In this document: positions 1 to 64,000 of the stretch, piece after piece
Layout of the letters: each line of letters begins with the position of its first letter
How positions within the stretch are numbered: the first letter of the stretch is position 1
Source of the DNA: Sporomusa sphaeroides DSM 2875
GTDB taxonomy: Bacteria > Bacillota > Negativicutes > Sporomusales > Sporomusaceae
NCBI RefSeq assembly: GCF_001941975.2
Contig: NZ_CP146991.1
Location: 1,179,501 to 1,243,500 of the forward strand
Direction of reading: 5' to 3'
Length of the DNA: 64,000 bases
Position numbers and translations under genes: made by a program
Notes under the pieces: generated by a model
What the model was told of the DNA's origin: nothing
The model's input: only the letters and a program-made list of their open reading frames with translations
Databases searched by the model: none

Positions 1-1
1 G

Positions 2-541
2 GTGGGCGCTTTGTTTTCGTCCCTGGTGGCATTGATCAAATATGTGGCCGATCCGTATGAACAGCTGCCACAAATCGTCTTCTGGCTGATGGGAACCCTG
101 TCGGGCGTGACGTATGAGAAGCTGGCGATGATCCTGCCACTCTACCTTCCGGCGATGACGGTCATTTTCCTGATGCGCTGGCGAATCAACATCCTGAGCA
201 TGGGGGATCAGGAGGCGAGATCCTACGGTGTGGATGTCAAAAAAAACAGGACCGTTGTCATCCTGGCTTGCTCCGTCCTGACCGCGCTGGTGGTATCCCT
301 GGCAGGGGTAATCGGCTGGGTCGGCATTGTGATTCCGCATCTGGCCAGGATTATTGCGGGGCATGACTTCCGTAAACTGGTGCCGGTCAGCCTGTCGCTG
401 GGAATCTGCTATGTATTGTTGATCGATGATATTTGCCGGAATGTAACGGCGGCGGAGATTCCGCTGGGAGTGGTAACAGGGATTATTGGTACACCGGTCT
501 TTATCTATTTTATTTATAAAGGCAAGGTGAGATGGGAATGA
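2..541 (+). CDS. FecCD-type ABC transporter permease, C-terminal part
   Basis: This is the C-terminal 180 residues of an inner-membrane permease of the FecCD/BtuC family, which imports ferric siderophores, heme or cobalamin. The gene runs off the left edge; complete family members are about 330 residues. Visible family signs are the loop with GDQEARSYGV (coupling region to the ATPase) and the segment GWVGIVIPHLARIIAGHD, followed by the last hydrophobic helices and the basic end KGKVRW. Its stop overlaps the start of the ATPase gene in an ATGA junction, so the two are translationally coupled. The cargo cannot be told from this fragment. Confidence 0.9.
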   Translation: MGALFSSLVALIKYVADPYEQLPQIVFWLMGTLSGVTYEKLAMILPLYLPAMTVIFLMRWRINILSMGDQEARSYGVDVKKNRTVVILACSVLTALVVSLAGVIGWVGIVIPHLARIIAGHDFRKLVPVSLSLGICYVLLIDDICRNVTAAEIPLGVVTGIIGTPVFIYFIYKGKVRWE

Positions 542-1323
542 AGCTGGAGGTACGGAACCTGACCTTTTCCTATGACGGTAGCAGAAAGATTTTTGAAGAT
601 ATCTCTTTTCAATATCACTCACCCCGGGTTTTCTGTATCCTGGGACCCAATGGAACAGGAAAAAGCACCTTGCTGCGGTGTATGATCAATGAATTGAGAG
701 CTCAAAGCGGCAGCGTCTTTATTAATGATGCACAAGCCGGCGCGTACAATGCCCGGGAGCTGGCCAGGATTATTGCCTATATCCCGCAGAATCACTACCC
801 TGCGTTTCCGTTTCCGGTCCTCGATATTGTCATGATGGGGCGGATTTCCCGGATGGGGTACCTGGCCAATCCGGGGAAAATGGAAAGAAAAATTGCTATG
901 GAAAAGCTGGAATTCCTCCAGATCGGACACTTGAAAGACAAACCGTATACGGACATATCCGGCGGAGAGCGGCAGTTGGTGATGCTTGCCTCCGCGCTGG
1001 CCCAGGAACCCGATCTCCTGATTCTCGACGAACCCACAGCCCATCTCGATTTTGGCAACCAGTATCGTTTTATCCAACTTGTTAAGCGGCTTGCAGCGAA
1101 TGGAACGGGCGTTTTAATGACTACGCATTTTCCGGACCATCCCTTGGAATTAAACAGCCTTACGGCGATTCTGAAAGACGGGAAAATGATTGGAATCGGC
1201 AATTCGGAGGAGTTGCTTACAGACCGGAACCTGACGGATTTATATAATATCCGGGTCAGTGTGGAAAGCGTTGGCAGGAAAAGAATTTGTGTGCCGGGAG
1301 GGTTTCATGAAGAATGTATCTGA
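538..1323 (+). CDS. ABC transporter ATP-binding protein, FecE/BtuD type
   Basis: This is the cytoplasmic ATPase that powers the upstream FecCD permease. Walker A (GPNGTGKST) lies near residue 38, the signature ISGGERQ near 140, and Walker B with D-loop (LLILDEPTAHLD) near 160, followed by the switch His in MTTHFPDH. I chose the ATG at 538, which overlaps the permease stop and sits about 7 bases after AAGGTGAG; an in-frame ATG at 532 would be too close to that site. The length (261 residues) is normal for iron-siderophore ATPases. The following methyltransferase overlaps its 3' end, so the three genes form one transcript. Confidence 0.93.
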   Translation: MKLEVRNLTFSYDGSRKIFEDISFQYHSPRVFCILGPNGTGKSTLLRCMINELRAQSGSVFINDAQAGAYNARELARIIAYIPQNHYPAFPFPVLDIVMMGRISRMGYLANPGKMERKIAMEKLEFLQIGHLKDKPYTDISGGERQLVMLASALAQEPDLLILDEPTAHLDFGNQYRFIQLVKRLAANGTGVLMTTHFPDHPLELNSLTAILKDGKMIGIGNSEELLTDRNLTDLYNIRVSVESVGRKRICVPGGFHEECI

Positions 1324-2056
1324 GCGTTCAAATGCTTACTGGTCAGGCAGAGCGCCGGAGTTCAGCGCTCTGCGGATGAATGAATTCGCGTCGGTCGCGC
1401 GGCAATCGTATGAAGATTTCCTGCTGGAATTTCTGCCGGCGAAGCAGGAACCGCTGGAAGCGCTGGATATCGGAACCGGCGCGGGATTTTTTGCGTTGAT
1501 TCTGCAAAAACTGGGATGCCGGGTAACGGCAGTGGATTTTTCCCCGGAAATGCTGGCGCAAGCCCGGAAAAACGCTACAGAAAGAGGGGGAAATGGAATT
1601 GATTTCAGACAAATGGATGCGCAGAACCTGACATTTGCGGACAATTCTTTTGATTTTGTTATTACCCGGAATGTAATGTGGATTGTCGAAGACGCTCAAA
1701 GGATGTATTTCCATATGCACCGGGTTTTAAGGCCGGGGGGAATCCTGCTGAATCTGGACGCCAATTACGGAAAGGCCTTTCGGGAAGCGGACCAAAACAA
1801 GGAAACGCCCACCCATCCGACCCAGACACTGGAGCAGCTGAGGGAGAGAAACGAGATTGCCGGAGCCTGTCAGATCGCATGGGAAAAGCGTCCCGGCTGG
1901 GACGTAGCGGTGCTGAGTGAATTAGGCGTACGTCATATCCGGATCGAGCCTGATCTGGACAGGAGACTTGGGCTGGCAGAAGTAAACCGGCCATACAGCA
2001 GCGCATCCACCAAAACGAAGGCCTCAATGTTTGCGGTGGCGGCCGAGAAAGCGTAG
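1307..2056 (+). CDS. Class I SAM-dependent methyltransferase
   Basis: This is a Rossmann-fold SAM methyltransferase of 249 residues. The SAM-binding motif I (LDIGTGAGFFALIL) is near residue 49 and the acidic motif II (VTAVDFSPEML) follows. I chose the ATG at 1307 because GGGAGG lies just upstream; a longer in-frame extension to 1259 would sit deep inside the ATPase gene. It overlaps the ATPase by 17 bases. Methyltransferases of this kind often follow FecCD importers in Firmicutes, but the methyl acceptor is unknown and the sequence does not reveal it. Confidence 0.85.
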   Translation: MKNVSERSNAYWSGRAPEFSALRMNEFASVARQSYEDFLLEFLPAKQEPLEALDIGTGAGFFALILQKLGCRVTAVDFSPEMLAQARKNATERGGNGIDFRQMDAQNLTFADNSFDFVITRNVMWIVEDAQRMYFHMHRVLRPGGILLNLDANYGKAFREADQNKETPTHPTQTLEQLRERNEIAGACQIAWEKRPGWDVAVLSELGVRHIRIEPDLDRRLGLAEVNRPYSSASTKTKASMFAVAAEKA

Positions 2057-2059
2057 CAA

Positions 2060-2106
2060 GCACAAAACTCCTGCTGATTTTTACAGAATCAGCAGGAGTT
2101 TTGTGC
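2060..2106 (+). terminator. Stem-loop ending the ABC/methyltransferase operon
   Basis: A perfect 20-bp inverted repeat (2060-2079 and 2087-2106) with a 7-base loop begins 4 bases after the methyltransferase stop. The right arm ends in a short T-rich stretch but no long T-run follows, so it may act as a terminator or a 3'-end stabiliser. Confidence 0.7.
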
Positions 2107-2196
2107 TTAAAGGCTAAATACTGTTTTATGAAAAAGTATCTGTTTGCGGAAACAACTAATTGAAGTGACTTGTGGAAGCCTTAGGGGGTAATGGTT

Positions 2197-3834
2197 ATGC
2201 TTGATTTGATCATTAAACTTGATAATGAGTGCCGCATAAAAGCTTTGCAGCAAATTGGCAGACACCCTGTGCTTCTTGCAGATACCCAATTGATCGGGCG
2301 GGAAATTGACCATGTGCTGGGGGCTCCGCTTAAAGAGTACGGAATGGTAGAGCTGGATAATAATTTTTACCGGTATCAGTGCGCCGCTGAAGCAGGGGAA
2401 AAGGTGTTGTATGTAAGCAGTGACGGAGTGCTTCTTGAATTTTATCAGCAGATTAGCAGGCTTATGTCTGAAGGGGTTCAAGTATATGACCGGAATGGGT
2501 ACTTTTTGTTTGCCAATCCGGCAAGTGAAATGCTGGAGGGTTATGACAGCCAGGAATACCAGGGAAAACACTTGCTGGATATTTATGATGTCAACGAAGA
2601 ATATAGCACGGTTCTGACAATTTTAAGAACTAAAAAGCCGGTTGCCAATCGCTGTGACCGGTTTAAAATGAAAAATGGGACGACCTTAACCACCATAAAT
2701 TCCGGGTATCCATTAATCATTGATAATTATTTGTATGGGGCTGTTGTATTCGAAAGTGATTTGTCTGTATTAAAACGTTTGGAAAAACGGACCTTCAATC
2801 TGGAAGCATATATTGGCAGTACTGGACCTGACGGCCAAGCGGCTATGTATACATTTGATGATATTGTGCATGAAGCGGAAAGCATGCGGGAGCTTATTCA
2901 TTTTGCTAAAAAAGTTTCGCTTACTGACTCGGCAATTCTTATTGTGGGCGCCACTGGAACAGGCAAAGAGCTTGTGGCACAAGGTATTCATTCGTTTAGC
3001 CCCAGAAGATATAAGCCTTTTATTGATATTAATTGCAGTGCTGTGCCTGGTAATCTGTTTGAGAGTATTTTTTTTGGCACGGAAAAAGGGGCTTTTACAG
3101 GCAGTGTCAGCAAGCCGGGGCTGTTTGAAACAGCCAATGGCGGGACTATTTTTCTTGATGAAGTTAATTCCATTAGTCCGGAAATACAGGTAAAGCTTTT
3201 GCGGGTACTGCAGGAAAAACGTTTTCAGCGTATTGGCGGCAGCAAATATATACAATGTGATGTGCGAATTATTTCGGCAGCAAATGAGGACCTTAATGCG
3301 CTTATAAAGCAGCAAAAAATCCGTATGGATTTTTATTACCGGATATCGGCTATCAAAATGGATCTTCCTGATTTGAAGGACCGCTCTCAAGACAGTTTGC
3401 TGCTGGCTCGACATTTTTTGGATGAATTGTGTAAGCAATATCATCGGGAACAAGTAACGATTGCGCAAGAAGTACTTGCTGTGTTTGAGCAATACGAGTG
3501 GCCGGGAAACGTAAGAGAGCTTCATCATGTTATTGAATATGCTTTTAACCGTGCGGCAGATGATGCAAGCATATTGACACTTGATTGTCTTCCAGGTTAT
3601 TTAAGAGCGTTGGAAAATGAAGGCTGTGCAGCCTCGCAATGCCAAGACCTGAAAGGATATGCAACAGAAGGTTCAGGGACTTTTGATGAGCGTATGGAAC
3701 GGTTTGAATATGAATTAATCTGTCAGACGCTGACTGCGAACAGGGGAAATATTACTCATAGTGCCCGGCAGTTGGGTATGAGCAGACAGAGTCTGCAGTA
3801 CCGGATGAAGAAATTAAACATTTGCGAGTGGTAG
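2197..3834 (+). CDS. Sigma-54-dependent activator with PAS sensor (RocR-like), GAFTGS variant
   Basis: This is a cytoplasmic enhancer-binding protein that activates sigma-54 RNA polymerase by ATP hydrolysis. An N-terminal region of about 80 residues is unassigned, a PAS domain follows (around residues 80-200), then the AAA+ domain with Walker A GATGTGKE and Walker B FLDEV, and a C-terminal Fis-type helix-turn-helix (NITHSARQLGMSRQSLQYRM). The sigma-54 contact loop reads GAFTGS (3088-3105) where the consensus is GAFTGA. The ATG at 2197 has good spacing from GGGGG; the ATG at 2191 is too close. It is monocistronic and convergent with a second activator. Its target may be the orphan sigma-54 promoter at 4138 or the lyase operon; this is inference. 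Confidence 0.92.
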   Translation: MLDLIIKLDNECRIKALQQIGRHPVLLADTQLIGREIDHVLGAPLKEYGMVELDNNFYRYQCAAEAGEKVLYVSSDGVLLEFYQQISRLMSEGVQVYDRNGYFLFANPASEMLEGYDSQEYQGKHLLDIYDVNEEYSTVLTILRTKKPVANRCDRFKMKNGTTLTTINSGYPLIIDNYLYGAVVFESDLSVLKRLEKRTFNLEAYIGSTGPDGQAAMYTFDDIVHEAESMRELIHFAKKVSLTDSAILIVGATGTGKELVAQGIHSFSPRRYKPFIDINCSAVPGNLFESIFFGTEKGAFTGSVSKPGLFETANGGTIFLDEVNSISPEIQVKLLRVLQEKRFQRIGGSKYIQCDVRIISAANEDLNALIKQQKIRMDFYYRISAIKMDLPDLKDRSQDSLLLARHFLDELCKQYHREQVTIAQEVLAVFEQYEWPGNVRELHHVIEYAFNRAADDASILTLDCLPGYLRALENEGCAASQCQDLKGYATEGSGTFDERMERFEYELICQTLTANRGNITHSARQLGMSRQSLQYRMKKLNICEW

Positions 3835-3852
3835 TGTAAAATTTTTCTCGGT

Positions 3853-3873
3853 GACGCCAAATTATTTGGCGTC
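3853..3873 (+). terminator. Hairpin after the first sigma-54 activator
   Basis: A 9-bp perfect stem (GACGCCAAA/TTTGGCGTC) with a 3-base loop lies 19 bases after the activator stop. There is no strong T-run after it, so termination strength is uncertain. Confidence 0.5.
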
Positions 3874-4007
3874 TGTTATGTTTGAGTTGGTAACGGTTTT
3901 TGCTAAGGCTGATCTATAATGCAAAAAAAGTTGGCACTAATTATATTGTGAAGCTGGAAAAATGACGGTTTTGCTTGCTAGCAAATTGAAACAAAAGATA
4001 GTTTGGT

Positions 4008-4048
4008 GAAAAATGTGAGTAGTTTATTAAAAATTACTCACATTTTTT
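4008..4048. terminator. Bidirectional terminator between convergent regulators
   Basis: A 14-bp stem (4008-4021 with 4035-4048) starts with an A-run and ends with a T-run of six, so it can stop transcripts in both directions. It separates the two convergent sigma-54 activator genes. The sigma-54 promoter at 4138 lies beyond it, on the plus strand, and is not shielded from the downstream regulator gene. Confidence 0.75.
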
Positions 4049-4137
4049 CTGTTAAATTACAAGAAAAAGACAAAAAAGTGCTTAGATTCTGTATATTTAG
4101 TTACATGTTGCGTTTAACAAGGACTTGCAGCAATATT

Positions 4138-4153
4138 TGGCATGGATTTTGCA
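4138..4153 (+). promoter_or_regulatory. Sigma-54 (-24/-12) promoter with no gene downstream
   Basis: The sequence TGGCATGGATTTTGCA matches the sigma-54 consensus with GG at 4139-4140 and GC at 4151-4152, exactly 10 bases apart. It is nearly identical to the promoter at 5808. It points right, toward the 3' end of the minus-strand activator gene, so any transcript would start near 4165 and run antisense to that gene. No convincing plus-strand gene follows. Confidence 0.65.
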
Positions 4154-4219
4154 CTAGTAATGTAATATCCCTTAAAGTACGAAGTGGCATCCCTGCCTGT
4201 TGTTTTGGGGGCAAGTTCT

Positions 4220-5602
4220 TTATTCGGCAGCAAAAAGCACACTCTTAGTAATATTTAATTTTTTAATGCGAACCTGCAGATTTTGCCGGTGTATGCCCAG
4301 TGTCAAAGCAGCTTTGGTAATATTGCCTTTACTTGCTGTGAGAGCGTCGATAATCAGCTTACGTTCTAATTCGTCAAGTGTCTGAGGTAACGACTGTTTG
4401 GTTGTTTTAGGAAAGGCATTGGGTTGGGGCGACAGTACTTGTTTATGAAAATAATCAGGAAGATAGGCTGAACTTAACGCTGCCTCATTATCTGAAAAGC
4501 TAACCGCATTTTCCAACACATGGCATAGTTCGCGAACATTGCCTGGCCATGTATGGCCAAGCAATAGGTTTTCCAGATCGGCTGAAAGCCGGGTTATATG
4601 TTTGCCATAGACTTTATTAAATTTATTGATAAAGTAGCTGGCAAGCAGCAAAATATCCTCCCGTCGTTCGCGGAGCGGCGAAATAGTCAGATTCACAACA
4701 GCTATGCGGTAATAGAAGTCTTCCCGCATCTTGTGTTCAGCCAGCAGCTTGTGGCAGTCAATATTGGTAGAACTGATGATCCGGCAGTTTACGGTAGCTT
4801 CCTGATGGCTGCCCAGACGGCGGAACTTTTTCTCCTCAAGAATCCGCAGCATTTTTGCCTGCAGTACCAAACTCATGCTGTTGATCTCATCTAAAAACAA
4901 AGTGCCGTTTCCGGCCTGTTCCAATAACCCTGGCGTGTTTTCGGCGCCGGTAAAAGCACCTTTAGTTGTGCCAAAAATCATACTTTCCAGCAAGGTTTCA
5001 GGTATGGCTGCACAATTCAAGGCAACAAACGGCTGCGCCGCAGCGGGTCCGTAATTATGGATGCTTTGAGCAAGAATTTCTTTTCCTGTACCGGTCTCAC
5101 CTGTTAGCAATATGGGGGCTGAGCTAAGTGCCGCTTTTTTGGCTTTGTCAATAAGCCTGGTGAGTTGCGGGCTTTCGCCAACCAGACAGGAAAAATCGTA
5201 GCTGGTGCCGTTTTGCAGCCGATTGCTGCTGCCGCAGTAACTTTGTATTTGCTCCTGCAGCTGAGAGACCTTGTTAAGTAAATGGGCCATTTCAGTAATA
5301 TTTTTATTGATTGAACAAACGGCAACAATCTCACCTTCACGTTTAATGGGTATTACAGTTGACAGCATGTGTACTTCACGGTGATCTACGGTACGGTATT
5401 TTTTATATTTGTCAAAGGACGGTCTGCCTGTAATAAATACACTGCGCAGTTCTTCAAGCATAGCCTTTCGCTGGGAAGGCTCAAAACGTTCAATTCGATT
5501 ATTATAAAACAATTCGTCACCATGCTGATTGATGACATATACCGCATCTTGCATGTAATTGGCAATAGCCTGCAAATATAATGATTTATCAATAGTATCC
5601 AT
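4220..5602 (-). CDS. Sigma-54-dependent activator with PAS sensor (RocR-like), divergent from lyase operon
   Basis: This is a 460-residue sigma-54 enhancer-binding protein. An N-terminal PAS domain (about residues 10-125) precedes an AAA+ domain with Walker A GETGTGKE, an intact GAFTGA loop and Walker B FLDEI, followed by a Fis-type helix-turn-helix (NITKAALTLGIHRQNLQVRI). It is transcribed away from the lyase operon, with a 277-base divergent gap that contains the sigma-54 promoter at 5808. That layout makes it the likely activator of the lyase/BCCT/molybdenum hydroxylase operon, with the PAS domain as the probable substrate sensor. The ligand is unknown. Confidence 0.92.
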   Translation of the reverse strand: MDTIDKSLYLQAIANYMQDAVYVINQHGDELFYNNRIERFEPSQRKAMLEELRSVFITGRPSFDKYKKYRTVDHREVHMLSTVIPIKREGEIVAVCSINKNITEMAHLLNKVSQLQEQIQSYCGSSNRLQNGTSYDFSCLVGESPQLTRLIDKAKKAALSSAPILLTGETGTGKEILAQSIHNYGPAAAQPFVALNCAAIPETLLESMIFGTTKGAFTGAENTPGLLEQAGNGTLFLDEINSMSLVLQAKMLRILEEKKFRRLGSHQEATVNCRIISSTNIDCHKLLAEHKMREDFYYRIAVVNLTISPLRERREDILLLASYFINKFNKVYGKHITRLSADLENLLLGHTWPGNVRELCHVLENAVSFSDNEAALSSAYLPDYFHKQVLSPQPNAFPKTTKQSLPQTLDELERKLIIDALTASKGNITKAALTLGIHRQNLQVRIKKLNITKSVLFAAE

Positions 5603-5807
5603 ATTCTACCTACCCACTCCCAATAATAACAACATTTTATCCAATATACGCCTGGGAGTAAAGAGGTAATGCAATAAAATAATGCGCAACACTTTGATGC
5701 GGTTATAAACAATGCTTGCTGCTGCTTAACAGCGTAGTTTTCAGAGATGTTGCCTTACATACAGGGATTCCCAGGGGGCAATGGCTTATCTGTTGTAAAC
5801 CTTACAT

Positions 5808-5823
5808 TGGCATGAATTATGCA
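5808..5823 (+). promoter_or_regulatory. Sigma-54 promoter of the lyase operon
   Basis: The sequence TGGCATGAATTATGCA has GG at 5809-5810 and GC at 5821-5822 with the required 10-base spacing, and lies 57 bases before the first lyase ATG. A divergent sigma-54 activator gene ends its upstream region, which is the usual arrangement. About 200 bases of intergenic DNA upstream (5603-5807) could hold the activator sites; I could not define a repeat there with confidence. Confidence 0.8.
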
Positions 5824-5879
5824 ATACCAAGTAAAAAACAATGCATGAATATATATTGTGAACCGGAGGGTGCAGAGGC

Positions 5880-7382
5880 ATGAATAAAGTTTTTCTGAGT
5901 GGCGCGGAACTGACAACCGCACAGGTATTACAGATAGCCCGGTGTGGGGCGCCTGTAGAGATTACTCCCACGGCCCGGCAGCGCCTGGCTGACGCCCGCC
6001 AGCTGGTATTCGACCTGGTGGACGCCGATTATCCTATCTACGGGTTTAATGTGGGAGTGGGTCAAAACAAGGATAAAAAGGTGTTCAAGCAATTTTTCGG
6101 GGAGTATAACTGCAACCTGATCCGATCTCATTGCATAGGTGTTCCGCCTTATGCCAGCGACGAGGACGTTCGGGCAACCATGGTGGCCCGGCTTAACACC
6201 ATGCTTACCGGCTGCTGCGGCGTTTCCCCCGAAATTCCCGAAATGTATATGGCCATGCTCAATCACGGCATACATCCCCTGATTCCCGAAAAGGGGTCGG
6301 TAGGCCAGGCGGATATAGGCCTTATTTCCCATATAGGCCTTGCCATTATCGGCGAGGGGAACGTGCGGATGAACGGCAGGGAAATGCCCGCCACCGAGGC
6401 TTTTGCCAAGGTTGGTCTGAAGCCGCTGACCCTTGGTCCCAAGGACGGCCTTGCCATTGTCAGCTCCAATGCCCTGAGTGCCGGGGCTTGCGCCCTGCTG
6501 CTGGAGGATATTGAAGAACTGCTGGATTTGAGTGAGCTGATTTACGCTATGTCTCTGGAAGGCCTCAACGGCAATACCGCCCCCCTGGATGACCGCAACC
6601 ACGCTCTGCGCCGCTTTACCGGACAGCGGGAAAGTGCCAGGCGTATCAGCCGCTATCTTCAGGGCAGCTATATCTATGAAGTGGACCCCAAAAAGGCAGT
6701 ACATGACCCCCTTTCCTACCGCAGCACTCCCCAAATTACCGGGGCGGCCAGGGAAATGCTGGCCTATACTAAGGAGCGGCTGGAAATCCAGCTCAACACC
6801 ACCGACGATAACCCCTGCCTGCTGCTGGAAGACCGGCAGATAAGTCCCTCCGCCAACTTTGACCCCCTCAACTGGGTGCTGGGGGTAGAGAGCTTGGCTA
6901 TCGCTTTGTCCCATGTATCCAAAACCGCCTGTATGCGGCTTATTAAGCTGGTCACCCCCAACTACACCAATCTCCCCCGTTTTTTGGCCCCGGAGGTGGA
7001 TGTTCTCTGCTTCGCCACTCTGCAAAAAACCTTTACCAGCCTGGATGCGGAAATCCGCCATCTGTGCAATCCCTGCTCAATGGACACCTTCAGTCTGGCG
7101 GGGGATATGGAGGACACTTCCACCAACGCCACCTATGCTGTGCAGAACTTACGGCGGATATACCGGAACCTGCACATCATTTTCGCCATTGAGCTGATAC
7201 ATGCGACACAGGCCATGGAATACCGGAAAAAGCTGTCTTTCGGCCAATATACCGGCAAGGCGTTCCAAATAGTCCGCAAGGTACTGCCCTTTTATAAAAC
7301 CGACCGCAATATCACCCAGGACATTCAAACGGTATGCGAGTTGCTGCAAAGCGGCGAGTTGACCGCCCTGATCCGGGAGTGA
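5880..7382 (+). CDS. HAL/PAL-family lyase lacking the MIO triad (ergothionase-like)
   Basis: This 500-residue cytoplasmic protein has the histidine ammonia-lyase fold throughout. In ordinary family members the loop GSVGASGDLAPLAH self-cyclises at Ala-Ser-Gly into the MIO electrophile. Here residues 139-145 read GSVGQAD, so the triad is replaced by Gln-Ala-Asp and MIO cannot form. The N-terminal catalytic-loop region reads YGFNVGVGQNKDKK rather than YGVNTGFG. Known MIO-less relatives include ergothionase, which eliminates trimethylamine from ergothioneine. With a BCCT transporter in the same operon, a betaine substrate is likely; this is inference. The ATG at 5880 follows GGAGG, and the second lyase starts 13 bases downstream. 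Confidence 0.88.
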   Translation: MNKVFLSGAELTTAQVLQIARCGAPVEITPTARQRLADARQLVFDLVDADYPIYGFNVGVGQNKDKKVFKQFFGEYNCNLIRSHCIGVPPYASDEDVRATMVARLNTMLTGCCGVSPEIPEMYMAMLNHGIHPLIPEKGSVGQADIGLISHIGLAIIGEGNVRMNGREMPATEAFAKVGLKPLTLGPKDGLAIVSSNALSAGACALLLEDIEELLDLSELIYAMSLEGLNGNTAPLDDRNHALRRFTGQRESARRISRYLQGSYIYEVDPKKAVHDPLSYRSTPQITGAAREMLAYTKERLEIQLNTTDDNPCLLLEDRQISPSANFDPLNWVLGVESLAIALSHVSKTACMRLIKLVTPNYTNLPRFLAPEVDVLCFATLQKTFTSLDAEIRHLCNPCSMDTFSLAGDMEDTSTNATYAVQNLRRIYRNLHIIFAIELIHATQAMEYRKKLSFGQYTGKAFQIVRKVLPFYKTDRNITQDIQTVCELLQSGELTALIRE

Positions 7383-7395
7383 GAGGAGGAATAGT

Positions 7396-8919
7396 ATGAC
7401 TGTCATTACATTGGGCTCCCCGCTGAATCTGGAAGAATTTCTTCAAATCGCCCGCTTTGGGGCAAAGATTGAATTTTCTCCTGAATATTGCCGGCGGGTT
7501 ACCAGGGCCCGCCAACTGATCGAAAAAGCTGTTGATGAAAACCGGGTGATGTATGGTGTTACCACTGGTTTTGGTTCCCTGAGCACCCGGGTAATCAACG
7601 CCGAGCAGGTAGAGCAGCTGCAGCGCAACATTGTGCTTTCCCATTCTACCTCGGTAGGAGCACCCTACACCGTGGAGGAAGCCCGGGCCACCATGCTGAT
7701 GGTGTTGCAAAATCTGGGCAGGGGCCACAGCGGCGTACGACTGGAATTGCTGGAATTGCTGCGGGAAATGCTCAACCGCAACGTTACCCCCTGGATGCCC
7801 AGGGAGGGTTCGGTAGGGTATTTGGCCCCCGAAGCCCACCTGGCGCTGGTGCTCATGGGCGAAGGGCAGGCATATGTTGAGAGTCGATTGATGTCCGGGA
7901 AAGACGCCCTGGAACAGGCGGGGCTTGCTCCCCTGCCGCTGGGCGCTAAGGAGGGTCTGGCACTGGTGTCCGGCACCACCACGGTGACGGCACTGGCAAG
8001 TCTTGCGTTGTACGATATGATTCAGGCGGCCAAAAGTGCCGACATCATTGGGGCGGTTTCCCTGGAGGTGCTCAGGGGTGTTATGCGGGCGTTTGATCCG
8101 CGGGTTATGTCGGTGCGCCCCCACCCGGAGCAGGACGGTACTGCCGAAAATGTGAGGCGTATTCTCTCCGACTCTGCTGTTCTCAAACACTTTGAGGGTA
8201 CAAGATTGCAGGACGCTCTGTCCTTGCGATGTATTCCCCAGCTTCACGGCGCCTCTAAAAAGACCTTTTATGACGCAAGGCGAACGCTGGAAATTGAGAT
8301 GAACTCTTGCTGCGACAACCCCATCATCTGGGATGACAACGGCGATGCCGACGTGATTTCCGCCTGCAACTGCGACTCGGCTTATGTAGGCATTGCCATG
8401 GACAGCGCCGCCATCGCCTCCACTATGCTGGCCAAAATGTCGGAGCGGCGCAACAACCGCATCATTGATGAGAGCCTGTCAGGCTATCCGGCATTTCTGG
8501 TGGATAATCCGGGGCTGAATTCCGGCCTGATGCTTGCCCAGTACAGCCAGGCGGGACTGTTGGGCGACATGCGTATTCTCTCCACCTCCGCTGTCATCGA
8601 CAACACCCCCACCTGCTGTAACCAGGAGGATTATGTGGCTATGGGGTACAATGCTGCGAAAAAGGCGCTGCAGGTAGTGGAAAAGTTGGAGTATATTCTG
8701 GCGATCGAATTGCTTTCAGGCTATCAGGCACAGCAATTTTTAGACCCAACTCTTGCCCGTAGCAAGGTAACAGCTCGCATTCTGGAGGACATCGGCAAAT
8801 CGGTACCTGTGATGAAGGAGGATCTTTTTCTACACCCTCACATCGAGTTTCTGCGGGATATGATTCATACCGGAAGGCTGGTTGAACTGGCCGAGGAAAT
8901 CATCGGCCCTATGAAATAG
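7396..8919 (+). CDS. Second HAL/PAL-family lyase with the MIO triad deleted
   Basis: This 507-residue paralogue keeps more of the canonical family sequence than its neighbour, including YGVTTGFGSLSTR near residue 53 with the catalytic Tyr. At residues 138-146 it reads GSVGYLAPE, which aligns with GSVGASGDLAPLAH only if three residues including Ala-Ser-Gly are deleted. It therefore should not contain MIO. The later blocks SLRCIPQLHGA and NQEDYVAMG are well kept, so the fold and probably an active site are intact. It may be the betaine-cleaving enzyme or a partner or isomer-specific relative of the first lyase. A GAGGAGG site precedes the ATG, and the operon continues to the BCCT gene. Confidence 0.88.
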   Translation: MTVITLGSPLNLEEFLQIARFGAKIEFSPEYCRRVTRARQLIEKAVDENRVMYGVTTGFGSLSTRVINAEQVEQLQRNIVLSHSTSVGAPYTVEEARATMLMVLQNLGRGHSGVRLELLELLREMLNRNVTPWMPREGSVGYLAPEAHLALVLMGEGQAYVESRLMSGKDALEQAGLAPLPLGAKEGLALVSGTTTVTALASLALYDMIQAAKSADIIGAVSLEVLRGVMRAFDPRVMSVRPHPEQDGTAENVRRILSDSAVLKHFEGTRLQDALSLRCIPQLHGASKKTFYDARRTLEIEMNSCCDNPIIWDDNGDADVISACNCDSAYVGIAMDSAAIASTMLAKMSERRNNRIIDESLSGYPAFLVDNPGLNSGLMLAQYSQAGLLGDMRILSTSAVIDNTPTCCNQEDYVAMGYNAAKKALQVVEKLEYILAIELLSGYQAQQFLDPTLARSKVTARILEDIGKSVPVMKEDLFLHPHIEFLRDMIHTGRLVELAEEIIGPMK

Positions 8920-8958
8920 ACTTTCCCGGCACTTGGTAATTGAGAGCGGGGAGGTCGA

Positions 8959-8991
8959 ATGGTTGTTCAATATTCAATACGTTGGAGGTGA
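8959..8991 (+). CDS. Candidate 10-codon leader ORF
   Basis: GGGGAGG lies 4 bases before an ATG that opens 10 codons (MVVQYSIRWR) and stops in TGATG, overlapping the next short frame. It sits in the 142-base gap before the BCCT gene. It may be a coupling or leader peptide; the evidence is only the ribosome site and the chain of overlaps. Confidence 0.3.
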   Translation: MVVQYSIRWR

Positions 8992-9065
8992 TGGTTGCAG
9001 TTTCGCGCAGAGGGGTTGTAAGCAGGACTAATATTTTATTGGTGAAAGGAAGGCAGAGCTTATGA
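8991..9065 (+). CDS. Candidate 24-codon leader ORF coupled to the BCCT gene
   Basis: This short frame starts at the A of the preceding TGATG and ends in an ATGA overlap with the BCCT start at 9062. Its own GGAGG is only 2 bases from the ATG, which is too close for efficient initiation, so re-initiation would be needed. The peptide is basic (about four Arg and one Lys) and has no recognised domain. Confidence 0.3.
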   Translation: MVAVSRRGVVSRTNILLVKGRQSL

Positions 9066-10672
9066 GTACACAAACCCATACTCCGGTAGAAAAGAACTCC
9101 GGCAAGGGGCTTTTGGACGGTGTCCGCAAAGACGTTTTTATTCCAGGCGTCATTCTCTTCGGCATTGCGGCAATCATCGGAATTGTAAACAACAAGGCGC
9201 TGACCGAAAGCTCCCAGGCGTTCTTTGTTTGGTCTTTGGAGAACTTTGGCTGGTTATACCAGTATGTGTTAATGAGCAGCACCATTCTGGTGGCCATTAT
9301 CACGTTTTCCAAGCTGGGCAACATCAAACTGGGCGGCGCAGACGCCCAGCCCAAATACCCCTTCTGGACCTGGTTTGCCATGACCCTCACCGGCGGCGTG
9401 GCCACAGGCATTGTCACCTGGGGCGTCAATGAGCCACTGATTTATTACGGCAATGTCTGGGGCGAACTGGATGCTTTAGGCATCAAGCCCTTTACCGCCG
9501 AAGCGGCACGATTTGCCATGGGACGCAGCTTTTATAACTGGACCTTTATGCCTTATTCAATTTATGCCCTGTGCGGCGTACTGGTGGCCTACCTATATTT
9601 TAATAAAAAGCAAAAGCTCAATGTTACCGCCACTCTCCAGCCTGTTTTCGGCAAGCGGATTACCCAAGGCGCTCTGGCTGCCTCTGTGGACTGCCTGTCC
9701 ATGCTGGCTCTGGGTGTGGGTATCTGCGGCGGCCTTGCCATGTGCATTACTCTGGTAGTTACCGGCCTGCGCACCTACGGCATACAGGAAAGCCTGTCGC
9801 TGTTTGTAATGATCGGTGTGGCGCTAATTTTCGTCTTCACATTCTCCTCCTATGTCGGCATGGACAGGGGGCTGAAGGTGTTGGGCAATCTCAACGCCTG
9901 GTTCTATTACGGCATTTTGGCTCTGCTGCTATTCACCGGCCCCCTGCTGTTCATTCTGCGCAACAGCACTGCCGGTCTGGCCGAATGGCTGCATTACTTT
10001 TGGCTGTGGGGACTTGATCCCATTGATATAGGCGGCGCGGCCCTCACCCGTTCCTGGACCTTGTTTGACTGGGCCTGCTGGATCGCCTATGCACCGGTAA
10101 CCGGCATCTTCCTGGCCATGATGGCCAGAGGACGCACCATTCGGGAATTTCTCGTTGTCAACTGGATTCTTCCTTCTGTATTCGGCTTGGTATGGTTCAG
10201 TATCTGGGGCAACAACGCACTCTACATGCAGATGTCCGGCACGGCTGACTTGGTGGGTGCTATCAACCAGGGCGGCGCAGTTATGGCTCTATGGGAGTTT
10301 CTCAAGCATCTTCCCTTCGGTCTTGGGATCATCGTTATTCCTGTGAATATCTTTATCATCATCATTTCCTTTGTTACGGCGGCTGATGCCACCCTGACAA
10401 ATGTAGGCTCCATGTGCATGAAGGATGTTCCCATCGGTACCGAGCCTCCCGGCTTTATTAAGATTATTTGGGGCATTATCATCGGCGTCGTGGCTGTGGT
10501 TATGTCAGCCTTCGGCGGCGGCGCTCAGGGTGTTGACGGCGTTAAGGCGCTGGCAACGGCAGGCGGATTTTTGGTGCTCTTTGTATTCCTGTTCCAAATT
10601 ATCGCGGCAGTCAAGGTGTTCTTTGGTCAAAAGACAGCCAGTGATGTGCTGGACGCGACAGAAGAAGAGTAA
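9062..10672 (+). CDS. BCCT-family quaternary-ammonium transporter
   Basis: This 536-residue inner-membrane protein belongs to the betaine/carnitine/choline transporter family and should have 12 membrane helices. The family signature is clear at about residue 335: WTLFDWACWIAYAPVTGIFL, with the following RGRTIREF cytoplasmic loop. An early conserved block, WGVNEPLIYYG, is also present. BCCT proteins either co-transport betaines with Na+ or H+, or exchange them (CaiT type); which applies here is not decided. Its place between the MIO-less lyases and a hydroxylase suggests that it imports the catabolic substrate. It is preceded by two tiny overlapping frames and GAAAGGAAGG. Confidence 0.93.
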   Translation: MSTQTHTPVEKNSGKGLLDGVRKDVFIPGVILFGIAAIIGIVNNKALTESSQAFFVWSLENFGWLYQYVLMSSTILVAIITFSKLGNIKLGGADAQPKYPFWTWFAMTLTGGVATGIVTWGVNEPLIYYGNVWGELDALGIKPFTAEAARFAMGRSFYNWTFMPYSIYALCGVLVAYLYFNKKQKLNVTATLQPVFGKRITQGALAASVDCLSMLALGVGICGGLAMCITLVVTGLRTYGIQESLSLFVMIGVALIFVFTFSSYVGMDRGLKVLGNLNAWFYYGILALLLFTGPLLFILRNSTAGLAEWLHYFWLWGLDPIDIGGAALTRSWTLFDWACWIAYAPVTGIFLAMMARGRTIREFLVVNWILPSVFGLVWFSIWGNNALYMQMSGTADLVGAINQGGAVMALWEFLKHLPFGLGIIVIPVNIFIIIISFVTAADATLTNVGSMCMKDVPIGTEPPGFIKIIWGIIIGVVAVVMSAFGGGAQGVDGVKALATAGGFLVLFVFLFQIIAAVKVFFGQKTASDVLDATEEE

Positions 10673-10686
10673 ACGGGCGGTATTCC

Positions 10687-10716
10687 GGGGAAGCCTGTAA
10701 CTTTACAGTCTTCCCC
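10687..10716 (+). terminator. Hairpin between BCCT and hydroxylase genes
   Basis: The arms GGGGAAG (10687-10693) and CTTCCCC (10710-10716) pair, with an inner CTGTAA/TTACAG stem. Only two T residues follow, so it may be a partial terminator or an mRNA processing/stability element that lowers expression of the hydroxylase relative to the lyases. Confidence 0.5.
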
Positions 10717-10741
10717 TTATGGTACTGACAGGAGGGAAGAA

Positions 10742-11218
10742 ATGCTAATTGACCTTACGGTAAACGGAAAGCCGCACACGTTAGCGGTAGAACCGCAGGA
10801 AAGGCTGCTTGACCTGTTGCGGTTAAAGCTGAAACTGACTGGTGCCAAAGAAGGCTGCGGTGAAGGCGAATGCGGTGCCTGTACAGTTATTATGAGTGGC
10901 GAAGCTGTTAATGCCTGCATGGTGCTGGCTTATCAGGCCAGAAATGCCGAAATTCTGACAATTGAAGGCTTGGCGTCTGGCGGTGAACTTGATGCTGTGC
11001 AGCAGGCCTTTGTCCAGCATGGTGCCGTACAATGCGGCTATTGCACACCAGGTATGGTTATGAGCAGTAAGGCCTTATTGATGAGAAACACTAAGCCAAC
11101 CGAAGCTGAAATAAAAGAGGCCCTTGCCGGGAACCTTTGCCGGTGCACCGGCTATGTAAATATTATCAAAGCAGTTAAGTCTGCTGCCGAGGGGATGAAC
11201 GGAGGCCAAAGCAGATGA
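10742..11218 (+). CDS. Molybdenum hydroxylase small subunit, two [2Fe-2S] clusters
   Basis: This 158-residue protein is the electron-transfer subunit of a xanthine dehydrogenase/CO dehydrogenase (aerobic type) family enzyme. The plant-ferredoxin-like cluster uses Cys in GCGEGECGACTVI (about residues 38-50), and the second cluster uses QCGYCTPG and NLCRCTGY (about residues 99-140). It passes electrons from the molybdenum site to FAD. A GGAGGGAAG site precedes the ATG. It overlaps the FAD subunit gene by 4 bases (ATGA), so the subunits are translationally coupled. Confidence 0.93.
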   Translation: MLIDLTVNGKPHTLAVEPQERLLDLLRLKLKLTGAKEGCGEGECGACTVIMSGEAVNACMVLAYQARNAEILTIEGLASGGELDAVQQAFVQHGAVQCGYCTPGMVMSSKALLMRNTKPTEAEIKEALAGNLCRCTGYVNIIKAVKSAAEGMNGGQSR

Positions 11219-12063
11219 CCGGCTGTGTGATTGCGGGTTTTTCCAAGCTGGAGGATGTTTTACAGGAACTTACCCATGCCCCGGCTCAAACGGTATTTGT
11301 CAGCGGCGGTACTGATTTTATCAATAATGGCCTGGGAAATAATGCCGAACTGGTGATCGATCTTTCCCAGGTGGCAGAGCTAAAGTATATTAAAGACTTA
11401 GGTTCTGAAATCAGGATCGGCGGCGGCACCACCTTTGCTGCTATTGCAGCCAGTCCGGTTATTAAAGCCAAAGCCGGTGCGCTGGCGCAGGCGGCAGGTC
11501 AGGTAGGTTCGGTGCAAATAAGAAACCGGGCGACAATCGGCGGCAATATTGCCAGTGGCTCACCTGCCGGTGACAGTCTGCCGGTGCTGGCAGTCTATAA
11601 TGCCGGCATCCATACTGCCGGACCGGAGGGCGCGCGTGTCCTAACCCTGGCACAAGCCCTAAACGGGCTTCCGGCGAAAGAATTAATAACTGAAATTGTT
11701 ATTCCGGTTGCTGCCGGGAGCCGCAGCGGGTTCGTAAAAGTTGGCAGTCGGTCTCAGGTGACCATTGCTAAGATGAGTTTGGCCGCCCAGGTTATTTATG
11801 ACAGCAGTAAAAACATGATTGTCGAGGGCAAGGTGGCTATGGGCGCTCTGGGCAAAACGCCGGTATGTCCGCTTGCCATTCAAAAATTTTTCAGCCAGCA
11901 GGTAGTTGACGAAAGTTTTGCTGCCAACTTATCATTGCTGTTGGCCGAAACGGTAGATGAGATGATAACAGGCCGGGCTTCCCATCCCTACAAAAAGGCA
12001 GCCGTGAGGGGATTGGCTCATGACTTGACCGGGCTTTTGTTTGCCGCTTGTAACAGGAATTAA
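11215..12063 (+). CDS. Molybdenum hydroxylase FAD subunit
   Basis: This 282-residue protein is the middle (FAD-binding) subunit of the xanthine dehydrogenase family. FAD contacts are visible as the pyrophosphate loop VSGGTDFINNGLGN (near residue 30) and the block IRNRATIGGNIASGSPAGDS near residue 102. It lacks the 4Fe-4S insert found in 4-hydroxybenzoyl-CoA reductase. It receives electrons from the two [2Fe-2S] clusters. The start overlaps the small-subunit stop. Confidence 0.92.
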   Translation: MTGCVIAGFSKLEDVLQELTHAPAQTVFVSGGTDFINNGLGNNAELVIDLSQVAELKYIKDLGSEIRIGGGTTFAAIAASPVIKAKAGALAQAAGQVGSVQIRNRATIGGNIASGSPAGDSLPVLAVYNAGIHTAGPEGARVLTLAQALNGLPAKELITEIVIPVAAGSRSGFVKVGSRSQVTIAKMSLAAQVIYDSSKNMIVEGKVAMGALGKTPVCPLAIQKFFSQQVVDESFAANLSLLLAETVDEMITGRASHPYKKAAVRGLAHDLTGLLFAACNRN

Positions 12064-12087
12064 TTTATTTTGTTAGGAGGGAACGGG

Positions 12088-14382
12088 ATGGAAGACAAAC
12101 CGGCGCGTAATTTCAAATATGTCGGCAGGTCAATACCCATCGAAGATGGAGCAGCCAAAGCAAGCGGGCGAATCCGGTATACCGGCGACATGGCTATCGA
12201 CGGGATGCTGCATGCTCACCTGGTGTTCAGCCAGGTTCCGCATGGGCGGATTAAGAATATTGACATTTCCGAGGCCATGGCTGTGCCTGGCGTTGTAAAA
12301 ATATATATGCGTGACAATGCGCCGCAAATCAGATTTAACTCGCAAGTATGGTTTGCCGGTCAGAATGCAGTTGAAGATCAGGAGCTATTCCCCGAGGTTG
12401 TTCGTTTTATTGGTGATACGGTAGCGGCGGTGGTTGCCGAAACCAAGGCGGCGGCCCTAACTGCTGCAAGTCTCATAAAGACTGACTATGAACTCTTGCC
12501 AATGGTTATTGATCCGGAGGATGCCCTCAGCGGCCAGGTTGCTGTCCATGACAGCGGCAACCCGTTTTTTACCATGGAAACCAGCTATGGCGATACGGCA
12601 GCTGCCATGGCGGCACCGGAAGGCATAGTAGTCGAAGACCGGGTAGAAACTCCTAAAATTCATCATGCAGCTATGGAAAATCACGTATGTATTGCCGCAC
12701 CGGATCATCGAGGGAGAATAACGGTGCATAGTCCCTGCCAGATCGTATATTCTGTGCGGCTTATTGTGGCCAAAGTCCTGGGGCTGCCCTATCATAAAAT
12801 CCGGGTTATCAAAACTCCCATCGGCGGATCTTTTGGCGGCAAGCAGGAAATAACCCTTGAGCCGTACTGCGCCTTCTTTGCCAAAGATTTGAACAGGCCG
12901 GTAAAGATAGAATTTGATCGGTTGGCCAGTATAATTGCCACCCGGACCAGAACCAAGACCATCGGTTATGTAAAAACCGTGGTAAGTCCTGAAGGCAAGA
13001 TCATGGCGCGGGACATGAAGCATATTATCGATACAGGGGCCTATACTTCCAATGGCCGTGTCATTTGTTATGCGATGGGCAAAAAGCTGTCCAGGCTGTA
13101 CCGTATTCCCAGCCAGCATTATCAGGCCATAGCCGTGCATACCAATACGGCCATAGCAGGAGCGGCGCGGGGCTATGGATCGCCGCAGGTGCAAACCATT
13201 GCCGAGATCAATCTGGATAATGTGGCCAGGCGTTTACAAATGGACCCTGTTGAATTTCGGCTGAAAAATCTGGTACACCCCTTTGACGCTGATCCGGGCG
13301 GCGGGCCTAATCTGGGCAATGCCAGGATTATCGATTGTGTGCACAAAGGCGCCGAGGCTTTTGGCTGGCGTGAGAAATGGAACAGGACTAAGCCTGAGGG
13401 GCGATGGCAGACCGGTGTAGGCATGGCTTGTGCCACTCATGGTAACGGCTATTACGGAGCCTACCAGGAATTTGGCACAATGACGATAAGAATGCTCGAA
13501 GACGGCAGTATTATGCTTAATGCCGGCTTGCACGACCTGGGCAATGGCACGGTAACCGCCATGAAACAGATTGTGGCCGAGGTGCTGGAGGTTGCGCTTG
13601 ATATGATTGAGGCGCCTGAGGCTGACACTGATATTAGTCCCTATGATATCGGCTGCCAGGCCAGCCGGGTTATCCACGTTTGCGGCGCCAATGCCATGCA
13701 GGCTGCCGAGGAATTGCGCAGCCTGCTGATCCGGGAGTCGGCTAAAATATTTCAGTGCAGTGAGGAAGAGGTATTGCTTGAAAATGGCATGGTCTATACC
13801 AGCCGCGAACCGGAAAAGAAAATCGGCTATGGACAAATGGCGGCTGCTATTCAGCAAAAAAATCAGGTCGAGCTTATTTGTACCATTACCTATCGATCCC
13901 CGGCCAACCCCGGTTCATATGCTGTAAACTTCGTCGAAGTGGCTGTGGACACTTATACCGGTTTTGTCAAGGTGGTGGACGTTGTAGCCGTACATGATAT
14001 TGGCCAGGCCATCAATACCGGTTTTGTAGAAGGGCAAATTCATGGGGGTGTGCAAATGGGACTGGGGCTGGCAATCAGCGAAGATATTGCTTATGACGCC
14101 CGGACAGGTGTTGCCGGTGGCGCTAGCTTTAGTAAGTACCATCTGGTTAATGCACCCGATATGCCGCCGGTCAGAGTCCTCTTAATTGAAGAGGGCGAAG
14201 AGCATGGACCATATGGAGCTAAAAGTGTGGGTGAACTTGCAACAATCCCCGTTACGGCGGCTACCGTAAACGCCATTAACCATGCGCTTGCCGCCAACTT
14301 CACAATTCTGCCGGTTACCCCGGATAAAATTATGGCAATGCTTACGGCCCGGCAGGCAAGTAACCGTACATTACTTCGGTAG
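12088..14382 (+). CDS. Molybdenum hydroxylase large subunit (molybdopterin-binding)
   Basis: This 764-residue catalytic subunit belongs to the xanthine dehydrogenase/nicotinate dehydrogenase family and hydroxylates a heteroaromatic or aldehyde carbon with water-derived oxygen. Cofactor motifs are GGSFGGKQE (near residue 250), AGAARGYGSPQ (near 360) and the C-terminal GAKSVGE, whose Glu matches the catalytic Glu of xanthine dehydrogenase. I chose the ATG at 12088, 5 bases after AGGAGGG; an upstream TTG frame is unlikely. In this operon it could hydroxylate the imidazole product left after trimethylamine elimination. The true substrate is not shown by sequence. Confidence 0.92.
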   Translation: MEDKPARNFKYVGRSIPIEDGAAKASGRIRYTGDMAIDGMLHAHLVFSQVPHGRIKNIDISEAMAVPGVVKIYMRDNAPQIRFNSQVWFAGQNAVEDQELFPEVVRFIGDTVAAVVAETKAAALTAASLIKTDYELLPMVIDPEDALSGQVAVHDSGNPFFTMETSYGDTAAAMAAPEGIVVEDRVETPKIHHAAMENHVCIAAPDHRGRITVHSPCQIVYSVRLIVAKVLGLPYHKIRVIKTPIGGSFGGKQEITLEPYCAFFAKDLNRPVKIEFDRLASIIATRTRTKTIGYVKTVVSPEGKIMARDMKHIIDTGAYTSNGRVICYAMGKKLSRLYRIPSQHYQAIAVHTNTAIAGAARGYGSPQVQTIAEINLDNVARRLQMDPVEFRLKNLVHPFDADPGGGPNLGNARIIDCVHKGAEAFGWREKWNRTKPEGRWQTGVGMACATHGNGYYGAYQEFGTMTIRMLEDGSIMLNAGLHDLGNGTVTAMKQIVAEVLEVALDMIEAPEADTDISPYDIGCQASRVIHVCGANAMQAAEELRSLLIRESAKIFQCSEEEVLLENGMVYTSREPEKKIGYGQMAAAIQQKNQVELICTITYRSPANPGSYAVNFVEVAVDTYTGFVKVVDVVAVHDIGQAINTGFVEGQIHGGVQMGLGLAISEDIAYDARTGVAGGASFSKYHLVNAPDMPPVRVLLIEEGEEHGPYGAKSVGELATIPVTAATVNAINHALAANFTILPVTPDKIMAMLTARQASNRTLLR

Positions 14383-14437
14383 TGTCAGGTTTTGGGGAGT
14401 GCGGATGAAAAACTGTAACATTGTACCCCGGATATAC

Positions 14438-14467
14438 TTGACAAATGTATCCTGGGTTAGGTATCAT
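14438..14467 (+). promoter_or_regulatory. Housekeeping promoter of the met operon
   Basis: TTGACA (14438-14443) and TATCAT (14462-14467) are separated by 18 bases. The start point would lie about 25-30 bases before the SAM riboswitch, which fits this promoter driving the riboswitch and metX. Confidence 0.65.
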
Positions 14468-14497
14468 ATATACATCTACCAATAAATTAATATTGAA

Positions 14498-14655
14498 CTC
14501 TTATCCAGAGAGGTCGAGGGACTGGCCCGATGACACCCGGCAACCGGCGCAATGCGCAGTGGTGCTAATTCCAGCAGGAATCAGTAGATATTCCTGGGAG
14601 ATGAGAGGGGCTTTATGTATGCCGGTTTGCCCCCTCTTTGCAGAGGGGGTTTTTT
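14498..14655 (+). promoter_or_regulatory. SAM-I (S-box) riboswitch with terminator
   Basis: The conserved S-box core is present: P1 arms CTCTTATC (14498-14505) and GATGAGAG (14600-14607), then AGAGAGGTCGAGGGACTGGC and the GATGACACCCGGCAACC block, followed by GTGGTGCTAATTCC. The expression platform ends in the stem CCCCCTC/GAGGGGG (14630-14649) and six Ts. The G-rich 3' side of P1 can pair with the C-rich terminator arm. High SAM should therefore stop transcription before metX. Confidence 0.95.
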
Positions 14656-14714
14656 ATTAGCTCTTCTGCATGAAACCAATTAGGTCTAATCATTATAGTA
14701 GGAGGGAGGATATC

Positions 14715-15917
14715 ATGGTTGTTACCTTTTTTCCGGGGTTTAGATGGCGGCCGCAACTTAAGCTGGCTCAAGTTACGACACCTGAGCAGCCGCTGGATTT
14801 AGTTCAGGGCGGTTGTTTAGAGCAGGTTACGGTAGCTTATGAAACCTACGGCCAGCTGTCAGAAGGACGCGACAATGTAATTTTGGTGGCGCATGCATTA
14901 ACCGGTGACAGCCATCCTGCGGCGCATGACCAATATGATGAGCAGGGCTGGTGGGAACCCTTAATTGGCCCAGGCCGGCCGCTTGATACCACCCGGTTTT
15001 TTGTTATTTGTGCCAATGTGCTTGGCGGCTGCCAAGGGACTACCGGCCCGTCTTCGCTTGAGCCTGCCACCGGCAAGCCTTATGGCATGAGATTTCCGGA
15101 AATTACCGTCAAAGATATGGTCCGGGTCCAGAAACGGCTGCTGGATATATTAGGGATTGAGCACTTATCCCTGGTGGTGGGAGGCTCAATGGGCGGGATG
15201 CAGGCAGTGCAATGGGCGGTTGATTATCCTGGCTTTGTGGATGCAGCGATTGTCATTGCCGCACCCGGCTATTCCTCTCCACAGGCTATTGCTTACAACC
15301 GTGTAGGCCGCCAAGCCGTCACGCTTGACCCCGCGTGGCAAAATGGCGACTATTACGGCAGTCCGGGACCCAAGCAGGGTTTGGCTGCTGCCCGGGCCTT
15401 AGGGATGATTACCTATCAGAGCGAGTTGTCTATGTCATATAAGTTTGGCCGGCGGACGCGGGCCGGACAATTTGAAATTGAAAATTATCTTGATTATCAG
15501 GGCGAAGGCATGGTAAAAAGGTTTGATGCCAACTCGTATTTGTATTTGCTGCGAGCATTGGACCTCTTTGATATTGGTACCGGCTATTCTTCTTATGAAG
15601 CGGCTTTGGCAAGAATAGATGCCAGAATACTGGTAGTGGGAGTAAGTTCTGATATTTTATATCCGCCGCACCAGCAGGAAGAATTAGCGAAAGCCCTGCG
15701 GCAAGCAGGTGTATGCACCGACTTTGCCATCATTGACAGCCCGCATGGGCATGATGGATTTCTCATTGATTTTCATTTGCTCAGGCCCATACTGACCAAT
15801 TTTATTAATAAAGTTCTGCCGGTTTCTGCCGTGGTACCTATTAGGCAGTGGATTAAGTTCAGAGCATCCAGCCTGGCTTATTTGGGGGCCAGGCTGGTGC
15901 CGGACGTTTCCGTGTAA
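14715..15917 (+). CDS. metX: Homoserine O-acetyltransferase
   Basis: This 400-residue alpha/beta-hydrolase transfers acetyl from acetyl-CoA to homoserine, the first committed step of methionine synthesis. The nucleophile Ser is in GGSMGGMQAVQWA (near residue 158) and the catalytic His is in DSPHGHDGF near the C terminus. I chose the ATG at 14715 after AGGAGGGAGG; an in-frame ATG at 14670 has no site. It lies directly under the SAM riboswitch and upstream of metY, which uses its product. It could acylate with succinyl rather than acetyl groups, but the MetX fold makes acetyl more likely. Confidence 0.95.
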   Translation: MVVTFFPGFRWRPQLKLAQVTTPEQPLDLVQGGCLEQVTVAYETYGQLSEGRDNVILVAHALTGDSHPAAHDQYDEQGWWEPLIGPGRPLDTTRFFVICANVLGGCQGTTGPSSLEPATGKPYGMRFPEITVKDMVRVQKRLLDILGIEHLSLVVGGSMGGMQAVQWAVDYPGFVDAAIVIAAPGYSSPQAIAYNRVGRQAVTLDPAWQNGDYYGSPGPKQGLAAARALGMITYQSELSMSYKFGRRTRAGQFEIENYLDYQGEGMVKRFDANSYLYLLRALDLFDIGTGYSSYEAALARIDARILVVGVSSDILYPPHQQEELAKALRQAGVCTDFAIIDSPHGHDGFLIDFHLLRPILTNFINKVLPVSAVVPIRQWIKFRASSLAYLGARLVPDVSV

Positions 15918-15991
15918 GGCAGCAAGCCCGGCCAGTGTAAGACAGGGGCATTTCCTAAGCGATATTTATATACAAAATACATATAAAATGA

Positions 15992-17287
<1,296 letters not shown>

Positions 17288-17410
17288 TGAAGCTATATTT
17301 CTTCCTCCTATAGCCGTAAGGAATCCTATGTATGCCTAAGGTATATTTTACTGGTAAAGTGAATAAGGTATACAATAAAGGTAGACTTACGGTATATAGG
17401 AGGAAGAGTT

Positions 17411-17578
17411 ATGCAGGCTTTACTTACGAGAATCCTTGGATTCTGGCATTTTGGCAGCCCTTGTGAGACAGTCAAACCAGAAGTGCTGGTGGACAAGCGG
17501 GCTAAAGTTGTGCCGCTTGCCGCCAGCAGAGATATAACGAGGACCCAGGCGTTTTGGGATAAAGCAGTTCCGTCCTAG
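17411..17578 (+). CDS. Hypothetical 55-residue protein
   Basis: AGGAGGAAG precedes an ATG that opens 55 codons. The peptide begins MQALLTRILGFWHFGSP, then has a charged middle (EVLVDKRAKVV) and ends WDKAVPS. No domain is recognised. An AT-rich region with GGTATACAATAAAGG just upstream may be a promoter. Its stop lies at the first base of a structured RNA region. It may be a small gene or a leader peptide for that RNA. Confidence 0.45.
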   Translation: MQALLTRILGFWHFGSPCETVKPEVLVDKRAKVVPLAASRDITRTQAFWDKAVPS

Positions 17579-17735
17579 TGGTCCGTTTACGTGGAAAGTG
17601 TAGTTAGAATACGCGGGAAAAGTTCCGCGAAGTTATTATGATTTCAGCGTATACGGGTCACTAGGCTGGCTGCGGACTAACCTGCTCGAAAAAATCGCTT
17701 CTGACAGCGGTGGTAAGAGCCGGTTAGTCTTTTTT
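17578..17735 (+). ncRNA. Candidate structured RNA with intrinsic terminator
   Basis: A 14-bp stem (17578-17591 with 17648-17661; one mismatch, two G-U pairs) encloses an inner hairpin CGCGG/CCGCG (17612-17629). It is followed by an 8-bp terminator stem GACTAACC/GGTTAGTC (17675-17682 and 17722-17729) and six Ts. I could not match it to a known riboswitch class. The next gene begins 120 bases later behind its own possible promoter, so this RNA may be free-standing or the 3' end of the preceding small gene. Confidence 0.4.
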
Positions 17736-17767
17736 ATTCATTATGTATTGCTGCAGCATAAAATAGC

Positions 17768-17797
17768 TTGACATATTCATAATGTGCCATCCATAGT
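17768..17797 (+). promoter_or_regulatory. Possible promoter of the LysR-type regulator
   Basis: TTGACA (17768-17773) lies 18 bases before CATAGT. The -10 match is weak, but the place, between the terminator at 17735 and the gene at 17855, fits. Confidence 0.4.
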
Positions 17798-17854
17798 ATA
17801 AGGTAGAGGCCTTTTCCGGCTATCTACCTTATTAATAATAGGAGTACATGTGTT

Positions 17855-18769
17855 GTGGATCTTCTTCGCTTAACTTACTTTATAGAGGTGGCAGAGCAGC
17901 TGAGTTTTACTAAAGCCGCCAAAGTACTTCATGTTTCCCAGCCTTCAATCAGCAAGATGGTGCGTAGCTTAGAGGATGAGCTTGGGGTTACGCTTATTGA
18001 CCGTTCGGCTCGCCGGATTAAACTGACAGATGCCGGGCAGACCCTTTATGAACGTGGTCGCAGGATCCTTGAATCACTTAAAACGGTAGCTTCCGATTTG
18101 GATGATTTAACAAAAGGGCAAAAAGGCCGCATCCGTATCGGTATTCCGCCTATGGTTGAGACTAGCTTTTTTGCCATCGCCATTGGGGAATTCAAGAAAA
18201 ACTATCCAAACATTATCATTGATCTGGTTGAGGTTGGTTCAAAAGCTGTAGAAGATATGGCAGAAGATGGGGAAATTGATATAGGTGTTGTTGTTCTGCC
18301 TGTAAGAAACAAAACTGATTTTTCTATGTTTGCCTTTATCAGAGATCCCATATGGCTTATTGTCCATCCGGAGCATCGCCTGGCCGGGCAGGAGCTTGTG
18401 CATATTGCCGATCTTGAGGATGAGCCAATAGTCATGTTCCGGAAGGATTTTGCACTGCATGACCATATTGTGGAGAAATGCCGTGAGCACGGATTTATGC
18501 CTAAAGTCTTATGTGAAAGCTCGCAATGGGATTTTATGGTAGAGATAGTGGCCGCTAAACTGGGGGTTGCTTTGCTGCCAAAGGTGGTTTGCGACAAACT
18601 GGGGGCAGGTGTTGTTACCGCGTTGCCTATTGCCGAGGAAATCAGTCCCTGGCATTTGGCAGTTATGTGGAAAAAGGATACATACTTGTCTTTTGCTGCC
18701 CGGGAATGGCTACGATATGCCGCCCGCTTATTTGATGCGGAAGCTGAATTAAGAAAAGCCGGACTATAG
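17855..18769 (+). CDS. LysR-family transcriptional regulator
   Basis: This 304-residue DNA-binding protein has a winged helix-turn-helix at the N terminus (SFTKAAKVLHVSQPSISKMV, near residues 18-37), a linker helix and a periplasmic-binding-protein-like effector domain. The start is GTG at 17855, about 10 bases after AATAGGAG. It is not divergent from a metabolic gene: metY lies upstream in the same direction and an ABC permease downstream. The target and effector cannot be named from context. Confidence 0.92.
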   Translation: MDLLRLTYFIEVAEQLSFTKAAKVLHVSQPSISKMVRSLEDELGVTLIDRSARRIKLTDAGQTLYERGRRILESLKTVASDLDDLTKGQKGRIRIGIPPMVETSFFAIAIGEFKKNYPNIIIDLVEVGSKAVEDMAEDGEIDIGVVVLPVRNKTDFSMFAFIRDPIWLIVHPEHRLAGQELVHIADLEDEPIVMFRKDFALHDHIVEKCREHGFMPKVLCESSQWDFMVEIVAAKLGVALLPKVVCDKLGAGVVTALPIAEEISPWHLAVMWKKDTYLSFAAREWLRYAARLFDAEAELRKAGL

Positions 18770-18782
18770 TCCGGCTTTTCTT
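18751..18782 (+). terminator. Intrinsic terminator of the LysR gene
   Basis: A perfect 14-bp stem (arms at 18751-18764 and 18769-18782) with a 4-base loop overlaps the last codons of the regulator; the right arm has TTTTCTT. It should stop transcription in both directions. Confidence 0.75.
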
Positions 18783-18802
18783 AATTTGGCGAGAAGTTAA
18801 TT

Positions 18803-18889
18803 ATGATAGTAACTGTATTAATTTTGACGCTGTTTGCCTTATTCGCACAGGATATTTATTATCGCCGGGAGAATTATAGGCATAAGTAA
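18803..18889 (+). CDS. Possible 28-residue membrane peptide
   Basis: An ATG at 18803 opens MIVTVLILTLFALFAQ followed by a basic tail (YYRRENYRHK), the pattern of a single-span small membrane protein. The ribosome site (GAGAAG) is weak. It lies in the 212-base gap before an ABC-2 permease gene. Confidence 0.25.
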   Translation: MIVTVLILTLFALFAQDIYYRRENYRHK

Positions 18890-18981
18890 CGAATTGCTCA
18901 GGGTATTGCGGCCAGTCCGATGTTCTGTTAGGGAATACTGCCGCGTATTGTATCACAAGTAAGGAAAGGGTTTGAAGAAAA

Positions 18982-19725
18982 TTGCGATTGGAAGACATTT
19001 GTACCGTGTTTTGGCGAGACTGGGTGGTTTTAAACCGGCGTTTAATCAAATTCGTTTTATCCCGCATGATAGGTCCGGTATTATATTTAGTGGCATTTGG
19101 CTGGGGCTTGGGGCGCAGTCTGTCGGTGAACGGCGGCAGCTATCTCGATTTTATCCTGCCAGGCATTATGGCCCTTAATGCCATGAATATCAGCTTTAGC
19201 GCAGTAGGTTCACCGCTCAATATGAGCCGGCTGTATCATAAAACCCTGGAGGAATACCTCATTGCTCCTATCGGCCCGGGATCTTTTGTGGCAGGCAAGG
19301 TACTGGCCGGAGCGCTTCGGGGCTTGATTTCCTGTGCTGTAATTTTTGTATTAGCCTATCTTTTTGGCGCGAAGCTGACAATCAGCGTCAGTTTTTTGCT
19401 GACACTGTTGCTGACTTGCCTGCTGTTTGCCGCCATGGGCTTGGTGGCTGCCATGCTAATCAATTCCCATGAGGATATGGCTAGTTTTAACACCTATGTA
19501 CTTTTGCCCATGTCCTTTTTATGTGCCACTTTTTTCACACCTGACCGGCTGCCGCAGGTTTTGCGCTGGTTTATTGAGCTGCTGCCGTTAACCCATGCTA
19601 CCTACGCGCTCAGGGCTATTGGTGCGGGACTGGAGACACCATGGCTGTCGGTGAGCGTTTTGGCGGTATATACGGTGTTGCTGGCAGGTGTAGGCGTGTG
19701 GACGATGGTCCGGGTGCGGGACTAG
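18982..19725 (+). CDS. ABC-2 family transporter permease without a partner ATPase
   Basis: This 247-residue protein has about six hydrophobic segments and the ABC-2 layout of drug or polysaccharide exporters: an N-terminal amphipathic segment with WRDWVVLNRR, then membrane helices and a short C terminus. The start is a TTG at 18982 preceded by AAGGAAAGGG. Such a permease needs an ATP-binding subunit, but no nearby gene encodes one, so it is either paired with a distant ATPase or an orphan. The next gene is a methyltransferase 30 bases away. The substrate is unknown. Confidence 0.8.
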   Translation: MRLEDICTVFWRDWVVLNRRLIKFVLSRMIGPVLYLVAFGWGLGRSLSVNGGSYLDFILPGIMALNAMNISFSAVGSPLNMSRLYHKTLEEYLIAPIGPGSFVAGKVLAGALRGLISCAVIFVLAYLFGAKLTISVSFLLTLLLTCLLFAAMGLVAAMLINSHEDMASFNTYVLLPMSFLCATFFTPDRLPQVLRWFIELLPLTHATYALRAIGAGLETPWLSVSVLAVYTVLLAGVGVWTMVRVRD

Positions 19726-19755
19726 GTTATATTTATTTGTATAGGAGAAGGAAAC

Positions 19756-20505
19756 ATGAAATGGGATAGTAATGTATATGATGACAAGCATTCTTTTGTC
19801 GCCGAGTACGGTAAAGCCATGCTTGATCTTGTCAACAGGGCCCAAGGGCAAAAAATACTGGATTTAGGCTGTGGTACCGGGGTATTGACAAATGAACTGG
19901 CAAAACAAGGGGCAACTGTTATAGGTACCGATTTATCACCAGATATGATCAAAACAGCACAGTCGAATTACCCGCACTTGCGCTTTCAGGTGGCAGATGC
20001 CACCCAGTTGCCTTTTGACAACGAATTTGACACCGTGTTTTCAAATGCGGTTTTTCATTGGATACCAAATCAAAAGCAATTATTGCATTCGATTCAGCGT
20101 GCCTTAAAAGCTAACGGGATGCTGGTTTGTGAATTTGGCGCAAAAAATAACATAGCGCAAATTCAAACTGCGTTTGAGCAAGTAACCGGGAAACGGGGCT
20201 ACTGTTACACTTCGCCCTTCTTTTTTCCCGCAGAAGCAGAATACAGGCTGTTATTGGAGCAAGCCGGCTTTGCCGTAATGCACTGTATTGAATATGACAG
20301 GCCAACGCCGCTTGCTGATGGTGAAAAAGGACTGCATAATTGGCTCTGCCAGTTCTTTGTGGGAGATTTGCAAACATTCTCCGAGGAGGAGAAATCAGAG
20401 ATATTAAGGGAAACAGCAGAACTTTGCCGGAGCAGTATCTGGAAAAGCCAACAGTGGGTGGCCGATTACCGGCGCATCCAGGTTGTTGCGGTGAAGAAAC
20501 CGTAG
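19756..20505 (+). CDS. Class I SAM-dependent methyltransferase
   Basis: This 249-residue protein resembles trans-aconitate 2-methyltransferase and ubiquinone/menaquinone-type methyltransferases. The SAM motif is KILDLGCGTGVLTNELA near residue 32, followed by VIGTDLSPDMI and a block of DTVFSNAVFHWI near residue 95. A GGAGAAGG site precedes the ATG. It is close behind the ABC-2 permease and may be co-transcribed. The natural acceptor is not known. Confidence 0.85.
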   Translation: MKWDSNVYDDKHSFVAEYGKAMLDLVNRAQGQKILDLGCGTGVLTNELAKQGATVIGTDLSPDMIKTAQSNYPHLRFQVADATQLPFDNEFDTVFSNAVFHWIPNQKQLLHSIQRALKANGMLVCEFGAKNNIAQIQTAFEQVTGKRGYCYTSPFFFPAEAEYRLLLEQAGFAVMHCIEYDRPTPLADGEKGLHNWLCQFFVGDLQTFSEEEKSEILRETAELCRSSIWKSQQWVADYRRIQVVAVKKP

Positions 20506-20527
20506 GTACCTTGTTTATTGAGACATA

Positions 20528-20556
20528 AATAGGACGGGTTAGCGGCCCGTCCTATT
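20528..20556 (+). terminator. Hairpin after the methyltransferase
   Basis: An 11-bp perfect stem (AATAGGACGGG with CCCGTCCTATT) with a 7-base loop lies 22 bases after the stop. No T-run follows on the plus strand. Confidence 0.55.
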
Positions 20557-20624
20557 ACAATCTTATATCTGATAATAACTTATGGTAGTGCTTTTTAGTA
20601 AAAAGGTGCTGACATATCACTTTG

Positions 20625-20666
20625 CAACAAACAGGCAGGGCGCAACTGCGTCCTGCCTGTTTGTTG
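20625..20666. terminator. Long hairpin at the 3' side of lepB
   Basis: Nearly perfect 20-base arms (20625-20644 and 20647-20666) with a two-base loop lie between the convergent methyltransferase and lepB genes, close to the lepB stop. It probably ends both transcripts; T-runs are poor on each side. Confidence 0.6.
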
Positions 20667-20677
20667 TTTGACTGTGA

Positions 20678-21241
20678 TTATAAAACCATAACGACTTTTC
20701 CCAACACATGACTGACAGGAACAGGGCCAATGTAGCGGCTGTCGCTGGAGTTATTGCGGTTGTCACCCATTACATAGACCTGGCCTGGCGGAACGACGAC
20801 TTTTTTCGGAGAGGCAGGCTTCATACCTTCCTTGATATAGGGTTCCTCAAGCACTGTACTATTGCGGTATACTTTACCTTCTTTGATTTCGAGAGTATCG
20901 CCCGGTTTGCCGATAACCCGCTTAATCCAGATATGGTTGTCAACTTCGGTGATTTTGGCAACACTGAGATAGGTGGATATTGGGTCGGCAATATCATCTT
21001 TTATGCTGCGGTCCCGGAATACCCGGCTGTCAATGATAACAACGTCACCGTAATCAGGGACTCCGGCAAACGTATGGCTTAGTTTAGATACAAACACATA
21101 GTCGTTATTATGCAGGTTGGGTTCCATAGAGCTTCCTACCACTCTGGTCGGCTGGAACACAAAGGCGTTAATAACAATAGCCAGCGCCAGTGCTGCGGCA
21201 AGGCTGTAGGCCCAGTCGGCAATTTCCTTTAATATTTTCAT
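20678..21241 (-). CDS. lepB: Signal peptidase I
   Basis: This 187-residue type I signal peptidase cuts signal peptides from secreted proteins outside the inner membrane. One N-terminal membrane helix (about residues 12-29) is followed by the catalytic Ser in GSSMEPNL (Ser38), the catalytic Lys in IKRVIGKPGD and the C-terminal box GDNRNNSSDSRYIGPV. It is short like Gram-positive SipS enzymes. It is transcribed opposite to its neighbours and appears monocistronic. Confidence 0.95.
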   Translation of the reverse strand: MKILKEIADWAYSLAAALALAIVINAFVFQPTRVVGSSMEPNLHNNDYVFVSKLSHTFAGVPDYGDVVIIDSRVFRDRSIKDDIADPISTYLSVAKITEVDNHIWIKRVIGKPGDTLEIKEGKVYRNSTVLEEPYIKEGMKPASPKKVVVPPGQVYVMGDNRNNSSDSRYIGPVPVSHVLGKVVMVL

Positions 21242-21533
21242 AATCTAAATCCCCCTAGGATGAAATGCGGCTTCTGCTTAGAGAAGAGAGAGGCTTAGCG
21301 GCTTACTCATTTGGATGAACTCCGGGACAACTATCAGCTATACCGGAGCTAAGTCTTACTATAGCAGATTGCCGGGAGTGGGGCAAGATTTATTATCATG
21401 GTACTAATGGATTGCCGTTTCTCCTTATACAGACAATAGCGGAGGAAGCGGCAAAAAGCTTTACCAGGGTTGTAATAAAAATCCTCTGTTGGTAACAAAC
21501 TAGTTTCAGAAACGCCTAAAGGAGGATGAAGCA

Positions 21534-23660
21534 GTGTCTAAAGATACGTTGATCAAAAGCGATGACAGTACCAGCCGCGGTGATGTGGAATCAGTCTTAA
21601 ACAAAGGTGATGCCAGCGGCACTAATAACCCGGATGAGCATTTTGATATTCATAAAAATGCCAAGAAATATTATGATATCGAAAAAGTTCCTGACTCTAT
21701 GCCGGAAGTACATAAATGGCAGCGGGAGCATATCAAGGTGCATGACCAAAGCAAGGATGGCTTTCCGTTAAATGTCATTCTTGATCCGGCCATGCGGGAG
21801 ATGTACCAGCATGTACATGCCCAGGGGCTGACCAACGTCTTTGACCGCTTTGAGCAGCAGGAAAAAATCCGCTGCAGTTTCTGCTCTTCCGGTTTGTCCT
21901 GCCAGCTCTGCGCTAACGGCCCCTGCCGCATCAGCCCCAAAGCGCCGCGGGGCAACTGTGGTGTTGACGCTGATGTTATGGTATCAAGAAACTTTGTCTA
22001 CCGCCATGTTACCATTGGTACGGCGGCAAATATTTTTCACGCACAGCAGGCAGCCCGTACGTTGAAAGCCGCTGCCGAAAAACCTGAAAGCGGCCTGAAA
22101 ATCCGTGATCAGCAAAAACTCTTAAAATATGCGGAAATGGCGGGCCTAAACAGCCATGAGGATATTAATAAAGTGGCAATTGCTTTTGCTGACTGGGTGC
22201 TTGCCGATATGGGCAAACCCTATTGGGAAGAAGCGACCATGGTTAAGGCCTTTGCGCCGCCCAAACGCCAGGAGCTGTGGCGCAAACTCAATATTTTCCC
22301 CGGCGGCGGCTTTAGCGAGATAGGTTTTGCCCAAACCAAGTGTATGACCAATCTGAACGCCGACCCGGTCGATTTCCTGCTGACCTCTGTCCGGCTGGGA
22401 ATCATTAATGAATATCAGGGTTTATTTGCCCTGGATATTCTTCAGGAAATTCTTATGGGTACCCAGAAAATCCGTACTGCCAAGCAGAATATGGGCCTCT
22501 TAAAAAAAGATATGATCAACATTATTACCAACGGTCATATGCCGCTGACTGCCCAGGTTGTTATTGAACTGGCCTCCACCCCGGAATGGCAGGAAAAAGC
22601 CAAAAAGGCCGGAGCCAGCGGTATGCAGGTATTGGGGCATGTCTGTGAAGGCCAGCAATTGTTAAACTACCAGGGTACCGGGGAAATGAGCGCTTATGGC
22701 GGTCAGGAAGGCGAGTGGCTGAGCGAAGAATATCTTTTTGCCACAGGTGCTGTTGACCTCTTTATGTTTGACTACAATTGCACCATTCCCACCCTGCCGC
22801 TGTATGCCGAACGCTTTGGCACAAAAATGGTCAGTACCCATGAGGTTATCCGCATGCCAGGCACTGAGACTGTTGAATTTAAACCAGAGCAAATGAAACA
22901 GCAGGCTGAAAAGATCCTCGATATGGCTCTTGAAGCGTTTGCCAAGCGTAAAGCGGAGAATCGTGAAGTCTATATTCCGCCCCATGTGTCTGAAGGCTGC
23001 ATGATTGGTTTTAGCACCGAGTCTGTTAAAGAGGCACTGGGCGGCTCCTGGAAACCGCTCATCGATGCCATTGCTGCCGGTAAAATTCGTGGTATCGCCA
23101 CCATTGTCGGTTGTACCACCGCACGCTATGGCCAGGGCGGCAGCAACATCTTCCGCATTACCAAAGGTTTGATTGAGAAGGATATCCTGGTGTTGTCAGG
23201 CGGCTGCACTTCCTCAGTCATGCAGTACACCGGGCTGACCAATCCGGCGGCAGCCGAAGAATGCGGTCCGGGTCTTAAGGAAATATGCAAAGCCCTCGGC
23301 ATTCCGCCGGTACTTTCTTATGGCGCGTGTGTTGATATCGGTAAAATGACGCAAACGGCTAAAGAACTGGCCGATGCCTTAGATGTTGATACCAATAAAC
23401 TGCCGCTTGTCATTGGCGCACCGGAATATCTTGAGCAAAAGGCGGTTGCCGATGCCTGCACCGCCATTGCCCTTGGCTGGCTGGTACATGTTGCGCCGGT
23501 GCCATCGGTTACCGGCAGCGACGTAGTAGTTAAGGTGCTTACCGAGACTACAGAGACGCTGGGCCTGGGTAAACTGACGGTTGAGACAAGTGCTGATAAA
23601 ACAGTGCAAATTTACGTGGATCACATTGAGAAGAAACGTAAGGAACTGGGTCTGAATTAA
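21534..23660 (+). CDS. cooS: Ni-dependent CO dehydrogenase catalytic subunit
   Basis: This 708-residue protein is an anaerobic Ni-Fe-S carbon monoxide dehydrogenase. Near residue 113 it has the D/B-cluster Cys pattern RCSFCSSGLSCQLCANGPCR. All C-cluster ligand positions appear present: His in NGHMPLTA, then Cys in GHVCEGQQ, FDYNCTIP, IVGCTTAR, LSGGCTSSV and SYGACVDIG. It is longer than typical CooS (about 630-675) owing to an extended hydrophilic N terminus. The start is GTG after AAAGGAGG. No acsB, cooF or cooC gene adjoins it. The block GHVCEGQQ differs from the usual ICCTGNE type, so it belongs to a divergent clade. It oxidises CO or reduces CO2 with an unlinked electron carrier. Confidence 0.92.
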   Translation: MSKDTLIKSDDSTSRGDVESVLNKGDASGTNNPDEHFDIHKNAKKYYDIEKVPDSMPEVHKWQREHIKVHDQSKDGFPLNVILDPAMREMYQHVHAQGLTNVFDRFEQQEKIRCSFCSSGLSCQLCANGPCRISPKAPRGNCGVDADVMVSRNFVYRHVTIGTAANIFHAQQAARTLKAAAEKPESGLKIRDQQKLLKYAEMAGLNSHEDINKVAIAFADWVLADMGKPYWEEATMVKAFAPPKRQELWRKLNIFPGGGFSEIGFAQTKCMTNLNADPVDFLLTSVRLGIINEYQGLFALDILQEILMGTQKIRTAKQNMGLLKKDMINIITNGHMPLTAQVVIELASTPEWQEKAKKAGASGMQVLGHVCEGQQLLNYQGTGEMSAYGGQEGEWLSEEYLFATGAVDLFMFDYNCTIPTLPLYAERFGTKMVSTHEVIRMPGTETVEFKPEQMKQQAEKILDMALEAFAKRKAENREVYIPPHVSEGCMIGFSTESVKEALGGSWKPLIDAIAAGKIRGIATIVGCTTARYGQGGSNIFRITKGLIEKDILVLSGGCTSSVMQYTGLTNPAAAEECGPGLKEICKALGIPPVLSYGACVDIGKMTQTAKELADALDVDTNKLPLVIGAPEYLEQKAVADACTAIALGWLVHVAPVPSVTGSDVVVKVLTETTETLGLGKLTVETSADKTVQIYVDHIEKKRKELGLN

Positions 23661-23682
23661 ATAAGTGGGATTGCTTGCTCAT

Positions 23683-23722
23683 ACCACCCGCAATAACCAG
23701 CCTTATGGTCATTGCGGGCGGT
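23683..23722 (+). terminator. Stem-loop after cooS
   Basis: The arms ACCACCCGCAAT (23683-23694) and ATTGCGGGCGGT (23711-23722) pair with one mismatch; flanking ATTGC and GGCAAT can extend the stem. It lies 23 bases after the stop. The following T-run is short. Confidence 0.5.
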
Positions 23723-23917
23723 GGTGCGGCAATCTCATTTTCCGTATAAGAGCCTTTGATTTCCGGGCGGCGATGTCTGGTGGATGACAAAGCAATTTAA
23801 AATAGATAATAAGGCAATTTAGGCCAATATTTATATTCACGATTTTCCAATAGTATGGTAAAATTCATATATACTACTATTTGTTGTGAAATAGGTAATG
23901 ATGCTTTTGGAGGCTAT

Positions 23918-24769
23918 ATGCGAGATACGATTAATCAATATTTGTGGGTAGCCGTCGGCTGCCTGGTCGCCGGTTTTTCCATAAATGCTTTTTTGGTGCC
24001 GCATCATTTATTGAGCGGTGGAATTTCCGGTGTTGCGATTATCTTTTATTTTCTTTTCGGTTTGCCGATTGGTATCCAGATTCTGGTTATGAATATACCC
24101 TTGCTGTATGCTGCTTACCGGGTATTAGGCAAAGAGTATACCATTGGTACCGTTTACGGTACCATCATCTTCTCTCTGACAGTGGATGCCACTAAATTTG
24201 TTTCCCAGCTTACTCTTATTGATGATCCCATCATTTCAGCAATTACCGGCGGTGTTGTATCCGGCATTGGCAGTGGCCTTATTTTTCGTGTTAACGGCAG
24301 TGCCGGTGGCCTGGATATTGTGGCCGCCATTATCAAGAAATTTTATTCCCTTAATTTCGGCATAGTAGGGTTTGCAATTAACTGCATAATTATGGTGGCA
24401 GCGGCTGCGTTGTTTGGTCTTAAACTAGCCATGCTGACACTTATTTCCATGTTTATTGCCGCCACTCTTACCGACAAAGTGGTGGAAGGCTTTAACCGCA
24501 GGAAAACGGTATTTATCGTTTCCTATAATACCGACAAGATTGTAGATTCCATTTTTAAAGAGGTTGGGCGCGGTGTTACTATTTTGAACGGACAAGGCGC
24601 TTATACCCGCCAGGATAAGCAGGTGCTGTTTGTTGTTGTTACGCTTACGCAAATTGCCAAGCTCAAACAACTGGTGACCGAAGCTGATCCACGGGCGTTT
24701 ATGATTGTACATGATGCTGCCGAGGTTATGGGGCGGGGCTTTACCATGCCGGGAGTAAGACAGCTGTAG
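23918..24769 (+). CDS. YitT-family membrane protein (DUF161 plus DUF2179)
   Basis: This 283-residue protein has about five to six membrane segments followed by a soluble C-terminal domain of around 80 residues with GRGVTILNGQGAYTR, the mark of DUF2179. The family is common in Firmicutes and poorly characterised. I chose the ATG at 23918 after TTGGAGG; a longer frame from 23855 lacks a site. It stands alone between cooS and a transporter gene. Confidence 0.85.
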   Translation: MRDTINQYLWVAVGCLVAGFSINAFLVPHHLLSGGISGVAIIFYFLFGLPIGIQILVMNIPLLYAAYRVLGKEYTIGTVYGTIIFSLTVDATKFVSQLTLIDDPIISAITGGVVSGIGSGLIFRVNGSAGGLDIVAAIIKKFYSLNFGIVGFAINCIIMVAAAALFGLKLAMLTLISMFIAATLTDKVVEGFNRRKTVFIVSYNTDKIVDSIFKEVGRGVTILNGQGAYTRQDKQVLFVVVTLTQIAKLKQLVTEADPRAFMIVHDAAEVMGRGFTMPGVRQL

Positions 24770-24791
24770 GGAGTTTCTGAGGTTGATTATA

Positions 24792-24828
24792 AAAATCACT
24801 GGTTGAGAGAAGATCAACCGGTGATTTT
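24792..24828 (+). terminator. Terminator after the YitT-family gene
   Basis: A 15-bp stem (AAAATCACTGGTTGA with TCAACCGGTGATTTT, one G-U pair) and 7-base loop lies 22 bases after the stop and ends in TTTTCTGTTT. Confidence 0.65.
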
Positions 24829-24900
24829 CTGTTTGGAATTTTATAAACAGGCGGAGAAAAGTAGTAGTACAAGCCTGATAGGGACAAGGGAGATGAGTAG

Positions 24901-26307
24901 GTGAAATTACGCTTTGCCAAAATTGCTGTACTTTTGATTGTTGCCGGTATCTTTTTTTCTTATCCGGTACCGGATGGCTTAAGCGTAACTGCATGGCATT
25001 TATTTGGTGTGTTTGTTGCGTTAATATTAGGTTTGATATTGCAGCCTTATCCGGAACCGACGCTGCTGCTGCTGATCACTACCCTGGCAAGTATGTTTGT
25101 TCTGCCTCTGCATGAGATTCTGGTCGGATATACTGATGCTATGCTGTGGCTGACCCTGGTAGCCATGATGATTGGTACCGGTTTGAAAAAATCCGGTCTT
25201 ACCCGGCGGCTGGGTCTGATGTTGATCAGCCGTTTTGGTAAAACAACGCTGAGGATTGGTTATATTTTAAGCTTTGTTGACCTGCTGCTGGCTACCAGCA
25301 TACCGGCTTCGCCGGCCCGGACGGGTGGTTTGGTATATCCGCTGGCCGAGGGTGTCATTGATGCCAGCAGTTCCGGTAATCCGGAAGATAAACGGCGGAC
25401 AGGGGCGTATTTTACGCTGCTGGCTTTTGTTGTCAGTATGCTTACCGGCAGCTTGTTTATGACCGGGATGGGTCCTAATCTGATAAATGTTAAACTAGCC
25501 CAGGATGTTCTTGGTATCACTGTCAGCTGGCCATTATGGACAGTGGGCGCTTTGCCGGGGGTTATTGGTTTTTTGCTGACACCATATATTATTTATAAAT
25601 TATGTCCCCCTGCTACTGACTGCATGGGAGCAGTCAGGGAAAGAGCCCGGCGCGAACTGGGCGGCATGGGCTCTGTCAGCGGCAGTGAATGGACAGCTGC
25701 CGGGATATTTTTTACTATCCTTATCTTGTGGTCGACAAGTACTGTAACTAAAATAGACAGTACACTGGTGGCTTTTATCGGTATATCGCTGATGCTGGTA
25801 ACCGGTGTGCTTGATTGGAACGATTTGGCTGAAGGCAAAGATATGTGGTCATTTCTTATCTGGTTTGGCGCTATTTTGGGTTTTTCAGCGGCACTGACCA
25901 AACTGGGTTTTTTTAGCTGGTTTGCCGGTATTATTAAGTTAATGCTGCCTACTGCCGGGCTGGGAGAACACACCATTTTGCTGATCGTGGCGGTGCTGGC
26001 CATCCTGCCTCATTATTTTTTTGTGTCTTATACCGGCTATGTTGTGGCGTTTTCCCCGCTTATTTTCTCTTTTGTTGCGGCAACCGATGTACCCAGGTTG
26101 CCGGCCTTTTTTATCCTGGCGTATTTAATGATTATTTCCTGCACCTTAACCCATTACGGCAATGCCCTGGGGCCGTTTTTAATGGAAAAAGGGTATAATG
26201 ACAAAAAGACCTGGTGGGGTGCCGGCACGCTGATTACCGTCTTACATGCAGTGCTGTATCTGACGCTGGGGCTGCTTTATTGGAAATTCATTGGCCTATG
26301 GTATTAA
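24901..26307 (+). CDS. DASS/SLC13-family anion transporter (CitT-like)
   Basis: This 468-residue inner-membrane protein belongs to the divalent anion:Na+ symporter family, nearest the CitT/TtdT group that moves di- and tricarboxylates. Family blocks are SIPASPARTGGLVYP near residue 137 and SCTLTHYGNALGPFL near residue 416, in the two substrate-binding hairpins. The start is GTG at 24901 after AAGGGAGATGAG. The substrate is probably a C4-dicarboxylate, tartrate or citrate, but the sequence does not say which. Confidence 0.88.
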   Translation: MKLRFAKIAVLLIVAGIFFSYPVPDGLSVTAWHLFGVFVALILGLILQPYPEPTLLLLITTLASMFVLPLHEILVGYTDAMLWLTLVAMMIGTGLKKSGLTRRLGLMLISRFGKTTLRIGYILSFVDLLLATSIPASPARTGGLVYPLAEGVIDASSSGNPEDKRRTGAYFTLLAFVVSMLTGSLFMTGMGPNLINVKLAQDVLGITVSWPLWTVGALPGVIGFLLTPYIIYKLCPPATDCMGAVRERARRELGGMGSVSGSEWTAAGIFFTILILWSTSTVTKIDSTLVAFIGISLMLVTGVLDWNDLAEGKDMWSFLIWFGAILGFSAALTKLGFFSWFAGIIKLMLPTAGLGEHTILLIVAVLAILPHYFFVSYTGYVVAFSPLIFSFVAATDVPRLPAFFILAYLMIISCTLTHYGNALGPFLMEKGYNDKKTWWGAGTLITVLHAVLYLTLGLLYWKFIGLWY

Positions 26308-26366
26308 CCTGTTGAACAGGGTATAGTAAAGATAATGCATTTGAACAGGCGGAAGGAGCTTTAGCA

Positions 26367-26915
26367 ATGATTTCTGAATTTGAAGGAATTACTCCGACTC
26401 TGGATAAAAAGACCTTTATCGCCGATGGGGCTAAGGTCATTGGGGCAGTAACGATGAAAGAGTTCAGCAGTTTATGGTTTAATGTTGTTGCCAGAGGGGA
26501 TGTCAACCGGATTGAGATTGGGCGGTATACCAATGTGCAGGATAACAGTGTTGTCCATGTGGCCGATGACCACCCGACCATTATTGGCGATTATGTTACT
26601 GTCGGCCATAATGTCATTATCCACGGCTGCACCATCGAAGATCATTGTTTAGTCGGTATGGGGGCGGTTGTTCTGAATGGTGCCGTAGTGGGGAAAGGCA
26701 GTATTATTGCCGCCGGTGCGGTGGTTAAAGAGAATCAGATTATTCCCTCTCATTCGCTGGTGGTAGGCGTACCCGGAAAAGTGATAAAATCTACGCCTGA
26801 GGAGTGGGATAGCATCCACGCGCAGGCGATAAAATATAAAACACTGTGGACTGAGCGTTATAAAATCATGCCAGACGCCGGCGGTGAACGTTATCAGGGT
26901 GAAAAAATAGTATAA
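26367..26915 (+). CDS. Gamma-class carbonic anhydrase-like protein
   Basis: This 182-residue left-handed beta-helix protein of the YrdA/PaaY type has hexapeptide repeats throughout and the three metal-binding His residues (one in SVVHVADD, two in GHNVIIHGCTIED). Such proteins may hydrate CO2 or have a related hydrolase role. GGAAGGAGC precedes the ATG. It is 21 bases ahead of a nitroreductase gene, so the two are probably co-transcribed. Confidence 0.88.
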   Translation: MISEFEGITPTLDKKTFIADGAKVIGAVTMKEFSSLWFNVVARGDVNRIEIGRYTNVQDNSVVHVADDHPTIIGDYVTVGHNVIIHGCTIEDHCLVGMGAVVLNGAVVGKGSIIAAGAVVKENQIIPSHSLVVGVPGKVIKSTPEEWDSIHAQAIKYKTLWTERYKIMPDAGGERYQGEKIV

Positions 26916-26936
26916 CTGTCAAGAGGAGGTAATATA

Positions 26937-27572
26937 ATGGAGTTAGAATTTATCTACCAACGTCATAGTGTACGTCAATTTACCGCAGAGCAGATTCCGG
27001 AAGAGACGATTAAAGAATTAATCAGAGCAGCCACTCATGCGCCATCAGGCAAGAACCAGCAGAACTGGCATTTTGTTGTGATAACCGATAAAATTAAACT
27101 TGCGGACATTGCCCGGATTGTGGAAAAAAAGAATGCCGAGTTAAGTACATACCTGAAAGATGAGGGCAAGCGCAAAGCATTTCGCGGGTCTGTGGGCTAT
27201 CATACCGTGTTTAAAGGTGCGCCGGTGCTGGTGCTGGTATATGCCGCCCCTTATGAAACCATAGCCGACATGCTTATCGCCGATAGTCTTATGCCGCAAG
27301 GTGAGGCTATGCAATATGGCAAAGCCAATCCCGGTATTCAAAACATTGCCGCCGCCATGGAAAATCTGCTGTTGGCTGCAGCCAGCCTGGGATACGGCAC
27401 TTGCTGGATGACAGGTCCGACCTATGCTGCCAAAGAGATTTCAAAGTATATCGGGTTTGTTAAAGAGGGATATTATCTGGCAGCCATGACACCACTGGGT
27501 GTACCCGCAAATGCTAATATATCATCCACACCACGCAAACCGCTGGAAGAAGTTTTGACAATTATTAGCTAA
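26937..27572 (+). CDS. Nitroreductase-family FMN oxidoreductase
   Basis: This 211-residue protein has the nitroreductase fold: RHSVRQFTAEQIPEE at the N terminus and ATHAPSGKNQQNWHF for FMN binding near residue 32, then AAASLGYGTCWMTGP near residue 148. It should reduce nitro-compounds, quinones or flavins using NAD(P)H. AGAGGAGG lies just before the ATG. The physiological substrate is unknown. Confidence 0.9.
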   Translation: MELEFIYQRHSVRQFTAEQIPEETIKELIRAATHAPSGKNQQNWHFVVITDKIKLADIARIVEKKNAELSTYLKDEGKRKAFRGSVGYHTVFKGAPVLVLVYAAPYETIADMLIADSLMPQGEAMQYGKANPGIQNIAAAMENLLLAAASLGYGTCWMTGPTYAAKEISKYIGFVKEGYYLAAMTPLGVPANANISSTPRKPLEEVLTIIS

Positions 27573-27598
27573 CAGGTTGGGTAACGTTACGGAAAACA

Positions 27599-27627
27599 GG
27601 GAGAAGTGTTGGTGAGCACTTTCTCCC
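27599..27627 (+). terminator. Hairpin after the nitroreductase gene
   Basis: GGGAGAA and TTCTCCC pair, with an inner GTG/CAC; the loop is about 9 bases. It lies 27 bases after the stop. The T-run is weak. Confidence 0.45.
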
Positions 27628-27738
27628 TGTCTTTGCTGAAACGGGTTGCTGGTTTATCCGATGACTAACCCGCGCTAAGACTTCCGCTTCTGCAAGCGGG
27701 AGTGAAGAGCGGCTAAGTCCCTGGATAATTCCTACTAA

Positions 27739-27770
27739 GATCCAGATGAGGTTTTAACCCCATCTGGATC
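27739..27770. terminator. Hairpin at the 3' end of the lipoprotein gene
   Basis: The arms GATCCAGATGAGG (27739-27751) and CCCCATCTGGATC (27758-27770) pair with one mismatch, 11 bases from the stop of the minus-strand lipoprotein gene. Confidence 0.5.
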
Positions 27771-27780
27771 AAGTCTCCAT

Positions 27781-28281
27781 TTATTGGACCGTAACCCAGA
27801 GGTCAACCGCTCGTTCAACCTCAGTACTGTTCGGGATAATCTGAAGTTTGCCCTTGCCGGCCTTTATGGCCGTAAATATGGCTTGACCATTTTGTTTGAC
27901 AGTGCCTTCCTGCCTCATAACGTCACCCCAGAAATTATCGCCGGATGAGGTGAAGCGGGTAGTTTTGGTGACACCGGAGGCTGGCGAAAGAATTAGTTTT
28001 TGGCCAACCTTTAATACAAGGTTATTGCTGGAAAGCGATACCTTACCTGTATCGCCGTAGTTGTAGGTTACTACAACATCTTTGCCTTGGGGCTGTTCAA
28101 TGGGAAGCGTGACCGGCGGCACCGGAGCGGGGGCGGGAATCTGCGGCTGGGACGGGGCAGGAGTTGGAGCCTGGGGTTCTACCGGCGTAAGGTTGTTAGT
28201 GCAGCCGCTGGCAAATGCAGCCAGGGAGAGCCATACTACAACTGTAGTATAACGAAGCAGTTTGGTATAATTTTTTTTCAT
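27781..28281 (-). CDS. Putative lipoprotein with chagasin-like C-terminal domain
   Basis: The 166-residue product has a type II signal peptide with lipobox FASGC near residue 27, then a Pro-rich linker (about residues 34-63), then a C-terminal domain with SSNNLVLKVGQKLILSP and KAGKGKLQIIP. The latter resembles the chagasin/I42 cysteine-protease-inhibitor beta-sandwich, but the match is from memory and is weak. It should be anchored in a membrane facing the periplasm or surface. AAGGAGG precedes the ATG on the minus strand. Confidence 0.75.
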   Translation of the reverse strand: MKKNYTKLLRYTTVVVWLSLAAFASGCTNNLTPVEPQAPTPAPSQPQIPAPAPVPPVTLPIEQPQGKDVVVTYNYGDTGKVSLSSNNLVLKVGQKLILSPASGVTKTTRFTSSGDNFWGDVMRQEGTVKQNGQAIFTAIKAGKGKLQIIPNSTEVERAVDLWVTVQ

Positions 28282-28357
28282 AAAAAAACCTCCTTCATAC
28301 TACTAGTATGGGGAGGTTAGTAAATAAATATAAGGCGCTGACTATTGGCATAAATAG

Positions 28358-28936
28358 TCAAATTTGCTCTACGTTGATACTATATTCAATTTTATCGGCT
28401 ACCTCTTGCGCCATGCTTGCGCCAAACAGCAGTTTTAATAGATACAGCCCTAATTCAATACCGGAACTAACTCCGGCTGAGGTTATAATCCTGCCGTCCT
28501 GAACTACCTTTTGGGTGAGTACATCTACAGTGTAGGTTCTTAACTCGTCAAACGCAGTGTGGTAGGTGGTAGCTTTTTTATTGGCAAGCAATCCTGCTGC
28601 GGCGAGAATGAGAGCGCCGGTACACACCGAGGCAGTGAATTTAGCGTGGTGGGACTGTGCTCTAATAAACTCAGTTATAGCTGTATTTCTCATGGCGGCC
28701 AGCCGGCCTTTGCCGCCGGGAACTACGATAATATCCAAAGACGGACAGGTAGCTAACGTTGTATGAGGAATGACTTTCATGCCGTTAAAAGCTTCTATGG
28801 GGTCGGAGTTTTCAGCTATCAGCAGAACTCGGGTACTGTCAGGGCTAATTTTATTACTATAGCTGAGTACCTCAAAAGGGGCGACAAAATCGAGCTCTTC
28901 GACTTGCGGGAAAATCAGGATGCCAATGGTAATCAT
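28358..28936 (-). CDS. DJ-1/PfpI-family protein, isonitrile-hydratase type
   Basis: This 192-residue protein has the DJ-1 fold with the nucleophile Cys in TASVCTGALILAAAGLLAN near residue 105, and GGKGRLAAM before it. The pattern CTGALILAAAGLL is typical of the isonitrile hydratase/AraC-associated subgroup. The N terminus (ITIGILIFPQVEELDF) is the expected first strand. AAAGGAAGTG precedes the ATG. A single gene with no functional context. Confidence 0.88.
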   Translation of the reverse strand: MITIGILIFPQVEELDFVAPFEVLSYSNKISPDSTRVLLIAENSDPIEAFNGMKVIPHTTLATCPSLDIIVVPGGKGRLAAMRNTAITEFIRAQSHHAKFTASVCTGALILAAAGLLANKKATTYHTAFDELRTYTVDVLTQKVVQDGRIITSAGVSSGIELGLYLLKLLFGASMAQEVADKIEYSINVEQI

Positions 28937-29073
28937 GCAAGCACTTCCTTTACTACTGTTATCCTATTACCTTATTTCTAAATACTATTTTAATTGTACC
29001 GGAAATGATAAAATTTGTGTAGTAAGACTTATCTGTATTGTTATCGAATAAATTCGGTCTGGAGCTAACGCTG

Positions 29074-29682
29074 ATGGAAGAAACATTGTTTGTGCTGCTG
29101 AACAGGCTGGGAGAGAATATGTATGCGGCTATTTTTGCCGCTATGCTGCTTACCGGGATAGGAGTGCCCTTCCCCGGTGAATTGACTTTGGGGTTTAGCG
29201 GCTATTTATTATTTATCGGCCGGATAGAACTGATTCCCACAGTTGCTGCCACAGCGCTGGGTGATTTGGTAGGAGCCCTGCTTGGTTTTGGTGTTGGTTT
29301 TTTTAGCCGTTCAGTAATAGTAACACGCTATTTAGGTTTTCTGATGCCGTCGGCTGCCAAGTTGGCGGCGGTCAATACCTGGCTGAAAAAATATGGTGCC
29401 TTAGCTGTCGTGGTTGGCAGACTGCTGCCTGTTATCCGTGGTGCTATCCCTGTTCCGGCAGGCTTTTTCCATATGAATAGTAAGAAATATATTATAAGTA
29501 CCATTCTTAGTTCAGTTATCTGGTGCAGCACACTGATATATGCCGGATTTTCGCTGGGCTACAACTGGCAGGGCATAACGGAATTGGGAAGTCAGCTTGG
29601 TTTAGCCGCCGGCGGGGTGGTATTTGCTGTACTGGCGGCCTATCTCATTTATAAATATGCCAGTAAGTTAAGAGAAAAATGA
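29074..29682 (+). CDS. DedA-family membrane protein
   Basis: This 202-residue inner-membrane protein of the DedA/SNARE-associated superfamily, which includes undecaprenyl-phosphate flippases, has several hydrophobic segments and the family block GRLLPVIRGAIPVPAG near residue 117. I chose the ATG at 29074 after TCTGGAGC; a TTG 36 bases earlier lacks a site. The lipid cargo is not shown by sequence. Confidence 0.88.
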   Translation: MEETLFVLLNRLGENMYAAIFAAMLLTGIGVPFPGELTLGFSGYLLFIGRIELIPTVAATALGDLVGALLGFGVGFFSRSVIVTRYLGFLMPSAAKLAAVNTWLKKYGALAVVVGRLLPVIRGAIPVPAGFFHMNSKKYIISTILSSVIWCSTLIYAGFSLGYNWQGITELGSQLGLAAGGVVFAVLAAYLIYKYASKLREK

Positions 29683-29843
29683 GTCAAGGCGGCCCTTTGT
29701 TTATTCCCTCTTGTTTTGCGCAAGAATTTAAAATAACTTGTCAGATATTTACGGTTATGGCAACAGGTATTTCGTGTTATTGCAGGGAACAGCAGATAGA
29801 AAGGGTACTGTTTCATGAAGTTGCACGGCGAGGGGGATAAAAC

Positions 29844-30659
29844 ATGGAAGCCTATGAAAAAATTTATAAATTGCATGAGCTGATGGAAACAAAAACGGTA
29901 GCCGATTTACCCGGCCCTTATAAAGTCGGTGTCGACCTGGGGACTGCCGATGTTGTACTGGTTGTTGCCGATGAAGCAGGTAATCCCGTAGCAGGAAGTC
30001 TGCGTTGGGCGTCGGTGGTCAGGGATGGCTTGGTTGTTGACTTCCGGGGGGCGATGCTGATTGTTGAGGAATTAAAAGCCGAAGTGGAAGCACGTATGGG
30101 TATTACCCTGGACAAAGGGGCTACCGCCATTCCGCCGGGAACGGTGGGACGCAATGCTTTAGCCTGCGGTCATGTTATTGCCGGAGCCGGTTTGGAGCCT
30201 GTTTGTCAGGTGGACGAGCCGGTAGCGGCTGCCAGGGCCCTGGGTATTACCCATGGAATTGTGGTGGATATCGGCGGCGGCACTACCGGAATTGCTGTTT
30301 TGCGTAATGGCGAGCTGGTATTCACAGCCGACGAACCAACCGGCGGTACGCATGTATCGCTGGTTTTGGCCGGAGCTTATAAAATGCCGTTTGAGGAAGC
30401 GGAACTGCTCAAACGGGATGCTGCCCAGCACCGCAGGATTATGCCGGTTATTTTGCCTGTTATTGAAAAGATGGCTGCAGTGGTAACGGCTATGCTGGCC
30501 GGACAAGAGGAATATCATGACTATCCTGTTTATGTGGTGGGAGGCACTGCCTGTCTGCAAGGGTTTGAAACTGAATTCAGCAAAGCTTTTGGCCGCAAAG
30601 TCCACGTTCCCCCCCATCCTTTATTGGTAACACCGCTGGGTATTGCTATGTTTGGCTAA
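29844..30659 (+). CDS. eutJ: EutJ-type microcompartment chaperone
   Basis: This 271-residue actin/Hsp70-fold ATPase carries the nucleotide-binding blocks VGVDLGTADVVLVV (near residue 28) and VVDIGGGTTGIAVLRNGELV (near 144), and VVGGTACLQGFE (near 231). EutJ proteins accompany ethanolamine and propanediol microcompartment operons and are proposed chaperones. Here it is 6 kb outside the pdu cluster, alone, with a convergent iron alcohol dehydrogenase. Start ATG follows GAGGGGG. Its role with the pdu genes is inferred. Confidence 0.85.
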   Translation: MEAYEKIYKLHELMETKTVADLPGPYKVGVDLGTADVVLVVADEAGNPVAGSLRWASVVRDGLVVDFRGAMLIVEELKAEVEARMGITLDKGATAIPPGTVGRNALACGHVIAGAGLEPVCQVDEPVAAARALGITHGIVVDIGGGTTGIAVLRNGELVFTADEPTGGTHVSLVLAGAYKMPFEEAELLKRDAAQHRRIMPVILPVIEKMAAVVTAMLAGQEEYHDYPVYVVGGTACLQGFETEFSKAFGRKVHVPPHPLLVTPLGIAMFG

Positions 30660-30664
30660 TAAGG

Positions 30665-30697
30665 AAAAGGTCTGACCCGACTGGGGTCAGACCTTTT
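30665..30697. terminator. Bidirectional terminator between eutJ and the alcohol dehydrogenase
   Basis: A 14-bp stem (AAAAGGTCTGACCC with GGGTCAGACCTTTT) and 5-base loop has an A-run on one flank and a T-run on the other, suited to two convergent genes. Confidence 0.8.
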
Positions 30698-30710
30698 ATT
30701 ATGGGAGGTT

Positions 30711-31868
30711 TTACAGGATTGACCGGTAAATGGCCTCCACATCCTGCTGTGAGCCTTGGCGGGGATTGGTTAGGCTGCAAACGTCCTTCAGGGCATTTTC
30801 CGCCAGCAAGGGGATATCTTCGGCTCTGAACCCCCGCAGTTCGTGTAGTTTTGCCGGTAATTCCAGCGCCTTATTGAGCTGCTGCACCAACTGGATGAAG
30901 CGTTTTGCAGCGGCTTCTGCCGGTAAGCCTGTGGTGTCAATCCCGGCGGCGCGGGCCAGATCAGCATACCTGGTTACGGCTGCCGGCAGGTTGAATTCCA
31001 TGACGGCAGGCAATAAGATGGCATTGCATAAACCATGCGGCAGGTTATAGAACCCGCCAAGCTGGTGGGCAAGTGCATGGACATACCCTAAGCTGGCATT
31101 GTTAAAGGCAATACCTGCCAGATATTCGGCATAGACCATGGCTTCCCTGGAGGGTAAGTCATGGCCGCTTTGGTAGGCGGTCACTAAATTGGCGCTGATT
31201 AATTCCACGGCTTTAACGGCTTTGCAATCGGTTACCGGGGTAGCATTGGTGGAAACATAGGCTTCAATGGCATGCGTCAGGGCATCCATACCGGTTGCGG
31301 CCGTTAGACCGGGAGGCATGTCCAGCATAAGTTCGGCGTCACTGACAGCAATAATGGGGGTAACATGCCAATCATTGATAGTCATTTTTACATGCCGCTC
31401 TTCATCGGTAATGACACAAAAGCGGGTTAATTCACTGCCGGTACCGGCAGTGGTATTGATAGCAATAAGGGGGGCGGACCGCTTGGCGGATTTGTTGAGA
31501 CCTTCATAGTGGGCAATTTCGCCGCCATTGGCAGCTAATAGCGCAATGGCTTTGGCGCAGTCATGAGGAGAACCGCCGCCAAAAGAAATCAAAAAGTCGC
31601 AGCCGTTATCCCGGAACAGTTTTAACCCGTAATTTACCTGAGCTACCGTAGGATTAGGTGAAACGTCTTTATAGATTATGTAAAAAATACCTTCGGCATC
31701 AAGTAATGCCAGCAGCTTGTCAATCAGCCCGGTTTCAACGAGTGTTTTGTCGCTGACAATCAGTGCTTTTCTAAACAGCATAGGTTTAATGTAACCGGCA
31801 ATCCGTTCTGTGCAGCCTGTGCCCAAAATACTAATGGGTGTCATAAAATATTCATGGATTTTTTGCAC
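30711..31868 (-). CDS. Iron-containing alcohol dehydrogenase
   Basis: This 385-residue group III alcohol dehydrogenase has the NAD(P) loop GGGSPHDCAKAI near residue 98 and iron ligands in ATGMDALTHAIEAY (near residue 196) and VHALAHQLGGFYNLPHG (near residue 263). It is of the 1,3-propanediol dehydrogenase/EutG type and could reduce aldehydes to alcohols, the step PduQ performs in pdu systems, which the operon here lacks. It has no obvious targeting helix at its N terminus. The start is GTG at 31868 with GGGGAGG on the minus strand. Confidence 0.9.
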   Translation of the reverse strand: MQKIHEYFMTPISILGTGCTERIAGYIKPMLFRKALIVSDKTLVETGLIDKLLALLDAEGIFYIIYKDVSPNPTVAQVNYGLKLFRDNGCDFLISFGGGSPHDCAKAIALLAANGGEIAHYEGLNKSAKRSAPLIAINTTAGTGSELTRFCVITDEERHVKMTINDWHVTPIIAVSDAELMLDMPPGLTAATGMDALTHAIEAYVSTNATPVTDCKAVKAVELISANLVTAYQSGHDLPSREAMVYAEYLAGIAFNNASLGYVHALAHQLGGFYNLPHGLCNAILLPAVMEFNLPAAVTRYADLARAAGIDTTGLPAEAAAKRFIQLVQQLNKALELPAKLHELRGFRAEDIPLLAENALKDVCSLTNPRQGSQQDVEAIYRSIL

Positions 31869-32189
31869 GGCAACGGCCTCCCCTTGCTCTGTAATTTTCT
31901 AAAACGATACCATCATTTTGCTGTTTGTGCAAGCTTGTGAAGGACAGGCAGCGAAAGGACCGCAAAAAAATGACATACTATGACGAGGGATAACTATTTT
32001 GGCAGGCAAATGCCTGCGGCAGCGCTTTTGTTTGCCGGACAACCGGACAGGCCGGGACAGCGGGGGAAAATAGAACTATTTTGACTAAATGCTTTAACAT
32101 CTTGCGAACCCTGCATATACTGACAGGAGAATGGTTTTGACTGTAGAAGTGTGCAAAAAAAGTAGATGGATAATTGCATATCTGCCACC
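31869..32189. other. Intergenic region before the cobalamin riboswitch
   Basis: No gene is supported here. It holds GC-rich tracts (for example around 32030-32065) and the TTGACT near 32137, which could be a -35 box for the riboswitch transcript, but the -10 match is weak. Confidence 0.4.
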
Positions 32190-32448
32190 ATACAGGTGCC
32201 TCTTAGCAGTAAGAGGAGAATAGGGAAGCTCGGAAGGATGCACAATCCTTAAACGACGCGGTCGCGCCACTGTAATCGGGGAGGAACACCCAAACCAAGC
32301 CACCGGTAATCGGGAAGGCCAGGGGTTCTGATTATCCGTAAGCCAGGAGACCTGCCTGTTTTGGCTGTTATTTACCTCCGCGCCAGAGGTAGTACCGGAA
32401 GGACAGGATTTTATGAAAGTAAAACCCAGCCCTTTGGGGCTGGGTTTT
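32190..32448 (+). promoter_or_regulatory. Cobalamin (B12) riboswitch with terminator
   Basis: The B12-box is present: CAGGTGCC (32193-32200), the AATAGGGAAG block near 32218, the GCCACTGT segment near 32266, and the conserved AGCCAGGAGACCTGCC ending about 32356. A rho-independent stem AAAACCCAGCCC/GGGCTGGGTTTT (32421-32448) follows. High adenosylcobalamin should switch off cobT downstream. Confidence 0.95.
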
Positions 32449-32523
32449 TAATTTAAATGCTGGAGGTTATAAGGCGTGCATCAGCGGTTCTTCCGGATAA
32501 GTATAAAATGAGGGGGCGTAAGT

Positions 32524-33558
32524 ATGGATTATCGGGCTAAAGTAGACAATTTAATCAATGGTGCGGCAAAGCCGCCGGATAGCCTGGGACTATTGGAGAA
32601 GCTGTTTAAAAAACTGTTGCTTGCATGGGGGACCATGCATCCGGAAATAAAACCATATCACTTGATTTTTGCTGCCGACAACGGCGTGGTGGAAGAGGGG
32701 GTAGTGGACTTTCCCAGTGAGATTACTTACCTGCAAGCGCAAAATATGGTGGATGGCCGGGCGGCGATCAGTTGTTTTTGCCAGGCCAATCATGTTCCGT
32801 ATTCGGTAATTGATATCGGCATCAACAATACAAAAACAGCAGGCATATACCGGCGGGTGGCGCCGGGAACCAGGAATTTTATGAAAACAGAAGCCATGAC
32901 TCAAGCCGAATTTGACGAGGCCTGGCGGGTTGGCGAGGAAATGGCGGGGTATGCTATTGATACTCAGGGTGCTAATTTAGTATCCTTTGGTGAAATGGGG
33001 ATTGGCAATACCACTACGTCCTCAGCCGTACTGCATGCAATGACCGGGATACTCCCTGAGTTTGTTGTCGGTTATGGTGCCAGCGCTCCGACTACCGATA
33101 TGTTAAAGCGAAAATGCGTGGTTGTGGCCAAAGGAGTTGAGCGTCACCGGGAAACCTTCTGCAGGATTGAAGATATCCTGCGGTGTGTGGGCGGTTTTGA
33201 TATTGTCGCTATCTGTGCCGGGATGACAGAGTGCGCCAGGCGCAAGATTCCGTTTGTTATCGATGGCTTTATCACCGCGGTAGCCTTTGCCTGTGCTTCC
33301 CGGATAAATCGAGAAGTGGAAGCCTATGGCCTGCCTTCTCATATGTCCAAAGAGCCGGGCATGGGCTATGCCCTGCTGTTAGGCAATATTTTGGCCGATG
33401 ATGTGCCAATTCGAGCCAACATGGCTTTAGGGGAGGGGACGGGAGCTGTTTTAATGGTCTCAATGCTCAGGACGATGGCGTATACCATGTATACTATGGC
33501 CAGGCTTGCCGATTTTGCGGTCAGCAACCCGGATTCGCAGCATTTGACGGCCATATGA
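32524..33558 (+). CDS. cobT: Nicotinate-nucleotide:benzimidazole phosphoribosyltransferase
   Basis: This 344-residue enzyme activates the lower-ligand base of cobamides. Expected motifs are KPPDSLG near the N terminus, GEMGIGNTTT near residue 158 and ALGEGTGAVL with the catalytic Glu near residue 302. In Sporomusa, the homologous ArsAB pair activates phenol or p-cresol, so the base used here could be phenolic or benzimidazole; only one copy is present. It lies under the cobalamin riboswitch. The product supports the B12-dependent diol dehydratase nearby. GAGGGGGCG precedes the ATG. Confidence 0.93.
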   Translation: MDYRAKVDNLINGAAKPPDSLGLLEKLFKKLLLAWGTMHPEIKPYHLIFAADNGVVEEGVVDFPSEITYLQAQNMVDGRAAISCFCQANHVPYSVIDIGINNTKTAGIYRRVAPGTRNFMKTEAMTQAEFDEAWRVGEEMAGYAIDTQGANLVSFGEMGIGNTTTSSAVLHAMTGILPEFVVGYGASAPTTDMLKRKCVVVAKGVERHRETFCRIEDILRCVGGFDIVAICAGMTECARRKIPFVIDGFITAVAFACASRINREVEAYGLPSHMSKEPGMGYALLLGNILADDVPIRANMALGEGTGAVLMVSMLRTMAYTMYTMARLADFAVSNPDSQHLTAI

Positions 33559-33573
33559 TATTATTTTTGGTGG

Positions 33574-33608
33574 AGCACTGTCAATTTATAGCAGGAATTG
33601 ACAGTGCT
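33574..33608 (+). terminator. Inverted repeat after cobT
   Basis: Perfect 13-bp arms (33574-33586 and 33596-33608) with a 9-base loop lie 15 bases after the cobT stop. No T-run, so it may be a weak terminator. Confidence 0.5.
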
Positions 33609-33692
33609 AATAGCCAAAATATCCCCTTATCAGGAAAATTACAATGCTGATTTCTTTTATGCTATCTATAGTTTGGGTAGGGGGGATGTTTT

Positions 33693-34907
33693 GTGCATAA
33701 CGGCAAACGGTTTAGCCTTGACGAGATTATTAATGTTCAGAGCCTGCAGGAGATACAAAATAAATTTTCGGAAGCCACCGGTATCGCTGCTGTTACTGTT
33801 GATGCAAACGGTGCACCTGTAACCAAACCCAGCAAATTTACTGATTTTTGCTGTTATGTTCGTTCCTTTCCCGACGGGTTTGAGCGGTGCAAGGCTTGTG
33901 ATGACCGGGGCGGACGCAACGCTATGGAACAGCAGCGGCCGGTTGTGTATCATTGTCACAGCGGTTTAACCGATTTTGCCGCTCCCATTATCGTCCAAAA
34001 CGAATATGTAGGGGCATTACTGGCAGGCCAGGTTGTATTACCCAATCCGGATTTTGATGCCAAGCAGGAAATGTTCAACCAGCTCTTACCTCTGGGCATG
34101 GATAAAGAGATTCTATCCCAACTGTTTGATAAAATTGCTATTATTCCTGAGCATCGTTTGCAGGCAGCGGCTGATTTGCTGCATCTTATGGCTAATTATA
34201 TTGTGGAAATGAGCGCAACCAATCTGGTGCAAAAACAGCTGATGACCGAGCTGAAGGCAAAGTCCGAGCTGCAGAATTTGCTCCGGGCAGCCGAGCTGAA
34301 GGCACTGCAGGCACAGATTAACCCTCACTTTCTGTTTAATGCCCTCAACACCATTGCCCGCTTGTCGTTGCTCGAAGGTGCGGAGCGCACACAGGAAGTT
34401 GTCCATTCGTTGTCAGCTCTGTTGCGCACCAATCTGCGGGATATGGAGGAAATGCGCACCCTGCAGCAGGAAATCAAGTCTATTGAGGATTATCTGAGTA
34501 TTCAGCAGGTGCGGTTTGGTGACAGGATTCAGGCCACCATTGAGATACAGCCTGAATTGATGAAAATATCGGTTCCGGCCCTTAGCTTGCAGCCCTTGGT
34601 GGAAAACGCCATCATTCACGGACTTGAACCCAAAAAAGAGGGCGGACATATTTATATCAGCGGCTATGTTGCCAATAACAATATAATCATCAGGGTGTCA
34701 GATACCGGGGTGGGAATTCCTCAGGAACAGATCGGCGCTATTTTAAAAAGCGAAAAGCGGTCAAGCAAAGGTCATCTGACAGGAATCGGACTGATTAATG
34801 TTCACCAGCGCATTCAGCATTATTTTGGCGAGCAGTATGGTCTGCGCATTGAAAGCAAAGTTGGCGAAGGCACCGAGGTTTATCTGTCGTTACCGTCTTA
34901 TTGTTGA
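33693..34907 (+). CDS. Histidine kinase with PocR sensor domain (LytS-type)
   Basis: This 404-residue sensor kinase has an N-terminal PocR domain (about residues 5-165) rich in Cys (FCCYVRSF, CKACDDRGG, VYHCHSGL), a coiled coil, then a LytS-type kinase core with the phospho-acceptor His in QAQINPHFLFNALN near residue 215 and an ATPase domain with LVENAIIHGL. PocR domains sense propanediol or other diols in pdu regulators. No membrane helix is seen, so it is probably cytoplasmic. It starts with GTG after GGGGGG and overlaps nothing; the response regulator follows 21 bases later. It likely controls the pdu operon. Confidence 0.9.
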   Translation: MHNGKRFSLDEIINVQSLQEIQNKFSEATGIAAVTVDANGAPVTKPSKFTDFCCYVRSFPDGFERCKACDDRGGRNAMEQQRPVVYHCHSGLTDFAAPIIVQNEYVGALLAGQVVLPNPDFDAKQEMFNQLLPLGMDKEILSQLFDKIAIIPEHRLQAAADLLHLMANYIVEMSATNLVQKQLMTELKAKSELQNLLRAAELKALQAQINPHFLFNALNTIARLSLLEGAERTQEVVHSLSALLRTNLRDMEEMRTLQQEIKSIEDYLSIQQVRFGDRIQATIEIQPELMKISVPALSLQPLVENAIIHGLEPKKEGGHIYISGYVANNNIIIRVSDTGVGIPQEQIGAILKSEKRSSKGHLTGIGLINVHQRIQHYFGEQYGLRIESKVGEGTEVYLSLPSYC

Positions 34908-34928
34908 TAAAATAGAGGAGACACAGCT

Positions 34929-36587
34929 ATGTATACACTATTGATTGCCGATGATGAACAATTGGAACGGCAGGCGTTACGCTTTATTATTGAAAAAAGA
35001 TGTCCGGATGTGAGGATCATTGGCGAGGCCGGCGATGGCAACAGTGCGGTGGGCATAGCTGCCAGGGAGAAACCGGATATTGTGCTTATGGATATTCGCA
35101 TGCCGGAGCTTAGCGGACTGGAGGCCGCCCGCGCTATCCGGACAATGCTGCCGCATACGGCTATTGTCATCCTGACGGCATTTGATGAATTCAGCTATGC
35201 GAAAGAAGCGCTCTCCAGCGGGGCGGTGGAGTATTTACTAAAGCCGCTGCATCCTAACGATTTACTGCAGACCCTGGCGGCTGTTACTGCCAAAGTCGGT
35301 GAACGCAAACGCCGGGAACAGGAAGAAGCTGAGCTGAGAAAAAATGTGGAACAGGCGATGCCCTTTATCAGGCACTCGTTTATTCAAGATTTGCTTTCCG
35401 GCAAAATCAGTGAGTTAAGCAACTTCCGGGACAGGGCCGGTTTTCTGGGAATTAAAGCAGAGTCGGGCGTTATCCTGGTTGCCAATATCGATAATTTTAA
35501 ACAGATCACCCGCAGTGCATCAGAGCTGGAAAGGCAGATTGTCAAGCAGCGTGTCTATCAGCATATTTGCGAATTTGTCGGCAAAGAAATGCTGGTCGTC
35601 CCGTTCGGCGGCGATGAGATCGTTATTCTTATCGGTTATGAGGCAGCAAGGGAAGAGGCCCAGGTAGAGACGCATGTCAGAGCAATAGCCCGGAAGATCA
35701 GAGACGGGATCACGCAATTGGGCATTAGCCTGACGATTGGCATTGGCCGCTACTATGATGATCCCCTGCAGATTCATAAGTCCTATCTTGAGGCCAGCAG
35801 CGCCCAGCAGCAAAAAAATTACATTGGGGATAATCAAATCATTCATATCGATGATCTTCCCCACTTAAGCGAAGTGGCTTTTCGCTACCCTTTCCATTAT
35901 GAACGTAATCTTTTAGACAAAGTCCGTTGTGGTGAACGCCAGCAGGCCAAGGAAATTCTCCGCCAGCTGTTGCATGAAATTTTCACGGCGAAAGCCAGTA
36001 TCGAGATGGTAAAGGCCTGCGTGCTGGAGCTTTTGATTGTGCTGTCAAGGGCGGCTGTGGAAGGCGGTGCCAGTCTGGAGAAGCTAACCCTGCTTAACTT
36101 TAACTGTATTAATCAGCTGACAGGCTGTGCCGACCGGGAGGAAGTACGCCGCTGGATTCTCGACGCCTTAGATCAGTTTATGGACAATATGCTGGAGAAT
36201 CGCACCAGCATGAATGTCAGGCTGATTAACAAGGCGTGTGTTTATATCACGGAAAACTTCCATAAGAGTATTTCATTGGAAGAAGTTGCCCAGACCGTAC
36301 ATTTGAGTCCCTATTATTTCAGCCGTATTTTTAAAGCCGAGCAAGGCTGTAATTTTGTCGACTTCTTAACCAAAGTCAGAATTGATAAGGCCAAGCAACT
36401 GCTGCAAAACCCTGAACAGACGGTAGTGCGTGTGGCCGCCGAAGCCGGCTACCAGGATGCCAGCTATTTTTGCCGGGTATTCCGGCAGGAAGTGGGAGTT
36501 ACTCCCAACCAATACCGGACACAATTTAAGCAGCCGAAAACAAGCCGGGGAACTTTAGGCAAACAGCAACAAGTTTCTAAAACATAA
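34929..36587 (+). CDS. YesN-type response regulator with GGDEF-like middle domain
   Basis: This 552-residue regulator has an N-terminal receiver domain with the phospho-acceptor Asp in VLMDIRMPE (near residue 55), a middle region resembling a GGDEF fold (VANIDNFKQITRS, FGGDEIVIL, SLTIGIGRYYDD), and a C-terminal AraC helix-turn-helix pair (SISLEEVAQTVHLSPYYFS and a second repeat). It pairs with the PocR kinase directly upstream. The pdu operon starts 280 bases downstream, so it is the probable activator. The middle domain probably serves signalling or dimerisation, not cyclic-di-GMP synthesis; this is inference. Confidence 0.92.
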   Translation: MYTLLIADDEQLERQALRFIIEKRCPDVRIIGEAGDGNSAVGIAAREKPDIVLMDIRMPELSGLEAARAIRTMLPHTAIVILTAFDEFSYAKEALSSGAVEYLLKPLHPNDLLQTLAAVTAKVGERKRREQEEAELRKNVEQAMPFIRHSFIQDLLSGKISELSNFRDRAGFLGIKAESGVILVANIDNFKQITRSASELERQIVKQRVYQHICEFVGKEMLVVPFGGDEIVILIGYEAAREEAQVETHVRAIARKIRDGITQLGISLTIGIGRYYDDPLQIHKSYLEASSAQQQKNYIGDNQIIHIDDLPHLSEVAFRYPFHYERNLLDKVRCGERQQAKEILRQLLHEIFTAKASIEMVKACVLELLIVLSRAAVEGGASLEKLTLLNFNCINQLTGCADREEVRRWILDALDQFMDNMLENRTSMNVRLINKACVYITENFHKSISLEEVAQTVHLSPYYFSRIFKAEQGCNFVDFLTKVRIDKAKQLLQNPEQTVVRVAAEAGYQDASYFCRVFRQEVGVTPNQYRTQFKQPKTSRGTLGKQQQVSKT

Positions 36588-36637
36588 CAAAAAAATACAA
36601 CTGCTTTTTTGCGGGGCAGCAAAGCAATCAATATAGT

Positions 36638-36667
36638 AAAAAAAGACTGTGAAAACAGTCTTTTTTT
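36638..36667 (+). terminator. Intrinsic terminator of the two-component operon
   Basis: A 13-bp stem (AAAAAAAGACTGT with ACAGTCTTTTTTT) and GAAA loop lies 50 bases after the stop, with a T-run of seven. It also separates the regulators from the pdu operon. Confidence 0.85.
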
Positions 36668-36720
36668 GTTTTTGTCCGCAAAAATAAGAAGAGATCACAA
36701 ATAATTACCATAATCAAACA

Positions 36721-36743
36721 GTTGCTTTTGTGCAAAAAGTAAC
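36721..36743. promoter_or_regulatory. Candidate operator upstream of the pdu operon
   Basis: GTTGCTTTT and AAAAGTAAC form a near-perfect inverted repeat (8 of 9) around 5 central bases, about 125 bases before pduU. A possible -35 TTGACG lies just after it, though the -10 is unclear. It may bind the YesN-type regulator; this is inference. Confidence 0.4.
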
Positions 36744-36867
36744 TATTTGACGGAATACTCGCAAATATGTCCTGTGATAACGCAACTTCATCTCAAGGTA
36801 AAAATGCAAAAAAATCTAATATTTTACCAGGAAAGAACAAGACCAACAGGATTGTGAGGGAAAACCT

Positions 36868-37209
36868 ATGGTTCAGGAAAAGCCCAGAGTGGTGCAGGAA
36901 TATGTACCAGGCAAACAGGTGACCTTAGCCCACTTGATTGCCAATCCGAAAAAAGAGTTATGCGAAAAACTAGGTATTGTGGATGCAGGGGCCATTGGGA
37001 TTCTGACCATCACGCCTTGTGAAGCAGCCATTATCGCGGCAGATGCGGCCACCAAAACAGCCGCCGTGCAAATCGGTTTTATGGACAGATTCACCGGCTC
37101 GGTCGTTATTACCGGCACGGTTTCGGCGGTGGAAGCTGCTTTGAGACAAGTAATTGTCCTGTTAGCTGACGGCTTGGGTTTTTCCGCGCCCAAACTGACA
37201 AGGTCGTAG
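36868..37209 (+). CDS. pduU: Microcompartment shell protein PduU/EutS
   Basis: This 113-residue BMC-domain protein is the circularly permuted hexamer that forms a beta-barrel on the shell face. The family N terminus [17 protein letters not shown] is plain. It is the first gene of the pdu operon and is followed 7 bases later by pduV, which in Salmonella binds PduU. Start ATG follows GAGGGAAA. Confidence 0.93.
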
Positions 37210-37216
37210 CTCTGCC

Positions 37217-37648
37217 ATGATTATGCTGGTAGGGCCTGTAGGCGCAGGGAAGACCTCGCTGATTCATGCGCTCAAACACGATTGCCGTAAGGCTGCCAAG
37301 ACTTCAAGCATTTGCTTTCATGACGACACCATTGACACCCCGGGAGAATATGCGCAAATGCCCCGGTTTTACAACGCGCTGGCGGTGACTGCCACCAATG
37401 CCGATATCGTGCTGATGGTGCAGGATGCCACCGATTTGCGGATAACCCTTCCGCCTGGTTTTGCCGCCATGTTTCCGCGGCCGGTAGTGGGAGTGGTCAC
37501 TAAGATAGACGCTCCTGGCGCAGACCAGGAAAAAGCCAAACTTCGTCTCCGGCAAGCGGGAATCAAAGAACCCTTCTTTTGTGTTTCCGCCTATGACGGG
37601 ACAGGCGTGGCTGAGTTAACCGCCTATCTTACAGGAAAGGAGGTGTAA
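37217..37648 (+). CDS. pduV: Microcompartment-associated GTPase PduV/EutP
   Basis: This 143-residue small P-loop GTPase has Walker A GPVGAGKTSLI at residue 6 and the switch region DDTIDTPGEYAQM. Salmonella PduV binds PduU on the outer shell face and may link compartments to the cell. There is no strong ribosome site, so translation is probably coupled to pduU. Confidence 0.88.
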   Translation: MIMLVGPVGAGKTSLIHALKHDCRKAAKTSSICFHDDTIDTPGEYAQMPRFYNALAVTATNADIVLMVQDATDLRITLPPGFAAMFPRPVVGVVTKIDAPGADQEKAKLRLRQAGIKEPFFCVSAYDGTGVAELTAYLTGKEV

Positions 37649-37651
37649 ATA

Positions 37652-37927
37652 GTGAGCGAAGCATTAGGGATGATTGAAACCAAAGGGCTGGTAGGAGCTG
37701 TTGAAGCTGCCGACGCCATGGTAAAAGCCGCCAATGTTATTTTGGTAGGCTATGAAAAGATTGGTTCCGGCTTGGTCACTGTCATGGTGCGGGGTGATGT
37801 TGGCGCCGTTAAGGCGGCTGTAGATGCCGGGGCAGTGGCAGCCAAACAGGTTGGTGAGATTGTTTCTGTTCACGTTATTCCCCGTCCTCATACCGATGTT
37901 GAAAAAATTCTTCCTAAAATTAAATAG
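37652..37927 (+). CDS. pduA: Hexameric shell protein PduA
   Basis: This 91-residue single BMC-domain protein forms the flat hexagonal tiles and central pores of the shell. Motifs [19 protein letters not shown] at the start and [12 protein letters not shown] at the end are typical of PduA/PduJ. The start is GTG at 37652, 4 bases behind pduV, after AAGGAGGTG. It is close in sequence to pduJ at 44602. Confidence 0.95.
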
Positions 37928-37950
37928 TTAAAATTTGGAGGTGTAATTAT

Positions 37951-38742
37951 ATGCAAGATCAGCTGATTGAAAAAGTAATGGATGAAATTAAAAAACGTAT
38001 GGAAACTGCGGCTCCGGCAGCCTCTGCCCAGGAACCCGTAAGAGCCGCCGTTAGTCCCGGTATTACCGAGTTTGTCGGTACGGCTATTGGTGATACTGTT
38101 GGTCTGGTTATTGCCAATGTAGATCCGATGCTGCATGAAAAAATGAAGCTTGATCCCAAATACCGCTCTATCGGCATTCTGGGTGCCCGTACCGGTGCCG
38201 GTCCGCACATTATGGCGGCCGATGAAGCGGTTAAAGCCACCAATACCGAAATCATCTCCATTGAACTGCCCCGCGACACCAAAGGCGGCGCCGGCCATGG
38301 GTCCCTGATTATCTTTGGTGCGGAGGAAGTATCTGACGCCCGGCGGGCAATTGAAGTGGCGCTCAAAGAGCTTAACCGTACGTTTGGTGACGTATATGCC
38401 AATGATGCCGGACACCTGGAACTGCAATATACTGCCCGCGCCAGTTACGCCATTAACAAAGCCTTTGGCGCACCTTTGGGCAAAGCGTTTGGCCTCATTG
38501 TCGGCGCACCGGCCGCCATTGGTGTCCTAATGGCCGATGTGGCTGTAAAAACAGCCAGTGTGGAAGTAGTCGGCTATGCCAGTCCGGCTGGCGGCACCAG
38601 TTACTCGAATGAAGTTATTCTGCAAATTACCGGTGATTCGGGTGCTGTTCGCCAGGCGGTAATTTCGGCTAAAGAAGTGGGTCTAAAAGTATTAGAAACT
38701 ATGGCTGGTCCGGCTCCGTCCGCAACAACGCCGTACATCTAA
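37951..38742 (+). CDS. pduB: Trimeric shell protein PduB
   Basis: This 263-residue protein has two BMC domains in tandem and forms trimers with a gated pore. The N-terminal helix MQDQLIEKVMDEIKKRMET is followed by a flexible Ala/Pro-rich region before the first domain; in Salmonella the PduB N terminus links shell to enzyme core. The second domain holds AINKAFGAPLGKAFGLIVG. It comes directly before the dehydratase genes. Confidence 0.94.
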   Translation: MQDQLIEKVMDEIKKRMETAAPAASAQEPVRAAVSPGITEFVGTAIGDTVGLVIANVDPMLHEKMKLDPKYRSIGILGARTGAGPHIMAADEAVKATNTEIISIELPRDTKGGAGHGSLIIFGAEEVSDARRAIEVALKELNRTFGDVYANDAGHLELQYTARASYAINKAFGAPLGKAFGLIVGAPAAIGVLMADVAVKTASVEVVGYASPAGGTSYSNEVILQITGDSGAVRQAVISAKEVGLKVLETMAGPAPSATTPYI

Positions 38743-38761
38743 GAACAGGGGGGAAATGAAG

Positions 38762-40432
38762 ATGAAGAGATCAAAACGTTTTGAAGTGTTGGAAGCCCGC
38801 CCTGTGAACCAGGATGGTTTCGTGGTCGAGTGGCCGGAAGTTGGCCTGATTGCTATGGGCAGCCCCAACGATCCCAAACCCAGCATCAAAATCGAAAATG
38901 GTAAAGTCGTGGAGATGGACGGCATTCCCCGTTCCCAGTTTGATTTTATTGATCAGTTTATCGCCGATTATGCCATAGATACCTCGGTAGCCGATAAAGC
39001 CATGGCGATGAGCGATGCTGAAATTGCCAAAATGCTGGTTGATGTCAATGTATCGCGTGACGAGCTGGTTAAAGTGGTACGCGGTCTGACTGCCGCCAAA
39101 ATTGTTGCCGTACTCAATACGATGAATGTCGTGGAAATGATGATGGCGCTGCAAAAAATGCGGGCCAGAAAAATTCCTTCCAACCAGTGCCATGTTACCA
39201 ATACCCAGGATAATCCGGTACTTATTGCCGCAGACGCAGCCGAAGCGGCTTTGCGCGGTTTTGATGAAATGGAAACAACGGTAGCTGTTGTCCGTTATGC
39301 TCCGTTCAATGCGCTTTCCATCCTGGTAGGTTCCCAGACAGGCCGCGGCGGCGTACTTACCCAGTGCGCTCTCGAAGAAGCAACCGAATTGCTCTTAGGC
39401 ATGAGAGGGATTACCGCTTATGCTGAAACCATCTCCGTATATGGTACAGAAAATGTGTTTGTAGATGGTGACGATACTCCCTGGTCCAAAGCCTTCCTGG
39501 CTTCGGCCTATGCATCCCGGGGACTTAAAATGCGCTTTACCTCCGGTACCGGTGCGGAAGTGCAAATGGGTTATGCTGAAGGCAAATCCATGCTGTACCT
39601 GGAAGTGCGCTGCATCATGCTGACCAGAGGCGCCGGCGTACAGGGCCTGCAAAACGGTTCGGTAAGCTGCGTCGGTGTGCCTGCTGCCGTTCCTTCCGGC
39701 ATCCGCGCCATTCTCGCCGAAAATCTGACAGCCGCTATGCTGGATCTGGAAGTTGCCTCCAGTAATGACCAGACCTTTACCCATTCCGATATCCGGCGGA
39801 CTGCCCGTACCCTGATGCAAATGCTGCCAGGCACTGACTTCATTTGCTCAGGCTACAGCTCTTCGCCAAACTATGACAACATGTTTGCCGGTTCCAACTG
39901 GGATATCGACGATTATGACGACTGGAATATCATCCAGCGTGACCTTATGGTTGACGGCGGCCTTAAGCCTGTTGCTGAAGAAACCATTATTGCCGTGCGC
40001 AACAAGGCGGCTAAAGCCCTGCAGGCCGTATTCAGGGAATTTGGCTTCCCGGCCATCACTGACGAAGAAGTGGAAGCAGTAACCTATTGCCATGGCACCA
40101 AAGAGATTATTAAACGCAATGTAGTGGAAGATATCAAGGCAGCCGAAGACATGATGAAACGCGGTATCACCGGAGTGGATATTGTTAAAGCACTGGCCAA
40201 AAACGGTTTTGCCGATGTTGCCCAAAACACCTTGGGAATCCTTAAACAGCGTATTTCCGGCGACTATCTCCATACCTCGGCCATTCTCGATAAGGATCTG
40301 AATGTGGTAAGTGCCGTAAACAACCGGAACGACTACCGCGGCCCCGGCACAGGCTATCGCCTCAGCAAAGAGCGTTGGGATGAAATTAAAGATATACGCC
40401 AGGCGATTAAACCGTCTGATTTTGACGTGTGA
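38762..40432 (+). CDS. pduC: B12-dependent propanediol/glycerol dehydratase large subunit
   Basis: This 556-residue alpha subunit of the adenosylcobalamin-dependent diol dehydratase converts 1,2-propanediol to propionaldehyde or glycerol to 3-hydroxypropionaldehyde. It opens with [19 protein letters not shown] as in known enzymes. I chose the ATG at 38762 because GGGGGG is 8 bases before it; the ATG at 38756 is too near. Substrate preference (propanediol vs glycerol) cannot be read here, though the PocR sensor and MIP facilitator fit both. It forms a heterohexamer with PduD and PduE. Confidence 0.96.
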
Positions 40433-40455
40433 TTGTAGGGAGAGGTGGAGAGAAA

Positions 40456-41091
40456 ATGCAAATTAACGAACAATTGATTCGCGAAATAGTGGGCCAGGTG
40501 CTTGCCGGCATGGTGTCGCAGCCAACAGCGCCAAAAGCAACCGGGCGCTCCATGACCCTGGTTGAACAGGGGGAAGCCCGCCCCGGAACCAGAACCGACG
40601 AAGTGATCATCGCCCTGGCACCGGCTTTTGGCAAATATCAAAATAAAACCATTGTCAATATTCCGCACAGCGATGTATTGCGCGAAATGATTGCCGGTAT
40701 CGAAGAAGAAGGGGTAAAAGCAAGAGTTGTCCGGGTGCTCAGAACCTCGGATGTGGCCTTTGCCGCCCATGATGCGACCAAACTCAGCGGTTCCGGTATT
40801 GCTATCGGTATTCAATCCCGAGGAACAACAGTCATCCATCAGAAGGATTTGCCGCCGCTGAGCAACCTCGAATTGTTCCCCCAATCCCCGCTGCTGGATC
40901 TGGAAGCCTACCGGCAAATCGGCAAAAACGCCGCCCAGTATGCCAAAGGCCAGTCCCCTACGCCGGTACCTACCAAAAATGACCAAATGGCCCGTCCCAA
41001 ATATCAGGCCAAAGCAGCAGTACTTCATATTAAAGAAACTGAACACGTGGTTCCCGGCGCTAAACCGGTTGAACTTGACGTACAGTTTTAA
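40456..41091 (+). CDS. pduD: Diol dehydratase medium subunit
   Basis: This 211-residue beta subunit completes the cobalamin site. Its first 20 residues ([19 protein letters not shown]) form an amphipathic helix of the encapsulation type that targets the dehydratase into the shell. The start at 40456 lies behind GGGAGAGGTGGAG; an upstream GTG frame is not supported. The C-terminal part ([18 protein letters not shown]) is typical. Confidence 0.94.
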
Positions 41092-41111
41092 CTAGGCGGA
41101 GGTGAAAAAAG

Positions 41112-41636
41112 ATGTCTGAAAATAAAATGATTGAAGATATTGTGCGTGAAGTATTAAAATCTATGGCCGGTGCGCCGCAGGCGGCTCCGGTAGCAGGCCA
41201 GGTTCAGGCCGGGACCGGCGCAGGTCTTTGCCCGGAGCGTGACTATCCGCTGGCCAACAAACGTCCTGATCTCCTGAAAACACCCACAGGCAAAACCCTG
41301 GCAGACATTACTTTAGATAAAATTATGAATGGTGAGGTAAAATCCGAGGATGTTCGTATTACCCCGGAAACCCTCAGAATGCAAGCCGAGATTGCTGACG
41401 GTGTAGGCAGGAATCAATTTGCCAACAACCTTCGTCGTGCTGCTGAGCTTGTGGCTATTCCCGATGCCCGCGTACTGGAAATTTACAATTCCCTGCGTCC
41501 TTATCGTTCCACTAAGCAAGAACTGCTGGCCATTGCCGAAGAAATGGAAGTACAGTACAACGCAAAGATTAACGCCGCTTTCGTGAGAGAGGCCGCAGAA
41601 GTATACGAGCGCCGGAACCGTCTCAGAGCGGATTAA
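41112..41636 (+). CDS. pduE: Diol dehydratase small subunit
   Basis: This 174-residue gamma subunit has an N-terminal amphipathic helix (ENKMIEDIVREVLKSM), then an Ala/Gln-rich linker, and the conserved core beginning with RDYPLANKRPDLLKTPTGK and ending RPYRSTKQELL. GGAGGTG precedes the ATG. It follows pduD by 20 bases. Confidence 0.93.
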   Translation: MSENKMIEDIVREVLKSMAGAPQAAPVAGQVQAGTGAGLCPERDYPLANKRPDLLKTPTGKTLADITLDKIMNGEVKSEDVRITPETLRMQAEIADGVGRNQFANNLRRAAELVAIPDARVLEIYNSLRPYRSTKQELLAIAEEMEVQYNAKINAAFVREAAEVYERRNRLRAD

Positions 41637-41649
41637 GGTGGGAGCTTTC

Positions 41650-43473
41650 ATGCCGATCATTGCAGGCGTGGATATTGGTAATTCCACAACTGAAGTATGT
41701 TTGGCCCAACTGGAACAAGGCCGGACAAAAAAATATCTGGCAAGCAGCATTATCAAAACAACCGGCATCAAGGGAACCCTGGCCAATGTACCGGGTATTG
41801 TGACCGCCTTGCAAGAGGCGGTGCAGCAAGCCGGGCTGAGCCTGAACCAGATTGATGAGATACGGCTCAATGAAGCCACACCGGTTATCGGGGATTTGGC
41901 GATGGAAACCATTACGGAAACCATTATTACCGAATCCACTATGATTGGGCATAACCCTTCTACGCCGGGAGGCGTTGGTTTGGGTGTCGGGATGACAATA
42001 CCCTTTGCCCAGCTGCCTGCCGCCAGCCCGGGGGAACAGGTCATCTGCCTCATTCCCAAGGGCATAGATTTTGAAGACGCCGCCCGGGCGATCAATACCG
42101 CTATGGCCAGAGGTGTCGCCATACAGGGCGCCATCGTGCGGCAGGATGATGCGGTGCTCATCGTTAACAGGCTGGAGAAAAAAATACCGGTTGTCGATGA
42201 AGTAACCCTGATCGAAAAGGTGCCGGTAAATATGCTGGCAGCCGTTGAAGTTGCCCAGGCCGGGCAGACCATCACCACCTTATCCAATCCTTATGGTATT
42301 GCTACCGTCTTTCAGTTAACGCCGGAGGAAACCAAAATGGTGGTGCCGATTGCCAGAGCGTTGATTGGCAACCGTTCGGCGGTGGTTGTCCGGACACCGG
42401 CAGGCGATGTGAAGGCCCGTTCCATTCCCGCAGGTTTCATCACCGTTGTGGGACAAAAGGGGAAAGCCGACATCGATGTTGAGGCCGGTGCCGCGGCCAT
42501 CATGGAAGCCGTTGAACGGGTGCAGCCGGTGCTTGATGTACAAGGCGAAGCCGGAACCAATGTAAACGGCATGCTGGAAAGGGTCCGGCAGGTAATGGCC
42601 GAACTGACCAGCCAGCCGGTAGCAGAGATGAAGATCCAGGACATTCTGGCGGTGGATACCTTTGTTCCGCAAAAAGTTCAAGGCGGTCTGGCCGGGGAAT
42701 TTGCCCTGGAAAGTGCGGTAGCGTTGGCCGCTATGGTAAAAACCAGCCGGCTGCCGATGCAGCAGATTGCCGACAAGCTCAAGGAAGAACTGCAGGTGCG
42801 GGTAGTTATTGCCGGCGTGGAAGCCAATATGGCCATTCATGGTGCCCTAACCACACCGGGTACCGATAAACCGCTAGCCATCCTGGATATGGGAGGCGGC
42901 TCCACCGATGCCGCCATCATTACCAGAGATGGGCAGGTTCACTCCATTCATTTGGGCGGCGCCGGCGACATGGCGACCATGCTGATTAACTCGGAACTCG
43001 GACTCAATGACTTTGATTTGGCCGAAGATATCAAAAAATATCCGCTCGCCAAGGTGGAAAGTCTGTATCATGTCAGGCTGGAAGACGGTACGGTGCAGTT
43101 TTATGATCATCATCTGCCGCCGCATGTATTTGCCCGGGTCGTTATCTTAAAAGACGGCGGCATGGTTCCCATACCGTCAGATCATGCCCTTGACCGCATC
43201 TGCCATGTGCGGCGGGAAGCCAAGAAACGCGTCTTTGTCACCAATGCGCTGCGCTCGCTGGCGCGGGTTGCGCCTACCGGCAACATCCGGCATATTGAGT
43301 TTGTCGTGCTGGTCGGCGGCTCGGCCATGGACTTTGAGGTGGCCGACATGGTATCAGACGCGCTGGCCGAATATGGTATTGTCTGCGGGCGCGGCAATAT
43401 CCGCGGCAGTGAAGGCCCCAGAAACGCCGTGGCTACCGGGCTAGTACTGTCATATCTTGATAGCGGGGCGTGA
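41650..43473 (+). CDS. pduG: Diol dehydratase reactivase large subunit
   Basis: This 607-residue ATPase-like chaperone removes damaged cobalamin from the dehydratase. It begins with the actin-fold block IAGVDIGNSTTEVCL and has a second nucleotide block ILDMGGGSTDAAII near residue 413. I chose the ATG at 41650, after AAGGTGGGAG; the GTG at 41638 is less likely. It overlaps pduH by 4 bases (GTGA), so they are translated together as in the known reactivase complex. Confidence 0.95.
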   Translation: MPIIAGVDIGNSTTEVCLAQLEQGRTKKYLASSIIKTTGIKGTLANVPGIVTALQEAVQQAGLSLNQIDEIRLNEATPVIGDLAMETITETIITESTMIGHNPSTPGGVGLGVGMTIPFAQLPAASPGEQVICLIPKGIDFEDAARAINTAMARGVAIQGAIVRQDDAVLIVNRLEKKIPVVDEVTLIEKVPVNMLAAVEVAQAGQTITTLSNPYGIATVFQLTPEETKMVVPIARALIGNRSAVVVRTPAGDVKARSIPAGFITVVGQKGKADIDVEAGAAAIMEAVERVQPVLDVQGEAGTNVNGMLERVRQVMAELTSQPVAEMKIQDILAVDTFVPQKVQGGLAGEFALESAVALAAMVKTSRLPMQQIADKLKEELQVRVVIAGVEANMAIHGALTTPGTDKPLAILDMGGGSTDAAIITRDGQVHSIHLGGAGDMATMLINSELGLNDFDLAEDIKKYPLAKVESLYHVRLEDGTVQFYDHHLPPHVFARVVILKDGGMVPIPSDHALDRICHVRREAKKRVFVTNALRSLARVAPTGNIRHIEFVVLVGGSAMDFEVADMVSDALAEYGIVCGRGNIRGSEGPRNAVATGLVLSYLDSGA

Positions 43474-44033
43474 GTAGTATGCAGATCGATAAAGCAGCAA
43501 ACAAACCCAGCATCATCATTTGCACCTATCCGCATACCGGCTATGAAGCTAAATTGCGGGAACTTCGGGCCGGCATGGAAGAAGAAGGCGTGCCCTGCCT
43601 GCTGGCAGACGCTGCAGCAGCAGATGCTGTGGCTCTTGCCTACAAAGGAGCGCAGGTCTCGCCGCTGGGCGTTGGCATCGGTATCAGCGCAGATTCTTTG
43701 TGCGTGCATTACCAGAAGCTGCCGGAGAGCCAGCCGCTGTTTGTGCTGGCAGGAGCAGGCTCCCGGGGAGAGTGGCGCACTTTTGGCTACAATGCAGCCC
43801 GGCTGGTAAAAGGTCTGCCGTTTAAAACCATTGCGGCTGAGGCCGAACCGGCGGCAGCCCCTGCCGCCAATGGCTTACAGGCAGTCTCTTGGGAACAAGG
43901 CACAAGCCGGCAAGCTGCCGCTAATGATGATATGGCTGAACTTTACGCAACCGTTCGCAAAATTGTCCTGAAAGTATTGCAGGAAAATGTGCAAGGCCAT
44001 GGGGAGGTGAATACATGGTCAAAAACGCCTTAG
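43470..44033 (+). CDS. pduH: Diol dehydratase reactivase small subunit, C-terminally extended
   Basis: This 187-residue subunit matches PduH in its first part (about 125 residues: [20 protein letters not shown] through RLVKGLPFK). The Salmonella protein is about 116 residues. The rest is a low-complexity Ala-rich linker and a terminal amphipathic helix ([18 protein letters not shown]) like an encapsulation peptide. It starts with GTG in a GTGA overlap with pduG and overlaps pduK by 19 bases. The helix suggests the reactivase is carried into the compartment. Confidence 0.9.
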
Positions 44034-44605
44034 GTTTGATTGAAACAGTGGGGTTGGCTGCCGGATTGGAAGCGGCTGATGCTGCCGTTAAGGCGGCTAA
44101 TGTGGAACTGATAGGCTATGAGCTTACCAAAGGCGGGGGTATGGTTGTTATTAAACTGTGCGGCGATGTAGGCGCAGTCAAAGCTGCTGTGGACGCAGGT
44201 GCGGCCGCTGCCGCCAGGATAAACAAAGTGGTTGCCAAACATGTCATACCCCGTCCGCACAATGAATTAGGCACAATGGTACTATCACGGGAAACGGCAG
44301 GTTATAAGCCGCAGCCTGCACTGACAACTGTGGCGCCTGAAGAACAAAGCGCTTCTCCGGATGCGGCAACCTCGTCTCAGCCGGCAGCAGAGCCGGCGGA
44401 AACCGCTAACGAAAATACGCTAACCGAAACGGTTCCTGAACCTGCTCAGGCACCGTTCACAGAAGCAGAGCCGGCAGTTAAACAAGAACCGCAAAACCCG
44501 TCAGAAGGCTGCAACTTATGCGGCGACCCTGTGTGCCCAAGGAAAAAGGGTGACGCAAGAGTTACCTGCATTCATTATGATAAAAACAACAAGGAGGATG
44601 AATGA
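44015..44605 (+). CDS. pduK: Shell protein PduK with C-terminal Cys motif
   Basis: This 196-residue protein has one BMC domain (residues 5-90), an Ala/Glu/Pro-rich linker of about 70 residues and a C-terminal motif [14 protein letters not shown] with a further Cys in RVTCIHY, which resembles the iron-sulfur or zinc site of PduK. GGGGAGGTG precedes the ATG. The domain order and place in the operon match PduK. Confidence 0.92.
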
Positions 44606-44886
44606 ATATGCGCGGAGAGGCATTAGGAATGGTAGAAACAAAAGGTCTGGTGGGCGCTATTGAGGCTGCCGACGCCATGGTAAAGGCCGCTAACGTAACT
44701 TTGGTCGGCTATGAGAAAATCGGTTCCGGTTTGGTAACCGTTATGGTGCGCGGTGACGTTGGCGCGGTAAAAGCAGCCACCGACAGCGGTGCGGCTGCCG
44801 CCCAGCGGGTGGGTGAACTGGTATCCATTCACGTTATTCCCCGTCCCCATACCGATATCGAAAAAATATTGCCCAAAGGTGAGTAA
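44602..44886 (+). CDS. pduJ: Hexameric shell protein PduJ
   Basis: This 94-residue BMC-domain protein is nearly identical in pattern to the pduA product and would form the main hexamer tiles. It starts in an ATGA overlap with pduK; an ATG two codons later is also possible. PduA/PduJ duplication is normal in pdu operons. Confidence 0.94.
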
Positions 44887-44926
44887 CATCGCGTAGTAAT
44901 TTCATCTATGGCAATCCCGGGGTGAG

Positions 44927-45577
44927 ATGATGGAACAAAAACTAATTGAACAAATCGTAAGCCGGGTGTTGGCTTCCTTGCCTGAGTTACAGCAGGCCCC
45001 AAAAGCTGAGCAAGGTATACCTGTAGGCGTATCCAACCGCCACATCCACCTTTCTGCCGGGCATATCGAAACCCTGTTCGGCAGCGGCTATGCCTTAACC
45101 AAAGATAAAGACCTCAAACAGGTGGGCGAATATGCCGCCAAAGAAACCGTGACCCTGGTCGGGCCGAAAGGTATTATCAGGAATGTAAGGGTTTTAGGAC
45201 CGGTACGGGCCTTTACCCAGGTTGAAATATCCCGCACCGACGGCTTTGGCTTAGGGGTGGTGCCGCCGCTCAGGGATTCAGGCAACCTTGACGGTTCGCC
45301 CGGCATTGTTGTCGTTGGTCCTAAGGGGGCGGTTACCCTTACGCAAGGCGTAATTTGCGCTGCCCGGCATATCCACATGGAAGCAGCGGCTGCCCTGGCG
45401 TTTCAGGTAGCCGACGGCGACCGTGTCACGGTTAAAATACCAGGCCCCCGGGGCGGAACCTTTGATAATGTACTTATCCGGGTAAATCCGGATTTCCGCC
45501 TGGAATTTCATATTGATACAGATGAGGCCAATGCCGCGGGACTCACAAACGGCGATTTGGTCACACTGTGCAAATAG
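44927..45577 (+). CDS. pduL: Phosphotransacylase PduL
   Basis: This 216-residue enzyme converts propionyl-CoA to propionyl-phosphate. It is unrelated to classic Pta. An amphipathic N-terminal helix (KLIEQIVSRVLASLPEL) is a targeting peptide, then two PduL beta-barrel domains follow with VGVSNRHIHLS (metal-binding His pair) near residue 30 and CAARHIHMEAAAA near residue 147. There is no propionate kinase (PduW) in the window, so that step is elsewhere. Confidence 0.95.
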   Translation: MMEQKLIEQIVSRVLASLPELQQAPKAEQGIPVGVSNRHIHLSAGHIETLFGSGYALTKDKDLKQVGEYAAKETVTLVGPKGIIRNVRVLGPVRAFTQVEISRTDGFGLGVVPPLRDSGNLDGSPGIVVVGPKGAVTLTQGVICAARHIHMEAAAALAFQVADGDRVTVKIPGPRGGTFDNVLIRVNPDFRLEFHIDTDEANAAGLTNGDLVTLCK

Positions 45578-45589
45578 GGGAGAACTAAT

Positions 45590-46378
45590 GTGGACAATGA
45601 AAAACTTGTGGAGTTAATTACCGCTGAAGTATTGCAGCGGCTCAGCCGGATACCGGCGAAACCGGCAGAACCCGCAGCTAAAGCGCTGGCTATTTTCACG
45701 GGTGGAACCATTGGTCTTGAGGTAAGCCTGGAAGAGTTGAAAAAATTACAGGCCATAGGTACTGAAATCACGGTTGTACTGTCACAGGCAGCCGAAACCA
45801 TTGTCGGAGAAAACTGGATCAAAGAGAAACTGGGTAGTCACATACAGCTTGTCACTACCCAGTCCCCTTATCCGGGAAAGCATCTGCGTGCAGCCGATGT
45901 GGTGCTGGTGCCTGTACTTACACAAAATACGGCAGCAAGACTGGCACACACCCTGTCCGATACCATGGTTTGTACCGTGCTGCTTCAAGCCCTGATGCTT
46001 GGTAAACCCGTAATTGCGGCAATCAATGCCGCCGATCCGGAAGATAGCTGGCGAATGCAAAAAAATATGGCCAATGCCGCGCCGGCGCTGCGAGCAGCAT
46101 TGGCTGCCAATCTCAAAAAAATAGAAACCTTCGGTATCCGGCTTATACCGGTAGAACAGTTAGCCAGCGTAGCCAGAGAAGCACTGAGCCGGGAGGTGCC
46201 GTCTGTTTTACCAGGGATGGCGGCCAGGTCTGCCAAAAAACAAGTCCTCGATGCCGAAGCCGTAAAACGTGCGGTCCAAGGTGGCCACAAAACCATCACT
46301 GTTGTACAAGGTACGATTATCACGCCGCTGGCCGGTGATATCGCCAGAGAGTCCGGCTTACATATTGTTTACACATGA
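45590..46378 (+). CDS. Flavoprotein-like microcompartment protein with targeting helix
   Basis: This 262-residue protein has an N-terminal amphipathic helix (DNEKLVELITAEVLQRLSRI) like the encapsulation peptides of PduD, PduE, PduL and PduP, then a domain resembling the flavoprotein (FMN-binding, PF02441-like) fold with FTGGTIGLEVSLEELKK and ADVVLVPVLTQNTAARL. Proteins of this kind occur in pdu loci of Clostridia but their reaction is not firmly known; a role in flavin or cobalamin redox is possible. GTG start at 45590 after GGGGAGAAC. Confidence 0.8.
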   Translation: MDNEKLVELITAEVLQRLSRIPAKPAEPAAKALAIFTGGTIGLEVSLEELKKLQAIGTEITVVLSQAAETIVGENWIKEKLGSHIQLVTTQSPYPGKHLRAADVVLVPVLTQNTAARLAHTLSDTMVCTVLLQALMLGKPVIAAINAADPEDSWRMQKNMANAAPALRAALAANLKKIETFGIRLIPVEQLASVAREALSREVPSVLPGMAARSAKKQVLDAEAVKRAVQGGHKTITVVQGTIITPLAGDIARESGLHIVYT

Positions 46379-46432
46379 GGACGAGAAATACCTGACAATC
46401 CCATCCCTGAAAAGTAAGGAGGATGAAGCAAT

Positions 46433-46717
46433 ATGTGGGTAGGGAAGATAATCGGAACCCTTGTGGCCACAGCCAAAGACGACAGTCTGGTTGGCAGCAA
46501 GCTGCTGATTGTGCAGCCAATTGCGCTGGGCAGTCAGCCGGCCGGTGCCCCCATTGTGGCGGTAGATACTATTGGTTCCGGGACAGGCGAGACCGTGCTG
46601 GTGGTGTCAGGCAGTTCTGCCCGGCAGGTAACCGGTAATCCCCGGTCGGCAGTGGATGCCGCTATTGTGGGGATTATTGACACCATGGAAATAGATAAAA
46701 GTTTACTCGAGGAGTAA
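46433..46717 (+). CDS. pduN: Pentameric shell vertex protein PduN/EutN
   Basis: This 94-residue BMV protein caps the icosahedral vertices. The family pattern is visible: the start VGKIIGTLVATAKDDSLVG, the middle AVDTIGSGTGETVLVVSGSS. AAGGAGGATG lies before the ATG. Its place between the flavoprotein and PduO is standard. Confidence 0.94.
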   Translation: MWVGKIIGTLVATAKDDSLVGSKLLIVQPIALGSQPAGAPIVAVDTIGSGTGETVLVVSGSSARQVTGNPRSAVDAAIVGIIDTMEIDKSLLEE

Positions 46718-46723
46718 TCGGCG

Positions 46724-47701
46724 ATGAAAGTGTATACCAAAACAGGTGATGAAGGAAAAACCAGTCTGCTGAGCAGAGAGCGGGTATTTAAAGACAGTGT
46801 CAGAGTACATGCTTATGGTACTGTGGATGAGGCCAACGCTGCCATGGGCCTGGCAAAATCCCTGACCGATAAAGAGTGGGCTGTTACCATTATTCATGGA
46901 ATTCAAGCAGAACTTATCGCACTAAATGCCGATTTGGCGACAGACGGCAGTGTGACGGACAGCAGCAAATATCGCATTACTCCCAGTCATGTGGCAAGAC
47001 TGGAAAGCATCATTGACAAATTGGAAGAGCAGCGTATTCCTGAGCGGCATTTTATTACCCCGGGAGCAACAACCGCCAGTGCGGCGCTTGATCTGGCCCG
47101 GACCATTGTCCGGCGTGCCGAACGGTGTATTGTCAGACTGAGGCGTACAGAAACCGTGTCCCAGCCGGTTGCCCTGTACCTCAACCGGTTATCTGACCTG
47201 CTGTTTGTTTTAGCCAGATGTGTGGAGCAGGAAGCTCTGATTGCGAAGGTAACTCAGGCCGTAATGCGGGTTCTGCAAAAGCATGGACCAAATGAGGGAG
47301 GGACAAGTGATATGCTGGAAAGAGCCAAAAGAATGATAGCAGCTGCTGAAAAGAAAGCTGTCGAGATTGGTGTGCCGATGGTTATCGCCGTGGTTGATGC
47401 CGGTGGCAACCTTGTTGCGCAGGAGCGGATGGACAATGCCTTATTGGCAAGTGTCTCCATTGCGCTTAATAAGGCTTATACCGCAGTAGCCCTCAAAATG
47501 TCTACAGACCAAGCTGCTGTTGTTGCTCAGCCCGGACAAATGCTATATGGGATAAATACTGCCGACAACTGCCGGATTGTTGTCTTTGGCGGTGGTTTCC
47601 CCCTTTGGGAAGAAGGCGCTTTAGTCGGCGGCATTGGTGTAAGCGGCGGCTCTGTTGAGGAAGATATGGCGGTAGCCCAAGCCGGTCTTGCCGCTTTTTA
47701 G
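46724..47701 (+). CDS. pduO: Cob(I)alamin adenosyltransferase PduO (two-domain)
   Basis: This 325-residue protein has an N-terminal ATP:cob(I)alamin adenosyltransferase (residues 1-175; KVYTKTGDEGKTSLL at the start, RRAERCIVRLRR near residue 132) and a C-terminal HbpS-like/GlcG domain (residues 195-325). It remakes adenosylcobalamin from reduced B12. It lies 6 bases after pduN and works with PduS. Confidence 0.95.
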   Translation: MKVYTKTGDEGKTSLLSRERVFKDSVRVHAYGTVDEANAAMGLAKSLTDKEWAVTIIHGIQAELIALNADLATDGSVTDSSKYRITPSHVARLESIIDKLEEQRIPERHFITPGATTASAALDLARTIVRRAERCIVRLRRTETVSQPVALYLNRLSDLLFVLARCVEQEALIAKVTQAVMRVLQKHGPNEGGTSDMLERAKRMIAAAEKKAVEIGVPMVIAVVDAGGNLVAQERMDNALLASVSIALNKAYTAVALKMSTDQAAVVAQPGQMLYGINTADNCRIVVFGGGFPLWEEGALVGGIGVSGGSVEEDMAVAQAGLAAF

Positions 47702-47772
47702 TCCAGACGGAGCGCATAGCTTGCTTAAATCGCTGAGTCCTTATCAAACAAATGGTGCCGGATGCAGGGCCC

Positions 47773-47876
47773 GGCGCGGGCGGCCGTCATCCAATGCTGC
47801 GCCGCTGGCGCTTAACCTCCGCTTATGCATAACGGCCGCCCGCGCCTCAGCAATGTTGCGGTCATAAGGACCGCAA
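47773..47876. repeat. GC-rich nested palindromes inside the pdu operon
   Basis: A perfect 15-bp inverted repeat (47773-47787 and 47832-47846) encloses a smaller hairpin GCGCC/GGCGC (47799-47811). A second stem TTGCGGTC/GACCGCAA (47856-47876) follows. The 213-base gap between pduO and pduP holds no gene. It may be an attenuating or processing structure, or an inserted palindromic element; base composition is more GC-rich than the flanks. Confidence 0.75.
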
Positions 47877-47914
47877 GCGGGTTTTGTTAACAGGGCACGG
47901 AAGGAGGAAGATAC

Positions 47915-49354
47915 ATGACTATTGATCCAAATTTAATTGCAAAAATTGCAGCCGAAGTAATGGCCAGAGTACAGGAACGGCAGCCGGAAACAGTTTCAGC
48001 CGGTGAAGGTATTTTCCCAACCGTTGATGAAGCTGTGGCTGCCGCCCGCGCCGCGCAAAAACAGTTGAAAAAACTATCGATAGAAAAACGGGAAGAACTC
48101 ATCCAGGCTATGCGTCAGGCTGCTTGCGACAATGCAGAACTGCTGGCGGAAATGGGTGTCAGCGAATCCGGCATGGGGCGCGTCAGCGATAAAGTCATCA
48201 AAAACCGGTTAGCTGCCACTAAAACTCCGGGAACCGAGGATCTTAAGAGTGAAGCCTGGAGCGGCGACCGCGGCCTGACGCTGATTGAAATGGGGCCATA
48301 TGGGGTCATTGGCTCGATTACGCCGACAACCAATCCTTCGGAAACCGTGATTTGTAACGGGATTGGAATGATTGCCGCCGGCAATGCCGTTGTTTTCAGT
48401 CCGCATCCCACAGCCAAAAATACTTCGCTGGTAACAATAAAACTATTAAATAAAGCCATCATCCAAGCCGGCGGCCCGCCCAATTTACTGACCGCCGTGG
48501 CCGAGCCGTCACTGGCGGCAACCAACGCCATGATGCAGCATCCTGATATTAATATGCTGGTAGCTACCGGCGGTCCGGCTGTAGTCAAAGCGGTTATGTC
48601 CTGCGGTAAAAAAGCCATAGGTGCCGGTGCGGGTAATCCGCCTGCTGTTGTTGATGAAACGGCAGATATCGAAAAAGCGGCCAAAGACATTATCGACGGC
48701 TGCTCTTTTGACAACAATCTGCCTTGCATTGCCGAAAAGGAAGTTATCGTTGTCGGCAGTGTTGCCGATAAGCTGATGGCTTATATGCAGCGGTATGGTG
48801 CTTATTTAATCTCAGGTCCTGATGTTGACAGACTGGCCAAGGTTATCCTGACAGAAAAAGCAGAACTGGCTGCTGCCGGCTGCACTGAGAAGCCGAAAAA
48901 ATCCTATGCAGTCAATAAAAACTATGTTGGTAAGGATGCCCGGTATATTCTAAGTCAAATTGGCATTCAGGTACCTGACAGCATTCGTGCCGTTATTTGT
49001 GAGACGCCGGCCGACCATCCGTTTGTGGTGGAAGAATTGATGATGCCGGTGCTGCCGGTTGTGCAGGTGAAAGATATTGATGCTGCCATCGAATTAGCCG
49101 TTAAGGTTGAGCATGGCAACAGGCATACAGCCATTATGCATTCCAAAAATGTAGATAACTTAACCAAACTGGCGAAAGCCATCGAGACTACCATTTTCGT
49201 CAAAAATGCTCCGTCCTATGCCGGTATCGGTGTTGGCGGGGAAGGGTTTACTACCTTTACGATCGCCGGTCCGACAGGCGAAGGGCTCACTTCACCGCGC
49301 AGCTTTACCCGCCAGCGCCGCTGCGTGCTTGTGGATGCACTGTCTATCGTGTGA
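47915..49354 (+). CDS. pduP: CoA-acylating propionaldehyde dehydrogenase
   Basis: This 479-residue enzyme oxidises propionaldehyde to propionyl-CoA with NAD+. Its first 18 residues (MTIDPNLIAKIAAEVMAR) are the classic encapsulation peptide. The catalytic Cys is in CSFDNNLPCIAEKEVI near residue 269; MGPYGVIGSITPTTNPSE binds NAD. AAGGAGG precedes the ATG. The gap before it contains palindromes. Confidence 0.95.
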   Translation: MTIDPNLIAKIAAEVMARVQERQPETVSAGEGIFPTVDEAVAAARAAQKQLKKLSIEKREELIQAMRQAACDNAELLAEMGVSESGMGRVSDKVIKNRLAATKTPGTEDLKSEAWSGDRGLTLIEMGPYGVIGSITPTTNPSETVICNGIGMIAAGNAVVFSPHPTAKNTSLVTIKLLNKAIIQAGGPPNLLTAVAEPSLAATNAMMQHPDINMLVATGGPAVVKAVMSCGKKAIGAGAGNPPAVVDETADIEKAAKDIIDGCSFDNNLPCIAEKEVIVVGSVADKLMAYMQRYGAYLISGPDVDRLAKVILTEKAELAAAGCTEKPKKSYAVNKNYVGKDARYILSQIGIQVPDSIRAVICETPADHPFVVEELMMPVLPVVQVKDIDAAIELAVKVEHGNRHTAIMHSKNVDNLTKLAKAIETTIFVKNAPSYAGIGVGGEGFTTFTIAGPTGEGLTSPRSFTRQRRCVLVDALSIV

Positions 49355-49454
49355 CCGGCCTGCGCTGCAGACTCCCGCAGAGGTTGCGGCGGTCAAGTCC
49401 CCGGATAAGGGCCGGTTTGGATAAGGCATTAGGCAAAGAAAGCAGGTGAGACGT

Positions 49455-50789
49455 ATGCGGGAAGAAATTATTGCCGCCGTCAAAGCGGCAGGGGTTGTGG
49501 GAGCCGGCGGTGCCGGTTTTCCCACCCATGTCAAAATTAACGCCGCTGTGGATACTGTCATTGTTAATGGTGCCGAGTGTGAGCCGCTCTTAAGAGCCCA
49601 TCAGCTCCTCATGGACACGGAAAGCAGCAAGCTGCTTATCGGGCTGAAGGCCGTCATGCTGGCTACCGGTGCGCGGCGCGGGGTTATTGGACTCAAACGC
49701 AAATATGCGGCTGCCGTAGACAAGTTGCAGGCAGAATTTAAGCAGGCCAAAGAGCAGGAGCTGGAACTCTTTTTTCTGGCAGATATCTACCCGGCCGGCG
49801 ACGAACAGGTGCTTGTGCATGAAGTGACCGGCAGAATTGTGCCGGAAGGCGGTATTCCGCTCCATGTCGGTGTAGTGGTGGCCAATGTCGAAACTATGAT
49901 CAACATCGCGGAGGCGCTTGCCGGTAAGCCGGTGACCGGAAAATACGTTACCGTAACCGGGGCTGTCGGCAGGCCGGCTACCTTTAAAGCACCTATCGGC
50001 ATGGCTATCAGGGAACTCATTGAGCTTGCGGGTGGAACCACTGTCCGGGACTATGCCGTTATTGACGGCGGTCCCATGATGGGTAAGCTTACTACGGTTG
50101 ATCAGCCTGTGACTAAAACCACCGGCGGCATTATCGTATTGCCGGCAGAACATTCGCTGGTCAGTGGAAAAAGTATGCCATGGCCGGTTGTCGCTAACCG
50201 GGCCAAGGCGGTTTGCTGCAATTGCCGGGCTTGTACCGATGTCTGCCCCCGTTATCTTTTAGGCCATAGCCTGGAACCGCACCGGATTATGCAGGCGTTT
50301 GGCCGGGGGCAGTGTAATGCCGGTGATGTTGTTACCCAGGCCTTTCTCTGCTGTGAATGCGGGGCTTGTGATACCTTTGGCTGTACGATGGGATTATCGC
50401 CGCGCCGGGTCAATGCCGAACTGAAGCGGCAATTTGGGCAGGCGGGGATTAAAAATCAACATAATGCCAAACCGCGATATCCCCGTACCACCCGGCAGTA
50501 TCGCCTTATTCCGGCAAAACGGCTGCTCTACCGCCTGGGGCTGGAGGCCTATGATGGCAACGCTCCCCTAGTGACAAACCCGGTCACAACCCAAGCGGTC
50601 AGAATATTGCTTTTACAGCATATTGGTATTCCGGCCCAGCCTATTGTGCGCGTGGGTGCCATGGTCAATAAGGGTGACCTTATTGCTGTCATACCGGAAG
50701 GGGCAGCTGTGGGATGCAATCTGCATGCCAGTATTTCCGGACAGGTAGCTGCCGTGGATGACGCAATCGTCATTCAGGCAATGTCATGA
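49455..50789 (+). CDS. pduS: Cobalamin reductase PduS
   Basis: This 444-residue RnfC-like flavoprotein reduces cob(III)alamin and feeds PduO. The FMN/NADH region GAGGAGFPTHVK is near residue 16. Two [4Fe-4S] sites are visible: CCNCRACTDVCPRY near residue 255 and CCECGACDTFGC near 298. The ATG at 49455 follows GCAGGTGAG. It precedes pduT, whose Fe-S shell trimer may pass electrons. Confidence 0.94.
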   Translation: MREEIIAAVKAAGVVGAGGAGFPTHVKINAAVDTVIVNGAECEPLLRAHQLLMDTESSKLLIGLKAVMLATGARRGVIGLKRKYAAAVDKLQAEFKQAKEQELELFFLADIYPAGDEQVLVHEVTGRIVPEGGIPLHVGVVVANVETMINIAEALAGKPVTGKYVTVTGAVGRPATFKAPIGMAIRELIELAGGTTVRDYAVIDGGPMMGKLTTVDQPVTKTTGGIIVLPAEHSLVSGKSMPWPVVANRAKAVCCNCRACTDVCPRYLLGHSLEPHRIMQAFGRGQCNAGDVVTQAFLCCECGACDTFGCTMGLSPRRVNAELKRQFGQAGIKNQHNAKPRYPRTTRQYRLIPAKRLLYRLGLEAYDGNAPLVTNPVTTQAVRILLLQHIGIPAQPIVRVGAMVNKGDLIAVIPEGAAVGCNLHASISGQVAAVDDAIVIQAMS

Positions 50790-50805
50790 AGCAGGGGGGA
50801 AGACA

Positions 50806-51357
50806 ATGAAACGAGCCATAGGATTGGTGGAACTTACGAATATTACCAGAGGCATTTTGGTGGCTGATACAATGTTGAAGGCCGCCAATGTGGAGCTGCT
50901 GCTTTCCCAACCCCTGTGCCCGGGCAAATATGTCGTCATGGTTGGCGGTGATGTCGGTGCGGTGCAAAGCGCAGTACGGAGCGGCAAGAGTGTTGGCGGC
51001 GCAGAAAACGTGGTGGACGAATTTGTGCTGGCCAATATTCATCCTGACGTATTCCAGGCATTATCGGGCTGTACGGAGGTTAAGCAGATAAAATCCCTGG
51101 GAGTCATTGAAAGCTATTCGGTAGCCTCGGCGATTGTTGCCGCCGATACGGCAGCTAAAGCCGCTGCCGTGCAGCTGCTGGAAGTGCGCCTGGCACGCGG
51201 GATGGGCGGCAAGGCGGTAGTATCGGTTACTGGTGAGATTGGCGCGGTGACAGCGGCTGTCCGGGCTGGCAGCAATGCGATTGCTCACACTGGTTTCCTG
51301 GTAGATCAGCTGGTTATTGCGGCGCCGCACCCAGGGCTTCATCAAGCCTTATTTTAG
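50806..51357 (+). CDS. pduT: Iron-sulfur shell protein PduT
   Basis: This 183-residue protein has two BMC domains. Cys38 (in LLSQPLCPGKYV) lies at the trimer three-fold axis, where PduT is known to hold a [4Fe-4S] cluster. I chose the ATG at 50806 behind GGGGGGAAG; this puts the Cys at the known position. It may carry electrons across the shell for PduS. Confidence 0.94.
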   Translation: MKRAIGLVELTNITRGILVADTMLKAANVELLLSQPLCPGKYVVMVGGDVGAVQSAVRSGKSVGGAENVVDEFVLANIHPDVFQALSGCTEVKQIKSLGVIESYSVASAIVAADTAAKAAAVQLLEVRLARGMGGKAVVSVTGEIGAVTAAVRAGSNAIAHTGFLVDQLVIAAPHPGLHQALF

Positions 51358-51389
51358 ATAACCTGAATAACGAACAAAGGAGGTATATT

Positions 51390-52118
51390 ATGTCGACTCC
51401 ATATTTCGGTGAATTTATGGGTGTAGCTGTTTTGTGTTTTCTTGGCAATGGGGTTGTGGCCAGCTCGCTGCTAAAACTGTCAAAGGCAGAAGGCTCAGGC
51501 TGGTTTAATATCATTACCGGCTGGATGGTTGCTGTTGGCATGGGGGTGTATGTTGCCATTGCCTGCGGTGCACCCCAGGCCGATATTAACCCGGCAGTAA
51601 CCTTTGCCAAATTGCTTAATGGGGTATACGCCGCTCCGGAAGCGCTTATTATTATGGTGGCCCAGGTTGCCGGCGGCATTCTTGGCGGTTGTCTTACTTA
51701 TTTGTTTTTCCGGGGTCACTGGGAGCTTACTGAAGATCCGGGGATTAAGCTTGCCGTCTTCAGCACCGGTCCGGCAATCCGCAATTATGGTCAAAATCTG
51801 CTGTGTGAAATTATGGCGACATTTATGCTGGTCTTTGTAATTTTTGCGATGTTCTCCAAGCCCGTAGGCGGGATGGCTCCGGGCTTTGGCCCGTTCATGG
51901 TCGCTGTTTTGGTGTGGGGCCTGGGGTCCAGCTTAGGGGGTACTACCGGTTATGCTATGAATCCGGCCCGTGATTTGGGACCAAGAATTGCCCATGCTCT
52001 TTGCCCGATTCCCGGCAAAGGCGCTTCTGACTGGGCGTATTCCTGGGTGCCGGTAGTCGGACCGTTTATTGGCGGTGGTATAGCGTTTGCCGTCGCCAAA
52101 AGTGCCGGCATTCTCTAA
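51390..52118 (+). CDS. pduF: MIP-family glycerol/diol facilitator
   Basis: This 242-residue aquaglyceroporin has the two channel motifs, NPA in DINPAVTFAK and NPA in AMNPARDLGPR with the Arg and Asp following that mark glycerol-type channels. It should allow uptake of propanediol or glycerol. It follows the pdu genes by 32 bases with AAAGGAGG, so it is the last gene of the operon. Confidence 0.92.
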   Translation: MSTPYFGEFMGVAVLCFLGNGVVASSLLKLSKAEGSGWFNIITGWMVAVGMGVYVAIACGAPQADINPAVTFAKLLNGVYAAPEALIIMVAQVAGGILGGCLTYLFFRGHWELTEDPGIKLAVFSTGPAIRNYGQNLLCEIMATFMLVFVIFAMFSKPVGGMAPGFGPFMVAVLVWGLGSSLGGTTGYAMNPARDLGPRIAHALCPIPGKGASDWAYSWVPVVGPFIGGGIAFAVAKSAGIL

Positions 52119-52222
52119 ACAAGTAACCTGCCATTGGCTCCAGGCTGGCTGCTTTGGCAGGAATTTCATACATAAAGAAAATACAGATTGCACCGGGCCC
52201 TTGGCAGGCGGTGCAAGCCGAT

Positions 52223-52262
52223 AAAAAAGACAATGCTAAATTGATTTAGCATTGTCTTTTTT
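52223..52262. terminator. Bidirectional terminator between the pdu operon and the Mrp cluster
   Basis: An 18-bp stem (52223-52240 with 52245-52262) has six As on the left and six or more Ts on the right, so it can end the pdu transcript from the left and the minus-strand Mrp gene from the right. Confidence 0.85.
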
Positions 52263-52282
52263 TGCGCTGTCTCTGTGATTAC

Positions 52283-53488
52283 TTAATGACTGTCACAGCT
52301 ATGCCCATGTTCGTGGTCACAGGTATTGTCGGTGCTGACAAGTTCGCCCCGAAGGTAAAGCGCAACCAGGTTTGCCGGTGTGTCCACAGGCGCGCCGCAG
52401 GCGACTGTTACGCCACGCTGCTGCAAAATAGCTTGTGCTGCTTCCCCCATACCGCCAACAATGATATCGGTACAACCTTGAGCGGCTACCCAGTTGGGAA
52501 TAACGCCAGGCGCATGAGGCGGCGGGGTGAGGGCTTCCTGTTTGACGATTTCTCCATCCGCCACGGTGAGGATAGCGAATTGTTCACAGTGACCAAAATG
52601 GGTACAGAGTTTTCCCTGGACTACCGGAATTGCAATTTTCATGTTGCTTTTACCGCCTTTCAGCTTAGTTTGATGAGACAGATTATGCAGCAATTGGCTA
52701 ACAATTTCCTGCATTTGCGTTTTGGTATGACTGGTCAGAGTATCAAGACTTTGGCCGGCATCGCCGGCGGTGACTACGCCGGGATCAATTGGGAGCTGTC
52801 CCAAAAAGGGAAGGTGGTATTTCGCCGCCGTTTTTTCGCCGCCGCCGCTTTTAAAAATAGCATGGGTATTGCCGCAGGAGGGGCAAACAAAACCGCTCAT
52901 ATTCTCAATAATGCCCAATACCGGCATTTTGACGGTCTGGCAAAATTGGATGGATTTGCGCACATCTGCCAGGGCAATTTCTTGCGGAGTTGTTACGACA
53001 ACAGCCTGGCAGCCGGTTATTGTCTGAGCTACGGTCAACGGCTCGTCGCCGGTTCCGGGAGGGCTGTCAATAATCAAAAAGTCGAGCGGCCCCCAGTTTA
53101 CCTCTGCTAAAAATTGGCGAATAATCCCGATTTTCATTGGACCGCGCCAGATAAGCGGATCATCAGGCTGCTTCAATAAGCCCTGAATGGATACTACCTT
53201 TACATTATCTGTATAATAATATGGCTGAATTTGGGTGCCAATGGTGTTGAGCGGTAAGCCGGTAAGTCCTAACAGCCCGGCGACACTGGGGCCATGTACG
53301 TCGACATCAAGCAGACCTACGGTATAGCCCTGATTGCCCAGAAATACTGCTAAGCTGGTGGCAACCGTACTTTTACCGACACCGCCTTTACCGCTCATGA
53401 CTAAAATTTTGTGATCAACATTCTCTAAAAAACGAGTAATCTGCTGATCTTGTGCTTTTGCGTGCTGATCATTAGTATTACAGGCCAT
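52283..53488 (-). CDS. Mrp/NBP35-type Fe-S ATPase fused to a NifX/NifB-like domain
   Basis: This 401-residue protein is a P-loop ATPase (residues 25-270: SGKGGVGKSTVA, LLDVDVHGPS and the CPSC Fe-S motif in GFVCPSCGN) joined to a C-terminal dinitrogenase iron-molybdenum cofactor domain (from about residue 285, MKIAIPVVQGKLCTHFGHC), with a His/Cys-rich tail. NBP35 proteins carry Fe-S clusters to targets. The fusion suggests delivery and storage of a metal cluster. I chose the Met at 53488; the Met at 53500 adjoins the ribosome site too closely. The target enzyme is not known. Confidence 0.88.
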   Translation of the reverse strand: MACNTNDQHAKAQDQQITRFLENVDHKILVMSGKGGVGKSTVATSLAVFLGNQGYTVGLLDVDVHGPSVAGLLGLTGLPLNTIGTQIQPYYYTDNVKVVSIQGLLKQPDDPLIWRGPMKIGIIRQFLAEVNWGPLDFLIIDSPPGTGDEPLTVAQTITGCQAVVVTTPQEIALADVRKSIQFCQTVKMPVLGIIENMSGFVCPSCGNTHAIFKSGGGEKTAAKYHLPFLGQLPIDPGVVTAGDAGQSLDTLTSHTKTQMQEIVSQLLHNLSHQTKLKGGKSNMKIAIPVVQGKLCTHFGHCEQFAILTVADGEIVKQEALTPPPHAPGVIPNWVAAQGCTDIIVGGMGEAAQAILQQRGVTVACGAPVDTPANLVALYLRGELVSTDNTCDHEHGHSCDSH

Positions 53489-53535
53489 GCTAAGCTTCAT
53501 CTCCCTTTGTTAATCTGATCGTATAAAACTGTTAA

Positions 53536-53889
53536 TTAGGATTTGGGTGCAGTGATCGGTGTCAAGTTTCCCGCAAGGAAAGCTTCCAGGGCGGCTTTGA
53601 CGGTATTGTTCTCAGTACCTAATGAATACATGGAAATATTCGCTGCACTAACAATTTTGAAGGCTTTAGGACCGACATGGCCGGTAATCAGCACACCGGC
53701 TCCGGTTTTTGCCAGTAATTGTCCTGCCTGAATGCCGGCGCCATGGGCGGCTTCCAGGTTTTGCGTGTTCGCGACAGTTTCCCAGGTGTCTTTTTCCTGG
53801 TCATAAATTACAAAATAATCAGCCCGGCCAAAGCGGGTATCGACGCTTGCCTGGCAGTCTTCGCCGTGGGCGGTAATCGCAATTTTCAT
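53536..53889 (-). CDS. NifX/NifB-like metal-cluster binding protein
   Basis: This 117-residue single-domain protein of the dinitrogenase iron-molybdenum cofactor family begins MKIAITAHGEDCQASVDTRF and ends with the typical GHVGPKAFKIVS block. Upstream in-frame codons would place 46 extra basic residues in front with no family match; the internal Met at 53889 has GCGAGGG 9 bases ahead. It lies between the Fe-S ATPases and the Mrp-NifX fusion in one direction and probably handles the same cluster. Confidence 0.85.
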   Translation of the reverse strand: MKIAITAHGEDCQASVDTRFGRADYFVIYDQEKDTWETVANTQNLEAAHGAGIQAGQLLAKTGAGVLITGHVGPKAFKIVSAANISMYSLGTENNTVKAALEAFLAGNLTPITAPKS

Positions 53890-53939
53890 GGTATGTACCC
53901 TCGCTTTCTTACTGATTAGGTTATGTGTCTGCCGTTTGC

Positions 53940-54857
53940 TTAACGAAAGATGTTGAGTTTTTGCAATAGCAAGTCCAAGGTGCTGGTCTGACTTGGGAGC
54001 CTTAAGTGGCTTGCAATGTTTTGCCATAATATGGTCAGTTCTTTTTTGACATCACTGTGTGGCATCTCTAATACTGTTTGTCCGGACTGGGCAGCGGTGC
54101 GGAAGGTGTCGCTGTAGGGGATTTGACCAAATACAGGAAGTCCTTTGCTGAGGCACCAGGTTATCATTTGGTTTGTATTTTCCTGGTGAAGGGTACTTTT
54201 ATTGATGCATATGGCCAAAGGCAGCCGGAAATGGTCAGCTAAATCTGCCAAGCGGCCTAAGTCATGCATGCCGGATACCGATGGTTCTACAACCGCCAGT
54301 GCTAAGGTTGCTCCAGATAGGGCGGCGATAGCCGGACAACCGATGCCCGGGGGTCCGTCGGTGATAATAAGCGGCAGATGCTCTGTTGCTGCCATTTTTT
54401 TAGCCTCCTGCCGGACCTTGCTTACTAATTTCCCGGAATTTTCCACAGACAGGCCGAGTTCGGCATGAATTAAACTGCCAAAGCGCGTATGGGAGATAAA
54501 CCAGTGTCCTGCTTGTTTTTCCTTCATGGCGATAGCGTGTTCCGGACAATTAAAGGCACATACGCCGCAGCCTTCGCAGTTTAGCGGTGCGGTAATAATC
54601 CCGCTGTTAATGGCGCCAAACCGGCAGAGGCTGGTGCATTTGCCGCAGTGGCTGCAGGCAGCTTCGTCAATGTGCGGCTCAAACCCGGCAGTAAATGTAT
54701 GCGTTTCCCGGATGGTGGCGCCGCTGACCAGATGAAAGTTAGCGGCATCGACATCACAGTCTGCCAGCACTTTTTGTGGTGCCAGACAGGCGAGCGCTGC
54801 ACTGATGCTGGTTTTGCCTGTGCCGCCTTTGCCACTGACGATGACTAATTCCTTCAT
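53940..54857 (-). CDS. MinD-like ATPase with a ferredoxin insert
   Basis: This 305-residue protein of the ParA/MinD type has Walker A SGKGGTGKTSI at its start, an inserted two-[4Fe-4S] ferredoxin domain (CSHCGKCTSLCRF near residue 69 and CEGCGVCAFNCPEH near 95), then the rest of the ATPase with LIITDGPPGIG. Family members occur in pairs in anaerobes and help assemble or insert metal clusters; the client is unknown. It overlaps its paralogue at 54854 by 4 bases (ATGA). Confidence 0.9.
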   Translation of the reverse strand: MKELVIVSGKGGTGKTSISAALACLAPQKVLADCDVDAANFHLVSGATIRETHTFTAGFEPHIDEAACSHCGKCTSLCRFGAINSGIITAPLNCEGCGVCAFNCPEHAIAMKEKQAGHWFISHTRFGSLIHAELGLSVENSGKLVSKVRQEAKKMAATEHLPLIITDGPPGIGCPAIAALSGATLALAVVEPSVSGMHDLGRLADLADHFRLPLAICINKSTLHQENTNQMITWCLSKGLPVFGQIPYSDTFRTAAQSGQTVLEMPHSDVKKELTILWQNIASHLRLPSQTSTLDLLLQKLNIFR

Positions 54858-55705
54858 GTTCCCGCGCTCCTTTCAGCTTTAAGCTGCTGCCAGATGGAAG
54901 CGGCGATGCTTTGAAATTCGCCTGGTATGCAGCCGGCGGCATATTGCCGGGCGAAGGCAAGGCTGTGGGGGATTTTAGCCAGGATGGGAACCTGGCGGCT
55001 CGCACAAAAGGTTTCAATACTTTCATCGCCGGCAGCGCCGTCACTTTTATTAAGTACAACACCTGTCGGCAGCCGGAGCAGGCGGGTGATATTCAGGGCC
55101 AGCTCCAGGTCATGTCTGCCAAAAGGAGTCGGTTCGGTAACCAAGATGCAAAAATCGCTGTCTTTGACGGCAGTAACCATGGAACAGGAAGTACCTGGCG
55201 GACAATCTATCAGAATATCGCCTGCAAGCTGCAAACCTGTTTGCTTCATTTGCTTGATCAGTGGTACGGCGCTGGGCGTGCCCACCTTTAACGTGCCTTT
55301 TAGCAGGTAAATACCAGGATGAGCGGCAGCTGTTCCAGCCGTAAGCGTGCCGATGGTCTTTTGTTCTTCGCTGATGGCAGCCTGCTGACAGGCGAGCAGG
55401 CAACCGCCGCAGCTATGACACAATTCATCGAACAATATGGCGGAATTACCGGAAATGGCTATAGCACTGAACAGGCAAACGGCTGAACAGGCCCCGCACC
55501 CAGTGCAGCGGTCACTGTCAATATGCGGTACCATGACGGTAATGTCCTGTCCGGCTGCCTGCCACTGTGGCTGGAGAAACAAGTGGCAGTTTGGTTCTTC
55601 GACATCACAATCAAGCAGTGTGACTTGAGAATGGGCAGCAGCAAGCAATAAAGCTAAGGTTGTTTTGCCTGTGCCGCCTTTGCCGCTGGCAATACTGATT
55701 AGCAC
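54854..55705 (-). CDS. Second MinD-like ATPase with a ferredoxin insert
   Basis: This 283-residue paralogue has Walker A SGKGGTGKTTL, Fe-S Cys clusters CTGCGACSAVC and CHSCGGCLLACQQA (residues 68-110) and the Walker B-like ILIDCPPGTSC. It starts 20 bases inside a palindromic site at 55727. The two ATPases probably form a heterodimer. A separate upstream operator and DUF134 gene suggest linked control. Confidence 0.9.
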   Translation of the reverse strand: MLISIASGKGGTGKTTLALLLAAAHSQVTLLDCDVEEPNCHLFLQPQWQAAGQDITVMVPHIDSDRCTGCGACSAVCLFSAIAISGNSAILFDELCHSCGGCLLACQQAAISEEQKTIGTLTAGTAAAHPGIYLLKGTLKVGTPSAVPLIKQMKQTGLQLAGDILIDCPPGTSCSMVTAVKDSDFCILVTEPTPFGRHDLELALNITRLLRLPTGVVLNKSDGAAGDESIETFCASRQVPILAKIPHSLAFARQYAAGCIPGEFQSIAASIWQQLKAERSAGT

Positions 55706-55726
55706 ATTTCAACCTCCTTTGCATAG

Positions 55727-55744
55727 TATGAAATATATTTCATA
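55727..55744. promoter_or_regulatory. Perfect 18-bp palindrome before the ATPase operon
   Basis: TATGAAATATATTTCATA is self-complementary and lies 22 bases before the start of the second ATPase on the minus strand. A near copy with two changes occurs at 56208, upstream of the DUF134 gene. The likely binder is the DUF134 protein. Confidence 0.65.
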
Positions 55745-55759
55745 ATTTAAACAAAAAAA

Positions 55760-56191
55760 TTATTCTTCGTTGTGACTGACAGTTGAGGCTTGGCACGCTG
55801 GACATAAAAGGTCGTAGCAACGCTGACCGTTGCCGTGGGGCAATGTCCATTTGTGGCCGCAGGTATGGCAGACAAAATGCCGTAACATAGTGCGGCGGTG
55901 GGCGATGCGAAAAGTGCCGCCATCAACTCGCAGAGCATGGCCTCCCCATAAGGCTGCAGCAATTTTTTGATGGGCGCTGTTGACAATACGGTGAAAAGTG
56001 GGGCGGGAAACATCCATACTTGTTGCCGCTGTTCCCTGATCAAGCTGTTCGATATCAGCCAACCGAATAGCCTCCATTTCTTCAATGGTTAGGGTAACTT
56101 CCTCCAGATCGCGTAAAGGGACCCCTGCAGGCTTATAATGGGTCACCGGTGGTAATTGTTCAACACGGCGTTCTTTGTGTGGGCGAGCCAT
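55760..56191 (-). CDS. DUF134-family DNA-binding protein
   Basis: This 143-residue protein has the DUF134 signature MARPHKERRVEQLPPV, a helix-turn-helix region (EEMEAIRLADIEQ then AATSMDVSRPTFHRIV) and a C-terminal zinc-ribbon-like part with CHTCGHKW and CPAC. The family is a putative redox or metal-responsive regulator. It sits directly before the Fe-S ATPase genes in the same direction, with a matching palindrome upstream of each. Confidence 0.85.
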   Translation of the reverse strand: MARPHKERRVEQLPPVTHYKPAGVPLRDLEEVTLTIEEMEAIRLADIEQLDQGTAATSMDVSRPTFHRIVNSAHQKIAAALWGGHALRVDGGTFRIAHRRTMLRHFVCHTCGHKWTLPHGNGQRCYDLLCPACQASTVSHNEE

Positions 56192-56207
56192 AGTAATCCT
56201 TTCAAAT

Positions 56208-56225
56208 TATGAGATATATTTCAAA
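56208..56225. promoter_or_regulatory. Degenerate copy of the palindrome upstream of the DUF134 gene
   Basis: TATGAGATATATTTCAAA differs at two positions from the perfect palindrome at 55727. It lies about 20 bases before the DUF134 start, so the protein may regulate itself as well as the ATPases. Confidence 0.5.
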
Positions 56226-56314
56226 ATCAATATATAATAATTTATCCAGTATGTCAAGGAATATTCTTCTGCTGTCTTGTTACGATAAATGTCAAAATAT
56301 TTCGCGAATGCTAC

Positions 56315-56645
56315 TTGCCAAACCACTAACCTTATGTTATTATCTAAGTAAGCACCATCCTTATAGCGCCGTAGATTCAAGACCAATGCAGTGGTAGGAA
56401 ACATTCTGTTTTCCGTTTGTTGCAAGTAGGTTAGTCGAATTGGCAGGATAGTGTTTTTTGTGTATCTGTAAGAGCGTTACCGACTGAGTTTTCCATCTGG
56501 TGAAAGAGTAGGCGTAAGTTCCCTTTTTCGACAAGCGTGTTGTGTGAGTGGTTAATGGATGTGTGAGTAACCGTGTACAGTCAATGCTATATGGATGGGT
56601 GCTCTGGTTAGAGGGGAAGGTGTAAACCTTCCCCTCGGTGTTTTT
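56315..56645 (+). ncRNA. Candidate transcript with promoter and terminator, function unknown
   Basis: TTGCCA (56315-56320) and TATTAT (56338-56343), 17 bases apart, form a plausible promoter. A 10-bp stem GAGGGGAAGG/CCTTCCCCTC (56611-56636) followed by a short T-run looks like a terminator. The 290-base region between has no gene and shows hairpins such as GGAAACA/TGTTTTCC (56398-56414). It ends 70 bases before a GGDEF-EAL gene, so it could be a leader or a free RNA. I could not match it to 6S, tmRNA, SRP or cyclic-di-GMP riboswitch patterns. Confidence 0.35.
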
Positions 56646-56714
56646 CTAAAAAAAAAATTACCATACAAGGGTATTTGTTGTTAAATAGCGAAAAAAGTAA
56701 AAAGGAAAATAACG

Positions 56715-59381
56715 GTGGTGTGCTTCACTGCTGTTAAGGCGACGGCTTTACGAAAAGAGGTATTAAGGGTGCAGGCATTGACGCTTTGGCTGGACAAAAC
56801 CTTAAGCAGAATTTTACTTGCCTTACTGGTATCCATTGTGGGTTTCGTGCTTACTGCCGGATTTTTAACAGATAAATTTGAGGAAAACGGGTATAATTAC
56901 CGGCGGCAAGAACTCAGACGTATTACCGAGGTTGCCCGGAACTCAATAGAGCCTGTTATCCAGCAGTACCGGTCAGGAGTATTGACCCGGCAGCAGGCAC
57001 TAGACATGGTGCGGGGCAATATCCGCACTATGACCTATAACGATATATTTGGTCCAAACTATGTGTTTATGAGTACATATGAAGGGATTATGCTGGTGCA
57101 GCCTTTTGAGCAGAAGCTGGAAGGCAGTGATCAAAGCCGGCTTACTGATGCTTATGGTTTGCCGATTATTACTATGCTTATTGACAAAGCGCGCCTGGGT
57201 GAGGGGTATGTCACTTATTATTATCATCCGCCCGGACGCAGCCAGCCTCAGCAAAAAATATCCTATGTGGTAGGGATTCCTGAATTGGAAGCATATATTG
57301 GCACAGGTATGTACGTTGAGGATATTCAACTTACCTATGATCGCTTTCGTCAGCAATTTCAGAGTATATGTTTGCTGTTTTTTTTGTTGATAATGAGTAT
57401 CCAATACACCTTGCTGCAGCCGGTTTTCAGCAGTTACCGGCTGTTACTCCAGGCTTTTGACCAGCTAAGGAATGACCCGGAGGAGCCACTGACGCTGCCT
57501 TCCTCCCTTTACCGTAAGGGTTCTGAGGCCGGGCGGCTAATTGCCGGTTTTAATAGCATGGTTGGCGAGCTACAGGAAAAAAATGCGGCCATGCAGCAGG
57601 CTCATGAGGAGTTAACCCAAAGTTATGAAGAAATAACAGCAAGCAATGAAGAATTGCTTGCTTTGTATACGCAAGTAACAGAAGCTGATGAATTGCGCCA
57701 GATAAGTGAAGAACGGTACCGCCTGGCTATGGAAGGCATTAATGATGCGGTTTATGACTGGGATTTGCGTAAAAATAAAATGGTATGGGCGGGGCGCTGG
57801 AGCGATATATTGGGTGTGTCTGACGGTGAGGTTCTGGATGGTAAAGATGGCTGGGTAGAAATGATACATCCCGAGGATAAGGCCGTACGGGAGCAGGCGC
57901 TGGCCGATCATTTAGCCGGGAAAACCCCCATGTATTCTGCTGAATTTCGTATTATGACCCAGCCGGGAGAATATATTTGGATATTATCACGGGGAAAAGC
58001 AATATTCGATTCTGCCGGCAATGCCATTCGCATGGTAGGGTCTTTTAGCAATATTAGCGATAAGAAACGGAAGGAGGAAGAAATCTGGTGGTTGGCATAC
58101 CGGGATTCTCTGACCGGCCTTGCCAACAGGCAGTTGTTTATGGAACGCTTGCGGGCTGAATTGCTGCTGGCGCAGCAGGGGGAAGCCTGTGGGGCCATGT
58201 TGTATCTTGACCTGGATAATTTCAAGCTTGTTAATGATACCTGCGGTCACTCGCAGGGCGACCAGCTGCTTGTTGAGATTGCCAACAAACTGGTTGAACT
58301 GGTGGTGGGTGACGGCCATCTGGTAGCCCGTTTGGGTGGTGACGAGTTTGTCGTTTTGCTGACCGATATAACTCAGGAATTTGCAATTGCTCACATGGCC
58401 ACAAATATTCTGCGTAGTTTGGCTGGTGAGGTTAATTTATGCGGGCATCATTTTACTTTATCGGTGAGTATCGGTATTGCGCGTTATCCGCTTGATGGTA
58501 CAGAAGCAGGCGAGCTGCTTAAAAACGCCGATACCGCGCTGTATGTTGCTAAAAATGCGGGCAAGAATGTCTATCGTTTTTTTGAAGAGGCTATGCAGGA
58601 AGATATTATTGAGAAACTTAGCATGGAGCGTAGTCTGCGTGAAGCCATGGGCAAAGACGAATTGCAGTTGCATTTTCAGCCGATTGTAAGTTTGTCAACA
58701 GGGGAAATTGGCGGATATGAAGCGTTGCTGCGGTGGCATAATCTCCAGCGAGGCATGGTATCACCCGGACGGTTTATTCCCTTGATGGAAGAGTCCGGCC
58801 TCATTGTTCCAATCGGTGCCTGGGTTATGAGAACAGCCTGTGCTTTTGCCCGAAAACTCATGGACCGAGGTTGCCTGGACAGCTATGTTGCTGTTAATGT
58901 TTCTGTCAAACAACTGATCAATGGAGATTTTGTATCCATGGTTAAAGCGGCTTTGGCAGAGGCCGGTGTGCCGCCAACGGCACTGGAGCTTGAGATTACC
59001 GAAACCATTCTTATGGATTCCGAGTTTTTTGATGACAATGTGGCCAAACTCAGGGAGTTAAAAGCGACAGGAGTCCGTATTGCTCTGGACGACTTTGGCA
59101 CAGGTTATTCTTCGCTTACTTATCTAAAACAGTTACCTATTGATATTGTCAAGATTGACAAATCGTTTGTGGACGATTTGGCGGCAGGTGGAAAAAATAA
59201 ATTGATTATGGGGTCGATCATTGCGCTGGCTCATAACCTGGGGCTTACCGTAGTGGCCGAAGGAGTGGAGACAGAGGCGCAGCGCGACTTACTGCGGGAG
59301 TTCCAGTGCGATTTTATTCAGGGGTATATTATTAGCCGGCCTGCGCCGGCTGCCGAGATGCTGGAATTTAACACAGTATAA
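56715..59381 (+). CDS. Membrane-bound Cache-PAS-GGDEF-EAL signalling protein
   Basis: This protein of up to 888 residues has one membrane helix (about residues 33-51), a periplasmic Cache-like domain (to about 215), a second helix (near 220-238), a HAMP-like and coiled-coil stretch, a PAS domain (about 335-455), a GGDEF domain with the intact RLGGDEFVVLL site, and an EAL domain with the intact GGYEALLRW. It could make or break cyclic-di-GMP. The GTG at 56715 lacks a strong site; a GTG at 56769 is possible. It regulates surface life style in general; the signal is unknown. Confidence 0.92.
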   Translation: MVCFTAVKATALRKEVLRVQALTLWLDKTLSRILLALLVSIVGFVLTAGFLTDKFEENGYNYRRQELRRITEVARNSIEPVIQQYRSGVLTRQQALDMVRGNIRTMTYNDIFGPNYVFMSTYEGIMLVQPFEQKLEGSDQSRLTDAYGLPIITMLIDKARLGEGYVTYYYHPPGRSQPQQKISYVVGIPELEAYIGTGMYVEDIQLTYDRFRQQFQSICLLFFLLIMSIQYTLLQPVFSSYRLLLQAFDQLRNDPEEPLTLPSSLYRKGSEAGRLIAGFNSMVGELQEKNAAMQQAHEELTQSYEEITASNEELLALYTQVTEADELRQISEERYRLAMEGINDAVYDWDLRKNKMVWAGRWSDILGVSDGEVLDGKDGWVEMIHPEDKAVREQALADHLAGKTPMYSAEFRIMTQPGEYIWILSRGKAIFDSAGNAIRMVGSFSNISDKKRKEEEIWWLAYRDSLTGLANRQLFMERLRAELLLAQQGEACGAMLYLDLDNFKLVNDTCGHSQGDQLLVEIANKLVELVVGDGHLVARLGGDEFVVLLTDITQEFAIAHMATNILRSLAGEVNLCGHHFTLSVSIGIARYPLDGTEAGELLKNADTALYVAKNAGKNVYRFFEEAMQEDIIEKLSMERSLREAMGKDELQLHFQPIVSLSTGEIGGYEALLRWHNLQRGMVSPGRFIPLMEESGLIVPIGAWVMRTACAFARKLMDRGCLDSYVAVNVSVKQLINGDFVSMVKAALAEAGVPPTALELEITETILMDSEFFDDNVAKLRELKATGVRIALDDFGTGYSSLTYLKQLPIDIVKIDKSFVDDLAAGGKNKLIMGSIIALAHNLGLTVVAEGVETEAQRDLLREFQCDFIQGYIISRPAPAAEMLEFNTV

Positions 59382-59401
59382 TCTGGAAGGAGGGGGAACT
59401 G

Positions 59402-60094
59402 ATGCAAATACTTTTTTGGGATATTGACGGAACCTTAATCAGAACAGCCAAAGCCGGACTGTATGCATTTTGTCTGGCTACAGAGGAACTGTGGGGCAAA
59501 CCTGTGGATATTGCCGCCATTAAAGCCGCAGGTATGACCGATAACTACATTGCCAGGCAGATTATCCGGTCTGTGTCCGGGCGTGAAGCCAATTCTGAGG
59601 AAATTGCACGGTTGTGCTGCAGGTATGAAGCGCTGCTTCAAGAACAGCTGGAAAATAGAAAGGGCTTGATTTTGCCGGAAGTCAAAGCTATTTTATCCCG
59701 GCTTCAGGGGCAGACTGAATATAAAATGCTGCTGTTGACAGGCAACAGCCGGCAAGGGGCTGAGATTAAATTAAAGCATTTTGGCCTGGATCACTATTTC
59801 GACTTTCACCGCAGTGCGTTTGCCGGACAATGTGAGCTGCGGGTGGACATTGCGCGCAGCGGGCTGGAAATGGTGCGTTCAACCTGGGGAGACTCCAGGC
59901 AGCATACCATCTATGTCATTGGTGATACGCCCCATGATGTCGAATGCGGTAAAGCTATTGGCGCGTATACTATTGCCATTGCTACCGGCGGGTATTCGGC
60001 AGCAGAGCTGGCAAACTGCACTCCGTGGTGGGTTGTAGAGACACTGCCGCCGGCAGAGGCCTTCCTGGAAAAAATAACAGCCGCAAGACCATAA
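59402..60094 (+). CDS. HAD-family phosphatase (phosphoglycolate-phosphatase-like)
   Basis: This 230-residue HAD hydrolase has motif I FWDIDGTLI (residues 5-13), motif II LLLTGNSRQG near residue 115 and motif IV GDTPHDVECGKAIG near residue 178. Phosphoglycolate and beta-phosphoglucomutase-type substrates are usual. GGAGGGGG lies before the ATG, 20 bases behind the GGDEF-EAL gene. Confidence 0.88.
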   Translation: MQILFWDIDGTLIRTAKAGLYAFCLATEELWGKPVDIAAIKAAGMTDNYIARQIIRSVSGREANSEEIARLCCRYEALLQEQLENRKGLILPEVKAILSRLQGQTEYKMLLLTGNSRQGAEIKLKHFGLDHYFDFHRSAFAGQCELRVDIARSGLEMVRSTWGDSRQHTIYVIGDTPHDVECGKAIGAYTIAIATGGYSAAELANCTPWWVVETLPPAEAFLEKITAARP

Positions 60095-60107
60095 GTTTGC
60101 GGCTGTT
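60075..60107 (+). terminator. Hairpin ending the HAD gene
   Basis: An 11-12 bp stem (arms TAACAGCCGCAA and TTGCGGCTGTT) overlaps the stop codon and is followed by a short T-run. Confidence 0.6.
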
Positions 60108-60141
60108 TTACACATCGGCAACATCTATAAGAAATAATTAT

Positions 60142-60177
60142 AAACCCGCTTAAAACTAATCATTTTTAAGCGGGTTT
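60142..60177. terminator. Second hairpin between convergent genes
   Basis: AAACCCGCTTAAAA and TTTTAAGCGGGTTT pair as a perfect 14-bp stem with an 8-base loop, between the HAD gene and the small minus-strand gene. Confidence 0.65.
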
Positions 60178-60236
60178 TGGTGTTTATTGCAGCGGAAAAT
60201 GGTAAAATGTAAAAAAGGAGGGCGCCGATAATAAAA

Positions 60237-60260
60237 AACGAGAGTATTGCTACTCTCGTT
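60237..60260 (-). terminator. Terminator of the small minus-strand gene
   Basis: AACGAGAGTA and TACTCTCGTT pair around TTGC. Read on the minus strand, a run of Ts follows, so it terminates the 66-residue gene. Confidence 0.75.
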
Positions 60261-60270
60261 CCAGATAGTT

Positions 60271-60471
60271 CTATTTACTATATGTTTGCAAATAGGATAA
60301 ACCAAGTTGTTCGTACTTTTCCAAGTGGTTAATAACGGCAACTCTTTGGGTAATGCTAAGATCATTGACACATTCAATGCCAACAGCCTCTTTGATGATT
60401 CTTTTAATCTCAAAACTGCAATACCCGAAAAAGGACAACCGGTTTATTAGTTGTTCAATGCGTTGATTCAT
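60271..60471 (-). CDS. Hypothetical 66-residue protein
   Basis: A strong site (TTGGAGGAAAAT on the minus strand) precedes an ATG at 60471. The product is helical and charged, with NRLSFFGYCSFEIKRIIKEA early and HLEKYEQLGLSYLQTY late. It has its own terminator. No domain is recognised. A longer frame to 60489 is less likely. Confidence 0.6.
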   Translation of the reverse strand: MNQRIEQLINRLSFFGYCSFEIKRIIKEAVGIECVNDLSITQRVAVINHLEKYEQLGLSYLQTYSK

Positions 60472-60707
60472 ATTTTCCTCCAAATCCAAGGCTAAATTGG
60501 TAATTAACGTTTACTAACGTTACAGCCGCGATTACCTGATATTACCAAAATGTACATTAGATTACAGAGAACCAGGAATTAGTTAATTCTAATACTTGCT
60601 TCTTGACTTGAATGCAATGGTAAATAACTCATAAAGCATAACATGAAATAAGTTATTAGTCAACAATTTTTATTTGTTAATGAATGCGATATGAAGGGGG
60701 ATTTATA

Positions 60708-61307
60708 ATGGCGCAAATTTTGGCATTGTTAGGAAGCCCAAAAACTGATGGAACCAATAGTGTGCTAATTGATGAATTAGTGGGGGGAGCTGCTTCGTGC
60801 GGTGACGTTGAAGTTCAGAAACTGGTGTTGAATAAGCTCAAAATTATACCTTGCCAGGCCTGTGATGCTTGCATGCATACAGGACGCTGTCATTTAAAGG
60901 ATGATATGGAGATTATTTATGAAAGCATAATTAAGATGGATGCGTTTATTTTGGGAGCTCCGATTTATTTTAGCGGTATAAGTGCCCAGGCAAAACTTAT
61001 GATTGATCGCTGTCAGCCTTTCTGGTCGGAAAAATATGTGAGAAAAAACGATGTTTTTTCCGGCCGGCTGCGTCCGGGAATCTTCGTTGCAACTGGTGGA
61101 CAGGCAGCTTACGAAGGGCAGTTTATCGGTTCTTTGTATGTAATGAAGTTGTTGTTCAAGATGATTGGCGTTAAGGGTATTGCTAATCTTACACTGGACA
61201 ATCTAGATAGCAAACCGTTGGCACAACGGCCTGACGATTTGGCACAGGCCTTTGAACTTGGGAGGAAGCTAATGGAAGATTGTAAGGGGGGCGGGGGCAT
61301 ACTGTAA
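60708..61307 (+). CDS. Flavodoxin-fold NAD(P)H:FMN oxidoreductase (Isf-like)
   Basis: This 199-residue flavoprotein has the FMN-binding start LALLGSPKTDGTNS, a Cys-rich block PCQACDACMHTGRC near residue 50 (compact Fe-S-like), then GAPIYFSGISAQAKLMIDR. It resembles iron-sulfur flavoproteins and NADPH-dependent FMN reductases of anaerobes. AAGGGGGA precedes the ATG at 60708. The electron partners are unknown. Confidence 0.85.
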   Translation: MAQILALLGSPKTDGTNSVLIDELVGGAASCGDVEVQKLVLNKLKIIPCQACDACMHTGRCHLKDDMEIIYESIIKMDAFILGAPIYFSGISAQAKLMIDRCQPFWSEKYVRKNDVFSGRLRPGIFVATGGQAAYEGQFIGSLYVMKLLFKMIGVKGIANLTLDNLDSKPLAQRPDDLAQAFELGRKLMEDCKGGGGIL

Positions 61308-61358
61308 ACACAAACAAAGCCGGATATTATAATCAGTAAGGAAGGGTATCGCCGGAAT

Positions 61359-62198
61359 ATGGCCTACAAATTAATTTGCATTGATGTTGACGGGACGCTT
61401 TTAAATAGTAAGCATGAAATTACCCCAAAGGTGAAAGAAGCAATAGAGAAGGCCCATGCGCTGGGACTGCATACGGTGATAAGCACCGGACGCATGTATA
61501 CCGACGCCCAATATTACGCTGACCTCATTGGCGTAAAATCCCCGGTGATAGCATCAAACGGAGCCTTTATCAAAGAAAAGGATAATGATCAAGTAATTTA
61601 CAAAGATATTCTGGGTGAAAGCTTATGCCTGGAACTATTGGAGATATTTCGGAAACATCGCACAACACCTTACTTTTGTACTCCGCATAAATTTTATTAT
61701 GGAACGATTCTGTTTAAATTCTTTTATATTGTCACTAAATTATTCGGCAGGAGGAACAACAACCTGGATATGGAATATGTTTTTTCCTGGAAACAGTGGC
61801 AAACGGTATTGCAACAGGAAAAAGAGGATATTGTAAAATGTGAGATTATCTATAGAGATGCAGCCTTGGTTGAACAGTTGCGGCAGGAACTGGCAAATAT
61901 TGAACAGGTGGAAGTTGTTGATTCTTCTCAATATAATATCGAAATTACCCGCAAAGGGGTTTCAAAAGGAAAAGCGGTAGCCATGCTGGCAGCATTGTAT
62001 AATCTGCAGCGGGAAGAAATAATTGCTATAGGCGACAGCGCCAATGATATTTCCATGATAGAATATGCCGGTTTGGGCATCGCTATGGGCAATGCTTTGG
62101 CTAGTGTAAAACAATGCGCTGATTATATCACAGACTCTAATGATGAAGATGGAGTAGCTAACGCGATAAACAGGTTTGTTTTAGGGGCACAGTTTTGA
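61359..62198 (+). CDS. Cof-type HAD hydrolase
   Basis: This 279-residue HAD phosphatase of the Cof/YidA type has motif I CIDVDGTLLNSK at residue 7, motif II TVISTGRMYTDA near residue 40, and motif IV ISMIEYAGLGIAMGNA near residue 228 with GDSANDISMI before it. It hydrolyses sugar phosphates or nucleotides. AAGGAAGGG lies upstream. Functional link to neighbours is not apparent. Confidence 0.9.
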   Translation: MAYKLICIDVDGTLLNSKHEITPKVKEAIEKAHALGLHTVISTGRMYTDAQYYADLIGVKSPVIASNGAFIKEKDNDQVIYKDILGESLCLELLEIFRKHRTTPYFCTPHKFYYGTILFKFFYIVTKLFGRRNNNLDMEYVFSWKQWQTVLQQEKEDIVKCEIIYRDAALVEQLRQELANIEQVEVVDSSQYNIEITRKGVSKGKAVAMLAALYNLQREEIIAIGDSANDISMIEYAGLGIAMGNALASVKQCADYITDSNDEDGVANAINRFVLGAQF

Positions 62199-62320
62199 AA
62201 TACAATATTTAAACTGTGCTTACGCAAACGTCGGTTGTGCAGTGGTGGCAATAGAGCTAACTAAGTAACATAATTTCGGGATAGATTTTCATTAAAAGAT
62301 ATACAGTTTTCTGGCAAAAA

Positions 62321-62370
62321 AACAGCCGGGCGAAGACTTTGTTCAAGTCTCCGCCCGGCTGTTTTTTTTT
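62321..62370 (+). terminator. Strong intrinsic terminator
   Basis: AACAGCCGGGCG and CGCCCGGCTGTT pair, with an inner AGACTT/AAGTCT stem, followed by nine Ts. It lies 120 bases after the Cof gene. Confidence 0.85.
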
Positions 62371-62591
62371 ATTATGTTTATGAATATTTGGTAATTTAAA
62401 TAAATATATTTTGGTAGACATCCAATAAATGGTAACAATTCATACTGGAGACCGGTCGATGTGCTGGGTTGAAGCGGGCAGCTATTTTGCCAGTCAATTT
62501 AGCCGATCGTAGTCCGGGGAGACTTGGAGGTGGGATTACATTAGTTGGGAATAAGCCAAGGAATTGCTAAGAGTATGAGGGAGGTAAAATA
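62371..62591. other. Intergenic region before the surface-protein genes
   Basis: No gene is supported. It holds AT-rich DNA to about 62440, then mixed sequence with GAGGTGGG and the ribosome site of the next gene. I did not recognise a riboswitch. Confidence 0.4.
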
Positions 62592-63539
62592 ATGAAATTA
62601 GGCAATGTGGGCAAGGGGTTTATCGGTCTTTTATGTATCTGTGTAGTTTTAATGAGCGCCGCTCCGGTGTGGGCGGGTAACGCGGACATTGGTAATAGCC
62701 CTGCTGTTGCCGATGAAACCGCTAGCTCGGATGATACGAAAGCCACTGCTGCAGATAGTAACGTTACGGAAATTGGTACTTATGCAAATGCTGAAGGTGA
62801 AAATGCAACAGCGGTTGGCACTAATGCCAATGCTGTAGGCAAAAACGTTACGGCGATTGGCACTTATGCCAATGCTACCGGTGAAAACACTACGGCGATT
62901 GGTGCCCATGCGACTGCTACCGGCAACAACGCTACAGCCATTGGTGACTATGCAAAAGCTACGGCTGAGAATAGTGTGGCCTTAGGCGCCGGCTCAGAAA
63001 CGGGTAATCGGACAAATACCGTATCTGTTGGCGCGCCGGGAGCAGAGCGCCAAATTACCAATGTTGCCGACGGGGTGGCACCGACAGATGCTGTCAACGT
63101 CCGTCAGTTGAATCGTCTCTCGCTGAGACTGGACCGCGTAGGTGCATTGGCAGCCGCCATGTCCGGTTTGGCTCCCCTGGCCTATAAGGCTGATGAACCG
63201 ACGCAAGGCTCGATTGCTACCGGTATGTATTCGGGTGAAACCGCGGTAGCCGGTGGTTTATATCATTATACGCATGAAGATGTTTTACTAAATGCTGCTT
63301 TCGCAATCTGTGGCAGTGAAAAAATGGGGCGTATGGGTGTATCTTTCCGTTTTCCCAAGGGTAAAGATAAAAACGTAACAGAAGCTCCCGTTACTCCGAC
63401 AGCACCTGTTGCTCCGGTGGATCCGGCTACTCCAACGGAAATTCAGGAACTGGAACCTGTAGCGGTGATTTCTGAAGCAACTTTACCCGCTCATCAGACT
63501 ACTGACGCGGCTGCTGCCGACACTGAAGTGAAAGGTTAG
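62592..63539 (+). CDS. YadA-like trimeric autotransporter adhesin
   Basis: This 315-residue protein has a signal peptide ending near PVWAGNADIG, then about seven YadA-head repeats of the form NATAIGxYAxATG (residues 55-140), a neck with APTDAVNVRQLNRL and a short stalk, and a C-terminal membrane anchor (residues 205-255, ending MGVSFRFPKG). It should be trimeric in an outer membrane. It continues for about 58 residues after the anchor as a Pro/Thr-rich tail, which is unusual. GGGAGG precedes the ATG. Confidence 0.88.
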   Translation: MKLGNVGKGFIGLLCICVVLMSAAPVWAGNADIGNSPAVADETASSDDTKATAADSNVTEIGTYANAEGENATAVGTNANAVGKNVTAIGTYANATGENTTAIGAHATATGNNATAIGDYAKATAENSVALGAGSETGNRTNTVSVGAPGAERQITNVADGVAPTDAVNVRQLNRLSLRLDRVGALAAAMSGLAPLAYKADEPTQGSIATGMYSGETAVAGGLYHYTHEDVLLNAAFAICGSEKMGRMGVSFRFPKGKDKNVTEAPVTPTAPVAPVDPATPTEIQELEPVAVISEATLPAHQTTDAAAADTEVKG

Positions 63540-63579
63540 AAATGCAGCTAACAACAGCGTTTCTGATTGGAGGTAAAAC

Positions 63580-64000
63580 ATGAAACTGAGTAAATGGGGT
63601 AAAGTGTCAGTTATTTCGTTATGTGTAGCTGTGCAGACGCTTTATGTGGTGCCGGCATGGGCGGGCCCAAATGGAAACACTGAAAGTAATGGCGGTAAAG
63701 CCGGGCGACCGTATAACTTGGGGTGGACTACTAATAAAAACAACTCGGCAGACGGTGAAGGGGCCAGGGCGGGTAACAGTAAAACGTCTGTACTATTGGG
63801 AGGACATAATGAAGATAACCATGCAACCGGCAAGAAGGCTGAAGCAGGGAATGGTGATTATAATAAAGACAATATAGCCACTGGTGATTACGCACGGGCT
63901 GGAAACGGGCCTGGTGATGAAGGTGGTCCCAATATCGGCGGAGGCAATACAGGGAACAAAGCCGAAGGAGATTATGCGCAAGCCGGCAATGGTAATTTGA
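63580..64000 (+). CDS. Secreted Gly/Asn-rich repeat protein, cut by the window end
   Basis: TTGGAGG precedes an ATG at 63580 and the frame stays open for 140 codons to the window end. The signal peptide (MKLSKWGKVSVISLC then VVPAWAG) mirrors that of the upstream adhesin. The rest is Gly/Asn-rich with repeats such as GDYARAGNGPG and GDYAQAGNGNL, close to a YadA-head pattern. The full length and C-terminal anchor are not seen. Confidence 0.75.
   Translation, partial: MKLSKWGKVSVISLCVAVQTLYVVPAWAGPNGNTESNGGKAGRPYNLGWTTNKNNSADGEGARAGNSKTSVLLGGHNEDNHATGKKAEAGNGDYNKDNIATGDYARAGNGPGDEGGPNIGGGNTGNKAEGDYAQAGNGNL

What the first reader, a model, noticed from the sequence alone, without database searches (positions are those of the whole stretch)
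4138..4153. Orphan sigma-54 promoter antisense to a sigma-54 activator
A near-perfect -24/-12 site, almost identical to the lyase-operon promoter, lies between the convergent regulators and points into the 3' end of the second one with no gene after it. It could make an antisense RNA that tunes the activator, or be the remnant of a lost gene.
Basis: partly seen in the sequence, partly recalled or inferred. Interest (0 to 1): 0.6.

Follow-up and report, generated by a model that had tools for sequence, protein, structure and literature searches.

The report
Stranded promoter of a lost operon
A bacterial promoter that in related species switches on a transporter-and-lyase operon stands here without that operon, still looking intact and joined to the tail of a neighbouring regulator gene, most likely left behind by a genome rearrangement.

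Summary
The -24/-12 site at 4138-4153 (+) is real. The strict pattern occurs 43 times in this genome (a Sporomusa species by kinship) against 2 for the reversed control. Only two of the 43 lie outside ORFs of 200 aa or more with no ORF of 120 aa or more behind them: this one and one at 4.505 Mb.

Relatives explain it. In 5 of 5 reg1 loci examined a -24/-12 site lies 273-304 nt after the reg1 stop (302 here), followed by a transporter and a histidine-lyase-like gene. In Sporomusa sp. KB1 that operon and hut genes fill the 13.8 kb between reg1 and reg2. Here reg1's promoter region runs straight into reg2's 3' end, junction about 4175-4212. KB1's symporter has at best a 24% match in this genome, its lyase a 64% one.

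So "remnant of a lost gene" is supported. A conserved antisense function is not: 0 of 5 relatives with reg2 have such a site aimed at it. The promoter shows no visible decay and reg1, its probable activator, is intact, so it may still fire and make antisense transcript. Whether that matters is untested and, I think, unlikely.

The parts
2191..3834 (+). reg1: PAS / sigma-54 AAA+ / HTH_8 activator; probable activator of the orphan promoter
   Evidence: Pfam (PAS at 21.8 bits, just under its cut-off of 22.6); 82-83% identical to the Sporomusa sp. KB1 and S. silvacetica orthologues; reading frame, Walker motif and HTH intact
3853..3873 (+). Conserved dyad GACGCCAAATTATTTGGCGTC just after reg1; probably reg1's terminator (RNA hairpin), possibly also an operator
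   Evidence: Hairpin -12.9 kcal/mol, z -3.2; core GCCRRATNATTTGGC in 6 of 6 reg1 intervals
3920..3936 (+). Candidate upstream activator site of reg1, TGCAAAAAAAGTTGGCA (TGC-N11-GCA), about 217 bp upstream of the -24/-12 centre; binding not shown
   Evidence: Present in 6 of 6 reg1 intervals (the motif was drawn from them); at least 2 mismatches in the 320 bp upstream of each of the other 42 strict sites
4009..4047 (.). 17-bp inverted repeat with A/T flanks, terminator-like on both strands, not seen in the five aligned relatives; could end reg2's mRNA
   Evidence: (z -6.1 on +, -5.3 on -); not reported by the terminator scan
4138..4153 (+). Orphan sigma-54 promoter (-24/-12), TGGCATGGATTTTGCA; predicted start near 4165
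4176..4211 (.). Interval holding the junction: reg1-promoter homology ends by about 4175, reg2-side homology ends about 4212
4220..5602 (-). reg2: sigma-54 activator, convergent with reg1; neighbour that the orphan promoter now points into
   Evidence: Pfam; 76-81% identical orthologues in G001, G002, G004, G005 and 64% in G011
5808..5823 (+). sigma-54 promoter of the lyase operon that reg2 presumably controls (comparison site)
   Evidence: reg2-type word TGCAATAAAATAATGCGCAA upstream, found in 6 of 6 reg2/lyase intervals from which it was drawn

Best explanation
The site is the promoter of reg1's own target operon, standing without that operon because of a rearrangement. In relatives reg1 sits just upstream of, and in the same direction as, an operon for a transporter and a histidine-ammonia-lyase-like enzyme, and presumably activates it by binding about 220 bp upstream of a -24/-12 promoter. 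In this genome that operon is absent, so the promoter region abuts the 3' end of reg2. Shown: homologous position, promoter homology, and absence of the operon. Inferred: that the operon was once here and was lost, and that reg1 still binds and can fire the promoter, giving a short-lived antisense transcript into reg2 with little effect.
For: Five reg1 loci examined: G001 = Sporomusa sp. KB1, G008 = S. silvacetica, G005 = S. malonica (names), G006, and G003 whose contig begins inside reg1. In 5 of 5 the interval after reg1 aligns with the window's up to about the start point, with TTGGCA at 303, 303, 273, 304 and 303 nt after the reg1 stop against 302 here. Behind it lie a 470-aa ORF (SSS-like symporter in KB1; not family-searched in the other two), a 180-187-aa ORF and a lyase in G001, G008 and G003 (lyase cut by the contig end in G003), and a BCCT-type transporter plus lyase in G005 and G006. 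In KB1 reg1 and reg2 are 13.8 kb apart with the operon and hutU-hutI-ftcD-fchA-mcp between them. In the window's genome KB1's symporter has at best a 24% match and KB1's lyase at best 64%, in reg2's operon. The reg1-type dyad is exact here and at least 2 mismatches off at the other 42 strict sites.
Against: The course of the rearrangement is not settled. Of the relatives read, only KB1 has close orthologues of both regulators on one contig; S. malonica has both on different contigs, and G003, G006 and G008 have no close reg2 match (37-44%). G004 has a 41-45% reg1-like gene in the KB1 position. reg1's left flank also differs here (methyltransferase at best 36% in 8 relatives), so reg1 with its promoter may have been moved beside reg2 rather than the middle deleted; the hut genes sit 0.8 Mb away here and I did not polarise which place is older. 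A relic should decay, yet 92 of 116 columns (79%) invariant in the other lineages are kept here, within the 73-88% of lineages that have the operon, and reg1 shows no clear acceleration; this fits a recent loss or a promoter still in use. KB1's 180-aa protein and the 513-aa BCCT-type protein of G005/G006 were not searched for in this genome.
Confidence: 0.92

Rival explanations
1. Functional antisense control: reg1 (or reg2 itself) fires the promoter, and the antisense RNA or convergent transcription lowers reg2, coupling two lyase pathways.
For: Promoter, candidate activator site and reg1 are intact without visible decay. Among the places checked, the dyad stands before a -24/-12 site only here. 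reg1-type and reg2-type upstream words are 3 mismatches apart in the window, so cross-activation is conceivable. The scan shows no terminator-like site on + between 4165 and 4578.
Against: 0 of 5 reg2-bearing relatives have a -24/-12 site aimed at reg2 within 1 kb; 5 of 5 reg1 loci have an operon behind the homologous site; RNA structure no better than shuffles (z 0.65 and 1.25). The 3-mismatch similarity of the two words is weak: 7 of the 42 other strict sites also have a match with 3 or fewer mismatches to the reg1-type word.
Confidence: 0.1
2. Promoter of an unrecognised small RNA or small protein gene between 4165 and about 4400.
For: sigma-54-driven regulatory RNAs exist (Qrr, PMC10162802; title and start of abstract seen in the listing).
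Against: No Rfam match reaches its gathering score in 3700-6000; the two weak ones cover the 4009-4047 hairpin. The longest + ORF beginning there is 61 aa with a TTG start, overlapping reg2. No stable fold. The DNA past about 4175 does not align convincingly behind the relatives' promoters.
Confidence: 0.04
3. Chance match with no promoter history.
For: The looser pattern is not enriched in the 64-kb window; 3 of 43 strict matches lie inside ORFs with nothing behind them.
Against: 43 versus 2 genome-wide and homologous position in 5 of 5 reg1 loci.
Confidence: 0.01

Closest known systems
Intergenic antisense sigma-54 binding sites of E. coli (numbered OA01 to OA08; PMC4591121, passages seen)
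   Same: sigma-54 sites outside genes in antisense orientation, with no properly oriented gene close behind
   Different: Here the site is tied by synteny to a specific missing operon and a specific activator; there are no binding data here
HiaR regulon, hiaL-hyp-hutH, Clostridium (PMC6615313, passages seen)
   Same: Activator of a transporter / hypothetical / hutH operon, the layout behind reg1 in KB1, S. silvacetica and G003
   Different: Orthology of reg1 to HiaR, of the transporters, and of the upstream motifs was not tested; in the window the operon itself is absent
sigma-54-dependent regulatory RNAs such as Qrr (PMC10162802, listing only)
   Same: RNA output from a sigma-54 promoter without a protein gene
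   Different: No evidence for a structured or conserved RNA here

Membership tests
sigma-54 promoter | -24 GG and -12 GC elements at canonical spacing (consensus TGGCAY-N5-TTGCW; recalled) | tested here: met
   TGGCATGGATTTTGCA
sigma-54 promoter | Activator site upstream, mostly 100-250 bp away in Clostridiales (range from PMC6615313) | tested here: inconclusive
   reg1 adjacent and candidate dyad about 217 bp upstream; binding not shown
sigma-54 promoter | Transcript start about 12 nt past the -12 element | not testable with these tools
   no RNA data
cis-antisense regulator of reg2 | Arrangement kept in relatives with the same target | tested here: not met
   0 of 5 relatives, 1 kb searched in each
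cis-antisense regulator of reg2 | Antisense transcript that changes target level | not testable with these tools
   no RNA data
HiaR-type hiaL-hyp-hutH regulon | Activator next to a transporter-hyp-hutH operon | tested here: not met
   layout present in G001, G008 and G003; not in the window, where KB1's symporter and lyase have only 24% and 64% matches
HiaR-type hiaL-hyp-hutH regulon | Orthology to HiaR and shared upstream motif | not tested
   HiaR sequence and motif not seen

The most novel reading that the evidence does not exclude
After its operon was lost, reg1 was kept because its stranded promoter, now aimed antisense into reg2, became its main output: an accidental rearrangement created a new cross-talk switch in which one lyase-pathway activator (or reg2 itself, through a related upstream site) dampens reg2 by convergent transcription.
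Probability: 0.08. Interest if true: 0.75.

Novelty: new member of a known kind. Interest (0 to 1): 0.33.

Why it matters
It is a traceable example of where antisense-pointing 'orphan' sigma-54 promoters can come from: a rearrangement separates a promoter from its operon while the activator and its site persist. Such cases can show whether stranded promoters decay or are taken over for new regulation. For annotation, it warns that a near-perfect -24/-12 site is not evidence of a gene behind it.

Tried and rejected
Rfam search of 3700-6000: two hits below their gathering scores at the 4009-4047 hairpin, read as chance. Dyad at 3853-3873 as an activator site: ambiguous; the RNA hairpin tolerates G-U pairs across relatives, so I read it mainly as reg1's terminator. 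TGCCRAATWATTTGGCA with up to 3 mismatches in the own genome: 141 matches against 63 for the reversed control, too loose to use. Other reg1 targets by the 17-bp dyad: 2 exact and 7 one-mismatch places, 1 for the reversed control. I fetched the other exact place and 5 of the 7 one-mismatch places; by the pattern none has a -24/-12 site with at most one mismatch within 320 bp behind it; one (L101) has a two-mismatch candidate overlapping the dyad; two places were not read. The idea that reg1's lyase simply moved into reg2's operon: in a tree of 16 lyases the window's lyaseB falls outside the group of five lyaseB genes (KB1, S. silvacetica, S. malonica, G006, G004; local support 0.999), but on a long branch, so a moved and fast-evolving copy is disfavoured, not excluded; G003's partial lyase was left out. 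Relative-rate tests for reg1: window against KB1 and S. silvacetica chi2 0.05-0.47; against S. malonica 0.05 with outgroup G004 but 6.2 with outgroup G006, which I discount because S. malonica and G006 seem to group together by identity; against G006 2.2 with outgroup G004. Literature: a search for stranded or relic sigma-54 promoters listed 7 papers, none on point by title and start of abstract; Sporomusa with ergothioneine gave 0.

Full report
OBSERVATION. The site TGGCATGGATTTTGCA is at 4138-4153 on the + strand, in the gap between reg1 (2191-3834, +) and reg2 (4220-5602, -), both sigma-54 activators with an AAA+ and a Fis-type HTH domain. The strict form TGGCAYN5TTGCA occurs 43 times in the 5.0-Mb genome against 2 matches of the reversed pattern. 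I read 2.4-2.7 kb around the other 42 and 3 kb of the window for this one. By mechanical ORF calling, 38 of 43 have an ORF of 126 aa or more (some cut by the end of the stretch) beginning 9-328 nt downstream on the same strand; five of these 38 sites also lie inside some ORF of 200 aa or more and may be mis-scored. Three have nothing of 60 aa behind them and lie inside long ORFs. Two are outside ORFs of 200 aa with nothing of 120 aa behind them: 4138 and one at 4,505,257. So the site is far beyond chance, and its lack of a gene is unusual.

WHAT RELATIVES HAVE. A search of 60 genomes (own included) with reg2 gave close orthologues in G001, G002, G004, G005 and G011. A search of 12 genomes (own included) with reg1 gave G001, G005 and G006 at 75-83% and G004 at 45%; G008, which was not in that set, came, and the reg1 tail in G003 from the DNA match and alignment. 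Contig lengths identify G001 as Sporomusa sp. KB1, G008 as S. silvacetica DSM 10669 and G005 as S. malonica DSM 5090. In all five reg1 loci the DNA after reg1 aligns with the window. TTGGCA begins 302 nt after the reg1 stop in the window and 303, 303, 303, 273 and 304 nt in G001, G008, G003, G005 and G006. G006's site has G as its last base and was missed by my first pattern. What follows is an operon-like row of genes: a 470-aa ORF, a 180-187-aa ORF and a lyase in G001, G008 and G003 (the last cut by the contig end), and a BCCT-type transporter with a lyase in G005 and G006. KB1's 470-aa protein resembles sodium/solute symporters (TIGR00813, 88 bits, under its cut-off of 184). KB1's lyase passes NF006871 (histidine ammonia-lyase subfamily) but not TIGR01225 hutH.

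THE REARRANGEMENT. In KB1, reg1 ends at 2,206,827 and reg2's 3' end is at 2,220,604, in the same relative orientation as here. Between them are the reg1 operon and hutU, hutI, ftcD, fchA and a chemotaxis-like gene. KB1 is the only relative read with close orthologues of both regulators on one contig; S. malonica has them on two contigs, with hutU-I-ftcD-fchA beside reg2, and G004 has a 41-45% reg1-like gene in the KB1 position. In the window's genome the hut genes are at about 0.366 Mb, KB1's symporter has at best a 24% match, and KB1's lyase matches four genes at 64% (in reg2's operon), 43%, 41% and 29%. Promoter-side homology runs to about 4175 and reg2-side homology to about 8 nt past its stop (about 4212), so the junction is in between. 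Whether the middle was deleted or reg1 with its promoter was moved is not settled; reg1's left-hand neighbour here has no close relative either (methyltransferase at best 36% in 8 relatives).

IS IT STILL ALIVE? The -24/-12 elements are intact; two spacer bases differ from all five relatives, and in the start region (4155-4175) 6 of 12 columns invariant in the relatives are kept, five of the losses being one gap. A 17-bp dyad TGC-N11-GCA at 3920-3936 is present in 6 of 6 reg1 intervals; the motif was drawn from them. At the other 42 strict sites the best match in the 320 bp upstream has 2 mismatches. Its distance from the promoter, about 217 bp, is within the 100-250 bp usual in Clostridiales (PMC6615313, passage). 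Over the whole interval up to 4175, of columns invariant in the other lineages the window keeps 92 of 116 (79%), against 85-88% (KB1 group), 73% (G005) and 78% (G006). reg1 is intact, shares the GAFTGS motif with its four complete close orthologues and shows no clear acceleration. So there is no visible decay, which fits either a recent loss or continued use; these data cannot separate the two. An inverted repeat at 4009-4047, not seen in the aligned relatives, could terminate reg2's mRNA on the - strand; 5 of the 24 conserved columns lost here lie in it.

ANTISENSE READING. A transcript from about 4165 would enter reg2's 3' end at 4220. The predicted RNA is no more structured than shuffles (z 0.65 and 1.25), shows no convincing coding frame, and the first terminator-like site on + past the start is at 4578. 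In 0 of 5 relatives with reg2 is a -24/-12 site aimed at it within 1 kb. The antisense layout was thus seen only in this genome and is best read as a by-product of the rearrangement. reg1-type and reg2-type upstream words are similar (3 mismatches in the window, 2-4 in relatives), so cross-activation is possible but untested; 7 of the 42 other strict sites reach 3 or fewer mismatches to the reg1-type word too, so this likeness is weak evidence.

COMPARISON. Intergenic antisense sigma-54 sites are known: an E. coli ChIP-seq study numbers them OA01 to OA08 (PMC4591121, passages). The operon missing here resembles in layout the HiaR-controlled hiaL-hyp-hutH operon of Clostridium (PMC6615313, passages); orthology was not tested. 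I file this as a new member of a known kind, with an unusually clear origin.

Noticed in passing
L088 1258-1273 (G000:C1:4505257-4505272, minus): A second intergenic strict -24/-12 site with no gene behind it; the 3' end of a convergent 319-aa ORF lies 134 bp on, and a GC-rich hairpin-like stretch (by eye) lies in between, so a small RNA is possible.
   Followed up: partly
window 5880-7382: lyaseA matches ergothionase (PDB 6s7j) at 476 bits, next best 204; with a BCCT transporter and molybdenum-hydroxylase-type genes behind it, reg2's operon may serve ergothioneine or a related betaine.
   Followed up: partly
window 5880-8919: lyaseA and lyaseB have GC 0.55 against 0.43-0.44 for reg1 and reg2; four of five reg2-bearing relatives have one different lyase here (46-48% to lyaseA), so both may have been acquired.
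   Followed up: partly
window 2191-3834: reg1 and its four complete close orthologues carry GAFTGS in place of the usual GAFTGA loop motif.
   Followed up: no
window 4009-4047: A 17-bp near-perfect inverted repeat where the aligned relatives have an imperfect sequence; looks like a newly formed bidirectional terminator.
   Followed up: partly
window 2-2056: Genes that look like an ABC transporter pair and a methyltransferase left of reg1 (read by eye); the methyltransferase has at best a 36% match in 8 relatives, so this flank also seems lineage-specific.
   Followed up: no
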